Shown in pieces: positions 1 through 51,429 of a DNA stretch of 51,429 nucleotides. Positions within the stretch are counted from its first letter, which is position 1. The number at the start of each line of letters is the position of its first letter. The DNA is from Nitrososphaerales archaeon (GTDB taxonomy: Archaea > Thermoproteota > Nitrososphaeria > Nitrososphaerales > JACPRH01): positions 1 through 51,429 of the forward strand of contig JASLOE010000004.1 of assembly GCA_030745655.1 (NCBI GenBank). Direction: 5' to 3'. Under the pieces are notes generated by a model. It had not been told where the DNA came from. It worked only from the letters and a program-made list of their open reading frames with translations, and ran no database searches. The position numbers were made by a program, and so were the translations under genes.

Positions 1-927
1 CCCCATATTATTGCAAAAGTTAAGAAGCCCGTTGAAAAGATTCTAACCAGAAATGGATTCAAGTTTTATTGGTCAGTGATTAATATTGCCGATATGAATA
101 CGATTCAAAAAATCGTTAAATCGATTGGTCAAAAGGTCGATATCATGAGTGGACTTGGGGGAGGAAAGACGGTTGATGCTGCAAAACTTGTCGCATTTAA
201 CAAAACTCTGCCTTACATTAGTATCCCTACAAGTGCATCTCACGATGGTATATCAAGTCCTTTTGCATCAATAAAGGGGTCAGGCCGTCCTTACTCGATT
301 GTGACCAATCCTCCACTAGGAATAATTGCTGATCTTGACATCATTGGTGGCGCACCAATTAGACTTCTGGCAAGTGGATGTGGAGATTTGATTGGTAAGA
401 TTACAGCTGTTAAGGATTGGGAAATAGAACGAACTGATAAAGGGTCATACTATGGAAAATATGCTGCAAGTCTCGCACATCTTAGTGCTGATATAGTAAT
501 TGAAGAAGCAAAGAATATAGGACTTGGAAAGAAGGATAGTATTCGAGATGTTGTTGAAGCTCTTTTAAGTGCTGGAGTAGCTGCTGGTATCGCAGGCAGT
601 AGTAGACCATGTAGTGGCTCTGAACATCTGTTTGCCCATGCCGTGGATATTCAAGGAGATAATAATGGGTTGCATGGTGAAAAGGTAGGGTTAGGAACTA
701 TACTTATGGCCAAGCTTCAAGGGATTAATTGGGAAAAAATAGTGAAAGCCCTTGAAGATATTAATGCTCCTACTAATGGACAAGATATCGGACTTGATGA
801 TAAAAGAATAGTGAAAGCAATACTACAAGCGAAAAAAATTAGGCCAGATCGTTACACCATTCTTGAACGGATAAATTTAGATGAACGGTCAGCTATTAGT
901 CTAGCACGGTCAACAAATGTGATATGA
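1..927 (+). CDS. egsA: sn-glycerol-1-phosphate dehydrogenase, 5' end outside window
   Basis: Makes sn-glycerol-1-phosphate from DHAP with NAD(P)H, the step that sets the stereochemistry of archaeal membrane lipids. The frame is open from base 1 with no stop, so the true start lies upstream. The GTG at 76 is internal, and the family is about 350 residues long. Visible signatures are the nucleotide-binding GLGGGKTVD, the PTSASHDG stretch, and the metal-site segments DLIGK, SEHLFAHA and LHGEKVG, which supply the Asp/His/His zinc ligands in this family. Its stop overlaps the next start (ATGA at 924-927), suggesting translational coupling. The identification is strong; only the N-terminus is missing. 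Confidence 0.95.
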   Translation, partial: PHIIAKVKKPVEKILTRNGFKFYWSVINIADMNTIQKIVKSIGQKVDIMSGLGGGKTVDAAKLVAFNKTLPYISIPTSASHDGISSPFASIKGSGRPYSIVTNPPLGIIADLDIIGGAPIRLLASGCGDLIGKITAVKDWEIERTDKGSYYGKYAASLAHLSADIVIEEAKNIGLGKKDSIRDVVEALLSAGVAAGIAGSSRPCSGSEHLFAHAVDIQGDNNGLHGEKVGLGTILMAKLQGINWEKIVKALEDINAPTNGQDIGLDDKRIVKAILQAKKIRPDRYTILERINLDERSAISLARSTNVI

Positions 928-1364
928 CCTACAAATCAATATACACAACACTCAATGAATCCCTCGCTAAACCCGGATATGCTTTTCAATTTCTCGGTGA
1001 AGCTGAAACATGCAGATCTTGTCCTTCACTTAAACCATGTCTCGGACGACTTGAAATAGGAGAATTTTACTTCGTAACTAACGTTAGGAAAAATAAGCTG
1101 GAATGTAAATTATTAGAAGAAAGAGCGGTTGTGGTTCAAGTAAAGCCACAACTAAGAAATTTAGCAGTGAGCAGCAGCTCCGCAGTTGTAGGTACTACAA
1201 TAAGTGTTCAAGGGGTTGACGGTATCCCGTGTCGAGATAATTGTCTCTGTCTCCCAAACAATGTTAAGATAGATAAGCATTACATTGTGAAGAGAGTGAT
1301 TAAGAAGACTTGCGATTGCCCTGTTTACGCTTCTCGGTCTTTGGTAGAGGTTGAGCCTTCTTAG
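924..1364 (+). CDS. UPF0179 family cysteine-rich protein
   Basis: A 146-residue protein matching the archaeal UPF0179 family, whose function is unknown. Cysteines fall in clusters: C-x2-C-x5-C near residues 30-39, one in LECK, a C-x3-C-x-C group in PCRDNCLC, and a C-x-C pair in TCDCP. This spacing suggests metal or Fe-S binding, but that is inference. It starts inside the stop of the G1P dehydrogenase gene, so the two are probably co-transcribed. Its last 65 bases overlap the 3' end of the convergent FKBP gene in the opposite strand. Confidence 0.8.
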   Translation: MTYKSIYTTLNESLAKPGYAFQFLGEAETCRSCPSLKPCLGRLEIGEFYFVTNVRKNKLECKLLEERAVVVQVKPQLRNLAVSSSSAVVGTTISVQGVDGIPCRDNCLCLPNNVKIDKHYIVKRVIKKTCDCPVYASRSLVEVEPS

Positions 1365-2091
1365 ATTTCACTTTCTTCTTTGTGGTTATCTTAGTTTTTT
1401 TAGCTTTCTTAGGCTTTTGTGATTCATATATTTCTAAATATGTTACTTTGTTTATATTATCAACATACTTGAATATGTCCGTAGAAGCCGCCTTTTTTAT
1501 TATTTGAAGTCCTTCAGTAAGGTAAGCTTCTTGAGGAATGCTAATGGTTACTTCGTCATTCTTAATTTTGAGAGAAATCTTCTCTTCTTCAACTGGTAAT
1601 CTTCTACGTAGTAGTGATATAGCCTTTTCATATGTAGTTGTTAGCTCCTTAGATATCTTGAAATCATAAGTTAATATTTTACCTGCATATCTATGGTTGA
1701 AATCTATCTGAGCTCTTCCTGACCCTATGAACCTAATGAGACCTATCCTATTATCTATCTCAACTTCGTCACCAACTCTGAGCTCTGCGGCCTTCTCACC
1801 AAGCTTCCTCAAAGGTATTCGTCTAACCTTATTGGGGTCTCTTGCACCAAAGGCTTTTTCTGGATGTATGTCAAGAACGATCCTCTTGTTGAGCTTTGCA
1901 GAAATTATTGCTTCGTCTAAACCTTTCAGAACCCATTCTTCACCAACTGATACTAATCTTGGTTCATATTTCTTGGACTCGTCAAAAACTCCGAACTTCT
2001 TGGCATCTGCCTCTACGGTGGTTTCTATAATCTCGCCTGTATCTTTGACTCTTCCAGATAAATCAATAAGTATCAATGTACCTTTCTCCAA
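1300..2091 (-). CDS. FKBP-type peptidyl-prolyl isomerase, long archaeal form
   Basis: A 263-residue protein of the SlyD/FKBP26 class, which catalyses prolyl cis-trans isomerisation and acts as a folding chaperone. The FKBP fold with inserted flap occupies about residues 1-155 (GTLILIDLSGRVKDTG at the start; the VGEEWVLKGLDEAI and HPEKAFGARDP stretches are typical). A second domain of about 70 residues follows, then a tail of about 40 residues rich in Lys/Arg that may bind nucleic acid or ribosomes. The start is TTG at 2091 with a clear GGAGG about 7 bases upstream. The basic tail is encoded opposite the end of the UPF0179 gene. Confidence 0.9.
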   Translation of the reverse strand: MEKGTLILIDLSGRVKDTGEIIETTVEADAKKFGVFDESKKYEPRLVSVGEEWVLKGLDEAIISAKLNKRIVLDIHPEKAFGARDPNKVRRIPLRKLGEKAAELRVGDEVEIDNRIGLIRFIGSGRAQIDFNHRYAGKILTYDFKISKELTTTYEKAISLLRRRLPVEEEKISLKIKNDEVTISIPQEAYLTEGLQIIKKAASTDIFKYVDNINKVTYLEIYESQKPKKAKKTKITTKKKVKSKKAQPLPKTEKRKQGNRKSS

Positions 2092-2172
2092 TTATAATTC
2101 CTCCAATTCATCAACACTGAATTCGAAGCCCGTAAAAACCTTGTGTCTATCCAAAGATTCCCGCAATTCCAA
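2092..2172 (-). CDS. possible small coupled ORF between aminotransferase and FKBP genes
   Basis: The 97-base gap between the aminotransferase stop and the FKBP start is open in one frame and ends in TAA directly abutting the FKBP TTG. From a TTG at 2172 it would encode 26 residues, starting LELRESLDRHK and ending FSVDELEEL. There is no ATG or GTG start and no recognisable family. The FKBP ribosome-binding site lies inside it. It may be a real micro-ORF or only a leader; evidence is limited to the open frame and the abutting stop/start. Confidence 0.25.
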   Translation of the reverse strand: MELRESLDRHKVFTGFEFSVDELEEL

Positions 2173-2189
2173 GAATCTAATTACTCTGC

Positions 2190-3338
2190 CTATAGATCTC
2201 TTAACTTTGCTCTTGCAATTTCAACAGGATCCTCGCTTCTAACCTTATCCATCAAGGACCTAAGTGTATTATTTACAGCCGAAACCGTTGTAACTACATG
2301 GTATCTGTGCACTTCACCCAATGAACCTATCCTGAATAATTTACCTTTGTAATGTCCAAACCCTCCTGCAATCACCACCCTATACTCTTTATCTAACATA
2401 CCCCTGAACTGTTTATCATCTACACCTTCAGGATAGTTAACAGATATGATCGTATTAGATCTTACATCTTCAACCGCGAAGAGTTTAAGCCCCATGGCCG
2501 TAAATGAAGAATAGAATGCATCGGCACATAATTTATGCCTTTGTATCCTTTGCGTCAATCCCTCTTCTAAAGCCATATTCAGCGCTTCATCCAATGCATA
2601 GTATAGTGAAAGTGCCGGTGTAAACGGTGTCTGGCCTATTTCAGCATACTTTAGATGCCTAGCGATGTTAAAGTAAAGGTGTGAAGGTGGATTATCAATA
2701 ATATACTTCTTCGCCTTTTTGCTGACTGATACCATCGCAAGACCCGGCGGGGCTGCAAGGCTTTTCTGGCTTCCTGTAGCAACAATGTCGGCACCTATCT
2801 TATCCACTGGAATATCATCTGCTGTAAGATTAGAAACCGAATCCAATATCAGAAAGCTTCCATACTTTGCTGCAAGATCACCTGCTTCCTTTAACCATTT
2901 AAACATGGTTCCGGTTGACGTTTCATTTGTAATAATGATAAGTGCCTTTACATCCTTATTTTTTTCAAACGCCTCTTCCAATTGATCTATCCTAGGAACA
3001 TCTCCAAATGGGGCTTCAACCTTTATTGCCACTCCACCAGAGCTCTCGACAAGGAGCGCCGCCCTTTCACCAAACTCACCAAAAACAGTTACGATTGTTT
3101 TGTCACCTTTTCTTACAATGTTGGTGATTGCAGCCTCTACAGCACCAGTACCTGATGATGAGAAAACGATTACGTCACCAGATGTCTGGTAAACCTGTTT
3201 TGATTTTTCAACTATGTTTTTCATGAGAAAAGCAAAATCTGGAGTTCTATGACCCATTAATGGAGCCAGCATTGCGTTCATAATCCGCTCAGGTACATTT
3301 GTAGGACCTGGAAGCATAAGCAGTTTTTTTGGATTCAT
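2190..3338 (-). CDS. class V aminotransferase (alanine/serine-glyoxylate type)
   Basis: A 382-residue PLP enzyme of the alanine-glyoxylate/serine-pyruvate aminotransferase group. The N-terminal LMLPGPTNVPERI and MGHRTPDF stretches are diagnostic. The cofactor glycine loop is SSSGTGAVEA at 60-70, Asp166 sits in LILDSVS, and the Schiff-base lysine is Lys192 in GSQKSL. It probably transfers amino groups between serine or alanine and glyoxylate or pyruvate; the substrate cannot be read from sequence. The start is ATG at 3338. The gene leads a minus-strand pair with FKBP and is divergent from nadM. Confidence 0.88.
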   Translation of the reverse strand: MNPKKLLMLPGPTNVPERIMNAMLAPLMGHRTPDFAFLMKNIVEKSKQVYQTSGDVIVFSSSGTGAVEAAITNIVRKGDKTIVTVFGEFGERAALLVESSGGVAIKVEAPFGDVPRIDQLEEAFEKNKDVKALIIITNETSTGTMFKWLKEAGDLAAKYGSFLILDSVSNLTADDIPVDKIGADIVATGSQKSLAAPPGLAMVSVSKKAKKYIIDNPPSHLYFNIARHLKYAEIGQTPFTPALSLYYALDEALNMALEEGLTQRIQRHKLCADAFYSSFTAMGLKLFAVEDVRSNTIISVNYPEGVDDKQFRGMLDKEYRVVIAGGFGHYKGKLFRIGSLGEVHRYHVVTTVSAVNNTLRSLMDKVRSEDPVEIARAKLRDL

Positions 3339-3468
3339 TATCTTACATACTCCTAAAGAAGAGTATTGTAAACTTTGCTAATAGTTGAAATTTTAACAAT
3401 GATATCTGCCTATTCCGTAAAACATTTCAAGTCGTGTTACAAACTGAGGTTCTTAGGAAGATGAAGAA

Positions 3469-4002
3469 TTGCTGAATAGAGGATTATTCGTTGGACGGTT
3501 CCAGCCTTTTCATAATGGGCATCTTAACGCTATTAAGTATGTTTTGGAGCATGTGGAAGAGCTTATTTTGGTTGTTGGAAGTGCACAACATAGTCATGAC
3601 TCTATTAATCCATTCACTGCAGGTGAGAGAATCTATATGATGCGGCTTGCATTGAAAGAAGCTCAAATAGATCCTGCCAGACATATTATAGTGCCCGTTT
3701 CTGATGTAACTTTGCATTCTACATGGTTTTCTCACCTCCAATCATGTGTTCCTCGGTTCGAAGTTGTTTATTCCAATGAACCCCTAACTTGTCGTCTTGC
3801 AAAAGAAGCTGGATACAGAGTTGAATATGTTCCTCTCTTTAAGCGCGATAGATATTGGGCTACAGAAATCAGGAAGAGAATGTTATCTGGAGGTAATTGG
3901 AAAGAACTGGTCCCAAAAAGTGTAGCTGAATTCATAAAGCTTCAAGATGGAGTTCAAAGAATCAAAGATTTGGTACAGACAGATGTTACGACTGACGACT
4001 AG
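3469..4002 (+). CDS. nadM: nicotinamide-nucleotide adenylyltransferase, archaeal type
   Basis: Transfers AMP from ATP to NMN to make NAD+. The 177-residue length fits archaeal NadM. The nucleotidyltransferase signature is GRFQPFHNGH at 9-18, with the two catalytic histidines at 15 and 18. The C-terminal ATP-binding segment reads WATEIRKRML, where the family usually has a (I/S)S(S/T)xxR motif. The start is TTG at 3469, right before LNRGLFVGRFQ, which matches the short N-terminus of the family. It sits 53 bases upstream of rtcA on the same strand. Confidence 0.92.
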   Translation: MLNRGLFVGRFQPFHNGHLNAIKYVLEHVEELILVVGSAQHSHDSINPFTAGERIYMMRLALKEAQIDPARHIIVPVSDVTLHSTWFSHLQSCVPRFEVVYSNEPLTCRLAKEAGYRVEYVPLFKRDRYWATEIRKRMLSGGNWKELVPKSVAEFIKLQDGVQRIKDLVQTDVTTDD

Positions 4003-4055
4003 CACAATCATTTAATTCATCATTTGGAACGCAAAGTTTTCTAGGAATGATTTAG

Positions 4056-5117
4056 TTGAACGATCCTCAATTCTTTGAGATAGATGGATCGTTCGGAGAG
4101 GGGGGAGGCCAGATTCTTCGTACGTCAATTACTCTCTCATTAATCCTGAATAAGCCTATTAAGATTAAGAATATAAGAGCCAAACGAAATATTCCCGGGT
4201 TAAAACCTCAACATATCACCGCAGTAAAGCTTCTTGCAGATATGTGTGATGCTGAAGTTCAGAACCTTCAGTTAGGCGCAAGTTGGGTGACTTTTAAACC
4301 CGGAAAGAAACCACAATCATCACTTAAATTCGATGTAGGAACCGCTGGCAGTGTCTCACTCATCTTGATTGCTGCTGTACCAGCTGCTAGTCTAAATGGA
4401 GTTGGCTGCGAACTTGAACTCAAAGGAGGTACCGATGTTAAGTGGAGTCCAACCATTGACTACTTTAGATATGTAGTATTACCTGCTTTCAAGCTCTTGG
4501 GTATGAATTGTACAATAGATGTAGTTAAAAGAGGATATTTCCCTCGAGGAGGAGGAATAGTGAAAGCATACATCAAACCTTTAAAGAAACTTAAACCTCA
4601 ACAAATAGTTTCTAGAAGTACTTCTCCAATATCTGGAATAAGCATCTGCTCAAATCTTCCTAAAGATGTCGCTGAGAGACAGATGAGAACAGCCCTAGAC
4701 AGATTATATTCACAAAATATGAGTTGGGGCAATATTATGATAGATGTAACGGATGCCATTTCACCCGGTTCGTCTATTACTCTCTTCTCTGTTTCTAAAG
4801 GGTCTTTCTTGGGTGCAGATAATGTAGGTGAGCAAGGGAAACCTGCTGGGAAGGTGGGGAAACAGGTTGCTCATCTCTTCTTGAAGGAGTATTTCTCAGA
4901 AGCTCCGATTGACAGATATATGGGAGATATACTTGTCACACCTCTGTTTCTTACCGCTGGAGAATCAAAGTTCAAAGTATCAACATTAACTCCGCACATA
5001 CGTACTAACCTTCATGTTGCAAGTCTTCTAACTGGACGTAAGTACTACTTCGAAATGCACAAAAATGAAACTACCACCATAACCATAGAACCTGATTCAA
5101 TTAAGTCGATGGAATAA
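4056..5117 (+). CDS. rtcA: RNA 3'-terminal phosphate cyclase
   Basis: Converts RNA 3'-phosphate ends to 2',3'-cyclic phosphates using ATP. The 353-residue length is typical. The family opening GSFGEGGGQILRTS is at 11-24, PGLKPQHI follows, and the C-terminal region carries the HIRTNLHVAS stretch where the catalytic histidine is expected. The start is TTG at 4056, preceded by an AGGA at 4043-4046. A 14-bp perfect stem-loop follows the gene. Such an enzyme may be relevant to RNA ends left by tRNA intron cleavage in this genome, which is inference. Confidence 0.93.
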   Translation: MNDPQFFEIDGSFGEGGGQILRTSITLSLILNKPIKIKNIRAKRNIPGLKPQHITAVKLLADMCDAEVQNLQLGASWVTFKPGKKPQSSLKFDVGTAGSVSLILIAAVPAASLNGVGCELELKGGTDVKWSPTIDYFRYVVLPAFKLLGMNCTIDVVKRGYFPRGGGIVKAYIKPLKKLKPQQIVSRSTSPISGISICSNLPKDVAERQMRTALDRLYSQNMSWGNIMIDVTDAISPGSSITLFSVSKGSFLGADNVGEQGKPAGKVGKQVAHLFLKEYFSEAPIDRYMGDILVTPLFLTAGESKFKVSTLTPHIRTNLHVASLLTGRKYYFEMHKNETTTITIEPDSIKSME

Positions 5118-5132
5118 AGTTATTATTACTTG

Positions 5133-5173
5133 AACATGCTGCTCCTCTAATCGCAGAAAAGGAGCAGCATGTT
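5133..5173. terminator. 14-bp perfect stem-loop between convergent rtcA and PII genes
   Basis: Arms AACATGCTGCTCCT (5133-5146) and AGGAGCAGCATGTT (5160-5173) are perfectly complementary around a 13-base loop. It lies between two convergent transcripts, so a shared transcript-end structure is the simplest reading. No long T-run follows on either strand. Confidence 0.5.
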
Positions 5174-5214
5174 AAAGGAAATGCTTTTCGTTTCTAATGT
5201 GTTATCTATTTTTC

Positions 5215-5553
5215 CTAGATAGCGTAATCGCCACTTTCGCCTGTTCTTATTTTGATTAGATCATCCATTGGAAGAATCATTATCTTACCGTCTCCAACAT
5301 TCCCTGTATGAGCAGTCTCTTTAATTAATTCTACAACTTTTTCGGAATTTTTGTCACTAACCATCAATTCAATTTTTGTCTTGGGCAGAAGATCAACATT
5401 GTATGGTCTTCCTCTAAACTGAAGCTCCAAACCTTTCTGATTCCCCTTTCCTCGAACTTCGTACACAGTTATACCAGGAATATCTGCTTCGAGAAGAGCT
5501 TTCCTGACCTCATTCAGCTTTTCTCCTCGGATAATGGCTTCAATTTTCTTCAT
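5215..5553 (-). CDS. glnK: PII nitrogen regulatory protein
   Basis: A 112-residue PII trimer subunit that senses ATP/ADP and 2-oxoglutarate and gates ammonium transporters. The classical T-loop reads GKGNQKG followed by the RGRPYNVDLLPKTKIEL segment. The B-loop GDGKIMILP and the C-terminal KIRTGE signature are intact, so nucleotide binding should be preserved. It is the last gene of an amt operon and its ATG abuts the stop of the preceding PII paralogue. Operon membership strongly supports a role in controlling the ammonium transporter. Confidence 0.95.
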   Translation of the reverse strand: MKKIEAIIRGEKLNEVRKALLEADIPGITVYEVRGKGNQKGLELQFRGRPYNVDLLPKTKIELMVSDKNSEKVVELIKETAHTGNVGDGKIMILPMDDLIKIRTGESGDYAI

Positions 5554-5907
5554 TCAAACCACTTCTTCAGTTCTCCTCACGAGAACTTCAACTCTTTCTT
5601 CCATTATTTTATTCATTGTAATCTCATCAACTTCCGTTATATAGATCATGTTTTCATCATCTTTAGATGCATTCTTAATAATATTGATAACCCTACTTAT
5701 ATCATTATTCTCTACAATTACCTTCATTTGTATGATACGTTCATAGATTTCTCTATATTCCTGTCCACGCCACATCTTCTTTTCACCTTTTTGATGACTT
5801 CTACCTTTACCCTCGAAATACGTAAGATTGGAGAAACCTGCTTTGGTTAATGCATTCAAAACTGAATTAAGACTGTTTGGAGAAACCGTTGCTTCAACCT
5901 TCTTCAT
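5554..5907 (-). CDS. divergent PII-like protein
   Basis: A 117-residue PII-fold protein encoded between amt and the canonical PII gene. The first half is PII-like (KVEATVSPNSLNSVLNAL, then GKGRSHQKG and WRGQEYREIYERI in the T-loop region). The second half departs from the family: the B-loop GDGKI is replaced by DDENMIYI, and the C-terminal RTGE region is lost in favour of EERVEVLVRRTEEVV. It may therefore not bind ATP in the usual way. It might form mixed trimers with the neighbouring PII, or respond to another ligand; this is inference. The spacing to both neighbours is 0-4 bases. Confidence 0.85.
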   Translation of the reverse strand: MKKVEATVSPNSLNSVLNALTKAGFSNLTYFEGKGRSHQKGEKKMWRGQEYREIYERIIQMKVIVENNDISRVINIIKNASKDDENMIYITEVDEITMNKIMEERVEVLVRRTEEVV

Positions 5908-5911
5908 TTGT

Positions 5912-7339
5912 TCACTTCATCTCCTGTTTTTTTGGTTCATAATTTTCAAGTTTTTTGCTTTCTTCTAGTGGTGCGGTAAAATCTGGGTAGCATATTGCTC
6001 CATGTTCAGTTTTGTCTAATCCTTCTTCTTCCTCCTCTTTTGAGACTCTCAACCCTATCGTTTTCTTCAATGTCCAGAAGATAACATACGTTGTACCAAA
6101 AACCCACGCGAAGTTTGCAATAACACCAATCACCTGCGCCACCAATTGTCCAGTACCCCCTCCGTAGAGAAGACCAGTAACAAAGGGACCTTCAGTCGTA
6201 TACAGTCCATAAGTTCCATCGGCAAAGATACCGACACTTATCAGTCCCCAGATTCCAGCGATAAGGTGACACGATACGGCTCCAATAGGGTCGTCTATGC
6301 CTTTCCTCTCGAAGAAGAGGACACTTTCAACCATGATCAAACCTGCTGCAAGCCCAATAACAACAGCAGCCCATGCTTCCACCCAAGCACAAGGTGCTGT
6401 GATAGCAACAAGACCAGCAATCACTCCGTTGCCAGCCATAGTAACATCTGGATGTCCAAACTTTTTCCATGTATATAGTGTTGCTATAAATCCTCCTGCT
6501 GAACCTGCAAGAAGTGTAGTAACTGCTATTATGGATATTCTTAGCTCTGTTGCAGCAAGGGTACTACCGGGATTAAATCCAAACCAACCAAACCAAAGTA
6601 TGAAAACACCCAGCACTGCCATTGAGATACTGTGTCCAGGTATTGCCCTAGGTTTACCTTCATTATCATATTTTCCAATTCTAGCTCCAAGCAGCATAGC
6701 ACCAGCTAAACCAGCTCCGCCTCCAACCATATGAACTACTCCAGAGCCAGCAAAATCTACATGACCTAATCCTAACCCATACCATTCTCCCAACATTGAT
6801 AGCCAACCTCCTCCCCAAACCCAATGCCCATATATCGGATAAATGAGGGCGGTTATTAGGAAGCTAATTATGTAATATGTTCTGAATTTTGTCCGCTCAG
6901 CCATAGCACCAGAAGCAATAGTTGCAGCAGTACCTGCAAAAACCATTTGAAATATCCAAAGCAGATAAGTACTTACGTCATAAGCTTCTCCAAGGAGAAA
7001 CCAGCTACCTACGCCATATATTCCTGCTACGCTTGTACCAAACATTAGTGGAAATCCTATTGCCCAATAACCTAAACTGCCTATCGTAAAATCAGCGAGA
7101 TTCTTCATCATTATATTACTTGTATTCTTTGCTCTTACAAGACCACCTTCAAGCATTGCGAAGCCGCCCTGCATCAAAAACACAAGGAATGCAGCCATCA
7201 ATGTCCAAGTGAAGTTTACAGCTGCAGTAGAATCTTCAGCCAAGGTGATATCTCCCGCTGGATCAGCTGCCAATACGATTGGAGCTACCATTATTGATAG
7301 AGTCAAAACTAAAATTAATTGGGATATAATCTTCATCAT
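5912..7339 (-). CDS. amt: ammonium transporter
   Basis: An integral membrane channel for ammonium/ammonia. I place the start at ATG 7339 (or 7336), which gives an N-terminal signal-like segment ending IVLAADPAGD and a product of 475 residues; a longer TTG start at 7357 is possible. Eleven membrane spans follow. Family hallmarks are visible: the GFAMLEGGLVRAKN helix, DFAGSGVVHMVGG with the substrate-recruiting Asp and the first pore His, and the CHLIAGIWG helix with the second pore His. It leads the operon amt - PII-like - PII, as is usual for Amt regulated by PII. Confidence 0.96.
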   Translation of the reverse strand: MMKIISQLILVLTLSIMVAPIVLAADPAGDITLAEDSTAAVNFTWTLMAAFLVFLMQGGFAMLEGGLVRAKNTSNIMMKNLADFTIGSLGYWAIGFPLMFGTSVAGIYGVGSWFLLGEAYDVSTYLLWIFQMVFAGTAATIASGAMAERTKFRTYYIISFLITALIYPIYGHWVWGGGWLSMLGEWYGLGLGHVDFAGSGVVHMVGGGAGLAGAMLLGARIGKYDNEGKPRAIPGHSISMAVLGVFILWFGWFGFNPGSTLAATELRISIIAVTTLLAGSAGGFIATLYTWKKFGHPDVTMAGNGVIAGLVAITAPCAWVEAWAAVVIGLAAGLIMVESVLFFERKGIDDPIGAVSCHLIAGIWGLISVGIFADGTYGLYTTEGPFVTGLLYGGGTGQLVAQVIGVIANFAWVFGTTYVIFWTLKKTIGLRVSKEEEEEGLDKTEHGAICYPDFTAPLEESKKLENYEPKKQEMK

Positions 7340-7652
7340 TATCACTTCTTGAAACAAAGATTCTCTGGTTGTAACAGAGCTAAGTAGTAACTGTTTATGT
7401 TTTCATTCATAGACTTTGTTATTCTAGGCGATTTAGTGATTTCAGTATCCCCATTCTTGATTTTCATGGAATCCAGCTGTAAACCATTGATATATAAACT
7501 TTGCCAGATTATTGAATAGTATAACATAAATAAGACAAATATATTGTTATAAGTATACATATATATCACTTTACTCGATAATAAGAACATATTATTATTT
7601 TTATTTTCATAATATCCGTTTGGATAAGGTTATTAAGTGATAGAATTGTTTT
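7340..7652. promoter_or_regulatory. divergent promoter region between amt and proteasome beta
   Basis: A very AT-rich spacer of 313 bases separates two divergent genes. A TATA-like TTTATATA is present on the minus strand near 7492-7499, which could serve amt with a leader of over 100 bases. TATA-like stretches lie just before the proteasome gene. No RNA gene or conserved ORF is evident. Confidence 0.4.
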
Positions 7653-8291
7653 GTGAAGTGGTACACTGTATCAGAAGAAAAGTTGATTGAAATGTCGGGT
7701 CAAAGTTATATGCCTGGAGCTACCGCTGTAGGAATAGCCTATAATGGTGGTGTAATTATTGCTGCTGAGAAAAGAATCTCATATGGTACCTATGTAGTTA
7801 GTAAAACAGGCAGAAAAGTTTTCAGGATAGCTGATAAAGTTGGTGCAGCATGTGCAGGTTTAGTTGGGGATATGCAGGTACTTATGCGCGAAATAACCTC
7901 ATATGTTAAGATTCGAGAGATAGATACGAGAAGATCTCTTCCTCCTAACTCTGTGGCTAAACTCTTGTCTGTGATAATGTTTGAGAGAAGATTCGCACCG
8001 TTCATTACTCAGATCATTATTGGTGGTGTAGCTGAAAAACCATCAGTATATGTACTTGATCCACTTGGTTCTGTAATCCCAGATAAGTATGCTTCAGTAG
8101 GGTCTGGCGCCGAGTTAGCCATAGGTGTTATTGAATCAGAATATTCAGATGAGATGGATGAGGAATCTGCGAAGAAATTGGCAATTAAATCCATAAAATC
8201 TGCTATACAACGTGATTCAGCGAGTGGTGATGGTGTAGACATCATGGTTATTAATAAAGATGGTATTAAAGAAGAGACCACCAATTTTTAG
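7653..8291 (+). CDS. psmB: proteasome beta subunit lacking the catalytic Thr1
   Basis: A 20S proteasome beta-type subunit of 212 residues. Beta signatures are clear: GVIIAAEKRISYG after the N-terminal strand, AGLVGDMQVL, VGSGAELAIGV, and RDSASGDGVD near the C-terminus. Where active subunits carry Gly-Thr-Thr-Thr-Val-Gly-Ile, this one reads Gly-Ala-Thr-Ala-Val-Gly-Ile, so the catalytic Thr1 is Ala, while Glu17 and Lys33 equivalents are kept. It resembles the non-processed beta-1 subunits known from TACK archaea that pair with an active beta. The start is GTG 7653; ATG 7692 is an alternative and closer to the usual N-terminus. Confidence 0.92.
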   Translation: MKWYTVSEEKLIEMSGQSYMPGATAVGIAYNGGVIIAAEKRISYGTYVVSKTGRKVFRIADKVGAACAGLVGDMQVLMREITSYVKIREIDTRRSLPPNSVAKLLSVIMFERRFAPFITQIIIGGVAEKPSVYVLDPLGSVIPDKYASVGSGAELAIGVIESEYSDEMDEESAKKLAIKSIKSAIQRDSASGDGVDIMVINKDGIKEETTNF

Positions 8292-8303
8292 ACTAGATTA
8301 ACC

Positions 8304-9269
8304 GTGGAATACGAAGAAACACTATATCCCACAAAACTTCGCGATCTTCTCAAGAAGCAAAGATACCACTGGGTAGGTAATCATTCAGCTGTAAAAAAGT
8401 GTAATTGGCTACATGAAAGTTTAGTTCATAATCGTGTTTGTTACAAAGAAAAATTCTATGACATAAAATCCCATAGATGCCTTCAGATGTCTCCAGCGGT
8501 GCTAAACTGCCTCACTTATTGTATTCATTGTTGGCGAGCTTTACCTGAAGATATTGGTTTATCTTGGGAAAGCGTGTTCCATGGAGATTGGGATGATCCT
8601 GAACTAATTGCTGACGGTCTTTTTTATGAGCATAATCGAATTCTATCTGGATATAAATCTCAAGTTCTTAATGGAATTATTGAAGAAAGGAAATATAAAG
8701 AATCTTTGAACCCAAATCAAATAGCGATAAGCCTATCCGGTGAACCTACACTATATTCACATTTAACTGATTTAATACAGATTTTTAAAAACCGCGGTTG
8801 TACTGTCTTCCTTGTAACAAGTGGGGTTCTTCCTGTAGCACTTGAATCATTAATGGAAAAAGAATCTGAGCCAACTAAATTGTATATTTCACTTTCTTCT
8901 CCAGATCAAGAATCGTATATAAAATTGAATCGACCGATACAGCAAAATTTGTGGTTTTCTCTAATGAAAAGCCTTGATATTTTGGAGAAATTTAAGTGCT
9001 CAACTGTTGCACGAATAACTGCAATAAAGGGATTGAATATGAACGATAATGATGTAGATGGTTTTGTAAGGCTTATTGAAAGATCTGGCTGTTCTGAGGT
9101 TGAGGTAAAGGGGTATATACATGTGGGATTCTCTACTAATAGACTTTCTGAAGAAAATATGCCAAGTTTTAACGAGGTGAAAGAGTTTTCAGAAAAGGTT
9201 GCTGATATCCTTGGATATACAATAAAAAATGAAGTAGCAGACAGTAGAGTTATTCTTCTTTCAAAATAA
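8304..9269 (+). CDS. taw1: 4-demethylwyosine synthase (radical SAM)
   Basis: Builds the tricyclic base imG-14 on G37 of tRNA-Phe from N1-methylguanosine and pyruvate. The radical SAM cluster motif is C69-x3-C73-x2-C76, followed by WR. Three upstream cysteines at 33, 46 and 59 are spaced by 13 residues each, exactly as in the second Fe-S cluster site of characterised archaeal TYW1. LSGEPTLY is the SAM-binding GGE-like motif. The length of 321 matches archaeal Taw1, without the flavodoxin domain of eukaryotic TYW1. The start is GTG at 8304, 12 bases after the proteasome stop. Confidence 0.95.
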   Translation: MEYEETLYPTKLRDLLKKQRYHWVGNHSAVKKCNWLHESLVHNRVCYKEKFYDIKSHRCLQMSPAVLNCLTYCIHCWRALPEDIGLSWESVFHGDWDDPELIADGLFYEHNRILSGYKSQVLNGIIEERKYKESLNPNQIAISLSGEPTLYSHLTDLIQIFKNRGCTVFLVTSGVLPVALESLMEKESEPTKLYISLSSPDQESYIKLNRPIQQNLWFSLMKSLDILEKFKCSTVARITAIKGLNMNDNDVDGFVRLIERSGCSEVEVKGYIHVGFSTNRLSEENMPSFNEVKEFSEKVADILGYTIKNEVADSRVILLSK

Positions 9270-9277
9270 TCTTTAAA

Positions 9278-9297
9278 TTTTTTAATAAAATATTTTT
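9278..9297 (+). terminator. T-rich transcript end after taw1
   Basis: A T6 run (9278-9283) followed by a T5 run lies just downstream of the taw1 stop. Oligo-T tracts act as intrinsic terminators in archaea. No promoter signal interferes. Confidence 0.4.
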
Positions 9298-9421
9298 CAT
9301 ATATTAACCCTAGATCAGAGTTTAAGAAGGTTAGTTATGAAAAAATCTCGAATTTCAAGAACTAAACTGAAAACAATATGGAAAATGTTCTGAAAACGCC
9401 ATTATCACATTAAATGTCTAA

Positions 9422-9452
9422 GGTTGATATTCTTAAGAATTTATATTCAACC
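9422..9452. promoter_or_regulatory. inverted repeat upstream of metE-like gene
   Basis: Arms GGTTGA (9422-9427) and TCAACC (9447-9452) flank an AT-rich centre that itself contains the palindrome TTCTTAAGAA. The element ends 36 bases before the coding start and next to an AT-rich TATA-like stretch, so it could be an operator or a leader hairpin. This is based on position and symmetry only. Confidence 0.3.
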
Positions 9453-9487
9453 AAACCATTTATTATAGTATAATCTAAATCGACTAG

Positions 9488-10498
9488 TTGTGTATGGTGT
9501 ATCTAACATATGTCGGAAGTTTTCCACTAAAAAATACGATTGAAAATATTACAAAAGCCACCAAGGATCTTCTTTCAATTCCAATAGATTATCCTAACTA
9601 TGTGCAGCTCGAAGATATGGTGCACCAATTCCTTCAACCAATATCAGTGAAATATACATCCGGAACTACCAATTATTGGGATACCGAAGAAGGAGAAAGA
9701 TACAGTCTATTTGAAAATCTGAAAACATTCAAGAATTCAATATCAAATGATGCTTTCAAGATACTTCTTAAGTTCAGTAAAAATAATGAGTTCAAGAAGG
9801 ACTTGAAAGGTATTAAAGCTTGTGTAACAGGACCCTTCACTCTTTCAAGTAGAATAATGCTTAACAATCGTAATCCAGGTCCATTTGGTGAAACTGCTTT
9901 ATCCAATCCTTCAGTGGTGAAAAAAATTACTGATGTAGTTTCCAAGATTGCGGGAGATTATTACAAGATGGGAGCTGACTATGTGACAATAGATGAACCG
10001 ATGCTTTCCGTTCTAGTGGGAAAGAATCTGTTGTTGAATCAATATCCTGATGTAGAAATTGTCGAAATTATCAATAAATGCTCTAGTGAAATGAAAAGTC
10101 TTAGTGGTATACATGTATGTGGAAGAATATCAAGGCGACTTGCAGAAATACTATTACAGTCTAATATTAGTGTTATAGACCATGAGTTCAAAGACACTGA
10201 ATCGAACTTCGGTGTCTACAGTAAATCAGATTTTGAGAGTCATGATAAAAAGCTAGGTTTTGCTGTAACATCATCAAAAATAATGAGGATTGAATCTGTG
10301 GCCGAAATTGAGTTAATGTTAACCAAAGGACTCAAAACTTTTGGAAAAGAAAATATTTTGATGGTTAAACCAGACTGCGGATTTAGGGGTTTGGATCCAA
10401 AAGGACATTTGGATGATACTGCTTATACTTCTTCAATATCAAAGCTGAAAAATATCCGGTTGGCAATTAATTCATTGCAACGAAAAAAAATTCTTTAG
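9488..10498 (+). CDS. metE: core-type cobalamin-independent methionine synthase
   Basis: A 336-residue protein equivalent to the C-terminal catalytic half of MetE, as found in archaea, which methylates homocysteine or a related thiol. The zinc ligands are visible as the His/Cys pair in GIHVCGR and the second cysteine in VKPDCGFRGL. ITGPFTLS appears as VTGPFTLS and the active-site IDEP as TIDEPML. The N-terminal MetE half is absent, so the methyl donor may not be the polyglutamyl folate used by bacterial MetE. The start is TTG 9488, though ATG 9494 is also in frame. Confidence 0.85.
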   Translation: MCMVYLTYVGSFPLKNTIENITKATKDLLSIPIDYPNYVQLEDMVHQFLQPISVKYTSGTTNYWDTEEGERYSLFENLKTFKNSISNDAFKILLKFSKNNEFKKDLKGIKACVTGPFTLSSRIMLNNRNPGPFGETALSNPSVVKKITDVVSKIAGDYYKMGADYVTIDEPMLSVLVGKNLLLNQYPDVEIVEIINKCSSEMKSLSGIHVCGRISRRLAEILLQSNISVIDHEFKDTESNFGVYSKSDFESHDKKLGFAVTSSKIMRIESVAEIELMLTKGLKTFGKENILMVKPDCGFRGLDPKGHLDDTAYTSSISKLKNIRLAINSLQRKKIL

Positions 10499-10576
10499 TT
10501 TACCCAACTTACATTCATTACTTTATTATTATTTACAACCAGTCTTATAGAATTTTGAACCTTTTTTTACATTGAG

Positions 10577-11617
10577 TTGCTATCGAATCCATCAGAAATT
10601 GTAATGCTAACTATGGTTGCAATAGCTGCTGTAATTGCTACAAGGATAATTAGAGATGTAACATCTTCTGCTCGAAAGAGAAGATATACGCGTCCAGTAA
10701 AGTATGTATTAATCCTCTCATTGAGTTTAGGTTTCGTTTTTTCATTTTTTGAGACCGCCGCTCTTCTAGCTGCTGAAATTATGGCTTTAGCTATATTGCT
10801 CCTATCATTATACTTCTATCTAGTAGGAGGTTGGTTGACTTCTCACCAAAATCTACGAAGTTTCTGGATTCCTAGTAAAACAATCAAGGATTGGTTCTTT
10901 TATTTATCTCTTTATAATGGTGTAATTGGTGTAGTTTCTGGTGTTCTTTCTGTTATTCTTCCATACTTTACTTCTTTTGAAGTTCCAGCAACTATTGGGA
11001 CTGTGTATTCCGGAGTATCAGTGCTTGCGGCTTTAATGGAGTTTACAATACTTTTGCCAGATAAGAGTACAATATGTGGGTTAGTTTATGCTTTCTGTTT
11101 CGTTACTCGAAGATTCAATAACAGCAAAGAATTTTATGTTGAAGATATTGATTTTGAAAAGATGATAACTAACACAATTCATTCAGAGGTTGATGTAAGA
11201 GAATCCTTGGAATCCCTTGTGAAACAAGGTTTTGCAGTAAAGCAGTCACCTACCCCGATGGGACGGGTCCGTTTTAAGATTAATGTGTATGGTGCAAAGT
11301 ATTTAGAGGTTTACTGGACAGAGACGCTGATCAGAATATCTAGACAAAAAGAAAGGATTGAGAAAGTCCTTACTTATGTTGAGCATAGGTCAAATAACGT
11401 AAATCCAAATGATACTAAAATAATCGTAAAAGCACTGGAAGAACTCTGTTTGCAGAAGAGTAAACTTAACCTTCTTCGCGAAGAATATGGACTTGCTGTT
11501 GGAGACTCCTGGTATCATAACGCAAAGAAAAGAATTGACTGGCTAGAATCTAGGTTCCAAGGTTTGAAGGGAGTTCATCCACAAGTAGAGGCTCAAAGTA
11601 ATTCAAGTGGAGTCTAG
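10577..11617 (+). CDS. membrane protein with cytosolic C-terminal domain, unknown function
   Basis: I do not recognise the family. The 346-residue product has about five hydrophobic segments in the first 170 residues (for example AIAAVIATRII near 15-25, ILSLSLGFVFSFF near 47-60, and MALAILLLSLYFYLVGG). A charged half of about 175 residues follows. The segment DVRESLESLVKQGFAVKQS around residue 210 looks like a winged-helix core, and a coiled-coil-like segment follows. It could be a membrane-tethered regulator, but that is inference. The start is TTG 10577. It stands alone between metE and the cdvB-like gene. Confidence 0.6.
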   Translation: MLSNPSEIVMLTMVAIAAVIATRIIRDVTSSARKRRYTRPVKYVLILSLSLGFVFSFFETAALLAAEIMALAILLLSLYFYLVGGWLTSHQNLRSFWIPSKTIKDWFFYLSLYNGVIGVVSGVLSVILPYFTSFEVPATIGTVYSGVSVLAALMEFTILLPDKSTICGLVYAFCFVTRRFNNSKEFYVEDIDFEKMITNTIHSEVDVRESLESLVKQGFAVKQSPTPMGRVRFKINVYGAKYLEVYWTETLIRISRQKERIEKVLTYVEHRSNNVNPNDTKIIVKALEELCLQKSKLNLLREEYGLAVGDSWYHNAKKRIDWLESRFQGLKGVHPQVEAQSNSSGV

Positions 11618-11870
11618 TACTCTAAAGTAATTATTAATGTGAAAAAGAAATAAGAATCCCTAAAGTATCTGATGAAATAAGTGAATTATTAGGTAATGTA
11701 GTTTTTTCATTGTATTCTTGATCTTCCTTTTCCCAACTTCTCATCAATAAATCAGATTCAGACAAAGTCAATTTAAAACTACGAAAATATTCTTTGCCAA
11801 CCTTTGTTTGGTCACTTGTCTATTCTTATTAGCTTTTGAATGTAATAAATCTTCAGTAGTTTGAAATGGT

Positions 11871-12515
11871 ATGACTGATTTTGTAAAACAGTGGGATAAA
11901 AAAGAACCGGCACGATTTTCCAAGCTTAAAGATAAGATGACACCATCTGATCCATTTAGGCCTAAAATTGCGATTGCTGAAAAAAAGATCAAGATTCAGA
12001 TGAATAAGATGGAAATTGCTTTGTCAAGAATATCTGATAGAGATGCCTTCATCTTTCGGAAGGTAGTCTTAGCACTTCAGCGACAGGATCGTCAGCGAGC
12101 TTCAATTTATGCAAATGAACTTTCAGAAGTTAGGCAATTAGGAATACTTGTAACTCAAGCTAAACTGGCTTTACACCAGGTAGTTTTGAGACTAAACACA
12201 GTTCGAGACCTCGGGGATGCAGTTACAGTCATTTCTCCGATTTTGTCTGTTGTAAAAAATGTTGGATCCAATCTTTCTTATATCGTTCCAGAGGCTCAAG
12301 GAGAGATTGGTGAAATAAGCAATCTTTTGAGTGATATCTTGGTAGATGCAGGAGGAATCAGTGGCAATACTCATATTAATACAACAACTACAAATGAAGA
12401 GGCAGATAAAATCCTAGCAGAAGCTTCTACATTGGCTGAAAAGCGGATGAATGAACTTTTTCCTGCTGTTTCCACTCATCAATTACAGCAAGAGAAAAAA
12501 CAGGTAGAAATTTAG
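11871..12515 (+). CDS. cdvB: ESCRT-III/CdvB-like Snf7-family protein
   Basis: A 214-residue Snf7-domain protein related to archaeal CdvB, which polymerises during membrane scission in TACK division. The helical core spans residues 15-150, with the typical heptad-rich QMNKMEIALSRISDRD and VVLRLNTVRDLGDAVTVISP segments, followed by an acidic linker helix. The C-terminus lacks an obvious winged-helix or MIM2 region, so it resembles the CdvB1/B2-type paralogues rather than the CdvA-binding CdvB. It is not next to cdvA or cdvC here. The start is ATG 11871. Confidence 0.88.
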   Translation: MTDFVKQWDKKEPARFSKLKDKMTPSDPFRPKIAIAEKKIKIQMNKMEIALSRISDRDAFIFRKVVLALQRQDRQRASIYANELSEVRQLGILVTQAKLALHQVVLRLNTVRDLGDAVTVISPILSVVKNVGSNLSYIVPEAQGEIGEISNLLSDILVDAGGISGNTHINTTTTNEEADKILAEASTLAEKRMNELFPAVSTHQLQQEKKQVEI

Positions 12516-12714
12516 AGTCAATTAATCTAAAAATACATATTCAAAAATCACGTATATGCTGTAGTTAAACTACTTTCATCATCCTTTCTCTAAGGATTCA
12601 ATAGATATTATTTGATTTTGATCATAATCTGATCTTATCTCTTAGATAACTGAATAACAGGTTGATAAAAACTTGGCATTTTACTTGGATAAAGTTATTG
12701 ACCCTAATTTTATT

Positions 12715-14322
12715 CTAATGTTTGAATGCCCTTGATCCACTATAAACTATTGCTATCTTATAATTATCAGCTACATTGATTATAATATCGTCTCTAATAG
12801 ATCCACGTGGTTGAATAATTGCCTTTATACCGGATTCTGCCAGAAGGTCAACACTATCGGGGAAAGGGAAGAACCCATCAGAGGCTGCAATTGCACCCTT
12901 GGCTCGTTCACCTGCATTATCTAATGCTATTTTTGTGGCGCCATTTCTCTTTCTGAAACTACCAACTCCTAATGACCAGAAATGTGTTAAGAGTCCATCT
13001 TCGCACAACCCATCTGCAATTAGTATACCATTGGACTGAATTTTTCTAACAACTTCCCACGCAGCTAAGAGTTTTGCTGTTGTGTCCAAATCAGGCTTAA
13101 TCTTTGTAGGGTAGGAGAGGCTCTCTATATTCAGTTTTTCGTGATAGTTTACCGGAGTCTGAACCATTAATGTGCTTTGAATAAATTTTAGATCAAATGG
13201 GTAATTTGAAGTTTTATTCGCTTTTATTAATCTCATCTTTTTCTTCTGTTTTGCCTTTAGAATCTCTAAAGCGTCCTTATCATAATCTGGAGCGACAACG
13301 ATCTCTGTGTAGACAGAATTATCATCTACACCTGCATTTCTTCCAATGAGATGAGCACTATCAATATTAACCGGCTTATTAATGACAGTTATTCCTCCAT
13401 AATCAGCTTGAGGGTCACAGGCATGTGCTAACTTGTATGCTTCTGCGATAGTGGGCGCAAAAGCGAATCCACTAATATTTCCATGTTTCACTGTTACTAC
13501 AGCTTCAACATCATCAAACCCTTCAAGAATTTCAAATGCATGCCCAATATCTAGATGATTATTGAATGATCTATTATCTCCATACAGCTGTTCCCAATCA
13601 AGCATACCGTTGAATTGATCTATTTTATAAACAGCAGCTTTTTGATCCGGGTTTTCTCCATATTTTGTATCTTCAAACTTGGTTGATGAAATAAAAAACT
13701 TATCAGAATATCCTGGTTTCTTACTAAATCTTTGAATACCATTGTATATAGCTATATCGTAAGCTGAAACCATACCAAAGGCTGCTTCGGCAAGTCGGAA
13801 TCTAGTCTCTGTTGATAGTTTTCCTTTATTTTGTGACATGACATCTAATATGAAACTATATTGTTCAGGATTGGTAATTACTGCTACCGATTCATGATTC
13901 TTAGCAGCTGCCCTGACCATTGAAGGTCCACCTATGTCAATATTCTCGATTACTTCTTCATAGTTAGCGTTATTCTTGGAAATAACCTCCTCAAACGGAT
14001 AGAAGTTGCAAACTACCATATCGATGGGCTCTATATTAAATCGGTTGAGTTGCTGCATATGGTCTTCTCCTCGTTTTGCAAGTAAACCTGCGAATATTTC
14101 TGGTTGAAGAGTTTTCACTCTTCCATCTAACATTTCCGGAAACTTTGCCACTTCTTCAAGTTTTTTAACTGATATGCCTGTATCTTCTATTGCTTTCCTT
14201 GTACCACCTGTTGCAATAATCTTAACATTATACTGTTGTAATTGTGAAACAAAATCTACTAAACCTTGTTTAGAGTAAACGCTTATGAGTGCAGTCGAAA
14301 TTTTCTTGAACCCTTTGTTCAA
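12715..14322 (-). CDS. purH: bifunctional AICAR transformylase/IMP cyclohydrolase
   Basis: Catalyses the last two steps of IMP synthesis. The N-terminal MGS-like cyclohydrolase domain (1-200) carries ISVYSKQGL, ATGGTRKA, MLDGRVKTLQP and ENIDIGGPSMVRAAAKN. The C-terminal transformylase domain carries KHGNISGFAFA with the catalytic Lys-His pair, and DGFFPFPDSVDL, then IQPRGSIRD. The length of 535 is standard. A few normally invariant positions differ: Ile follows Asn in KHGN where Pro is usual, and the end is SGSRAFKH where RxFRH is usual. The start is TTG 14322. The gene stands alone. Confidence 0.95.
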   Translation of the reverse strand: MNKGFKKISTALISVYSKQGLVDFVSQLQQYNVKIIATGGTRKAIEDTGISVKKLEEVAKFPEMLDGRVKTLQPEIFAGLLAKRGEDHMQQLNRFNIEPIDMVVCNFYPFEEVISKNNANYEEVIENIDIGGPSMVRAAAKNHESVAVITNPEQYSFILDVMSQNKGKLSTETRFRLAEAAFGMVSAYDIAIYNGIQRFSKKPGYSDKFFISSTKFEDTKYGENPDQKAAVYKIDQFNGMLDWEQLYGDNRSFNNHLDIGHAFEILEGFDDVEAVVTVKHGNISGFAFAPTIAEAYKLAHACDPQADYGGITVINKPVNIDSAHLIGRNAGVDDNSVYTEIVVAPDYDKDALEILKAKQKKKMRLIKANKTSNYPFDLKFIQSTLMVQTPVNYHEKLNIESLSYPTKIKPDLDTTAKLLAAWEVVRKIQSNGILIADGLCEDGLLTHFWSLGVGSFRKRNGATKIALDNAGERAKGAIAASDGFFPFPDSVDLLAESGIKAIIQPRGSIRDDIIINVADNYKIAIVYSGSRAFKH

Positions 14323-14386
14323 ATTTTTCAGTCGTTTTCACTCTCATTTGATTGTATTTAACAGATTTGTTCTCTAATGAATTGAC

Positions 14387-16066
14387 CTATCTTTCTAATG
14401 TATTATGGATATTCTCTACTTTTTCCATTAATCTGTCTTTGGCCTTATCAAATCTTTTTTGATGCATTTTTCTTAATTTATCAAATGTATCTTTCCGAAT
14501 CTTCCCAGCATGATATTGCTCATAGAGTTTAATAATATCTGACACAGCACGATTATAATCTTTATCAAACTTTGAAAGTTCTTCCAAGTTATTCTTTATA
14601 TGTGGTTCCAAGCTGTTTATTTTTACTCGGACCTCACCCATTTTACCCGCACTTTTTCCTTTCATGGATTCAAAATATCTTTTTGTCTCAGCAAAATTTC
14701 CTCTAGATATACCACCTCTCTTTTTGCTTCTGTAAGATTGAATGATGTTTTCGATAGATCCAGTTTTTTCCTCAAATAAGATTACAAGTTCTTCAATTCT
14801 TGGAATCTGCTTCTTTGAACCATCAGATTTTCGGAACTGAATTTTGGTGGAAACAAGAGCGACAAGACTGATGATAAAAAAGAAAGTAGCAACTGGTAAA
14901 ATGTTGCTTGACGCCCAAGCTATTTTCAAACCTATACTAAAATTATACATTTCTTTCGAATATGGTGTAGCACCCAAAATAGTGTAAGATTCCCCTCCCG
15001 AAATATCAACACCTGGCATAGGCTTCACCTTAATTGTAAAACGTTCAACGATTCCCTCAATAGGTGGTTTTGCAGGCAAGTCAAAAAATATTTTCCCATC
15101 CAATGATTCAGAATACCCTGAAGAAATAGGATACTCTATTACAAATAACATCTCTTCATCTTGACTCAACGATGCACGATAGATTTCTTGAAGATTAAAT
15201 ATTTCATTATTAAGATCTACTGTAAATCTGTTGATAAGAGGAGGATTTCCAACTGGAATAACATCTATACTAGCTCCGTTATTATCAAGTCGAAGAAGCC
15301 TTATGATGTTTGTTTTTATCTCACCTCTATTAACCACTCGTATCTCATCCCGTACTAAAACAGATCCATCTGGTGACGGGATAAAAGTCCTGTCTACAGT
15401 TGGAAATTCTAATATCCCAAAATTATTAGAGAATTCCTGACTATATTCAATAATTTGAGTATTCGTATCGTTACTTCTGATGTTTTTAAAAGAACCTGCA
15501 ATCATTACAGAAACATCATCCACTAGAAAGAATCCTCTAGGCATATGGATTATTGTGCTTCCAGGAGGAAGATATACATTAGTCTTAATCTCATCTATAT
15601 TTCTATTCATGGATGGAACGAGTGGCAACTTAACCGAATAATTAATTCTGTCAGTAACATTTACTTGATTTGAAACAAAGAATTGAAGACCTATTGTAAT
15701 ATTATCACCACTATTAACTCTATAATCTTCAATTGGGCTAATTGTAATTATAGTATCATTATCGATGCTACTCTTCTTAATGCTAAAATCTATTGGTCCT
15801 TGAGTGGTTATTGATGAAATTGAATCAATCGAAATAGAAGCATATGTAATATCAAACTGTTGTAACGTTACGACAGAAGATTCAGTATTAACAAAATCTA
15901 CTAGCTCTTCTACCGAAAGAAAACCATTTTCTGTTACACTAACAGAATGATGCAATGTATACTTTCCCTGAGAACTATCTTGTGAATAAATTGGAATCGA
16001 GAGATTTAGCAACAATATAGCTAAGGTTATTCCCACAATACTTTTCTTGACAATGGTTCTATTCAT
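14387..16066 (-). CDS. secreted membrane-anchored protein with ribophorin-I-like architecture
   Basis: A 559-residue protein: N-terminal signal segment (8-28), an extracytoplasmic beta-rich region (30-387) with two similar halves and many Asn-x-Ser/Thr sequons, one membrane span at about 388-407, and a basic coiled-coil tail of 150 residues. This order is that of ribophorin I (Ost1), a subunit of the eukaryotic oligosaccharyltransferase. The tail contains AGKIRKDTF at 520-528, close to AGKLKKDTY that I recall from the human ribophorin I tail, and VDRTFIPSPDGSVLVRDE resembles the start of the second luminal domain. The homology is inferred from memory. The start is ATG 16066 with GGAG 6 bases upstream. 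Confidence 0.6.
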   Translation of the reverse strand: MNRTIVKKSIVGITLAILLLNLSIPIYSQDSSQGKYTLHHSVSVTENGFLSVEELVDFVNTESSVVTLQQFDITYASISIDSISSITTQGPIDFSIKKSSIDNDTIITISPIEDYRVNSGDNITIGLQFFVSNQVNVTDRINYSVKLPLVPSMNRNIDEIKTNVYLPPGSTIIHMPRGFFLVDDVSVMIAGSFKNIRSNDTNTQIIEYSQEFSNNFGILEFPTVDRTFIPSPDGSVLVRDEIRVVNRGEIKTNIIRLLRLDNNGASIDVIPVGNPPLINRFTVDLNNEIFNLQEIYRASLSQDEEMLFVIEYPISSGYSESLDGKIFFDLPAKPPIEGIVERFTIKVKPMPGVDISGGESYTILGATPYSKEMYNFSIGLKIAWASSNILPVATFFFIISLVALVSTKIQFRKSDGSKKQIPRIEELVILFEEKTGSIENIIQSYRSKKRGGISRGNFAETKRYFESMKGKSAGKMGEVRVKINSLEPHIKNNLEELSKFDKDYNRAVSDIIKLYEQYHAGKIRKDTFDKLRKMHQKRFDKAKDRLMEKVENIHNTLER

Positions 16067-16392
16067 TGAAATCTCCGCAGAAGCATCTAATGGTCTGCTT
16101 ATAATCTGTTTCCACTATTAATAGAACATAATCCATAACATAATTACGTATCAAACAATATTTACGCTGTAGTCTACAAGGCACAACTTATCTAGTCAGA
16201 ACTCAATTTTCTGAATCAGATTGGAACACGGATAATACATTAGAACATAGGGAACAGCTAGAATATTCTAGGAGCTAATTATATTATCAATTTTATTGAT
16301 GCATTTTTTCTGATAATGCTAACAGTTTTAATAACAGATTATTATGGAATTAGTTGATTCTTAATGTTCAAAATATGGAGAAATATTATGCA
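16067..16392. promoter_or_regulatory. divergent spacer with 14-bp palindrome
   Basis: About 326 non-coding AT-rich bases separate the ribophorin-like gene from moaD. It contains the perfect palindrome CTAGAATATTCTAG at 16258-16271 and the shorter TCTGAATCAGA near 16210-16220. These are candidate operator sites for the divergent promoters. I see no RNA gene here. Confidence 0.35.
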
Positions 16393-16677
16393 ATGAAAGT
16401 TAATGTAAAATACTTTGCGATGATTCGGGATATAGTTGGTCATAAAGATGATGTTTTAGATTTTTTTGAAGAAACATCAACAAAAAGATTGTTGTCTATG
16501 TTATGTGATATGCATGGAAAAGATTTCAAAAGAGTTGTTTGCTCAGACGATGAATCTTTAAGAAAAGGGTTAATTTTCTTACTGAATGGTGAGGCTATAA
16601 GTAATGATGACTTGGCATCAAAAATACTTATGGATGGTGATGTAGTTGCAATCATGCCTCCTGTGGGAGGGGGTTGA
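16393..16677 (+). CDS. moaD: MoaD/ThiS/SAMP-type ubiquitin-like sulfur carrier
   Basis: A small beta-grasp protein of 94 residues from ATG 16393, ending in VGGG. The C-terminal Gly-Gly is the thiocarboxylation or conjugation site of the family. KVNVKYFAMIRDIVGHKDD is a typical MoaD opening, and FLLNGE and DGDVVAIMPPVGGG match the family core. It may serve molybdopterin synthase, tRNA thiolation or protein conjugation (SAMP). No other moa gene is adjacent. A GGAG 12 bases upstream favours this start over ATG 16354 or 16375. It lies 12 bases upstream of the methylthiotransferase gene, probably in one transcript. Confidence 0.85.
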   Translation: MKVNVKYFAMIRDIVGHKDDVLDFFEETSTKRLLSMLCDMHGKDFKRVVCSDDESLRKGLIFLLNGEAISNDDLASKILMDGDVVAIMPPVGGG

Positions 16678-16689
16678 AAGTCAATACAC

Positions 16690-17967
16690 ATGAGTAACCA
16701 GAAATACTATTTGGAGACATTCGGGTGTAGTGCAAGTATAGCAGATGGAGAAATGATATCTGGGCTGCTTAATAAAAACTCCTTTAGACCTGTAGGTGAA
16801 CCCAGAAAAGCTGATGTAAACATAGTTGTTACATGTACTGTGAAGAGTGTTACATCACATAAAATGATGCATAGAATTAAGATCTTATCCTCCTTGAACA
16901 TTCCATTAGTTGTAGCTGGTTGCATGCCAAAAACTGAGAGAAGTTTGATAGAGAATTTAAATCCGAAAGCTAGCCTTCTAGGACCTGAAGATCTTATTAG
17001 GACAGTTGAAACCGTTGAAACTACAATAAAAGGTGAACGAAGCATTCATCTTGAAGGATCTACTCTACCAAAGCTTCTTCTTCCAAGGATGAGACGTAAC
17101 AAAATTATAGGAATTGTTGAGATCTCTTCAGGTTGTCTCGGTGATTGTACTTTTTGTCAAGTAAAGATAGCAAAAGGAGAATTAACAAGCTACAACCCAA
17201 TATCAATAAAGAGTGAAGTGAAAGATGCTCTTAAAGATGGATGCAAAGAGATATGGTTGACTTCGCAAGATAACGGTTGTTATGGAAAAGATATTGGAAC
17301 TAATTTATCTTCCTTAGCAGATTCTATCCTCGACTTAAAAGGGGATTTCAAGATAAGATTTGGTATGATGAATCCGGAGCATGTTCAAAAGATGATTGAT
17401 AAACTGATATCTGTTATGGGAAATGAAAAGATATTCAAATTTCTTCATATGCCCGTTCAAAGTGGAAGTAATCAAGTATTAAAGGCGATGAGAAGATTTT
17501 ATTCAATCGAGAATTTCATTAATTTAGCCAAGAGATTTAGATATGAGTTCCCTCTTTCAACATTATCAACAGATATAATTGTAGGTTATCCAACAGAAGC
17601 AGAAGTAGATTTTCAGAAGACTATCCGTTTGATTAAAGAAGTGAAACCTGATATTGTAAATATATCAAAGTATGGGTCTAGACCTGGGACACAATCTGAA
17701 AGGATGATACAATTGGATCCACAAATTATGAAAACTAGAAGTAAGAAGCTGCATATGATTGTTAGGGATATTGCACTCCAGAATAATAGTCGATGGATAG
17801 GGTGGTGTGGTAAAGTTCTAATTGATGAAGAAGTGCGAGGGGCGATTGTAGGACGAAATTTTGCTTATAAACCAATAATAATAAAGAAACAAATTCCTAC
17901 CGGTAGTGTATTAAATATAAAAGTGGTTAACGCTACCTATGCTTGCCTAGTAGGTGAACCTACTTGA
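16690..17967 (+). CDS. tRNA t6A methylthiotransferase, archaeal MtaB/CDKAL1 type
   Basis: A 425-residue radical SAM methylthiotransferase that converts t6A37 to ms2t6A37 in tRNA. The UPF0004 domain holds one Fe-S cluster through Cys13, Cys49 and Cys78. The radical SAM domain has C149-x3-C153-x2-C156. LHMPVQSGSNQVLKAMRR and ISKYGSRPGT are strongly conserved in the family, and a C-terminal TRAM domain follows (SRWIGWCGKVLIDEE). The archaeal/eukaryotic branch is indicated by ETFGCSASIADGE and SSGCLGDCTFC. It is preceded by a sulfur-carrier gene, which fits a thiolation theme, though this enzyme takes sulfur from its own cluster. Confidence 0.93.
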   Translation: MSNQKYYLETFGCSASIADGEMISGLLNKNSFRPVGEPRKADVNIVVTCTVKSVTSHKMMHRIKILSSLNIPLVVAGCMPKTERSLIENLNPKASLLGPEDLIRTVETVETTIKGERSIHLEGSTLPKLLLPRMRRNKIIGIVEISSGCLGDCTFCQVKIAKGELTSYNPISIKSEVKDALKDGCKEIWLTSQDNGCYGKDIGTNLSSLADSILDLKGDFKIRFGMMNPEHVQKMIDKLISVMGNEKIFKFLHMPVQSGSNQVLKAMRRFYSIENFINLAKRFRYEFPLSTLSTDIIVGYPTEAEVDFQKTIRLIKEVKPDIVNISKYGSRPGTQSERMIQLDPQIMKTRSKKLHMIVRDIALQNNSRWIGWCGKVLIDEEVRGAIVGRNFAYKPIIIKKQIPTGSVLNIKVVNATYACLVGEPT

Positions 17968-17992
17968 TATTCTTCACCAGTATTGTTGTCAA

Positions 17993-17998
17993 TTTTTT
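17993..17998 (+). terminator. T6 terminator after methylthiotransferase gene
   Basis: An oligo-T run 26 bases after the stop codon ends a plus-strand transcription unit. It is the usual archaeal intrinsic terminator form. Confidence 0.4.
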
Positions 17999-18096
17999 AT
18001 TAACAACAAGTATACTTTTTATGTTCTAAGTATGTTAAAAATAAATCTTGTAGTAATATTTCTTACATCTTGAGTTGCAACTGTTCAGAGGATATA

Positions 18097-19125
18097 ATGC
18101 AGTTTCTGCCACCTCCAAATGCGGATAAAGTTTTGGCCTTAGGCTTTGGTACAGCAGGATGCAGAATACTTTCTCACCTTGAAAGAACCAATTTGGGAAT
18201 TGACAATCACGTGTATATGAGTTGTGAAAAGAAAGATCTGGATTATGCTTCAATAAGTAAAAAGGTCTTTATGGATATTGGTTTTACTGGGAATAGAACA
18301 CCAAGTCATGTAAGAGGTATGGCACAAAGGTATATGAGGGAAATACGAGAAATTCTCTGTGATGCAAAACTGGTTTTTCTTATATCTGGTTTAGGTGGGT
18401 GTACAGGTTCTGGATTGGCCCCTCTAATTTCTAAGATGGCTAAAGAAGAAGGAATCTTCACTATCAGTGTAGTTATCACCCCATTTGGTTTTGAGAAAAG
18501 TAAGCATTTTCGTGCTGGAGTTGCATTAAGGAAAGTTAAGGAGAACTCTGACGCTGTTATAATAGCAGATAACGATACGATATCCTCAGATAAGTCACAA
18601 ATGGCAATACCTGAATTCTATTCAATTATCAATAAAAGAATTTCAATCGCGCTTTCAGGAATAGTTGAGTCATCTGGAGAATTGAATGTAGGAATGAACC
18701 GACTTTTAGATACCATAACTAACCGTGGGTATTCAGTATTAAGCATTGGTACATCTTCATCAATAAATAAAGCAGAAGAAGCAACAGTTAAGGCTGTAGA
18801 ATCGGTCTATAGTGTTGCGGAACCAGATGATGCAAATAGTGCAATTCTTCACCTAATAGGTGATAAGAAAGTTACTGCAAATGAATTGGAGACATCTACC
18901 AGTAGACTTAACACAATGCTTGGAAAAGGTTCACTTGAAGTCTATCAAGGATTTAATACAAATGGTGGAGACACTATGACAGCAGTACTTCTAACTTCTG
19001 GATTTAAAAGCACTAAATTTGATAACTATGATCCACTTGAAAAAATACTTTCAAATAATCAGATGGATTCAGATATGGATTGTGGAATAAACACTGAATT
19101 ATCTTCACTTGTTCAGATTGAATAA
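18097..19125 (+). CDS. ftsZ: divergent FtsZ/tubulin-family protein
   Basis: A 342-residue FtsZ-family protein. The GTP-binding part is recognisable: GFGTAGCRIL near 16-25 and the signature loop GLGGCTGSGLAP at 98-109, versus GGGTG(T/S)G in typical FtsZ. The T7 synergy loop, normally N-x-D-F-A-D, reads Asn197-Val-Gly-Met-Asn-Arg202, so both catalytic acids are gone. It may bind GTP without activating hydrolysis in the next subunit. There is no C-terminal FtsA-type peptide. I start at ATG 18097 because GAGG lies 5 bases upstream; TTG 18070 would add nine residues. Confidence 0.85.
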   Translation: MQFLPPPNADKVLALGFGTAGCRILSHLERTNLGIDNHVYMSCEKKDLDYASISKKVFMDIGFTGNRTPSHVRGMAQRYMREIREILCDAKLVFLISGLGGCTGSGLAPLISKMAKEEGIFTISVVITPFGFEKSKHFRAGVALRKVKENSDAVIIADNDTISSDKSQMAIPEFYSIINKRISIALSGIVESSGELNVGMNRLLDTITNRGYSVLSIGTSSSINKAEEATVKAVESVYSVAEPDDANSAILHLIGDKKVTANELETSTSRLNTMLGKGSLEVYQGFNTNGGDTMTAVLLTSGFKSTKFDNYDPLEKILSNNQMDSDMDCGINTELSSLVQIE

Positions 19126-19173
19126 GTGATTACTGCTATTTACTGAAATACTGGTTAAAAGATCTATCTGAGC

Positions 19174-19467
19174 TTATTCATTAGTAGGGGGTTTATCTTC
19201 AATTGCTGGTGAGACTATTACTAATCCAGTTTCATCTCTTTCCATCTTCACAATTACTCTCTTAGGTGGATTTCTTATTCCTTTTTCCCACAAAATCAAA
19301 TTCAAATCTGGTGATATATGTATTTCACTACTTTTCATATGTTTGGCTGCAAACTCTTTTATCAATGTAACAGCCCTTTTAGCTCTTTTATGTCTTGGAG
19401 ATATCATCATCCGGCTTAAAGGAATTGTATATGTTCGAATTAGTTTTTCAACCTTCTCTTCTGACAT
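19174..19467 (-). CDS. rpl31e: 50S ribosomal protein L31e
   Basis: A large-subunit protein at the exit-tunnel rim, 97 residues. RTYTIPLSRMMISPRHKRAKRAV is characteristic of L31e, followed by SPDLNLILWEKGIRNPP. It ends the minus-strand operon Rnp4 - S19e - PDCD5 - L39e - L31e, starting 8 bases after the L39e stop. L39e and L31e are neighbours in many archaea. The C-terminal tail is slightly longer and acidic. Confidence 0.97.
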   Translation of the reverse strand: MSEEKVEKLIRTYTIPLSRMMISPRHKRAKRAVTLIKEFAAKHMKSSEIHISPDLNLILWEKGIRNPPKRVIVKMERDETGLVIVSPAIEDKPPTNE

Positions 19468-19475
19468 TCATGTTT

Positions 19476-19634
19476 CTACCTTACCTTCAACTTGGTTCTT
19501 CTCCACGATCTCTGCTTAACGGACCTTCTTACCTTTCTATTTGTTCTGACAACTACCCAGGTAGGAACAGAGAAACTCCTTCTAACTTTTTTATATAGAC
19601 GTTTTTTTATGCCTGAAGTCTTATTTCTACCCAT
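19476..19634 (-). CDS. rpl39e: 50S ribosomal protein L39e
   Basis: A 52-residue basic protein that lines the polypeptide exit tunnel. It begins MGRNKTSGIKKRLYKK and contains VPTWVVVRTNRKVRR then RSWRRTKLK, which match the family closely (VPxWVxxKTxRxV and RRxWRRxxLK). It starts at ATG 19634 directly after the PDCD5 stop and ends 8 bases before L31e, so it is translationally linked to both. Confidence 0.95.
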   Translation of the reverse strand: MGRNKTSGIKKRLYKKVRRSFSVPTWVVVRTNRKVRRSVKQRSWRRTKLKVR

Positions 19635-19637
19635 TAT

Positions 19638-19919
19638 CTAAACACGTCTAATTTTAAATTCTCTCTTTGGTTTTTGAATCGATAATAATAGCTGCTTAAT
19701 ATGTTCATCAGTAATTGGAGGACTTAACTTTCCTGTAGATGCCAGTCTAATAATATTATCTTCAATAATCTTAGAAACATCTGGTTTGACCATTCTGATA
19801 TTAGTTAATCTTTCACGTGCTTCAGAAGTTAAAAGCATTCTTAGCATTCCATCACGCATAGTCCTTTGATTCTCTTCTTCATCACGTGCTAATCGTTCTG
19901 TTTTTTCTTTTCCAGACAT
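19638..19919 (-). CDS. PDCD5/TFAR19-family DNA-binding protein
   Basis: A 93-residue helical protein of the PDCD5 family found in all archaea and eukaryotes. The core reads LTSEARERLTNIRMVKPD, then VEDNIIRLAS-like EDNIIRLASTGKL and ITDEHIKQLL. The archaeal role is unclear; DNA or ribosome association has been proposed. It lies between S19e and L39e in the operon, the usual archaeal position. The N-terminal 20 residues are strongly charged. Confidence 0.95.
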   Translation of the reverse strand: MSGKEKTERLARDEEENQRTMRDGMLRMLLTSEARERLTNIRMVKPDVSKIIEDNIIRLASTGKLSPPITDEHIKQLLLSIQKPKREFKIRRV

Positions 19920-19930
19920 AATTAATCACC

Positions 19931-20389
19931 TTATCGGATATATCTCTCTAAAGAGGGGTTGGCCTTAATAAGCTCTTTAAAAATTTCAGTACTAATACGA
20001 TCAAGTAAACTTCTGCCTTTACTAGACACAAATCTACCTTGACCATGTTTTTTAGATACAAGCCCGGTTGCTTCGAGTTGCATCAATGCTTTTCTTACAG
20101 CTGAACCTCCTGCTGCTTTATGATGTACTGCTGCAGAACCAACTTGAGTACCACCACCATAAGTTGACCTTAGATCAGTTAAACCGATTGGTCCTTTGAT
20201 GTACACCTTTCTTAAAAGTGATGCACATCTTGTATACCACCAATCTTTATTCTGGGGAGGTCTTTCAGTATGAGCCCCAGTTTTTACGAACAAGGTCCAC
20301 GATGGAGGGGATATTTGAGGTAATTTACGTAAATGATCACTTAATCGTTCGATTAATATATCTGAGGGGACATCGTATACAGTAGTCAT
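19931..20389 (-). CDS. rps19e: 30S ribosomal protein S19e
   Basis: A small-subunit head protein with a winged-helix fold, 152 residues. VYDVPSDILIERLSDHL opens the protein, then NKDWWYTRCASLLRKVY and LRSTYGGG with HHKAAGGS, all hallmarks of S19e. It needs no paralogue nearby. The start is ATG 20389. The gene is followed 11 bases later by PDCD5. Confidence 0.97.
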   Translation of the reverse strand: MTTVYDVPSDILIERLSDHLRKLPQISPPSWTLFVKTGAHTERPPQNKDWWYTRCASLLRKVYIKGPIGLTDLRSTYGGGTQVGSAAVHHKAAGGSAVRKALMQLEATGLVSKKHGQGRFVSSKGRSLLDRISTEIFKELIKANPSLERYIR

Positions 20390-20455
20390 TTATGTATCAA
20401 CCAGTATCCTTTAACCCAACGATGACATCTATTTAGGCTTATTCTCTGAAGATTA

Positions 20456-20782
20456 CTATTTGCTTTTTTTGTTCTTGTTTTTATACAGCTTTCTATACGT
20501 GTGACCACATTCTAAACAAGTTATTCTAATTGCTTTTGGACTGTGACCTATCCTTACACGTGATGTAACACCAGGTACAATAAATTTCTTACACTTTCTA
20601 CAGAAGAGCTGTTTTTCTCCATACAATAATCTAAGATTATATTTTAGGCATATTTGTCTAGATAATCTTGCCTGTCTTTTTGCTAGGTTCAAATCTTCCT
20701 TGGCTGTTTCAATAGACTTTGCCAAAAGAATATCAACTCGAGATCTTGCCAATAACTTCAAGTTAGCACGAGTAATTCTCAA
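20456..20782 (-). CDS. rnp4: RNase P protein component 4 (Rpr2/Rpp21)
   Basis: A protein subunit of archaeal RNase P, which removes 5' leaders of pre-tRNAs. 108 residues, with a helical N-terminus (ANLKLLARSRVDILLAKS) and a zinc ribbon formed by C-x2-C in FCRKCKK and C-x2-C in ITCLECGHTYRK. The start is TTG 20782, followed by RITRANLK. It heads the minus-strand ribosomal operon and diverges from nep1 across 56 bases. The linkage to S19e fits a translation-apparatus unit. Confidence 0.92.
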   Translation of the reverse strand: MRITRANLKLLARSRVDILLAKSIETAKEDLNLAKRQARLSRQICLKYNLRLLYGEKQLFCRKCKKFIVPGVTSRVRIGHSPKAIRITCLECGHTYRKLYKNKNKKSK

Positions 20783-20838
20783 TTAGCTTTTGATGAATCC
20801 GTGATAGATAAAAAGCTTGGTCTTTTGATACATTTGAC

Positions 20839-21513
20839 TTGTTAACTTTGATAATCGCTGAAGCTGCTCTCGAGATGATTCCGAAATCTCTTTGGAGGTT
20901 TCCTTCAATCATTAAGCAGTCAAAATCTAGGGGTAAACAACCAGGAGATATGTTGCTTGACAGGAGTTACCATCATTTCGAAATGTTAAAAATGGAAGAT
21001 CATACAAAACGAGGTCGACCAGATCTAATTCACTTTGCTCTCTTAGAGGTTACTTCGACTCCTTTATTCATGCAAAATCATCTAAATGTATGTATACACA
21101 CATATGATGATAAAGTGATCTTTCTTGGCAAATCAGTCAGACTTCCAAAGTCTTACTTTAGGTTTGAAGGATTAATGGAACATCTCTTCAAGGATAGTAA
21201 AATTGTTTCAAATGATCAATGTCTACTTGAGATTCTAAATATGAATTTTAAAGAACTTTTGAATAAAATCAAAGCATCATATGTAATCGGATTGTCAAGA
21301 TGTGGTTTATCAAGCAGCATTGCAAGTATCGTAAATGAATTAAAAAATAAAGATAGACCAGTTTTAGTAGTTGGAGGTTTTCCTCATGGTCATTTCTCTG
21401 AGAATATAAGTGGATGCTTTAAAAAAACCTATTCTATTAACAATCAAGGATTAGCTTCAAATGTCGTTATAGCACGAATTATCTATGAATATGAAAAGAT
21501 GATGGAAAAATAA
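20839..21513 (+). CDS. nep1: rRNA small-subunit pseudouridine methyltransferase Nep1/Emg1
   Basis: A SPOUT-class methyltransferase that makes N1-methylpseudouridine in helix 35 of 16S rRNA and assists S19e incorporation. The opening LIIAEAALEMIPKSLW and the LLDRSYHHFEM segment are diagnostic, as are KRGRPDLIHFALLE and LPKSYFRFEGLMEHLF. The C-terminal knot carries VGGFPHGHF. 224 residues, TTG start at 20839. Divergent placement from the rnp4-S19e operon is notable because yeast Nep1 acts with S19. Confidence 0.95.
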   Translation: MLTLIIAEAALEMIPKSLWRFPSIIKQSKSRGKQPGDMLLDRSYHHFEMLKMEDHTKRGRPDLIHFALLEVTSTPLFMQNHLNVCIHTYDDKVIFLGKSVRLPKSYFRFEGLMEHLFKDSKIVSNDQCLLEILNMNFKELLNKIKASYVIGLSRCGLSSSIASIVNELKNKDRPVLVVGGFPHGHFSENISGCFKKTYSINNQGLASNVVIARIIYEYEKMMEK

Positions 21514-21545
21514 CTTTATGACTAACTGTGATTCTGGTCTAGTCG

Positions 21546-21619
21546 GCGGTCGTCGTCCAGTCTGGTTAGGACATCAGCCCTCCAAGCTGATAACACGGGT
21601 TCAAATCCCGTCGACCGCA
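21546..21619 (+). tRNA. tRNA-Gly(UCC), no intron, C at position 33
   Basis: A complete cloverleaf of 74 bases. The acceptor stem GCGGTCG/CGACCGC is perfect, D stem GTCC/GGAC, anticodon stem TCAGC/GCTGA with loop CCTCCAA, a 4-base variable loop, T stem ACGGG/CCCGT with loop TTCAAAT, discriminator A. The anticodon TCC reads Gly. Position 33 is C instead of the near-universal U. No CCA is encoded. An AAAAATAACTTTATG stretch 26-40 bases upstream may hold the TATA box. Confidence 0.93.
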
Positions 21620-21676
21620 TTGATTTATATTAACAAAAAGAATTAGAATAAGAAATTATATTATACTGGTTTATGC

Positions 21677-22102
21677 TTATACACCTTCAGTAGATTTCTT
21701 TAGCATAAATGCGCCATCCTTCATTATTAAATCATAAACATCATTCACTTCAAAACGAATTCCAAGGAGATCATATTCGGTTTCGGTTAAGAATAGAGTT
21801 AGTTTAGGTAGAGTAAGATCTCTAACTTGTGGGAATACACCAACAGATTTGAATTGATTTAAAATATTCTTAACTAATCTTGTTTCATCTCCACCTACCC
21901 CTGATGCTCCTGTAAAAGATGAAGAGTTTCTCTGTCTTGCTTCAACCAACTCAATCTGTTTTCCCAGTTTACCAGATTCAGGGTCTGTTATACTACTTAT
22001 CCTGAGAACCTTAACTAAAACCAATTGAGTTCGTTTTTGCTCCTTCAAGTCTAGCCGCTTTTCTACCTGATTTAAATGTTGAGATATCAAAAGGAAGGTC
22101 AT
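21677..22102 (-). CDS. hypothetical protein, 141 residues
   Basis: I do not recognise a family. The protein has a conserved-looking beta segment (LVLVKVLRISSITDPESGK), a polar Ser/Gly-rich linker (SSSFTGASGVGGDE) and a C-terminal part ending MKDGAFMLKKS. It has no signal peptide or membrane segment. I start at ATG 22102; a TTG at 22114 would add four residues. It follows another unknown protein (22263-22775) on the same strand, which may be a functional partner. Confidence 0.6.
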   Translation of the reverse strand: MTFLLISQHLNQVEKRLDLKEQKRTQLVLVKVLRISSITDPESGKLGKQIELVEARQRNSSSFTGASGVGGDETRLVKNILNQFKSVGVFPQVRDLTLPKLTLFLTETEYDLLGIRFEVNDVYDLIMKDGAFMLKKSTEGV

Positions 22103-22262
22103 ATTTCCAATCAATGAAGGTATAATCGAATTGAATTTGGATTTACATATATTTTAAATTAATTTTTAATGCAATATCTCCATTTTTGTGTATGAAAATA
22201 AATATTATACCATATTGATATTCTTAGATACGACATCGAACCCTGCGAGCAAGCCTTTGAAT

Positions 22263-22775
22263 CTAGACATCATCTGCTGTTTGAAGGGTACCTTCTAACC
22301 CAGGAATTTCGGATGTTATTGGATCTGATATATTTTCGTCAAGTAATTCACTTTCATCTGCTTGAAGAAATGATGGTTCTTCATTCTTTTCCGCAGTAAT
22401 CTGTACAAGTTCTTCTGCGTACTCTTTGGTAATCACATCTGATTCAAGAAGATTTACTAGGGAATTAGCTGATGCTTCACCAGTAGCTTTTCCATTTATT
22501 CCTCGAATTTGGCGCCATTTCAGAATAGTATTTCCGCTTTTCGATGTATAAAGTATACCTAGAACATCTCTCACATTTAGGAATGATATCATCCTAATTT
22601 TCTTTAGAGTTACCTTGTCTGCAGCCTCAATGTATATTGAACCTGATTCTCCTTCTTTTTCTGGGAATACCTCTGTATCCCTAAGATAAATTTCAGGTAT
22701 GAATGTTAAGCATGTACTTGTGATGAGAAATCTTCTGAACGATTCAAGTGAACATGTTGTTTCTATGTTTACCAT
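22263..22775 (-). CDS. hypothetical protein, 170 residues
   Basis: No family recognised. The first 110 residues look like a compact alpha/beta domain (LESFRRFLITSTCLTFIPEIYLRD, then TLKKIRMISFLNVRDVLGILYTS written in parts), and the last 60 residues are acidic and low-complexity (EEPSFLQADESELLDE). The start is ATG 22775, with GGGGG about 9 bases upstream; a GTG at 22802 is possible. It precedes the 141-residue unknown gene by about 160 bases on the same strand. Confidence 0.6.
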   Translation of the reverse strand: MVNIETTCSLESFRRFLITSTCLTFIPEIYLRDTEVFPEKEGESGSIYIEAADKVTLKKIRMISFLNVRDVLGILYTSKSGNTILKWRQIRGINGKATGEASANSLVNLLESDVITKEYAEELVQITAEKNEEPSFLQADESELLDENISDPITSEIPGLEGTLQTADDV

Positions 22776-22840
22776 TAAGATGCCCCCATCCCAATGTTTC
22801 ACAGTATCTCTTATTTACACTTTAAGTGATTGCATTACCT

Positions 22841-22904
22841 GCGAGCTGTGAAGAGGTTAGCCCTTGTGATTTAAGGTGAGCAAGATCTTGAGTTCTGAGC
22901 TCGC
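22841..22904 (+). ncRNA. candidate C/D box sRNA or structured leader
   Basis: Perfect terminal arms GCGAGCT (22841-22847) and AGCTCGC (22898-22904) enclose a C-like box GTGAAGA at 22848-22854 and a D box CTGA at 22895-22898, the layout of an archaeal 2'-O-methylation guide. The C box deviates at one position from RTGATGA. The segment is GC-richer than its surroundings. Alternatively it is a hairpin in the leader of the minus-strand gene starting at 22775. Confidence 0.35.
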
Positions 22905-22939
22905 ATTTAGTAAATACAATTAATTATTATATCTTGGAA

Positions 22940-23572
22940 TCACAATCTATATATGACAGCAAGAATCAGGACAAATAATATAACATTCAATGATTGAAAT
23001 AAACCTATTCTCCTAATTTTCTTAACTTTGGAATCGGTATTTAATTTATTCAGATGAGTTCTTTTAAGGTAAATCCACATCGAGATAAGAGGTGTAATTG
23101 ATAAAATGATAGCTGGATTCATCAATCTAAATATTATTATCACTATGAATTCAACACTAAATACTCCAACGCCTAAAAATATAATGTGTGAAATAGGATT
23201 CTTTTTTACCTGTAATATTCCTTGAACCTCTTTCTGAACAAGAGTGACAGAAATGAAGGTGAAAGTAAATAAGAGGAACCAGACACTGAGATTTTTTGTG
23301 GATACAGTTTCAAACATAATATAATATCCAAGAATTGTAATGGAAGTTAAAAGACTTGTAATGATAGGCAGGATAAACCCGTTAAATTGCATTTGGGTTA
23401 TTATTAATTTGAATCTAGTTATCTGAGCAATGAGAATTAGGATTGCAAAAGAAACAAAGAGAAAAAAAAGGATGTTGAGAATAGATGGATATGTTGACAT
23501 AGTTAGAAATGTTGTAAGGATTGATGCGAACCAGATTATAGTTGCACCATGTTCTCTGGGGAAGGTCTTCAC
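22940..23572 (-). CDS. YwiC-like membrane protein
   Basis: A 210-residue polytopic protein with about seven hydrophobic segments. The N-terminal PREHGATIIWFASIL matches the conserved (P/K)xxHGA opening of the YwiC-like family, whose function is unknown but which is distantly similar to UbiA-type prenyltransferases. No DxxxD prenyl-diphosphate motif is visible, so I do not assign an enzyme activity. The start is GTG 23572. It is monocistronic or shares the minus transcript with the unknown genes downstream. Confidence 0.6.
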   Translation of the reverse strand: MKTFPREHGATIIWFASILTTFLTMSTYPSILNILFFLFVSFAILILIAQITRFKLIITQMQFNGFILPIITSLLTSITILGYYIMFETVSTKNLSVWFLLFTFTFISVTLVQKEVQGILQVKKNPISHIIFLGVGVFSVEFIVIIIFRLMNPAIILSITPLISMWIYLKRTHLNKLNTDSKVKKIRRIGLFQSLNVILFVLILAVIYRL

Positions 23573-23808
23573 TCTTTAACTGATTAAATCTCTAGATTTA
23601 AAAATCTTCCAGATTTAGCATTATGAAATATGTATATTAAAAGAATCAAATTCTGTTCTCACTTGGTGCTTGACTTAACTTTTTAATTGCATATGACACA
23701 TTTTTTTCAGTATTACCAAATGATTAATGGTATAATATTATAATTATTCTTATTCAAATAAGTTTAATAATGATGTTTTCACTATTAAAAAATGGAGTAT
23801 GAAATAAG

Positions 23809-24042
23809 TTGCCTCTTTCGTTTGTTCTTATTAACGCCGATTTAGGAGCTGAAGATGACCTTCTAAAAGATCTAAGGGAAATAGAATTTGTAACAGAAGT
23901 CTTCATAGTCTATGGTGTATACGACATAGTTGTAAAAATAGAAGCTGATACTCTAGAAAAAGTAAAGGAAACAATAACATGGAAAATTAGGCGCTTAGAG
24001 AAAGTAAGATCAACTCTTACAATGATTGTGGTCGACAACTAA
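23809..24042 (+). CDS. stand-alone Lrp/AsnC ligand-binding (RAM) domain protein
   Basis: A 77-residue protein that is only the effector-binding half of an Lrp/AsnC regulator, with no DNA-binding helix-turn-helix. FVLINADLGAEDDLLKDL, the central VTEVFIVYGVYDIVVKIEA and the closing RSTLTMIVV follow the beta-alpha-beta-beta-alpha-beta pattern. Such stand-alone RAM proteins bind amino acids and can assemble with full-length Lrp proteins. The start is TTG 23809. It lies 46 bases upstream of tiaS. Confidence 0.9.
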   Translation: MPLSFVLINADLGAEDDLLKDLREIEFVTEVFIVYGVYDIVVKIEADTLEKVKETITWKIRRLEKVRSTLTMIVVDN

Positions 24043-24088
24043 TTTCTTGATTGTGCTCAAAGACAGTCCATCAAATCCTGAAACTAGG

Positions 24089-25414
24089 ATGGATAATAAA
24101 ACTCTTGTAGTGATTGCTATCGATGATACAGATTCAAAAAACGGTATGTGTACAACATATATCGCCTATTTACTTGTAGAACAGTTCTTAAGGAAAGGAG
24201 TATCATTTGAAGATTATCCAACTTTAATACGGCTTAATCCCAATATCCCATGGAAAACTAGAGGAAACGGTGCTGTATCTTTAAAGTTCCGTACTGAAGA
24301 TCCAGAAAAAGTATACGAAGATGCTTGTATGCTAGTATCAAAATATTCTGAGTTAGGGAATCAGGCAAATCCAGGTGTAGTGATGTCCACTATTAATCCA
24401 CCAAATATAGAGATCACAAATTTCGCAGAAACAGCCCTTTCTGAAGTAGTGAGCAGACGTGAAGCGATATCTCTAATGAAGAGACATAATATTCAATATC
24501 GTGGGTGGGGAAAACAAAGAGGATTAATAGGTGCTCTTGCTGCAATTGGAAATTTACTTCACAATGATGCCACATTTGAACTTCTTGCATTTAGATCTAA
24601 GGAGAATTGGGGTCATCAACGTGCAGTTGATAATGAATCAGTCAAAAAGATGAGTCGAGAAGTATATCCTGACACTTTTAATTGTTATGATGAAGAAAAA
24701 AAGAGAGTTCTGATAACTCCAAGAGGCCCAGACCCAGTTCTTTTAGGTGTTCGAGGTGAATATCCAGAAAAGGTGCTCCAAGCATATAAAATGATAAAGA
24801 TTGATGAAGCTGTAAAAGGATATTTGATATTCAAAACTAATCAAGGTACAGGTGCTCATCTTAAATCAAAGCTTGACCTTAGTGATTTGAAAGCATACAG
24901 AACAGGTCACTTTGAATGTACAGTTATCGATCCTCCAAAAACAGGGATTGGAGGACATGTTTACCTTAAAGTCAAGAATGAAGAAGGATATGCAGATTGT
25001 GCTGCCTATGAACCAACTGGAAGATTCCGAAAGTCTGTTCTATCTCTTATCCCAGGAGATTTAGTAGAAATTGCTGGTAGTGTTAGAAGGCGAACAAGTA
25101 AACATCCTGCCACCATAAATATGGAGTCTCTCTTGATTAAAAAAATTGTTGATGATATTAGCCTCATTAATCCAGACTGCAATATCTGTGGTAAACGTAT
25201 GAGTTCAAAAGGACAAAGTCAAGGATTCTATTGTGACTTCTGCAATAAAATTGATAGAAAAGCTGAAAAAGTGAAATTTAAAAATCCGAGAACAATTCAA
25301 ATTGGTATATATATTCCTCCCCCAAGAGCTCAAAGACATCTTACAAAACCAAAACAGCGTTATCTATTACAACATAAAACATATTCATCACTGATAGAAC
25401 ATTGGTTCAATTAA
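24089..25414 (+). CDS. tiaS: tRNA(Ile2) 2-agmatinylcytidine synthetase
   Basis: Attaches agmatine to C34 of the tRNA that reads AUA, so that it decodes Ile instead of Met. The N-terminal catalytic signature AIDDTDSKNGMCTTY is visible, followed by the NPNIPWKTRGNGA segment, an OB-fold domain in the C-terminal half and a zinc ribbon with C-x2-C in CNICGKRM and C-x2-C in YCDFCNK. The product is 441 residues from ATG 24089. An earlier GTG at 24053 or the frame opening at 24026 would add residues not typical of the family. Confidence 0.95.
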   Translation: MDNKTLVVIAIDDTDSKNGMCTTYIAYLLVEQFLRKGVSFEDYPTLIRLNPNIPWKTRGNGAVSLKFRTEDPEKVYEDACMLVSKYSELGNQANPGVVMSTINPPNIEITNFAETALSEVVSRREAISLMKRHNIQYRGWGKQRGLIGALAAIGNLLHNDATFELLAFRSKENWGHQRAVDNESVKKMSREVYPDTFNCYDEEKKRVLITPRGPDPVLLGVRGEYPEKVLQAYKMIKIDEAVKGYLIFKTNQGTGAHLKSKLDLSDLKAYRTGHFECTVIDPPKTGIGGHVYLKVKNEEGYADCAAYEPTGRFRKSVLSLIPGDLVEIAGSVRRRTSKHPATINMESLLIKKIVDDISLINPDCNICGKRMSSKGQSQGFYCDFCNKIDRKAEKVKFKNPRTIQIGIYIPPPRAQRHLTKPKQRYLLQHKTYSSLIEHWFN

Positions 25415-25477
25415 GATAACTGCAAAATAATAGTTAAAATTTAAGAAATAAATATATTTAGACAATAGTGCTTAACC

Positions 25478-25984
25478 TTGGGAAAAATAGCAAGAATATT
25501 ACGAAGATTATTTAGTAGAATACTGAGGAAACCTTGGAATTTCAGCTGGGTGATAAACGGAAAATTGGCTGGGTGTAGCCGTCCTGAATCAAAAAATGAT
25601 CTAATTTGGCTAAAGAATCAAGGTGTAGAATCAATTGTCAACCTTACAGAATATCCTATACCTAATGAATGGATAAAGAAGGCGGAATTAGGATATATGC
25701 ATGAATCTATCAATGACCACATGGCTCCATCTGTTGAACAAATCGACAAAATTATTTCGTTTATCCATGATGAAATCTCGAAAAAAAGACCTGTAACTGT
25801 CCATTGTGCTGCTGGACAGGGTCGAACTGGAACCATATTGGCTAGCTATATATTAAAACATCTAAGTTTCAATGCGAAAGAATCTATTGCGAAGATCCGA
25901 AAATTGAGGCCGCCATCGATAGAGGATTCACAAGAAAAATCTCTATATCTTTATGAAAATTATCTCCAGAAAACAAAAGGATGA
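25478..25984 (+). CDS. dual-specificity-type protein tyrosine phosphatase
   Basis: A cysteine-based phosphatase of 168 residues. The P-loop is HCAAGQGRTG with nucleophile Cys110 and Arg116. Asp80 in NDHMAPS fits the general acid, and GCSRPESKNDLIWLKNQGV is the usual N-terminal substrate-side motif. The N-terminal 20 residues are basic. Substrates could be phosphoproteins or RNA 5' ends; archaeal members are mostly uncharacterised. The start is TTG 25478. It converges on the intron-rich tRNA-Met. Confidence 0.9.
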   Translation: MGKIARILRRLFSRILRKPWNFSWVINGKLAGCSRPESKNDLIWLKNQGVESIVNLTEYPIPNEWIKKAELGYMHESINDHMAPSVEQIDKIISFIHDEISKKRPVTVHCAAGQGRTGTILASYILKHLSFNAKESIAKIRKLRPPSIEDSQEKSLYLYENYLQKTKG

Positions 25985-25990
25985 TAAGAG

Positions 25991-26135
25991 TAGCGAGGGG
26001 TGGATTTTCCCGGGATTTTTAACCCGTTTTGAACCACCGATTTCCGCGTGAATTTAGAATGATTCACTCTGCGGGTTTCTCACTCCAAACAGAAGTTATG
26101 AGCCCGCCGGGATAACCTGGCTTCCCCACCTCGCT
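25991..26135 (-). tRNA. initiator tRNA-Met(CAU) with three introns
   Basis: Mature 75 bases after removal of 70. Acceptor AGCGAGG/CCTCGCT (A1-U72, an initiator trait), D stem GGGA/TCCC, anticodon stem GCGGG/CCCGC with the three initiator G-C pairs, loop CTCATAA, variable AGATC, T stem GGTGG/CCACC, discriminator A. Introns: 26077-26096 (20 nt, position 37/38; central helix CTCA/TGAG, bulges TAA and AAA), 26042-26068 (27 nt, 45/46; CCGC/GCGG, bulges AGA and AAA), and 26005-26027 (23 nt, T-loop 59/60; relaxed central helix, inner CGGG/CCCG). No CCA is encoded. A TTTAAG 31-36 bases upstream may be the TATA box. Confidence 0.92.
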
Positions 26136-26215
26136 GCTCAAGGAGAACTGACCATAAAGGGCGCTTAAATCTTTTTGTTGTCAAACAATATTATTGAAAA
26201 GATACTTTTCTTAGT

Positions 26216-26731
26216 TTATGATGGATTGTTAATCTCATCTATTATTTGTTGAACCTTCCATATGAATGCCTCTTTGATATGGCTGTTGTTTATTAACTTT
26301 AGAGTTTTTGTGCATTCAGGACATTTGAAAAACACTTCTATTGCTTCTTCAAAAGTTAGCTTCTTACATTCAGGTTTTCCACATGAATAGAATTCATGTG
26401 TTTCTTCAAATTCAAGTCTTTTCTGTAGACGATCTAACGCCTTCTTCTTTTGACCATTTATGAAACCGTCAACTTGGTCTCTTTGAGCTCTCCATCGATA
26501 AACAAACCATCCTCTCTTTAGGTCCCTGACTCTCACACCAGTAATTAGAGATTTTCCAAAGAGGTCATATAACGTTTTTCGTACAGTATTTATCTTTAGA
26601 CCTGTTGCACTTGCGATTTCTTCATCTGTCGCATTTTCACTATTAAGCAGAGCTCTTGCCACTCGAATATATTCTTCTCCGCCTAAAAGCCCTGCTATCT
26701 TTACAAATGGATCTTCATATTCTATCTTCAA
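26216..26731 (-). CDS. tfe: transcription initiation factor TFE, alpha subunit
   Basis: Stimulates promoter opening with archaeal RNA polymerase. A winged helix occupies 10-90 (KINTVRKTLYDLFGKSLI) and a zinc ribbon follows with ligands Cys117, Cys122, Cys137 and Cys140. 171 residues is typical. It overlaps the trm56 gene by 4 bases (ATGA-type), so the two are translationally coupled in the operon MBF1 - HflX - Trm56 - TFE. Confidence 0.95.
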   Translation of the reverse strand: MKIEYEDPFVKIAGLLGGEEYIRVARALLNSENATDEEIASATGLKINTVRKTLYDLFGKSLITGVRVRDLKRGWFVYRWRAQRDQVDGFINGQKKKALDRLQKRLEFEETHEFYSCGKPECKKLTFEEAIEVFFKCPECTKTLKLINNSHIKEAFIWKVQQIIDEINNPS

Positions 26732-27255
26732 ATTAGCTTCTCCAAGTGTTTTCCTTTTTTACTAGAAACAACCTTGTATTTTGCATGGTTAAACTCACGT
26801 TTAAATTCTTCGCCTTTAAAAAGTCTATCAAGAAATACAGCCAAAGCAGCGACTTCAGAGTGTGGTTGATTACCTATTGCAATGTTAAAATCACTCTCTT
26901 TGTATAACTCCACTGGAACCTTTTTAGATCCAATAATCACTAAAACATCTCCTGAACTTTTGTGTATTTCATCCATAACTTCATTTAAATTCAAGCCGTA
27001 CATTGTAAGATGAACAATAATGCCTTCTCTCTTTTTCCATTCTGATAAAATACGTTTCCAATTATCAATTATATTCACTTCAAAATTTCCTCCCCATCTT
27101 TGATTAACCTTGCTTATAGTTTCTTTGACTTTTGGTTCACCATTAAATATGTAGATCTTTTCCACTCCAAATGCTCTGGCAACTAGACAGACATGGGTGG
27201 TCGCTCGGTCATCTCTAACAAGTCTATGCCCTATTCTGAGAACATGTACTACCAT
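26728..27255 (-). CDS. trm56: tRNA (cytidine-56-2'-O)-methyltransferase
   Basis: A SPOUT methyltransferase that methylates the 2'-O of C56 in the T-loop of archaeal tRNAs. The VLRIGHRLVRDDRATTHVCL opening (cut here to its first 20 residues) is the family signature, and the knot has VIIGSKKVP, with IGNQPHSEVAALAVFLDR following. 175 residues from ATG 27255; a GTG at 27279 would overlap hflX. Coupled to tfe downstream. In this genome one intron of tRNA-Met sits within the T-loop near the target base. Confidence 0.93.
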   Translation of the reverse strand: MVVHVLRIGHRLVRDDRATTHVCLVARAFGVEKIYIFNGEPKVKETISKVNQRWGGNFEVNIIDNWKRILSEWKKREGIIVHLTMYGLNLNEVMDEIHKSSGDVLVIIGSKKVPVELYKESDFNIAIGNQPHSEVAALAVFLDRLFKGEEFKREFNHAKYKVVSSKKGKHLEKLI

Positions 27256-27262
27256 CTTATTG

Positions 27263-28522
27263 TCACTCTTCTTTCTCACGAATTTCTTTAACAGCTTTAG
27301 AAAACCTATCTAGAACCCATGATTTAGTAGAAAGATTTAACATTAAATTACCACCATTTTGTTTTGTTATTTCTACTTTGCCTTGAGACTTCAACCAGTC
27401 AATTAAAGTTGAAAGGGATGCAATTTCATGTTTCTTTATCAATATGCTATCTTTTGTAGATTCGGATATATCGTTCTTTATTCTTTTTAATAATTCCTCG
27501 ATTCCAAAACCTGTCTTTGCGGAGATAAAAACTGAACTTTGAGTATTAACACCTGGGAATGATAATTTGGATTTCAGCTCTACTTCATCCACCATATCAG
27601 ATTTGTTAAAGACAAGAAAAACCTTATCTGGAGATACTCCTAAATCGATTAAAACATCTATGCAACTATTAAATCTCTTAGATATATCTTCAATTGGTTG
27701 AGATACATCTAAAATAAGGAGAAGTTGGTTAGCATAAGTTAATTCTTCAAGAGTTGATTTGAATGCTTCTATCATATAATTAGGGAGTTTACTTATGAAT
27801 CCAACTGTATCTGATAAGAGTATTTTGAAGCCATTATGATTCACTAATCTTGTGGAGGTTGTCAAAGTTGTAAAGTGGCTTTCTCCAATTTCTTTCTCAT
27901 CACCTGTGAGCTTATTGAAAAGTGTTGTCTTCCCTACCCCTGTATAGCCGGCAAGTGAGATTATTGGTATCTGCATTTTTTGCCTATGTATTCTATGTAA
28001 TTCTCTCATTTTTCTAGTGTGTTTCAGTTTCATTCTAATTTTAGATATTCTTCGTTTCAGATGTTGATTGTAGACATCTATTTCATATTTTCCTAATCCA
28101 AAAAATCCAGGTTGTTCTGCAATCCTAGCTAATCTAACCTTTTCTTTTGCTCTGGGTTTTTCATAAGTTAATTCAGCAAGTTCTACTTGGAGCTTTGCTT
28201 CTGTTGTAGTTGCTCGTTTAGAGAATATTTCCAATATCAATCTTTCTCGATCTATTATTTCACATCCAGTAAGTTTGGCTAAATTGTAAATCTGAGTTGA
28301 TCGAAGCTTCTCATCAAATATCACAATGTTTGCTCCAGTTTCTTCTGTTGTATCTCTCAGTTTCTCGGCTTTACCTTCACTTATCCCATATTTGGCCTTT
28401 GATAAAAATCTCTGCGTAATCGTTGATAAAATGATGTATTCTGCAGCTTCAGCTAGGCCTTTCGCTTCATTAACGCAAAATTGGTCTGGATAAGTTACTA
28501 ATACAGATTGCCTTTCCTGCAA
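27263..28522 (-). CDS. hflX: HflX-type GTPase
   Basis: A ribosome-associated Obg/HflX-class GTPase of 419 residues. The N-terminal domain (1-185) contains the glycine-poor archaeal version of the HflX domain and a basic helical linker. The G domain has G1 GYTGVGKTT at 192-200, the G3 DTVGF motif at 238-242, and G4 NKSD. The family splits or recycles ribosomes; the archaeal role is less studied. It is 29 bases downstream of MBF1 and 7 bases before trm56. Confidence 0.92.
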   Translation of the reverse strand: MQERQSVLVTYPDQFCVNEAKGLAEAAEYIILSTITQRFLSKAKYGISEGKAEKLRDTTEETGANIVIFDEKLRSTQIYNLAKLTGCEIIDRERLILEIFSKRATTTEAKLQVELAELTYEKPRAKEKVRLARIAEQPGFFGLGKYEIDVYNQHLKRRISKIRMKLKHTRKMRELHRIHRQKMQIPIISLAGYTGVGKTTLFNKLTGDEKEIGESHFTTLTTSTRLVNHNGFKILLSDTVGFISKLPNYMIEAFKSTLEELTYANQLLLILDVSQPIEDISKRFNSCIDVLIDLGVSPDKVFLVFNKSDMVDEVELKSKLSFPGVNTQSSVFISAKTGFGIEELLKRIKNDISESTKDSILIKKHEIASLSTLIDWLKSQGKVEITKQNGGNLMLNLSTKSWVLDRFSKAVKEIREKEE

Positions 28523-28551
28523 TGATATATTCGTTGATTCTAAATGCGATA

Positions 28552-28962
28552 TTATTCTTCACCTTCTTCAGGTAGTAAAAGCTGTATCTTTAGGAAACGT
28601 TCAAGCTTTCTTGAGAGCATATCATTTGGTTTCAGTGTTCCTGTTTCAAGATGTCTAATTACTGAAATCTTTTCATTTATTCGTTTTCCCATTTCATCTT
28701 GGGATATCCCCTTTTTTTCTCTTGCAGACTTAATTGTTTTATTAAAGTCAATTCTGAGCTCTACATCGCTATCTTCATATGTTCTATTAATCGGTTTAGA
28801 TTTAGAAATAAAATGCCTTGGAGATTGGTTTTTTTGTGGTAGCTTTACAGATTTCCCTAGTTTAGAGCATGTAGAACAGACTTTGAATAATCCTCCATCT
28901 ACCTCAATTGTATCTGTTGGTCCTCTAATAGTGTTACCACAGATTTCACATCTTTCTACCAT
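28552..28962 (-). CDS. mbf1: MBF1-like transcription/translation factor (zinc ribbon + HTH)
   Basis: A 136-residue archaeal multiprotein bridging factor 1. The N-terminal zinc ribbon uses C-x2-C in RCEICGN and C-x2-C in VCSTCSK. The C-terminal Cro-type helix-turn-helix reads IKSAREKKGISQDEMGKRINEK. MBF1 in archaea and eukaryotes binds the ribosome near the mRNA entry. The start is ATG 28962, divergent from the PUA gene at 29026. Confidence 0.94.
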   Translation of the reverse strand: MVERCEICGNTIRGPTDTIEVDGGLFKVCSTCSKLGKSVKLPQKNQSPRHFISKSKPINRTYEDSDVELRIDFNKTIKSAREKKGISQDEMGKRINEKISVIRHLETGTLKPNDMLSRKLERFLKIQLLLPEEGEE

Positions 28963-29025
28963 AGATAGGTCACATCTGAAAGTGTAACATTAATATCTTT
29001 TCTTCTTTCGATAATGGACAAGTAA

Positions 29026-29508
29026 TTGGATTTCAAAGATAAGTTTGCTATGAGTATGAATTATACATTCGGGATAGGAGTTAACAGTTTCTTGCCTTTT
29101 GATAATCTTCAGTTTTCTTTTTCCAAGCGAACTGGTAGAATAAAATCAGTTATGCTAAACGGTAAGTTACTTGCTACTCTTCGTTCTGATGGCAGTATTG
29201 CTATTACGGTATATTGTGCATCTCTTTTAATCAAATATCCATTATTTTTGGAGAACTGTGTAGTGGTAGAGAATGGAGCTGATGATTTTATATCTGTAGG
29301 CAGATCGGTTTTTGCAAAGCATGTTGTAAGTTGTGGTGATAGAGTGAAACCTTCTTCAGATGTTGCAATTCTGGATGAACAAGGTAATGTTATTGGAGTA
29401 GGTAAGGCAATCTTATCTGCAAAGATGATGAGGGCCTTCAATAGAGGAGTTGCTGTGAAAGTCAGGGAATCCATAAACAAGGTAACTGAGAATAAGGTAA
29501 ATGCTTAA
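29026..29508 (+). CDS. PUA-domain RNA-binding protein
   Basis: A 160-residue protein with a C-terminal PUA domain at about 80-160 (ENGADDFISVGRSVFAKHVV and LDEQGNVIGVGKAILSAKMM). The N-terminal half resembles the pre-PUA domain of archaeosine tRNA-guanine transglycosylase-related proteins. It probably binds tRNA or rRNA. The start is TTG 29026. It is followed 53 bases later by the NAC gene, an arrangement seen in other archaea. Confidence 0.88.
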   Translation: MDFKDKFAMSMNYTFGIGVNSFLPFDNLQFSFSKRTGRIKSVMLNGKLLATLRSDGSIAITVYCASLLIKYPLFLENCVVVENGADDFISVGRSVFAKHVVSCGDRVKPSSDVAILDEQGNVIGVGKAILSAKMMRAFNRGVAVKVRESINKVTENKVNA

Positions 29509-29561
29509 GGGAATGGATATATTATCTCCCAGCGATAATAAAAGGAAACGATGAGAAAAAT

Positions 29562-29897
29562 TTGGAGTTAGGTGGCAGAAAAAATAGGCGCATGCTTGAG
29601 CGAATGGGGTTGGATATGAACCAAATTCCTGATGTAAAGGAAGTTATAATTCGAACTTCAACTAAAGATTTGGTGGTACGGGAAGCAAATGTTTCAGAAA
29701 TAAATGCGAAGGGTATGCGAGTTTTCCAAGTTATGGGTAACGAAGTAGAGGAAATTGAGCATGAAAAACCTAAGTTCACTGAGGAAGATGTTCTACTTGT
29801 AGCTCAACAAGCAGGAGTATCAAAAGAGAGAGCGAGTGCAGCTTTGGAAGAGAGTAATGGAGATCTTGCGCAAGCTATTCTTCAACTTTCATCATAA
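29562..29897 (+). CDS. nac: nascent polypeptide-associated complex protein
   Basis: A ribosome-bound chaperone of nascent chains; archaeal NAC is a homodimer. 111 residues. The N-terminal basic ribosome-binding stretch (GGRKNRRMLERMG) is followed by the NAC barrel (VIIRTSTKDLVV and RVFQVMG) and a C-terminal UBA domain (EDVLLVAQQAGVSKERASAA). The start is TTG 29562, which matches the family N-terminus (about 7 residues before the basic stretch). Confidence 0.95.
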   Translation: MELGGRKNRRMLERMGLDMNQIPDVKEVIIRTSTKDLVVREANVSEINAKGMRVFQVMGNEVEEIEHEKPKFTEEDVLLVAQQAGVSKERASAALEESNGDLAQAILQLSS

Positions 29898-29939
29898 TCC
29901 AGTAATACTTTAATTGCATCTGAAAGCAGGGATGTGTGA

Positions 29940-30281
29940 GTGCTTTTGTCTGATAATGCTAGCATAGAAATAGAAAAAATAATGAATATTCTCTTGAGTG
30001 TTGAGAAGAAGCTTGACAGTATTAAATTAGAAATGGATCAAAGAAAACAGGAATTACTAGATGCTGCAAAAGAAGCTGCGGAGAAGGCGAAAGAAGAAGT
30101 AATAATTGATATTGAAAAGAGTAAAAAGAAGGCTCTTGATGAAATCCAAAATAATGCTGAAAAGGACGCAAGTAAAATAATGCAGAAGAACGAAAAAAAC
30201 ATTAAGATCCTTCAGAAGAGAATAAATGAAAAATATCAAGATGCTCTAGAAATAGTTTCGCTCAGAGTACTTGGTGAATAA
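29940..30281 (+). CDS. atpH: A-type ATPase peripheral stalk subunit H
   Basis: A 113-residue coiled-coil protein of the subunit H/G kind, which pairs with subunit E to form the peripheral stalks of the A-type ATP synthase. The middle is a long alanine/lysine/glutamate helix (KEAAEKAKEEVIIDIEKSKK). The start is GTG 29940. It overlaps the atpC start by 11 bases, and the same H-then-C order occurs in other archaeal clusters. Confidence 0.82.
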   Translation: MLLSDNASIEIEKIMNILLSVEKKLDSIKLEMDQRKQELLDAAKEAAEKAKEEVIIDIEKSKKKALDEIQNNAEKDASKIMQKNEKNIKILQKRINEKYQDALEIVSLRVLGE

Positions 30282-31341
30282 AATACATTCAAAAAACCAC
30301 TTCACTGACCAAACCTTTAGTATGGTCAAATCATTTGCATCTCGTGGTAATCTTCTTGATTCTTCAACGATTGAAGGTTTAGCGGAATCAAAAAATCTAG
30401 ATGATATGTTAGTAAAGCTGAGAGGAACTGTTTATGTGGATGTTGTTTCTTCAATAGAACCACCTCTTACAAGCAACAAATTTGAAATGAGCTTTCATAG
30501 GCATCTTTCACAAATACACCACAAACTGATGAATGTAACTCCTAAAAATGAGATACTTACTGCATACTATTTGAAATATATTGCAAGTAATTTGAAAATT
30601 CTATTAAAAGGGAGGGCACAGAATAAGTCGGATGAAGAAATATCTAAGCACTTAGATATGTACGCAGAGGAACTAATAGGTAGACGTGACCTGATTGTGA
30701 AGGCTTTATCGGCAGAGAATATTGAACAAACAATAACTCTTTTAAAGAAAAGTGAATTTGGAGAGAACGTTATTTCTGCCTTAGATATATATAAGAAAAC
30801 AAGTGAATTTCAAATATTCGATATATTTATCGATAAAGCCTACTTTGATTATATTTTATCAGCCTACAAATTAAAGAATAAAGATGATAATCGCATTAGA
30901 GATATTGTTTCCGTTGATATTGATGCATATAACGGTTTAGCGGTATTAAGGGGAAAACTCTGGAATCTTGGTTCATCAGAAATAAAGAAATTTCTTATTT
31001 CACCTTTCTTTGATTTAACTGAACGGAATTTAAAGGCTATGATAGATGCAGAATCTGTTGCTGAATCTATTGAAATTCTTAAAGGAACAGTATATCACAA
31101 GATAATCTTGACAAAAGAAAATGTTGCTGAATCTATTTTGGGCATTGAAGATGGATTTCAATTAATGGGTTATCGCCGGGCGTTTAATCCGTTTCTTTGG
31201 GATATTGATGGGACAAGTATCGCACTTGGTGCAATTAAGCTTACTGAACTTGAGATGAGGAATCTTTCCATAATAGCTTTTGGGGTTGAGCATCATTTAG
31301 GTGTAAAAGATATTATGTCAAAAATTATTTTTTTAAAATAA
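30271..31341 (+). CDS. atpC: A-type ATPase subunit C (V-ATPase d homologue)
   Basis: Joins the central stalk to the membrane rotor ring. 356 residues, matching the V-ATPase subunit C/AC39 family with its three repeated helical-funnel modules. The C-terminal ALGAIKLTELEMRNLSIIAFG stretch (first 20 residues: ALGAIKLTELEMRNLSIIAF) is the most conserved segment. The start is TTG 30271, overlapping atpH. It converges on atpI with only 6 bases between stops. Confidence 0.92.
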   Translation: MVNKIHSKNHFTDQTFSMVKSFASRGNLLDSSTIEGLAESKNLDDMLVKLRGTVYVDVVSSIEPPLTSNKFEMSFHRHLSQIHHKLMNVTPKNEILTAYYLKYIASNLKILLKGRAQNKSDEEISKHLDMYAEELIGRRDLIVKALSAENIEQTITLLKKSEFGENVISALDIYKKTSEFQIFDIFIDKAYFDYILSAYKLKNKDDNRIRDIVSVDIDAYNGLAVLRGKLWNLGSSEIKKFLISPFFDLTERNLKAMIDAESVAESIEILKGTVYHKIILTKENVAESILGIEDGFQLMGYRRAFNPFLWDIDGTSIALGAIKLTELEMRNLSIIAFGVEHHLGVKDIMSKIIFLK

Positions 31342-31347
31342 TTAAAT

Positions 31348-33405
31348 TTATTTTTCTTCCCACTCTAAATCGAAATATGTTGGTTCTGGCTTCATTTTTT
31401 GGAAAATAAATCCTGTACCTTCATAGAATTTTGTAAACCATTCGTATAAATGTAACCTAATATCTTGAATATACACAATCAAACCTTCTAACATCATTAC
31501 TAAAACGTTAAAAATAATCAACATTGGGATAGCTACAAATATCGGAAGAGAAACTGCTCGGTTTAAAACCATAAGTAATGCAGCATGAACTAAAAGTAGA
31601 ACCCCAAGTCTAGCATAACTCATAGTATTTGCAAGAAACTCAACTATTCTAATTATGAATTCAACTAACCCCATAATGAGAGACATTGCTAAACTCTCTT
31701 TAGGCGCCTTTTTGAGAATAATTGCTACTGGCTTTCCAAATATCAAAATGATTGTAGCTATAACAAAGATTGGTAATGATATTAATGTGGCCTGAGCTAC
31801 AGGAATACCAAGTAATGGAATCGGATTTTGCATCGTTAAAAGACCATCAAAATTGTTTCCAGCACCAAGAAATGCCAATGCAAAAATTACTCCAAATATA
31901 TACATAATGAAGGTTGGAATTTTATCTACAAAAGCTTCAACATACTCTTTTTCTCTTATGGTTTTGTAAACATCTAATCCAAAACCTAATGTAAGATGAA
32001 ATATTCCTAAAATTATCGATATTTGCAGAATTGTTGTTACTGCTTCCTTGTTGAAACTCGTTACTCCATGATGACGTTCTACAATTTCTAGAAGTGGATG
32101 TTGAAGACTGGGTATAATATCCCCTATAGCGAAACCAAAAACCTCACCAATACTAAATCCAACAATAGATGCTGTGATGCCTGAAACTGTAAGCATAACT
32201 CCCCATTTTTTCGTAGGATTGTTACCTCGGATATACAACAAGATACCAAAAAGCGAAAGTATCATTCCATGTCCTAAATCACCAAACATAATTCCGTAAA
32301 AGACAGGAAAAGTAAGCATAATAAGTGGGGTAGGGTCTACATCACTATACTTAGGTGGACCTTTATTCAAAGTAATTGGTTCGAATGCTCTAATGAATGG
32401 GAAGTTCTTCATTAAAGTTGGTTCATTAGATGAGTTCTCTTCCTTTTCTTCTTCATGTTTAACATCTTCTATCAAGGTGATCCATTTGGAAAATTTTTTC
32501 TTGAAGTCAATAATATTTTTTTTAGGAAAGTAACCGCTGACAACTGCAAAATGCTGCAAATCGCCTGCTTTCTTCACACCAGTGAAAACTTCATGAACTG
32601 TTTGTGCCCCTTCTCTAATAGAATGCATCTTCTGTGTAGACTTCTCAACCTTAGTACTGATCGTGCTGGTTATTTCATTCAACCTAATTATTTGTCTATC
32701 CAGATCTTGGTTTACAACGTTTTGTGCTTCAATCAAATTTTGTGGTAATCTTTCTGGTATTTCAAAGGGTTTTATCTCGAAGCTTCTTAGAATTTTCTCT
32801 ACTCTATCATATTCAGTAACAGATATCGCAATGAATAAAGCACTTCTTTCTGGAGTTAGTTTTACTGAAATGAATATGTCATCAGACAAACTATTCCTCA
32901 CTTCTATTAGGTCCTTTGTTGAGAAAACTGAAAAGAATACATGAAATTGCTTAAGACTCCGTAATATATCCAAATCTACTGAAAGATCTGCAAGCATTGA
33001 GAAAGCTTTCTTTAGAGATTTATTCTCTACTATCTGATTCTGTAGGTTCCTTTTTTCCGATAGTAATGATTGTAAATCATTAATTAGTGGGTTAGCATCT
33101 GCCTCGAGTTTTTCAATAAAATCCTTCCAATCTTTTGCTTTAAACTTCTCTTTTTCAACTTTATTTCCTTTAGTTAAAGTATCGATTAGTCCTATTTCTT
33201 TAATTCCTAATTCCTTATGAATTTCTTCCATATTGATAAGAATTTTAAAAGCACGAAGAGCTAAATCATTTAGATTAGGATCTGATTGAGAATTTCCTTC
33301 CCTAATGACATGAAACATATCAAATCTTGAAAGTTCAGTTGTAATTTGTGAAAGTTCGTTTCGTGGACTCACAAGAGTGGCCTTCATCAACTTCTGAACT
33401 ACCAA
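31348..33405 (-). CDS. atpI: A-type ATPase membrane subunit I (a)
   Basis: The stator membrane subunit that holds the proton half-channels. 685 residues: a cytosolic N-terminal half with coiled coils (about 1-320) and eight membrane spans in the C-terminal half. The essential arginine is in the TMSYARLGVLLLVHAALL helix. PTYFDLEWEE closes the protein. It is on the opposite strand, splitting the ATPase cluster into H-C and F-E-A-B-D-x-K, with the atpF promoter divergent to it. The start is TTG 33405. Confidence 0.95.
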   Translation of the reverse strand: MVVQKLMKATLVSPRNELSQITTELSRFDMFHVIREGNSQSDPNLNDLALRAFKILINMEEIHKELGIKEIGLIDTLTKGNKVEKEKFKAKDWKDFIEKLEADANPLINDLQSLLSEKRNLQNQIVENKSLKKAFSMLADLSVDLDILRSLKQFHVFFSVFSTKDLIEVRNSLSDDIFISVKLTPERSALFIAISVTEYDRVEKILRSFEIKPFEIPERLPQNLIEAQNVVNQDLDRQIIRLNEITSTISTKVEKSTQKMHSIREGAQTVHEVFTGVKKAGDLQHFAVVSGYFPKKNIIDFKKKFSKWITLIEDVKHEEEKEENSSNEPTLMKNFPFIRAFEPITLNKGPPKYSDVDPTPLIMLTFPVFYGIMFGDLGHGMILSLFGILLYIRGNNPTKKWGVMLTVSGITASIVGFSIGEVFGFAIGDIIPSLQHPLLEIVERHHGVTSFNKEAVTTILQISIILGIFHLTLGFGLDVYKTIREKEYVEAFVDKIPTFIMYIFGVIFALAFLGAGNNFDGLLTMQNPIPLLGIPVAQATLISLPIFVIATIILIFGKPVAIILKKAPKESLAMSLIMGLVEFIIRIVEFLANTMSYARLGVLLLVHAALLMVLNRAVSLPIFVAIPMLIIFNVLVMMLEGLIVYIQDIRLHLYEWFTKFYEGTGFIFQKMKPEPTYFDLEWEEK

Positions 33406-33635
33406 GTTTCTTCCTTGCTCCTATGCCTAACTACAATGCGCATTCAGAATGTCTTCTAATAACCTTTTGGTACAACTTATCATAACGTTTTACATCTGGA
33501 TATTATCTTAATCTCTTCTATCTATAACATCCACATCTTATCAAATAATGTATTTCGAAAAGGTTTCTTTGTGTTTGTATTGTGATCTTCATTCCTAACT
33601 CTATCTTTAGTATAAATATTGAATTCAAGAGGAAG

Positions 33636-33644
33636 TTTTATAAA
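33636..33644 (+). promoter_or_regulatory. TATA box for the atpF operon
   Basis: TTTTATAAA centred at 33640 lies 31 bases before the atpF ATG (33671). With the archaeal spacing of about 26 bases to the start site, the mRNA would begin about 5 bases before the start codon or be leaderless. Confidence 0.55.
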
Positions 33645-33670
33645 TTCTCCATTATGCAACCATCGTTGAT

Positions 33671-33970
33671 ATGAAGATAGTTGCAATTGGAGGCCGACCT
33701 TTTGTTACCGGTCTTCAACTTGCAGGTGTAGACGGTAAAGAGGTTTCAACACCAGAAGAAGCATTAGCCAACGTAAAAGACCTAATGGCAACTCCGGATA
33801 TAGGTTTGATAATATTGAGTGATGATCTTGAGAAAAATATTAGAACCGAGGTATCAGAAATTCGATTAAATCAACCTGTGCCAATAATTTATGCTGTTCC
33901 AGCTCCAGGAGGTAAACAAGAAAAGGTACAATATCGTGAGATTGTCAAACAAATGTTAAAGATAGGATAA
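33671..33970 (+). CDS. atpF: A-type ATPase subunit F
   Basis: A central stalk subunit of 99 residues with the Rossmann-like fold of the family: IVAIGGRPFVTGLQLAG at the start, then IGLIILSDDL, and VPIIYAVPAPGG before the C-terminal helix that contacts the catalytic head. It is the first gene of the main ATPase operon. Confidence 0.93.
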   Translation: MKIVAIGGRPFVTGLQLAGVDGKEVSTPEEALANVKDLMATPDIGLIILSDDLEKNIRTEVSEIRLNQPVPIIYAVPAPGGKQEKVQYREIVKQMLKIG

Positions 33971-34034
33971 TGGGATAAGTATTTGAATAACTTAAAAATC
34001 AAATTTCAAATAACAATTGTTTTGGTGAGTAACA

Positions 34035-34643
34035 TTGAATAATCGAGAAGCATTTGAAAATGTAGTTAGCAAAGTAGTAAATGATATAACGAAAGAAATC
34101 ATGTCAAGTTTAGAAAATTCTCATAATGATGCCTTAAAGATCATCGAGAACGCGGAACAAGAATCAGATATTAACGCTGCAGAAATACTTCAATCTGTAG
34201 ATAAGGAAGGAGATACATTACGTCGTAGGATAATAGGCAATACTGAACTTAAAGCCCGAAATAAATCTCTTCAACTCATCGAAGAGACAGTAAATAAAAT
34301 ATTTGCAGAATCATTAAAAGGACTAAATGATATTTCATCAAACAAAAATTATGATAAATCTATAAAACGACATCTAGAGGAAGGTTTGGATGCGATAGGT
34401 GGAGAAAAATTTACTGTCTCTTGTGACACAAAAGATGTAGATCTATTGAATAAAATTTCCAAAGAAGTCCAAGAAACAAGGGGTGTAAAGATCAAGTTAT
34501 CCTCAAAAAGCATATCCTGCAATGGTGGTGTTAAAATCATGAATCATGATGGATCAGTAATATTCAATAATACTGTAGAGGCACGGTTGGAAAGATTCAA
34601 ACCACTTTTAAGAAAGCAGATTTCGGATATGCTTACAAAGTGA
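34035..34643 (+). CDS. atpE: A-type ATPase peripheral stalk subunit E
   Basis: Pairs with subunit H in the outer stalk. 202 residues: N-terminal coiled coil to about residue 110, then a globular alpha/beta domain (IKLSSKSISCNGGVKIMNHDG, shortened here to its core SCNGGVKIMNHDG; VEARLERFKPLLRKQI at the end is the family signature). The start is TTG 34035. It is 12 bases upstream of atpA. Confidence 0.92.
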   Translation: MNNREAFENVVSKVVNDITKEIMSSLENSHNDALKIIENAEQESDINAAEILQSVDKEGDTLRRRIIGNTELKARNKSLQLIEETVNKIFAESLKGLNDISSNKNYDKSIKRHLEEGLDAIGGEKFTVSCDTKDVDLLNKISKEVQETRGVKIKLSSKSISCNGGVKIMNHDGSVIFNNTVEARLERFKPLLRKQISDMLTK

Positions 34644-34655
34644 AGTGAGAATTAA

Positions 34656-36446
34656 TTGATTGCTAAAGGTAAAATTGTCTGGATTAGTGGACCCGCAGTA
34701 AAGGCTTCAGGTATGTCTGAAGCCAAGATGTATGAAACAGTAGAGGTAGGTGAAGATCGTTTAGTCGGTGAAATTATTCGACTAACAGGTGACGTGGCAT
34801 TCATACAGGTATATGAAAGCACTAGTGGTCTAAAACCTGGTGAACCTGTTATTGGAACAGGACAACCACTTTCAGTATCATTAGGACCTGGCATGATGGG
34901 CAAGATTTATGATGGATTGCAGCGACCACTTGATGAACTCGCAAAGGTAGCAGGGTCTTTCATTGAAAGAGGTATATCGGTACCCCCCATATCACATGAT
35001 AAGGAATGGCATTTCAAACCAACAGTTAAGAAAGGGGATATAGTTGAAGCTGGAAGTGTAATTGGGGTAGTAGATGAAACTCCTCTGATAGAACATAAGG
35101 TAATGGTTCCTCCTGAACATTCTGGTGGAAAAATTCTAGAAGTTATCAAAGAAGGGAATTACAATATAGATGAAATAATTGCAACAATTCAAAAAAATGG
35201 GCCTAAACAAGATCTCAAGATGTATCATCGATGGCCGGTTAGAAGAGGACGTCCATATACTAAACGATTTGGTTCTGACCTTCCACTTGTAACTGGACAA
35301 CGAATAATCGATACATTTTTTCCACTGGTAAAAGGTGGGACTGCAGCTATTCCCGGAGGATTTGGAACCGGAAAGACTGTTACACTTCATCAGGTTGCTG
35401 CTTGGGCAAATGCTAAGGTTGTATTTCATGTTGGTTGTGGAGAAAGAGGAAATGAAATGACTGAGGTTCTGATTAAGTTTCCAGAACTTAAAGACCCTGC
35501 TACAGGTTTATCATTAATGGAAAGAACAGTTTTGGTAGCAAATACAAGTAATATGCCCGTTGCTGCAAGAGAGGCTAGTATCTATACTGGAGTAACAATG
35601 GCAGAGTATTATAGAGATATGGGATATGATGTTGTACTTGTAGCAGATTCTACAAGCCGGTGGGCTGAAGCCCTTAGAGAAATAAGCGGTCGTCTTGAAG
35701 AGATGCCTGCGGAGGAAGGGTATCCCTCGTATCTAGCTTCACGTCTTGCAGAATTCTATGAACGTGCAGGGAGGATGCAGAGTCTCGGGAGCCCTGAGAG
35801 GATAGGGTCAGTTACATTAATTGGAGCTGTTTCCCCTTCAGGAGCTGATTTCACTGAACCAGTTACAACACATACATCTAGATTCATTAAGACATTTTGG
35901 GGACTTGATACAAAATTAGCGTATTCACGGCATTACCCTTCAATTAACTGGATAACAAGCTATACTGGTTATGTAGATGATGTATCAGATTGGTGGTCAA
36001 AAAATGTATATCAAAATTGGAGGCAGCTGAGGTTAGAAGCTTTCGAAATTCTTCAACGAGAGGATGTTCTGAAGGAGATAGTGAGATTATTGGGGCCAGA
36101 AGCCCTTCCTAATGAAGAGAAGCTCCTTTTGGATGTTGCTAGAATGGTCAAGGAAGGCTTCCTTCAACAGAGTGCTTTTGATGATATTGATACATATTGC
36201 AGTCCAGAGAAACAGGTAAAGCAACTTAATATTTTGGTAGAATTCTATCATTTAGCTCTCTCTGCCCTAGGCTCAGGAGTTCCTTTGGAAGATATCCGGG
36301 CTATGCCAATCATAACGAGCATCATTAGATCTAAATATGAAATTCCTAATACAGAATTAGATAAACTTGATAAACTGCTTGGAAAAATGAAGGACTCATT
36401 CAAAGAGATTCGTAAAGTTAAGGAGACAGAAACAATTGTCAAGTAA
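34656..36446 (+). CDS. atpA: A-type ATPase catalytic subunit A
   Basis: The ATP-hydrolysing/synthesising subunit, 596 residues. P-loop GGFGTGKT at 234-241 (most archaea have GPFGSGKT), non-homologous insertion at about 115-185, and [17 protein letters not shown] and [13 protein letters not shown] downstream. No intein is present, although archaeal atpA often holds one. The start is TTG 34656. It overlaps atpB by 11 bases. Confidence 0.97.
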
Positions 36447-37821
36447 ATCTGTTAGCGGGATAGAGTATACCAAAGTTGCTGAAATAAAAGGGCCACTCCT
36501 TATTTTAGACGGTGTCACAAGATCTGCATTCGATGAATTAGTGGAAATCACGCCTCAAGAAGGAGCAACACGACTTGGCAAAGTATTAGAAGTTGGAGGT
36601 GGGAAGGCTGTAGTACAAGTCTTTGAGGGGACAACTGGTCTGTCTGTAGCCAGAACTAAATCACGTTTTCTTGGTAAAACAATGGAGATGCCTGTTTCTG
36701 AAGAAGTTTTAGGAAGAATATTTGATGGCCTAGGAAGGCCTATAGATGGATTACCTGAACCTATTGGAGAACTTTTTAAGGATGTAAACGGTCAACCAAT
36801 GAATCCTGAACGAAGAGATTATCCAACAGATTTTATACAAACTGGAATTTCTGTTATCGATGGAATGAATACACTTGTACGAGGTCAGAAGCTTCCGATA
36901 TTTTCTGGAGCAGGATTACCACACAATAAATTGGCTGCACAAATAGCTAGACAAGCAACTGTAGCTGGAAGTGGAGATGAATTTGCAGTAGTATTTGCTG
37001 CTATAGGTGTTCAACATTCAGAAGCAGCATTCTTCAGAAAATCTCTGGAGGAAAGTGGAGCAATAAAGAGAAGTGCATTATTTCTTAATCTTGCTGATGA
37101 TCCTGCAATAGAACGTATTATTACCCCTAGAGTAGCGTTAACTGTAGCAGAGTACCTTGCTTTTAATCTAGATATGCATGTATTGGTAATTATTACAGAT
37201 ATGACCAATTATTCAGAAGCACTTCGTGAAATAAGCGCGGCACGAGAGGAAGTACCTGGCCGTAAAGGGTATCCGGGTTATTTGTATACCGATTTAGCTT
37301 CACTTTATGAACGTGCAGGGCGTATTAAAGGACATAAAGGAAGTATAACTCAGATGCCTATTCTTTCTATGCCGAGTGATGACATCACACATCCTATTCC
37401 GGACTTAACTGGTTATATTACTGAGGGCCAAATCGTTCTTGGGAGAGATCTCTATCGTAAAGATATTTTTCCACCAGTAAATGTTCTCTCTTGTCTAAGT
37501 AGACTTATGAAGGATGGAATAGGTGAAGGGAGAACAAGGGAAGACCACCAGAATGTAAGCGATCAGCTCTATGCTGGATATGCACGTGCTCAAGAGTTAA
37601 GAGCTCTTGCTGAAATTGTCGGTAAAGCAGGTTTAGCTGAAACTGATATGAAATATCTTGACTTTGGTGAAGCCTTTGAAAAGAAATTTTTGAAACAAGA
37701 TTATGATGAGAATCGAACTATTAAAGAAACTCTCTTAATCGCTTGGAAGTTATTCTCAGAGTTACCAGATAAAGAATTAACTAAGATTAAGCAGCAGTAT
37801 ATTGATAAGTATGCTGAATAA
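36436..37821 (+). CDS. atpB: A-type ATPase regulatory subunit B
   Basis: The non-catalytic nucleotide-binding subunit that alternates with A in the head. 461 residues. The P-loop is degenerate as expected in this family ([18 protein letters not shown]), and [19 protein letters not shown] and [20 protein letters not shown] (20 residues) are hallmark stretches. The start is TTG 36436. Confidence 0.97.
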
Positions 37822-37840
37822 ATTGAGTTGAAGAGCTAGA

Positions 37841-38485
37841 ATGTCTGTTGCTTCTGGTAGAAGACCATTACCAACGAAGATAGAACTTATTCGGATAAAG
37901 AAGAGTCTACAAGTTGCGAATTCTGTGCATAAGATACTTGAAGATAAAAGGGATGTTCTTCTACGAAAGCTTGACGAAATAATTGAAGAAGCCACTATTT
38001 CGCGTGATAAGATGTGGGAACCATTATCAACAGCATATCGCTTTCTATTTAATACATATCTTAAGGTTGGATCCATTACTCTTGAATCTATTGCACTAAC
38101 AACACCTAGTCAAGTCGATGTTATTGCTGATGTTAAACCGATCGTGGACATTCTGGTCCCCACATTAAAATTATCAGAAAAAAAGTCTGAATTAACCTAT
38201 GGATTTGCCGATACTAGTTCTTCACTTGACACCACTACTCAGATGATGAGATTAGTTTTACCACATATATGTTCAGCTGCTGAATCTGAAAATACTATCT
38301 TTCGACTTGCAAAAGAGCTGGAAAAAACTCAGAGACTCATAAACGCTTTAGAATATGTGATTATTCCAAGTTATAAAGATTCAATAAAGTTTATAGCTTC
38401 TACTCTAGAGGAACGCGAAAGAGAGGACTTTGTAAAGCTTAAGCACGTCAAAGCGACAATGGAGAAACGAAAGGAGGTTACATAA
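37841..38485 (+). CDS. atpD: A-type ATPase central stalk subunit D
   Basis: The rotary axle subunit, 214 residues, mainly two long antiparallel helices. The N-terminal PTKIELIRIKKSLQVANSVH and C-terminal RLINALEYVIIPSYKDSIKF segments are typical of the family. The start is ATG 37841 with a GAAGAG element upstream. The stop lies just after the ribosome-binding site of the next small gene. Confidence 0.95.
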   Translation: MSVASGRRPLPTKIELIRIKKSLQVANSVHKILEDKRDVLLRKLDEIIEEATISRDKMWEPLSTAYRFLFNTYLKVGSITLESIALTTPSQVDVIADVKPIVDILVPTLKLSEKKSELTYGFADTSSSLDTTTQMMRLVLPHICSAAESENTIFRLAKELEKTQRLINALEYVIIPSYKDSIKFIASTLEEREREDFVKLKHVKATMEKRKEVT

Positions 38486-38487
38486 TA

Positions 38488-38631
38488 ATGGTGAAAAATG
38501 AAACAACAAAAAAGAAGTTTTCTCAAGCTCGTAAATCAATAGATAAAAAACATATTGACCTACAAAAAGAAGTTAAAGACAAGCTAAATGATTTACTGGA
38601 GAAGACTTATAAACACTTTGAAAAAACCTAG
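38488..38631 (+). CDS. 47-residue basic protein inside the ATPase operon
   Basis: An unannotated-looking small gene between atpD and atpK. It starts at ATG 38488 with a near-perfect Shine-Dalgarno GGAGGT 9 bases upstream (inside the end of atpD) and stops with TAG at 38629-38631, 25 bases before atpK. The product starts MVKNETTKKKFSQARKSIDK, is strongly charged and predicted helical, with no membrane span. It could be a small ATPase subunit or assembly/regulatory factor. I know no family for it. Confidence 0.65.
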   Translation: MVKNETTKKKFSQARKSIDKKHIDLQKEVKDKLNDLLEKTYKHFEKT

Positions 38632-38656
38632 AGTGATAATTTAAGGAGAAATATAG

Positions 38657-38977
38657 ATGAATTATAAAACAATTCTAATGGTCGGACTTGTATTAAGTCT
38701 TTTCAGTATTATACCAGCTTTCGCACAAGAAGAGGAAACACCTGTAGCCGAAGAAACCCTTGATATAGCTGGTGCTAGTAAATTTCTTTCCGCAGCTCTT
38801 GCATTTAGTGCTGCAGCAATTGGTGCAGGATTAGCTGTTGGTAAAGCTGGTTCGGCTGGTTTGGCAGCGTCTGCAGAAAAACTTGAGTTGAAAACTACCG
38901 CCATAATTATTACTGCTCTTGGTGAAGCTATAGCTATTTATGGTATTGTAGTAGCAATATTGATTCTTGGAAATTAA
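38657..38977 (+). CDS. atpK: A-type ATPase rotor ring subunit K (c, proteolipid)
   Basis: The membrane rotor subunit that carries the ion. 106 residues: a cleavable-looking signal segment (IPAFAQEEE), then two membrane helices joined by a polar loop (AEKLELKT). The ion-binding carboxylate is the Glu in LGEAIAIYG. Only one two-helix hairpin is present, so the ring is of the single-hairpin type. Good GGAG ribosome-binding site 9 bases upstream of ATG 38657. Confidence 0.95.
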   Translation: MNYKTILMVGLVLSLFSIIPAFAQEEETPVAEETLDIAGASKFLSAALAFSAAAIGAGLAVGKAGSAGLAASAEKLELKTTAIIITALGEAIAIYGIVVAILILGN

Positions 38978-39083
38978 TAGTGAAAATTAATCTTTATTTT
39001 TATTATTAGTTATCTGAGATATTCAAATATTAAAGATAATAATTCTATGGACTTGCCCATAAAGAATATATCCTAAAAAACAA

Positions 39084-39329
39084 ATGTTAACTAATGTGAT
39101 GCCAAAAAAGCAGACACACGAAGTGGAATTCAGTAGATATAATTTTTCTTCGTTCAATTTTATAATGAAAACCATTCTTCTTGCCATTATTCTAACTGTA
39201 CCTCAAATTATCATTCTACTGGTTATCTTGGAGTTACAGATTGTAACACCAATTAACATGATAGGCTGGGTTATTTTTGCATTAATTTGGACTTTTTATG
39301 TTCTCTTAAAGTTATCAAAAATCTATTAA
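39084..39329 (+). CDS. small membrane protein, unknown
   Basis: An 81-residue protein with two hydrophobic segments (TILLAIILTVPQIIILLVIL and MIGWVIFALIWTFYVLL) after a charged N-terminus. No family recognised. The start is ATG 39084, with a second ATG at 39099. It follows the ATPase operon by about 100 bases and may or may not belong to it. Confidence 0.5.
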   Translation: MLTNVMPKKQTHEVEFSRYNFSSFNFIMKTILLAIILTVPQIIILLVILELQIVTPINMIGWVIFALIWTFYVLLKLSKIY

Positions 39330-39494
39330 TTACATATATTGCCATTAGCCTTATGCTAACATTTGTTATTGTAGATTTTGATGAATCTCAAGATAGAATT
39401 TCTCTTAATCTTTTTACCATATTAATGCAAGTATTTTTTATGCCTTATTAATATAATCGTTATGGAGTCAAAAATATCTAGGATTCATTAAAGA

Positions 39495-39707
39495 TCATAT
39501 TTTGGAAATTAATATCGAAATAACTATCGAGATCCCAAAACCTAGGGTGGCAAAAATAAGAGGCCACATTATCGAGTCAGAAACTCCACCTATATCTGAT
39601 AATTGAAATCCAATATAAGTTCCTCCTACAATTAACGCGATAAAGATAATCGGCAGAATAAGTAAATATTTTTGGATTTTCTTTTGCTTAGAATCTATCT
39701 TCATCAT
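39495..39707 (-). CDS. small membrane protein, unknown
   Basis: A 70-residue protein with a basic start (MMKIDSKQKKIQKYL) and two membrane segments (LILPIIFIALIVGGTYIGF; PLIFATLGFGISIVISILIS). No family recognised. Its length, charge pattern and ATG-ATG start resemble other short membrane proteins in archaea, but nothing nearby tells its role. Confidence 0.5.
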   Translation of the reverse strand: MMKIDSKQKKIQKYLLILPIIFIALIVGGTYIGFQLSDIGGVSDSIMWPLIFATLGFGISIVISILISKI

Positions 39708-39799
39708 TTTATTAACATTTCATATAATGCGTCTAAATTTTAACATCTTGATTACATGTGTTCATTGATTAAAGGTTTAGCATTACATAATCCAACAAT

Positions 39800-40255
39800 T
39801 TATAGTAATTCCTCAGGATTTGATATCTTCATGCAATATTTACACTGTAATTTAGGTGGATTCCTATTAATTACCTTTAAAATAGGTTTCAATGGTTCAT
39901 CCGAATTTGATATACAAGTTGGGTTTGGGCAGCTAAAAACATCTTCAAGAGCATCTGGAAGGTGTACTTTTCTCTTTTCTATTACTTTAAAATTCTTAAT
40001 TATGTTTACTGTGGCATTGGGTGCAATTAATGCTATCTTATTAGTCTCATTAGCGAAGAGAAACCGATTTTCTACTTTTATTACATCCTTTCTATTTAAT
40101 TTACTTGATGAAACATTCATCGCAATCGTTACTAGATTACCATCATGCCCTGTAACTTTAAGTGCTGAAAGTACTCTTAAAGCTTCTCCATGGTCAATAT
40201 GATCAATAACTGTTCCATCTTTTATCCGTCTAACCGCTAGATGTTCCTCAGACAA
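39800..40255 (-). CDS. pyrI: aspartate carbamoyltransferase regulatory subunit
   Basis: Binds CTP/ATP and controls the pyrB catalytic subunit. 151 residues: nucleotide-binding domain (AVRRIKDGTVIDHID, ALRVLSALKV) and a C-terminal zinc domain with C-x4-C and C-x2-C ligands (SCPNPTCIS and CKYCMKI). The start is TTG 40255. It is divergent from pyrB, not downstream of it as in most archaea. Confidence 0.95.
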   Translation of the reverse strand: MSEEHLAVRRIKDGTVIDHIDHGEALRVLSALKVTGHDGNLVTIAMNVSSSKLNRKDVIKVENRFLFANETNKIALIAPNATVNIIKNFKVIEKRKVHLPDALEDVFSCPNPTCISNSDEPLKPILKVINRNPPKLQCKYCMKISNPEELL

Positions 40256-40347
40256 ATTTGCCCGACCATAACCTGTGTAATGGTTGAATAACTACATTGC
40301 GCCTCAAATTTTTATATGTATCTGAATTGGTAGGTGAGTGGAATGTA

Positions 40348-41277
40348 ATGATCAACCCCTTCTATGGTAGGGACATTATATCGATAAGAGATTTTTCAAA
40401 ATTAGATCTTGAATATCTATTTAAGATGTCTGATAATATTCAGAAATTATCTCCTATGAAGTTGAAAGAATTGGCTTCAGGCAAACTCTTAGGCACATTG
40501 TTTTTCGAACCTAGTACAAGAACACGTTTAAGTTTCGAAGCAGCAATGCAATCAATTGGTGGTGGAACTGTATCGATAATTGAAGCTCGAACATCTTCAA
40601 TCGAGAAAGGAGAAAATCTTAATGATACGATTAGAACAGTAGAGTCATATGTAGATATTTTGGTTCTCAGACATCATATGGAAGGTGCCGCACGATTTGC
40701 AGCACAGATTGCAGAGAAACCTGTAATCAACGGAGGGAGTGGAATTGAAGAGCATCCTACTCAGGCAATGTTGGATATTTACACTATATTGAAAGAGAGA
40801 GGTCGAATAACAAATTTGAAAATCGCTGTCATAGGTGATCTAAAATATGGAAGAACTGTTTATTCTCTCCTATATGGTTTAGCACACTTCAACCCAAAAA
40901 TCTTTCTAGTCTCACCTCCTGATTTAAAGGTGAGAGATGAAGCGCTGATTGACCTTGAAGAAAAAGTTAAATTTTCTTTGCACGAAAATATTGAAGAAAT
41001 AATTGAGGAGGTTGATGCGATTTACGTAACCAGAATACAGAAAGAGAGACTTCCAGACCCTTTAGAATATGAAAAAGTGAAGGGGTCTTATGTGATCGAT
41101 AACAAATTACTTTCTAAGGGGCGGGATGACTTGATAATTCTTCATCCGTTGCCTCGTACAACCGAAATAAGACCTGAAGTAGATAAAACTCCAAATGCAA
41201 AATACTTTATTCAGGCACATTACGGGAAGATTGTACGAGCAGCTCTGATTAGTTTAATGTTGAATGAAAAGAATTAA
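40348..41277 (+). CDS. pyrB: aspartate carbamoyltransferase catalytic subunit
   Basis: Makes carbamoyl-aspartate, the committed step of UMP synthesis. 309 residues from ATG 40348, which gives the usual N-terminus NPFYGRDIISIRDF; a TTG at 40297 would add 17 residues. The carbamoyl-phosphate loop FEPSTRTR is present, then GDLKYGRTVYSL, and HPLPRTTEIRPEVD near the C-terminus. Its stop overlaps that of the convergent nrdJ by four bases (TTAA). Confidence 0.96.
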   Translation: MINPFYGRDIISIRDFSKLDLEYLFKMSDNIQKLSPMKLKELASGKLLGTLFFEPSTRTRLSFEAAMQSIGGGTVSIIEARTSSIEKGENLNDTIRTVESYVDILVLRHHMEGAARFAAQIAEKPVINGGSGIEEHPTQAMLDIYTILKERGRITNLKIAVIGDLKYGRTVYSLLYGLAHFNPKIFLVSPPDLKVRDEALIDLEEKVKFSLHENIEEIIEEVDAIYVTRIQKERLPDPLEYEKVKGSYVIDNKLLSKGRDDLIILHPLPRTTEIRPEVDKTPNAKYFIQAHYGKIVRAALISLMLNEKN

Positions 41278-43859
41278 GCGCAGAAACCCCAACCGCAATC
41301 AGGGCAGGTTGCACATCCTTCTAAAAAGAAGATCTGAGAATCACAGATCGGACAAACATCTCCTTTTTCTGTCTGGTCCCTATATTCCATTACATATGTC
41401 TGATCAGTTACATTTGATATACCAACAGTTCGCAGATTGTTATTATCTTTTGATTTTACAGATGGGTCTTCCAGATGTATAGACCCAATTGATTTAGTAG
41501 GTTTGTCGGTTCTTTTTCTCTTATTAGCTACTAATACTTGGTCCTTTATTGAGGAATCCCTAAAAACAGTGATATCCTTACAACCTAACTTATATGCTAG
41601 CAAATAACTTTCACGCATAGATTCAGTTGTTGCATCTGCTGGAAAATTATTTGTTTTAGAAATAGATGAATCAACCCATTTTTGAAGTGAAGCTAGTGCC
41701 TTTATATGATCTTCAGGAGTTATATCAAGTGAAGTTACAAATACGTCTTTTAACTTAGGTGAAATATATGCTATTTTCTGTACACTTCCATTTCTTTCGC
41801 TTACTTCACGAATCAAATCACTATCATACAGTCCTTCTGCATTCATGACTCTCTCAAAAACTGGATCAACATAGTGAAATTTACCTATTTTCACATTCTT
41901 TTCATATACCAAACTATATACCGGCTCAATACCACTACTACAACCCGCTATCATTGATATGCTCCCAGTTGGTGCTATGACTGTGGTATACGAATTTCTC
42001 AAGCCAACATCCTTAACTTTCGTGGCAATCTCATTCCAATCAAAGAAACATTTCTCATTGTTCTCGTATCCACTGAATGGAAGTTTGCCTTCATTAAAGA
42101 AACTCTTTTCAAAATATGGGAAGCTCCTACGACTTCTTGCTAATTCAATTGATGCAACTTTGGAATAATAGTTTACAAATTCCATTAATCTCTCCATAAA
42201 ATTTCTTCCATCTTCACTATCATAAGATATTCCTAAATCAAATAGGAGATCGCCCAACCCCATAATCCCCAGACCTATCTTGCGTGTTGATAAAGTCATA
42301 TCTTCAATTTCTTGTAATGGGAAGATGTTAATGTCAATTACATTATCAAGAAACTTAACAGCAGAAATAATGGTCTCTTTCAAACCGTCCCAATCAAAGA
42401 ATCGTTCTCCTCTATCATCTATTCTACAGAATGACCAGACATTTATGCTCCCTAAATTACAAGACTCATTAGGATATAGCAGTACTTCACCACAAGGATT
42501 AGTGCATTCTATTGGACCTAAAGAATCCATAAATGGGTTATGCTTATTCACATGATCTGAAAAAATTAAACCTGGTTCCGCACTTTCCCATGCTTGATAT
42601 ACTATCATGTCAAAAAGCATTCTTGGGTTAACTTCACGTATAACTTCACCGTTACGAGGATTTACGAGTGGATATGGCTCATTCTTCTCATAATAATCCC
42701 AGAAATCTGGAGATACTAAAACAGATATGTTGAAGTTTCTCAGAGCGATGTTACCTTTCTTGGCAGTTATGAACTTCTCAATATCTGGATGATTTATATT
42801 CATAATTCCCATGTTTGCGCCTCGTCTAATACCGCCTTGTTTGATTACCTCAGTCATCATGTCAAAGAGTCGCATAAAGCTAAGAGGTCCAGAAGCTATA
42901 CCTGAAGTTGAACTAACAATATCCCCTTCTGGTCTAATATTTGAGAAGTTGTAACCCATCCCACCACCAGACTTGAATATTATGGCCGCCTTCTTCAGAG
43001 TATCCATTATACTTTCTATAGAATCTTCCACTTTAATGACAAAACAAGCAGAACCCATTCCCAAAGGATTTCCAAAATTGGCTAAAACTGGGGTGTTCGG
43101 CATAAAGTGTTTATTTATCATTAAGTTATAGAATTCATCTGCTGTCTTCTCATATTTATCAAATTCAGAGTTTTGAAGTAACATAAGGAACCTACTCCAG
43201 TTCACTTTCATGAATCCATTAAGATTCATTCTGTCATATAGATGCTTCAACGATTCTAAATGATACCTATTTAACCGATATTTTCCAATGCTAAACTTAT
43301 CTTCATATTTTCCAAAATCGAAGTCCTCATCCTTATGTGTTGCAAGTCCACCGTCTTGATTGTATATTCTTTCATCAAATATTAAGTCCGTTAAAACAAC
43401 ATTAATCGTAACTCGCATAAATAATTGCTTAGGTGTTTCGATTAGTCGAGACCCATCTTTTCTAAGATATCTCGCCTTCATAACACGTAATGCATTGAGA
43501 TCAAAATGTTTGTCAACTTCATCTATGTCATCTTTTTCCAGAATTGTCTTTTTCTCTTCTCTTATCTCTGCTCTCTTCTGACGATAAAGGATGAATGCTT
43601 TTGCTGCTTTAGATTGTCCCTGCTCCATCAACACCTTTTCAACCATATCTTGAATATCTTCTACAGTAGGCATAGTGGATGGTGAAAACTTCATGTTCAC
43701 CAGCTCAACCAATCTATCTGAAAATCGTATTGCTAAACTTTTATCCTTACCACCTACAGATTGGATGGCTTTCCATAAAGCTATAGCAATCTTCTCTTGA
43801 TTAAATTCGAGAACCCGCCCATTACGTTTCTTGATCTTTGTGATTTTATTGGTTTCCAC
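41274..43859 (-). CDS. nrdJ: adenosylcobalamin-dependent (class II) ribonucleotide reductase
   Basis: Reduces ribonucleotides to deoxyribonucleotides using a B12-derived thiyl radical, so it works with or without oxygen. 861 residues: N-terminal ATP-cone (about 5-95, KIKKRNGRVLEFNQEKI), catalytic barrel with ECTNPCGEVLLYPNESCNLG, the finger-loop and AGCSSGIEPVYSLVYEKNV, and a C-terminal zinc ribbon with four Cys (CPICDS and CATCPDCGWGFCA) supplying the reductant cysteines. No intein. The start is GTG 43859. Its upstream region holds paired repeats (see 44017 and 44049). Confidence 0.95.
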   Translation of the reverse strand: METNKITKIKKRNGRVLEFNQEKIAIALWKAIQSVGGKDKSLAIRFSDRLVELVNMKFSPSTMPTVEDIQDMVEKVLMEQGQSKAAKAFILYRQKRAEIREEKKTILEKDDIDEVDKHFDLNALRVMKARYLRKDGSRLIETPKQLFMRVTINVVLTDLIFDERIYNQDGGLATHKDEDFDFGKYEDKFSIGKYRLNRYHLESLKHLYDRMNLNGFMKVNWSRFLMLLQNSEFDKYEKTADEFYNLMINKHFMPNTPVLANFGNPLGMGSACFVIKVEDSIESIMDTLKKAAIIFKSGGGMGYNFSNIRPEGDIVSSTSGIASGPLSFMRLFDMMTEVIKQGGIRRGANMGIMNINHPDIEKFITAKKGNIALRNFNISVLVSPDFWDYYEKNEPYPLVNPRNGEVIREVNPRMLFDMIVYQAWESAEPGLIFSDHVNKHNPFMDSLGPIECTNPCGEVLLYPNESCNLGSINVWSFCRIDDRGERFFDWDGLKETIISAVKFLDNVIDINIFPLQEIEDMTLSTRKIGLGIMGLGDLLFDLGISYDSEDGRNFMERLMEFVNYYSKVASIELARSRRSFPYFEKSFFNEGKLPFSGYENNEKCFFDWNEIATKVKDVGLRNSYTTVIAPTGSISMIAGCSSGIEPVYSLVYEKNVKIGKFHYVDPVFERVMNAEGLYDSDLIREVSERNGSVQKIAYISPKLKDVFVTSLDITPEDHIKALASLQKWVDSSISKTNNFPADATTESMRESYLLAYKLGCKDITVFRDSSIKDQVLVANKRKRTDKPTKSIGSIHLEDPSVKSKDNNNLRTVGISNVTDQTYVMEYRDQTEKGDVCPICDSQIFFLEGCATCPDCGWGFCA

Positions 43860-44016
43860 AATTATTCACCAAATCTTACTGAACAAATATGATGGGGAAT
43901 TGTTGTGATGGCTTTCTTGTTATCGGTGAAACAGTCTTGACGCTTATTAATGCTCATAGCCACAACAACTTCAAAAAAAAGAGTTAATGAGACGCTTTTG
44001 GGTCAATAGCATTTGA

Positions 44017-44058
44017 CTTGAATAATGCAATGAAAACGCTCTCATTGCCTTGAATAAT
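44017..44058. repeat. tandem CTTGAATAAT direct repeats
   Basis: Two identical 10-bp copies at 44017-44026 and 44049-44058, spaced 32 bp, about three helical turns, so both face the same side of the DNA. Their position upstream of nrdJ suggests a transcription factor site; this is inference. Confidence 0.5.
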
Positions 44059-44156
44059 TGGATGTTGTTCATTATAGTCTCTAACACTTTGAGACCTGAT
44101 TTATTATAAAAATATTAGTGTACCAACTAAATAAAAGTGTAATTAGTTTGACATAT

Positions 44157-44163
44157 AAAAAAA
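44157..44163 (-). terminator. T7 terminator after NrdD-like gene
   Basis: On the minus strand an oligo-T run of seven occurs 26-32 bases after the stop codon of the NrdD-like gene, which would end its transcript before nrdJ. Confidence 0.4.
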
Positions 44164-44188
44164 GTTTTTTTTAGATATGAATTTTTTT

Positions 44189-46288
44189 CTAAATAGTTGA
44201 GTATAGTTTCATAGAAGTTGATTTGCAAGAGTCACATTTCTCTGTTCCTTCAGGAAACTTGTCACCACATGCACGGCATACCGCCATTTTATGCCAAAGA
44301 TGATAAAATCCTGTATTTTTTTGTGCTTTGCCAATTATTTCTGATAACATCTCAATAGATCCACCAGTTGGTATCTCGATCTCAATTGTGGAACCTCCAG
44401 ATAATGATTCATATGATTTATGTAAATTTCGCAAATAATCTATCTTGGAAAGTTCTGAATGAGTAACTATGGGGGTCTGACTATATCTACTCTTACCGGA
44501 TGGAATAGATATTAACGATCTACCATATTTCTCAATGTCCATTGATGCAAAGCGCTCTCCAGAATCCCCTTGTATTATTGCAACAAATGCATTCTCATTA
44601 AGTTTCACACTAATGTCAGCAGCACTCTTAGAAGATGTCTCTAGTATTTTTTCCAATAAAGAACGTTTATCCGACATCGTTGCCCTTTCTCCTAACAATT
44701 TGATAATGGCTTCATTAAGGCCAGTTAGATTTACAATAAGCGGAACATATTCTTCTTCCACCATCGTTGTTCCATTAGTTAATGCCGGTAAAAGATTCTT
44801 TCGTGAAAGATTGCTTATTATCTTTTTTCGAGTATGTAGGGCACTTATTGACGTTTGTATAGCCATAGTGAGTTTGGCTCTAAAATACGTTTCATCTCTA
44901 TTCGATTCATAGGAAAGTCTTGGTAAATTAATTGCGAGAGAATGTAGTATTTTTACATTGTCTGCAGGAAACCTTTTTTCTCTATCTCTGCGCAATCCTG
45001 AATAAGCAATAGCACCATTCATATTATTGGATATTCCAATTTTTCCACCTGAATATATTGCAGATGATAACATACTTTTTAGCTTTGGTTCTATTTCTGA
45101 ATCAGTTGTGAATACTAAGTTTACCATAGGTTCAGAAACGCTCTTGACATATTCTTCGTATGCCAAAAATGTAGCTTCTAAAACTCTTTTTATCAAAGCT
45201 TCATCAAATTTTGATGAACTATTATCTTTACCCACTTGTAATGAAATAATTGGGATACCATGCCCTCCGATTGTAATAGCCGGTAAAAGCATTAAAGCTC
45301 TTTTTACCGTTTCTTTAAGTTCATGCTTAGTTTTCTCCTGAGCGAATTCAGCTAAATAGGATGTGAAGTTCTCTAATGATATTTCTGAGGAAACTTCTTT
45401 GCTAAGAATAGCGGTAATATTAACTAAAGTACTCAGAGCCTCATCAAGTTTTGTTGGGGGTTCTACCTTTGGAATTGCAGAAAGTTTACCCTTAAGATTA
45501 ATTCCATTGATTCTTAATGCCTCAAGATCAAAAAACACAGTATCAGGCATAAGTCCCCAGCTTCCACCATTTGAAATATGAATCTCACCTGCTAGATGTG
45601 CATCGGTGACATCTCTTGGTAGTTGCGAGAGCATCAAATATTCTGAAAAAACAGCATTCGCTGTCTTGGATAAAACGGTTCCAACATCCCCTTCACCAAA
45701 ACCTGTATTGTTTATCATTTCTGAAATATCATAAATAGGTAGGCCGAGTCGTGTTAGTTTATGTCTATACTCTTCAAATCCATGCTCTACAAGTAATGCA
45801 TTAACCATCTCTCTTATGAGTGGTGCTGTCAAGTAAATAGTCTGAAATTTATAGAGCCTGGCCTCGGTTTCGCTAGTGATTCGCTGTGCTAATTCTACTG
45901 GCATTCCTGCTTCTCTAACTAAAGATTGAAGGATTTTATCAGAGTTGAACTCCTCCATTGTCTGTCTTGAAGTTCTAACATAGAGCTTTCCGCTCTCAAC
46001 AACAGATTGTTCTTCTATCTGTCTTGTGACATTTAATACAAGCCTTCCCAGACTTGTAACTGTGTATTTTCGTTCTTGTCTATTTAGAGATATAAGCATT
46101 TGTCTTACAAGCTTGCGAAGATGGTATGCAAATTTACCTGATTCTTTTTTTGATTTAAACCCAGCTAATGTTTTAAGCTCAGAATAGCTTAATGGCCCTT
46201 TTGTGTTAAGGATGCGAAGAATCTCCAGTCTATTTGAAGATGCTATAACTGAATAGATCGTTCTAACTCTTCTGGAAACAGGTTGCAT
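44189..46288 (-). CDS. HTH + ATP-cone + inactive NrdD-fold protein with zinc ribbon
   Basis: A 699-residue mosaic. Residues 10-90 form a winged helix of ArsR-like type (EILRILNTKGPLSYSELKTL). Residues 100-185 are an ATP-cone (VRTSRQTMEEFNSDKILQSL). Residues 190-660 follow the fold pattern of anaerobic reductase NrdD. A zinc ribbon has Cys671, Cys674, Cys685 and Cys688. These four are the only cysteines, so the catalytic thiols of NrdD are absent. The protein ends KLYSTI, just where NrdD continues into its glycyl-radical loop. It cannot be a reductase. I infer a nucleotide-sensing DNA-binding regulator, probably of nrdJ. The start is ATG 46288. Confidence 0.8.
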   Translation of the reverse strand: MQPVSRRVRTIYSVIASSNRLEILRILNTKGPLSYSELKTLAGFKSKKESGKFAYHLRKLVRQMLISLNRQERKYTVTSLGRLVLNVTRQIEEQSVVESGKLYVRTSRQTMEEFNSDKILQSLVREAGMPVELAQRITSETEARLYKFQTIYLTAPLIREMVNALLVEHGFEEYRHKLTRLGLPIYDISEMINNTGFGEGDVGTVLSKTANAVFSEYLMLSQLPRDVTDAHLAGEIHISNGGSWGLMPDTVFFDLEALRINGINLKGKLSAIPKVEPPTKLDEALSTLVNITAILSKEVSSEISLENFTSYLAEFAQEKTKHELKETVKRALMLLPAITIGGHGIPIISLQVGKDNSSSKFDEALIKRVLEATFLAYEEYVKSVSEPMVNLVFTTDSEIEPKLKSMLSSAIYSGGKIGISNNMNGAIAYSGLRRDREKRFPADNVKILHSLAINLPRLSYESNRDETYFRAKLTMAIQTSISALHTRKKIISNLSRKNLLPALTNGTTMVEEEYVPLIVNLTGLNEAIIKLLGERATMSDKRSLLEKILETSSKSAADISVKLNENAFVAIIQGDSGERFASMDIEKYGRSLISIPSGKSRYSQTPIVTHSELSKIDYLRNLHKSYESLSGGSTIEIEIPTGGSIEMLSEIIGKAQKNTGFYHLWHKMAVCRACGDKFPEGTEKCDSCKSTSMKLYSTI

Positions 46289-46369
46289 AGACTTAACCTC
46301 TCTATGTGAAGGTATTTTAATTTAATTAGAAATTTTCAACCTAACTATCTATGCTTGTGGTCAAGGCTT

Positions 46370-46390
46370 ATTGACTTGAGTGAAATCAAT
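46370..46390. promoter_or_regulatory. inverted repeat sharing TTGACTTGA with the nrdJ promoter
   Basis: ATTGA (46370-46374) and TCAAT (46386-46390) form an inverted repeat, and TCAAG/CTTGA (46361-46365/46375-46379) another. The core TTGACTTGA at 46371-46379 is identical to that at 44014-44022. It lies in the divergent spacer of the NrdD-like regulator and the antiporter. Confidence 0.4.
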
Positions 46391-46520
46391 CTTAAAATTA
46401 ATTTAAGAATAATGAATTCTGTTTTATTGATAATATTTTCTTAATAATTATTATCTTCTGATAGATACTCTTAACTAATTCCTTATTTTATGTTATCATC
46501 TATCTTTGGATTGAAGTTGA

Positions 46521-48125
46521 ATGTCTGCAGCTGAGGGAATACTCTTTCTGGGTCTCCTAATAATTGGAGGTAAAGTCTTCGAAGAGCTATTTGTAAAAGT
46601 TAAATTGCCAGGACTTTTGGGTAATGTTTTAGCGGGGTTAATTCTTGGCCCAAGTTTTCTTTCTATTGTAAAACCTACAACTGAAATTGAATTATTCACA
46701 AGTCTAGGAATATTCTTTCTCTTTTTCTTGGTTGGTGTAGAAGAGATTGATCTTCCCGGTTTGTTATCTTCGCTTAGGCGAAGGGTCTTTTATACAGCTG
46801 CAGTGAGTTTCTTAGTTCCTTTTCTATTATCTTTTTACATGTCTCAAAGTATTGGAATAAATAATATTTCAAGTCTTGCTCTAGCCGGAGTAATTGGGTT
46901 ATCTAGCCTTGGTGTAGTTGCTAAGACTCTCTCTGATTTGGACCACCTTAGGGACCCTGTTGGATTAGAAATATTTAGTATTACTGCAATACTTGAATTT
47001 GTTGGTCTAATTACAATTAGTCTTATTCTGCAGTTATCAGCAGAACCATTATCATCTGCACCATTTCAATTACTGGTTACTCTTGGTAGAATGACACTTT
47101 TTTTCATCGTGGCATCATTATTCAGCCTCAAAGTACTTCCAATTCTTCTTAGATTTATTAGGCGCCATACAGAAGTTAAAGGAGTTTTCTTCGGAGTTTT
47201 GATAGGAATTGTCCTATTATTCGTCTATATCGGTGAGATCAACGGTGTTCATGGTGCAATAACATCTCTATTAATTGGGCTTGCACTTTCACAAATGCCT
47301 AAAAAAGATTATCATCAGAGCATCAGTGGATTACGAAGTATAGCAAATGGAATATTCGTTCCAATATTTTTTGCAGGTGTGGGTCTTCAGATAACATTCA
47401 AATTTTTAGAGCTTGATTTATCATTGATAATAGGTTTCATTTTAGTGGTTGTGGTGGGAAAATTTTCTGGAGCTTTTCTAGGTGCCCTTGTAGGACGAAT
47501 GAAATATCCTCTTTGGATAAGCTCAGGAGTTATGGCGAAAGGATCAATAGATTTAGCATTGATGCTTACTTTATTTAACCTGAATTTGATCGATCAAAAA
47601 ATATTCTCCCTTGGTACCTTTTCAATTCTTCTTCTACTGGTAATATCCCCACTGTCAATGCGTCTATTATTAAAGAAAGGAGATGAAGATACGGAAAAAA
47701 TCGGTGAAGATCTGATTCCAACATATACAGAACTTGCCTGTGAGGGTGTGAACGTCAAAGACGTTATGTCTAATAATACATTAACAGTGAGAGATAAAAT
47801 AACTATCGATGAATTTCTTAAACATCTTGAGAAAGGAGAACGTTTCTATAATGTCGTTGATAAAGAAGATAAACTAATTGGACATGTCTCTGCAAAAGCC
47901 CTTAAGAAAAGTCGACGCCGATATTGGAAGACAAAAAGTGTAGGATCGGTTATGAGAAAACGAAGGGTTAGAGCGTTCGAAGATGATGATATATCCTCTA
48001 TTGTTGAGAAAATGTCGCGTAGCGGTGTTGATCCAATACCTGTAGTCGATTCATCAGATACTTCTAAGATAATCGGAACTATTTCAAGAGAAAATATTAC
48101 TTCATTTTTATTTCCAAAAAAATAA
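46521..48125 (+). CDS. CPA2-family cation:proton antiporter with two CBS domains
   Basis: A KefB/NhaS3-like sodium or potassium proton antiporter. Residues 1-390 form about 12-13 membrane helices (KLPGLLGNVLAGLILGPSFL, LFFLFFLVGVEEIDL, GVMAKGSIDLALMLTLF). Residues 410-534 hold two CBS motifs (VKDVMSNNTLTVRDKI and VGSVMRKRRVRAF), which bind adenine nucleotides and could regulate transport. The start is ATG 46521. It is divergent from the NrdD-like gene; a functional link is not evident. Confidence 0.9.
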   Translation: MSAAEGILFLGLLIIGGKVFEELFVKVKLPGLLGNVLAGLILGPSFLSIVKPTTEIELFTSLGIFFLFFLVGVEEIDLPGLLSSLRRRVFYTAAVSFLVPFLLSFYMSQSIGINNISSLALAGVIGLSSLGVVAKTLSDLDHLRDPVGLEIFSITAILEFVGLITISLILQLSAEPLSSAPFQLLVTLGRMTLFFIVASLFSLKVLPILLRFIRRHTEVKGVFFGVLIGIVLLFVYIGEINGVHGAITSLLIGLALSQMPKKDYHQSISGLRSIANGIFVPIFFAGVGLQITFKFLELDLSLIIGFILVVVVGKFSGAFLGALVGRMKYPLWISSGVMAKGSIDLALMLTLFNLNLIDQKIFSLGTFSILLLLVISPLSMRLLLKKGDEDTEKIGEDLIPTYTELACEGVNVKDVMSNNTLTVRDKITIDEFLKHLEKGERFYNVVDKEDKLIGHVSAKALKKSRRRYWKTKSVGSVMRKRRVRAFEDDDISSIVEKMSRSGVDPIPVVDSSDTSKIIGTISRENITSFLFPKK

Positions 48126-48171
48126 ATTTTCAGAATGATGATTAGAATTAGTCTTCTTTTTTAGTATATGG

Positions 48172-48292
48172 TGGGGTCGGTGGGATTTGAACCCACGACC
48201 ACATGGAGTTTCGGGAACAGTTCCTCCCAAACCACGTATCTTAGACCAAGCTATCCGCATCTTTCCTTATTGATGCCCTAGACCACGACCCC
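48172..48292 (-). tRNA. tRNA-Pro(UGG) with two introns
   Basis: Mature 76 bases. Acceptor GGGGTCG/CGACCCC, D stem GTCT/AGAT, anticodon stem CGTGG/CCATG, loop TTTGGGT, variable TGGTC, T stem GTGGG/CCCAC, discriminator A followed by an encoded CCA. Introns: 48251-48277 (27 nt, D-loop 15/16; central helix GTCT/GGAT, inner GCATC/GATGC, bulges AGG and AGC) and 48208-48225 (18 nt, 37/38; central TTTG/CGAA, inner GGAA/TTCC, bulges GGA and ACT). Confidence 0.93.
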
Positions 48293-48478
48293 AACAGACG
48301 ATGACTTCCGCTTTATTTTAAAGATTAATTGCATGCCTTTCTTTACCTCTTTCTTATCAATTGATTTTTTCACTAAATTCATAAATCAATTTTCGCTAAT
48401 CATTTTAAAATAAAAATAATCAAGTATCTAACATAAAATTCCTAATAGAAAGAATTAGTTAGTTATAATTAAATAGAA

Positions 48479-48977
48479 TTAAAAAACTGAAAAAACCAAT
48501 ATTAATCCAAGAAGAGTGATAAATACTCCAACAAATAATAGATTATTTGCCATCTCTGGGTCATCATCTTTCGTAATAACGTAATCTAATATTCCTCCAA
48601 TTAGTCCTAATAAGATTGCAACTATATACCATAAAAAAGCAGTCATTGCTGAGGGTTTCTTTTTAGATTCTGTGTTCACTGGTTTTTTTACTTTAATGAC
48701 TGCTTTTAATTCCTCAATTGACATTTCAGATGCTGGTTTTGATTCTCCTAGTGGTTCCTCAATTAATTCTTTTTCTGTACATATTAGATTTTTCATCAAT
48801 CCCACGGTCACATTCTGCAAAAGAGGATCCCCTAATTCAAATTTGTAATTGCTATGGCAATTAGGACATTCTGAGTATTTATGCCCCTGAAATTCCGTAA
48901 ATCTACTGTTTTCCGTTATTGTAAAATCTGCATTGCAATCCTTACAAGTTACTTTAACAGATTCTTCATCAACTATA
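48479..48977 (-). CDS. zinc-ribbon plus two-helix membrane protein, start unresolved
   Basis: From a TTG at 48820 this would be a 113-residue protein with two membrane helices (AFLWYIVAILLGLIGGIL and LLFVGVFITLLGLILVF). But the frame stays open upstream to 48983 and encodes a clear zinc ribbon: C-x2-C in VTCKDCNADF and C-x2-C in YSECPNCHSN. So the gene surely starts earlier. No ATG, GTG or TTG exists before the ribbon; ATA at 48975-48977 is the only candidate, or a frameshift separates it from TTG-ATG at 48966-48973. I place it from 48977 as the most inclusive reading. Function unknown. Confidence 0.55.
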
Positions 48978-49074
48978 TTTCTCTAAAGTTTGATTATCTG
49001 AGTTCCATTTATTCTTTTTTATTAATTCAAAATAGATCATCCTAAATATATTTTCATGTGTGTTTTTGATGTGT

Positions 49075-49842
49075 TTACAGTAAATTAACTCCCTGTAACC
49101 TTGGGTCATTTGTACTGAGCCACACCGGATTCCCAATTTCACGTCTATTCTTAGCAAGGTTCACAACGTTTTGTGTTCGATGAAAATTTTCTTCGTATAC
49201 ATGGAAACTTTCAGCCGTATCAACATATTGACCTACCTTAACCCCAATTCTTTCAGCAATAATTTTCTGCAAATTGGTTAAAGCCCACATATTCATAGGA
49301 GCTGCTGCATATGCATCCCTACTTCTCCAGTATGTATGTAATTCTAATTGTTCATCAATAACTTTACACCAAATTATTTGGAGACAGGGTGGTCCAACCT
49401 CTGGGTGTTCATCGTTCCAAACCATCCATGTAACTGCTTGAGCTCTATTTGAGTATGGTGAATTTTTCAGTTTCTCAACAATATACTCTATTTGATCAAT
49501 AATGCCTTTGGTTGCTGGCTTATATTGAAATAATCTGTCATGGTATGTGTAATCATAAGCCTTTCCAATCAGATGATTTTTTTTCCCAAGGATTACATCA
49601 TCTGAATAATCATCAAAATCTTTTACTCTTCCCCATTCAAGATGGAAACGAGGTTCTTTCAAAGGTTGTCTAATCACCATCCTTATTGAACACTCCTTTA
49701 TCCTGTCTTTCTTTGTCTCAAATTTGTAAGATTCCTTAAACGAGGTAATCCCTTTATTCCAAAGTATCTCCAAACTTTTTTCCCATACTTCGGGTAAAAC
49801 CTCTCCCTCTACAAGAAATTGTGGAAGGTATCTTTTTGCCAT
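49075..49842 (-). CDS. thyA: thymidylate synthase, ThyA family (archaeal)
   Basis: Methylates dUMP to dTMP. 255 residues. The catalytic Cys153 lies in VGPPCLQIIW, the phosphate-binding arginine in YWRSRDAYAA (where bacterial ThyA has YQRSxD) and the substrate Asn region follows as PMNMWALTNL. The N-terminal half is divergent, as in archaeal ThyA. The start is ATG 49842. It complements nrdJ in the dNTP supply of this region, although it is not in the same transcript. Confidence 0.9.
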   Translation of the reverse strand: MAKRYLPQFLVEGEVLPEVWEKSLEILWNKGITSFKESYKFETKKDRIKECSIRMVIRQPLKEPRFHLEWGRVKDFDDYSDDVILGKKNHLIGKAYDYTYHDRLFQYKPATKGIIDQIEYIVEKLKNSPYSNRAQAVTWMVWNDEHPEVGPPCLQIIWCKVIDEQLELHTYWRSRDAYAAAPMNMWALTNLQKIIAERIGVKVGQYVDTAESFHVYEENFHRTQNVVNLAKNRREIGNPVWLSTNDPRLQGVNLL

Positions 49843-49967
49843 ACTATGACCTTAATTATCCGAAAGTTATTTCATTATCGGTTTATTAATCCTAATATAT
49901 TGTCTCAGAAAAAATGATTATTTTCAGATATTATATATTCTATGTTCAAATAAAAAAAATTTCTTGG

Positions 49968-50110
49968 TGCGGGGGGTGGGATTCGAACCCACGAACTCCT
50001 GAGAGACGGGATATCTATTCGGCCAACTTTATACCTCAGTTGAGGCGATCTTAAGTCCCGCGCTTCCACGGTTACCAGTGCCCTCTTTGGCCAGACTCGG
50101 CTACCCCCGC
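49968..50110 (-). tRNA. tRNA-Leu(UAA) with two introns
   Basis: Class II tRNA, mature 85 bases. Acceptor GCGGGGG/CCCCCGC, D stem GCC/GGC, anticodon stem CGGGA/TCCCG with loop CTTAAGA, a 14-base variable arm, T stem GTGGG/CCCAC with loop TTCGAAT, discriminator A, encoded CCA. Introns: 50064-50084 (21 nt, at the 3' side of the D stem, about 23/24; relaxed helix) and 50013-50049 (37 nt, 37/38; inner helices TCG/CGA and TCAACT/AGTTGG). The D-stem is only formed after the first intron is removed. Confidence 0.88.
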
Positions 50111-50156
50111 TCAAACCTTCAAATAACTAGAGGATATATAACCATTAGAGACGGAG

Positions 50157-50705
50157 TTAAAATTTTATTTTTTGGTTAACATCGAATATTAGGACGGATT
50201 GTGGGAGTTCTATTCGCATGGTCTCAGGTCGGGGTGGAATAAATGAGAGGACATGCAATAAAACGGATTTACTTTTGTTTTTTTCTCTTAATGTGATTGG
50301 CTTAATTTTTTTTGTTTCAAGCTTTATTTCAGGGTTGAGTAGAACATCGAAGTTATACGAATATGTTTCTCCCCAGATGTCAAAAGAATATTCTACTTTG
50401 AAATATGGTATAGGTAGTGTTATCATTCTGGAATATCTTGCGGAGTGCACTTTATAGTCCTCTGGATAAAATCGTTTGTGAAATTCATCATAAAATGGTT
50501 TGATTGAGTAGACATTTGTTCGTTGATTTAATCTGCGCATAATGGGACTATATTTATTGAATTCACTATCTGGAATTCTTGATATGTTATGCTTAGTGTC
50601 TGCGTAAAGTTTAATGGATCTCTTAACGATAATCTTAAAGTTTGTATCAATTACCTTCCTTAAGTTCTCAATGAACTGATTTTCATTGCAATCATAAATG
50701 GGCAT
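50157..50705 (-). CDS. hypothetical protein, 182 residues
   Basis: No family recognised. The protein is basic, soluble and rich in aromatic residues (PIPYFKVEYSFDIWGETYSY), with no signal peptide or membrane span. It begins MPIYDCNENQF at ATG 50705 and follows the 93-residue unknown gene by seven bases on the same strand, suggesting a two-gene unit. It could be an accessory or lineage-specific gene; no function can be stated. Confidence 0.55.
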   Translation of the reverse strand: MPIYDCNENQFIENLRKVIDTNFKIIVKRSIKLYADTKHNISRIPDSEFNKYSPIMRRLNQRTNVYSIKPFYDEFHKRFYPEDYKVHSARYSRMITLPIPYFKVEYSFDIWGETYSYNFDVLLNPEIKLETKKIKPITLREKNKSKSVLLHVLSFIPPRPETMRIELPQSVLIFDVNQKIKF

Positions 50706-50712
50706 ACTTTCA

Positions 50713-50994
50713 CTACTCCATTTTTTTCAATGCTTTTACAGTTTTCTGATTTCCACATATTGTTACAATAGGATCTCTTAGATAATCTGCATCTCCTATT
50801 TCATCAGAAACTGAAATGTATTCCTGGTTCTTCTTGAATACTTTTTTTATCCAAAACTTAGCATCTGTGATTACAGTTGCTGATGCAATTTCAGTGAATC
50901 CCAATTCCGTAATTTCTTTTACCACAGTTTCAACAGGTATGTATAACGATAAACTCTTTATTTCCTGTTTACCTGATTTCTTTATCATAACCAT
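50713..50994 (-). CDS. hypothetical protein, 93 residues
   Basis: No family recognised. A small alpha/beta protein (SLSLYIPVETVVKEITELGF, then SATVITDAKFWIKKVF) ending KTVKALKKME, with no membrane segment. The start at 50994 is ATG, followed by MVMIKKSGKQE. It is the first gene of a likely two-gene unit with the 182-residue protein and sits between two intron-containing tRNA genes. Confidence 0.55.
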   Translation of the reverse strand: MVMIKKSGKQEIKSLSLYIPVETVVKEITELGFTEIASATVITDAKFWIKKVFKKNQEYISVSDEIGDADYLRDPIVTICGNQKTVKALKKME

Positions 50995-51107
50995 TTACTA
51001 TTTTGTCTTACTATCTAATATCTGTTGCAGTTCTCGCATTAATTTGATAAATAAATATTATTGTATCCATAAAACTTAATCAATATCTTCTGGAGTCTAA
51101 ATATAGT

Positions 51108-51240
51108 GGGCTCGTAGCGCAGCATGGATAGCGCGGCAGTTAGTTTATTGGCCGAACCTCCTATGCATGCCGGCGACAGCTGTAGAAGATCATTATTGAT
51201 CTTTGGCTAAAGGTCGAGGGTTCAAATCCCTCCGAGCCCG
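51108..51240 (+). tRNA. tRNA-Arg(CCU) with three introns
   Basis: Mature 75 bases. Acceptor GGGCTCG/CGAGCCC, D stem GCGC/GCGC, anticodon stem GCAGC/GCTGT, loop CTCCTAA, variable AGGTC, T stem GAGGG/CCCTC, discriminator G, no CCA. Introns: 51140-51156 (17 nt, 30/31; perfect central helix CGGC/GCCG, bulges AGT and AAC), 51164-51177 (14 nt, 37/38; three of four central pairs), 51184-51210 (27 nt, 43/44; central AGCT/GGCT, inner GAAGATCA/TGATCTTT, bulges GTA and AAA). Only after all three cuts does the anticodon arm form. Confidence 0.9.
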
Positions 51241-51429
51241 CTTTAAGATATCTTTGATTATAATCTGACACTTCATCTTTTATTTGATAATTTAAGGTAA
51301 TATATGTGAGAATAAAGAAAAACGACTATTATGGACATATGATTAATATTTACTCATCAATTTAGATATTTATCACATAATAACTTCATAAAATAAACAC
51401 AGCATTAATATAGCTATTACTAATGTATG

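Follow-up and report, generated by a model that had tools for sequence, protein, structure and literature searches.

A likely ribonucleotide reductase regulator built on a catalytically dead NrdD in Nitrososphaerales

Introduction

How the supply of deoxyribonucleotides (dNTPs) is controlled in archaea without NrdR is a question to which no answer was found in the literature searched. NrdR is a repressor of ribonucleotide reductase (RNR) genes that combines a zinc ribbon with an ATP-cone, and dATP plus ATP in this cone gives a DNA-binding tetramer (PMC9110341). A single locus of the Nitrososphaerales, an order that includes abundant ammonia-oxidising archaea, offers a candidate regulator, a predicted operator, and a presumed target. 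The window examined here (the whole stretch of DNA that was analysed, 51,429 nucleotides of contig JASLOE010000004.1) belongs to a Nitrososphaerales MAG, with ETNP2_MAG_84 as the nearest named relative (89% identity). The candidate regulator is a 699-aa protein whose database name, anaerobic ribonucleotide reductase, is misleading as it implies a working class III enzyme.

Table 1. Features of the candidate regulator locus and their positions in the window
Feature	Position	Strand	Remarks
Regulator candidate, wHTH + ATP-cone + catalytically dead NrdD + zinc ribbon	44189..46288	(-)	699 aa plus stop
Winged helix-turn-helix (wHTH), residues 1-100	45989..46288	(-)	GFKSKKESGKFAYHLRKL = predicted recognition-helix region
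ATP-cone, residues 101-178	45755..45988	(-)	VRTSR...EEF..KI...YLTAPLIRE...
NrdD-like body, residues 179-660	44309..45754	(-)	NLPR kept; catalytic Cys absent
Zinc ribbon, residues 661-699	44192..44308	(-)	C671, C674, C685, C688
nrdJ, class II (B12-dependent) RNR with its own ATP-cone	41274..43859	(-)	presumed target
Predicted operator 1, perfect GTCAA-N6-TTGAC	46360..46375		71 bp upstream of the regulator ATG
Predicted operator 2, perfect GTCAA-N6-TTGAC	44002..44017		between the two genes, 142 bp ahead of the nrdJ start
Predicted operator 3, one mismatch	43926..43941		upstream of nrdJ, 76 bp from operator 2
TATA-like TTAAAATA	46313..46320	(-)	about 25 bp upstream of the ATG; family-conserved; promoter role inferred

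Results

Domain architecture and predicted structure

Pfam searches of the 699-aa protein identified a DUF7347 winged helix (PF24038) at residues 11-86 (1.9e-10, above the cut-off), an ATP-cone (PF03477) at residues 103-174 (5.1e-8), and NRDD (PF13597) at residues 204-696 (2.3e-32). Homology to NrdD was also detected by profile (E 3.6e-33), while in NCBIfam the NrdD similarity was only partial, with a score of 103 bits lying far under the cut-off of 326. The architecture was found to be shared by the homologues, with NRDD and the ATP-cone present in 60/60 and the DUF7347 wHTH in all but one of these. When the full-length protein was modelled by AlphaFold (pLDDT 85.6), the model matched NrdD structures by Foldseek (9dca, E 2.4e-22). 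The N terminus modelled alone (pLDDT 94.7) had NolR, CzrA, CadC, and SmtB as its best Foldseek matches (E about 1e-3, probability 1.00); this domain resembles ArsR/MarR regulators, its sequence profile retrieves ArsR proteins, and the N terminus is predicted by the model to be an ArsR-like wHTH. Its predicted recognition-helix region was almost without variation across Nitrososphaerales. The loop of the ATP-cone reads VRTSR in place of the canonical V-K-R-(D/N)-G, and thus the ligand preference of the cone may differ or binding may even be lost. It is also possible that the NrdD-type dimer interface survives in the fold.

Loss of catalysis

Catalysis has been lost at the sequence level. The protein has exactly four cysteines, all within the zinc ribbon, and its C terminus (...KLYSTI*) lies ahead of the column of E. 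coli Gly681, i.e., before the glycyl-radical loop. The column of E. coli Cys175 is occupied by Thr in the 699-aa protein and by Thr, Glu, or other residues in all of the winged-helix homologues. Because the active archaeal NrdDs of this data set likewise have no Cys in the column of E. coli C384 but carry a CC pair, to which the SCCR motif of Thermotoga maritima NrdD is comparable (PMC4493059), that column was judged non-diagnostic and the CC pair and RxxGY glycyl-radical motif were used as catalytic criteria. Both features were detected in all five of the neighbouring active NrdDs, whereas none of the 60 homologues had either the RxxGY motif or a Cys pair outside the ribbon; no conserved Cys column was found among the homologues outside the zinc ribbon. 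The ribbon itself was complete at all four Cys positions in 59 homologues, with a gap in the remaining one. Some proteins of the deeper relatives (probably members of Bathyarchaeia and related groups) keep much of the C-terminal tail, with the radical Gly replaced by Ala, Ser, or Asn. Residues N454, P456, and R457 of the NLPR motif were invariant, which suggests partial retention of the former active-site frame. A BLAST search for the NrdG activase with the E. coli protein gave no match within 44 loci (the search was confined to the loci, and divergent activases were outside it).

The initial annotation had described a winged helix, ATP-cone, NrdD body, and zinc ribbon with no cysteines beyond the four of the ribbon, an end at KLYSTI before the glycyl-radical loop, and a catalytically dead reductase. 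Each of these claims held, with the support of the Pfam domains, the ribbon cysteines, the alignment, and the absence of catalytic motifs from all 60 homologues; its suggested comparison of a predicted structure with NrdD gave the match described above. Two of the findings that it had named as refuting were not supported: (i) homologues keeping the catalytic Cys, of which there were none among the 60; and (ii) a downstream frameshift restoring the glycyl-radical region, as homologues end alike or have the Gly replaced. A truncation or frameshift artefact was likewise ruled out, with relatives at 89, 77, 71, 54, and about 42% identity ending alike.

Distribution and conservation

A homologue was present in 38 of 41 relatives, nearly always as a single copy per genome, and in 282 of 397 genomes of the phylum, although the weakest of these latter matches are probably to the ATP-cone alone. 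Three relatives had no homologue: in two of them PF02867 reductases were missing altogether, and in the other a reductase gene lies outside this type of locus. As a side observation, G009 (family f6) is 99% complete and has no regulator homologue, and its only nrdJ apparently corresponds in type to the additional, non-adjacent nrdJ found in the sister genome G023. In a maximum-likelihood tree built with the winged helix left out, a 100/100 branch separated 34 winged-helix proteins from 13 active NrdDs.

The gene is not broken. Mean pairwise identity within Nitrososphaerales reached 76% in the wHTH and 71% in the ATP-cone compared with 36% in the body and 35% in the ribbon region, and when Nitrososphaerales were compared with the deeper group the ATP-cone was best conserved (57% vs 22% for the body). 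Since the wHTH and ATP-cone are conserved and the body poorly so, we infer from sequence alone that this profile fits a nucleotide-responsive DNA-binding protein rather than an enzyme.

Linkage to ribonucleotide reductase genes

In the window, nrdJ is the next gene downstream of the regulator candidate on the same strand. BLAST placed nrdJ immediately after the regulator gene, in the same orientation, in 22/22 Nitrososphaerales loci whose flanks were long; pyrB and pyrI often came next. Each of the 58 readable loci has a long ORF on the same strand beginning 67-525 bp downstream of the regulator gene. In a class-level relative (L085), nrdJ adjoins the regulator gene in convergent orientation. 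The slot before pyrB/pyrI in the deeper relatives was occupied by an active nrdD in five loci (L096, L097, L099, L101, and L102), by nrdJ in L106, and was empty in others; thus, the winged-helix protein tracks the reductase locus rather than one reductase class.

Two side observations concern the neighbouring genes. The type of adjacent nrdJ varies by family (L081, L082, L084, and others), with or without an ATP-cone and from 715 to 1149 aa, which looks like in-place swapping of the reductase; the longest products may contain inserts. Divergent from the regulator gene and sharing its upstream region is an antiporter-like gene (cation/proton, with a CBS-like C terminus) at 46521-48125(+), an arrangement also seen in the closest relative (L001).

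Absence of NrdR from the order

NrdR is absent from Nitrososphaerales. No true NrdR was detected above the cut-off in the relatives examined, the sole copy in the bin being on contig C1 of G000 (L139 and L140). The NrdR model TIGR00244 gave no match to the 699-aa protein, the N terminus of which is a wHTH and not a zinc ribbon, and neither of the intergenic regions contained an NrdR-box-like match at up to 3 mismatches. On C1, NrdR (L139:10034-10474) is directly followed by a TSCPD-tailed nrdJ (10471-13263), and RFC genes and a second RpoB are found there as well. This NrdR was considered as a rival regulator in the same genome and rejected: C1 is most likely contamination from another archaeon as it carries its own nrdJ, its RpoB is only 39% identical to the other RpoB of the bin, and its tetranucleotides deviate.

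A palindrome upstream of the regulator gene and nrdJ

Alignment of the five genomes of the window family revealed conservation of GTCAA-N6-TTGAC ahead of the regulator gene, with the same palindrome also upstream of nrdJ. When every 5-mer palindrome with spacers of 0-12 was enumerated across 31 lineages, with dinucleotide shuffles as the control, GTCAA with a spacer of 6 was ranked at the top and found in 15 lineages; in the shuffles it occurred in 0-3 lineages, and motifs containing at least two G/C never exceeded 4-6. The perfect palindrome was detected exactly twice in the 903-kb assembly, before the regulator gene and before nrdJ, and 6/7 perfect sites in the five genomes of the window family were at the regulator-nrdJ locus. 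Away from this family, perfect sites in the rest of Nitrososphaerales were at about the control frequency. When one mismatch was allowed in the 22 loci outside the window family, 18 sites were found in the 8.3 kb of both upstream regions (0.12 expected) vs 4 in 277 kb elsewhere, while spacers of 4, 5, and 7 gave only chance levels in the same loci; these loci are related, such that the nominal P is only indicative. A wider regulon is not claimed because 10 of the 12 one-mismatch sites examined elsewhere in the assembly lie inside ORFs.

The motif was not uniform. Most genomes of families f7, f9, f2, and f3 were found to lack it or to have an altered form (spacer 5) despite a closely similar wHTH; f9, which comprises many genomes and which we take to be probably Nitrosopumilaceae, has the spacer-5 form before nrdJ. 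The GTCAA motif was not found in the deeper relatives, where the recognition helix differs. Some of the upstream matches in f10 and f16 coincide with a conserved TATA-like element. With respect to promoters, operators 1 and 2 are positioned upstream of the likely TATA region, and in f13 and f6 the second of the sites preceding nrdJ coincides with a TATA-like stretch. Where paired sites precede nrdJ, their separation is 72-76 bp in f1 and f13, compared with 66 bp in f6, a spacing that could suit a bridging oligomer. As a separate observation, AATGAGA (43986-43992) and TCTCATT (44040-44046) bracket the nrdJ operator and are possibly the site of another factor; their cores are kept in 5/5 genomes of the window family, and a TCTCAT-like sequence is also present in f13 and f6.

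Discussion

Proposed mechanism

The 699-aa protein probably controls ribonucleotide reductase transcription in an NrdR-like way, as an autoregulated, nucleotide-sensing factor; there are no binding or expression data for this reading. It is strongly implied, again without binding data, that a dimer recognises the GTCAA-N6-TTGAC inverted repeats that precede its own gene and the adjacent nrdJ. In this model, ATP vs dATP in the ATP-cone would alter the oligomer and hence DNA binding, with dATP as the presumed signal by analogy with NrdR (PMC9110341); dNTPs at an NrdD-type dimer interface may perhaps assist this sensing. Synthesis of the reductase would thereby be matched to the dNTP supply, and the role of NrdR would be filled in an order without it. 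The weakest inferred step is that the effect would be mainly repression plus autoregulation through a pair of operators preceding nrdJ and separated by about 72-76 bp; the sign of regulation is an inference, and the placement of operators 1 and 2 upstream of the TATA region also fits activation in archaea.

Alternative explanations

The strongest rival is that the protein is a transcriptional activator, which when bound upstream of the TATA box would recruit basal factors at low dNTPs. In its favour, operators 1 and 2 are upstream of TATA-like elements and not over them. However, the overlap of the second nrdJ sites in f13 and f6 with TATA-like stretches is as for a repressor, and the site pairs 66-76 bp apart recall the two boxes of NrdR; on balance we lean against activation without discarding it.

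Alternatively, the palindrome may be owned by another transcription factor, with the 699-aa protein regulating something else. The pairing of protein with DNA is only inferred, and motif form and protein sequence are out of step in f7 and f9. This reading is nonetheless unlikely, as the strongest sites flank exactly the regulator gene and nrdJ, with those elsewhere at chance level and mostly in ORFs, and as a closely similar wHTH goes with the motif in 15 lineages.

It is very doubtful that the protein is an inactive allosteric partner of the NrdJ (or NrdD) protein in which the winged helix serves only as a protein-protein or autoregulatory module. Tight linkage to an RNR gene of any class, the RNR-type ATP-cone, and an NrdD dimer interface that may be kept speak for this possibility. 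Against it, (i) the protein pairs with NrdJ and NrdD, with or without an ATP-cone of their own, and no conserved protein interface is expected with partners that are RNRs of different classes; and (ii) within the order no domain is better conserved than the wHTH, and the palindrome precedes both genes.

An ordinary class III reductase that is missing its end through assembly error can be all but excluded: database models do call the protein NrdD, but relatives across Nitrososphaerales terminate at nearly the same point and lack the catalytic Cys, and the family forms one clade separate from active NrdD.

Comparison with known systems

For the preferred reading of an RNR regulator, the closest functional parallel is NrdR (PMC9110341), with which the 699-aa protein has in common an ATP-cone, genomic association with RNR genes, a palindrome of 16 bp preceding both the RNR gene and its own gene, and no expected enzymatic role; the paired sites before nrdJ likewise recall two NrdR boxes. 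In contrast, NrdR, with about 150 aa, recognises NrdR boxes through an N-terminal zinc ribbon, whereas the 699-aa protein has a wHTH as its DNA-binding candidate, a different operator, a dead reductase body, and a ribbon that is C-terminal and NrdD-type. The likeness to NrdD (PF13597; 9dca, 4coi, 8p2c, and 1h78) extends over the whole fold, the ATP-cone, NLPR, and the C-terminal zinc ribbon; unlike NrdD, the protein has no catalytic Cys or glycyl radical, has gained a winged helix, and adjoins a working reductase. Over residues 1-100 it shares its fold and weak sequence similarity with ArsR/SmtB-type wHTH and DUF7347 proteins, and a palindromic site suits a wHTH dimer, yet its wHTH is fused to an RNR and lacks metal-sensing cysteines.

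The initial annotation had placed the gene just upstream of nrdJ, which held in the window and across Nitrososphaerales, and had inferred an RNR regulator analogous but unrelated to NrdR. The inference of a regulator was supported by the sequence-level tests, with DNA and nucleotide binding still inferred; 'unrelated' held only in part, being true of the DNA-binding domain and body but not of the ATP-cone, which is of the same domain family. BirA, PutA, and ROK repressors are regulators that reuse a metabolic enzyme fold as a sensor for the same pathway; to our knowledge, no enzyme-derived transcription regulator is built from a ribonucleotide reductase. A published description of a winged-helix dead-NrdD regulator was not found in the literature searched. 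The protein is probably an ATP-cone RNR regulator with an architecture for which no report was found, its binding to DNA and nucleotides being inferred; also new here is the palindrome shared by the regions before the regulator gene and nrdJ.

Evolutionary implications

A bolder reading, towards which we incline by a modest margin, is that these proteins are phylum-wide transcription factors from a dead RNR, born by duplication beside an active nrdD, retained when a class II nrdJ took the slot, and replacing NrdR as the dNTP sensor in the archaea to which the ammonia oxidisers belong. If true, the enzyme central to DNA-precursor synthesis became a transcription factor controlling the very pathway it came from, and the relic glycyl-radical tails in deeper relatives would be preserved intermediates. 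As a minor observation on the deeper group, the upstream regions of the active nrdD genes in L096, L099, L101, and L102 have in common ACAnnATTTTATA followed by a TCTAAAA-like sequence, which together may represent a promoter or operator of this group.
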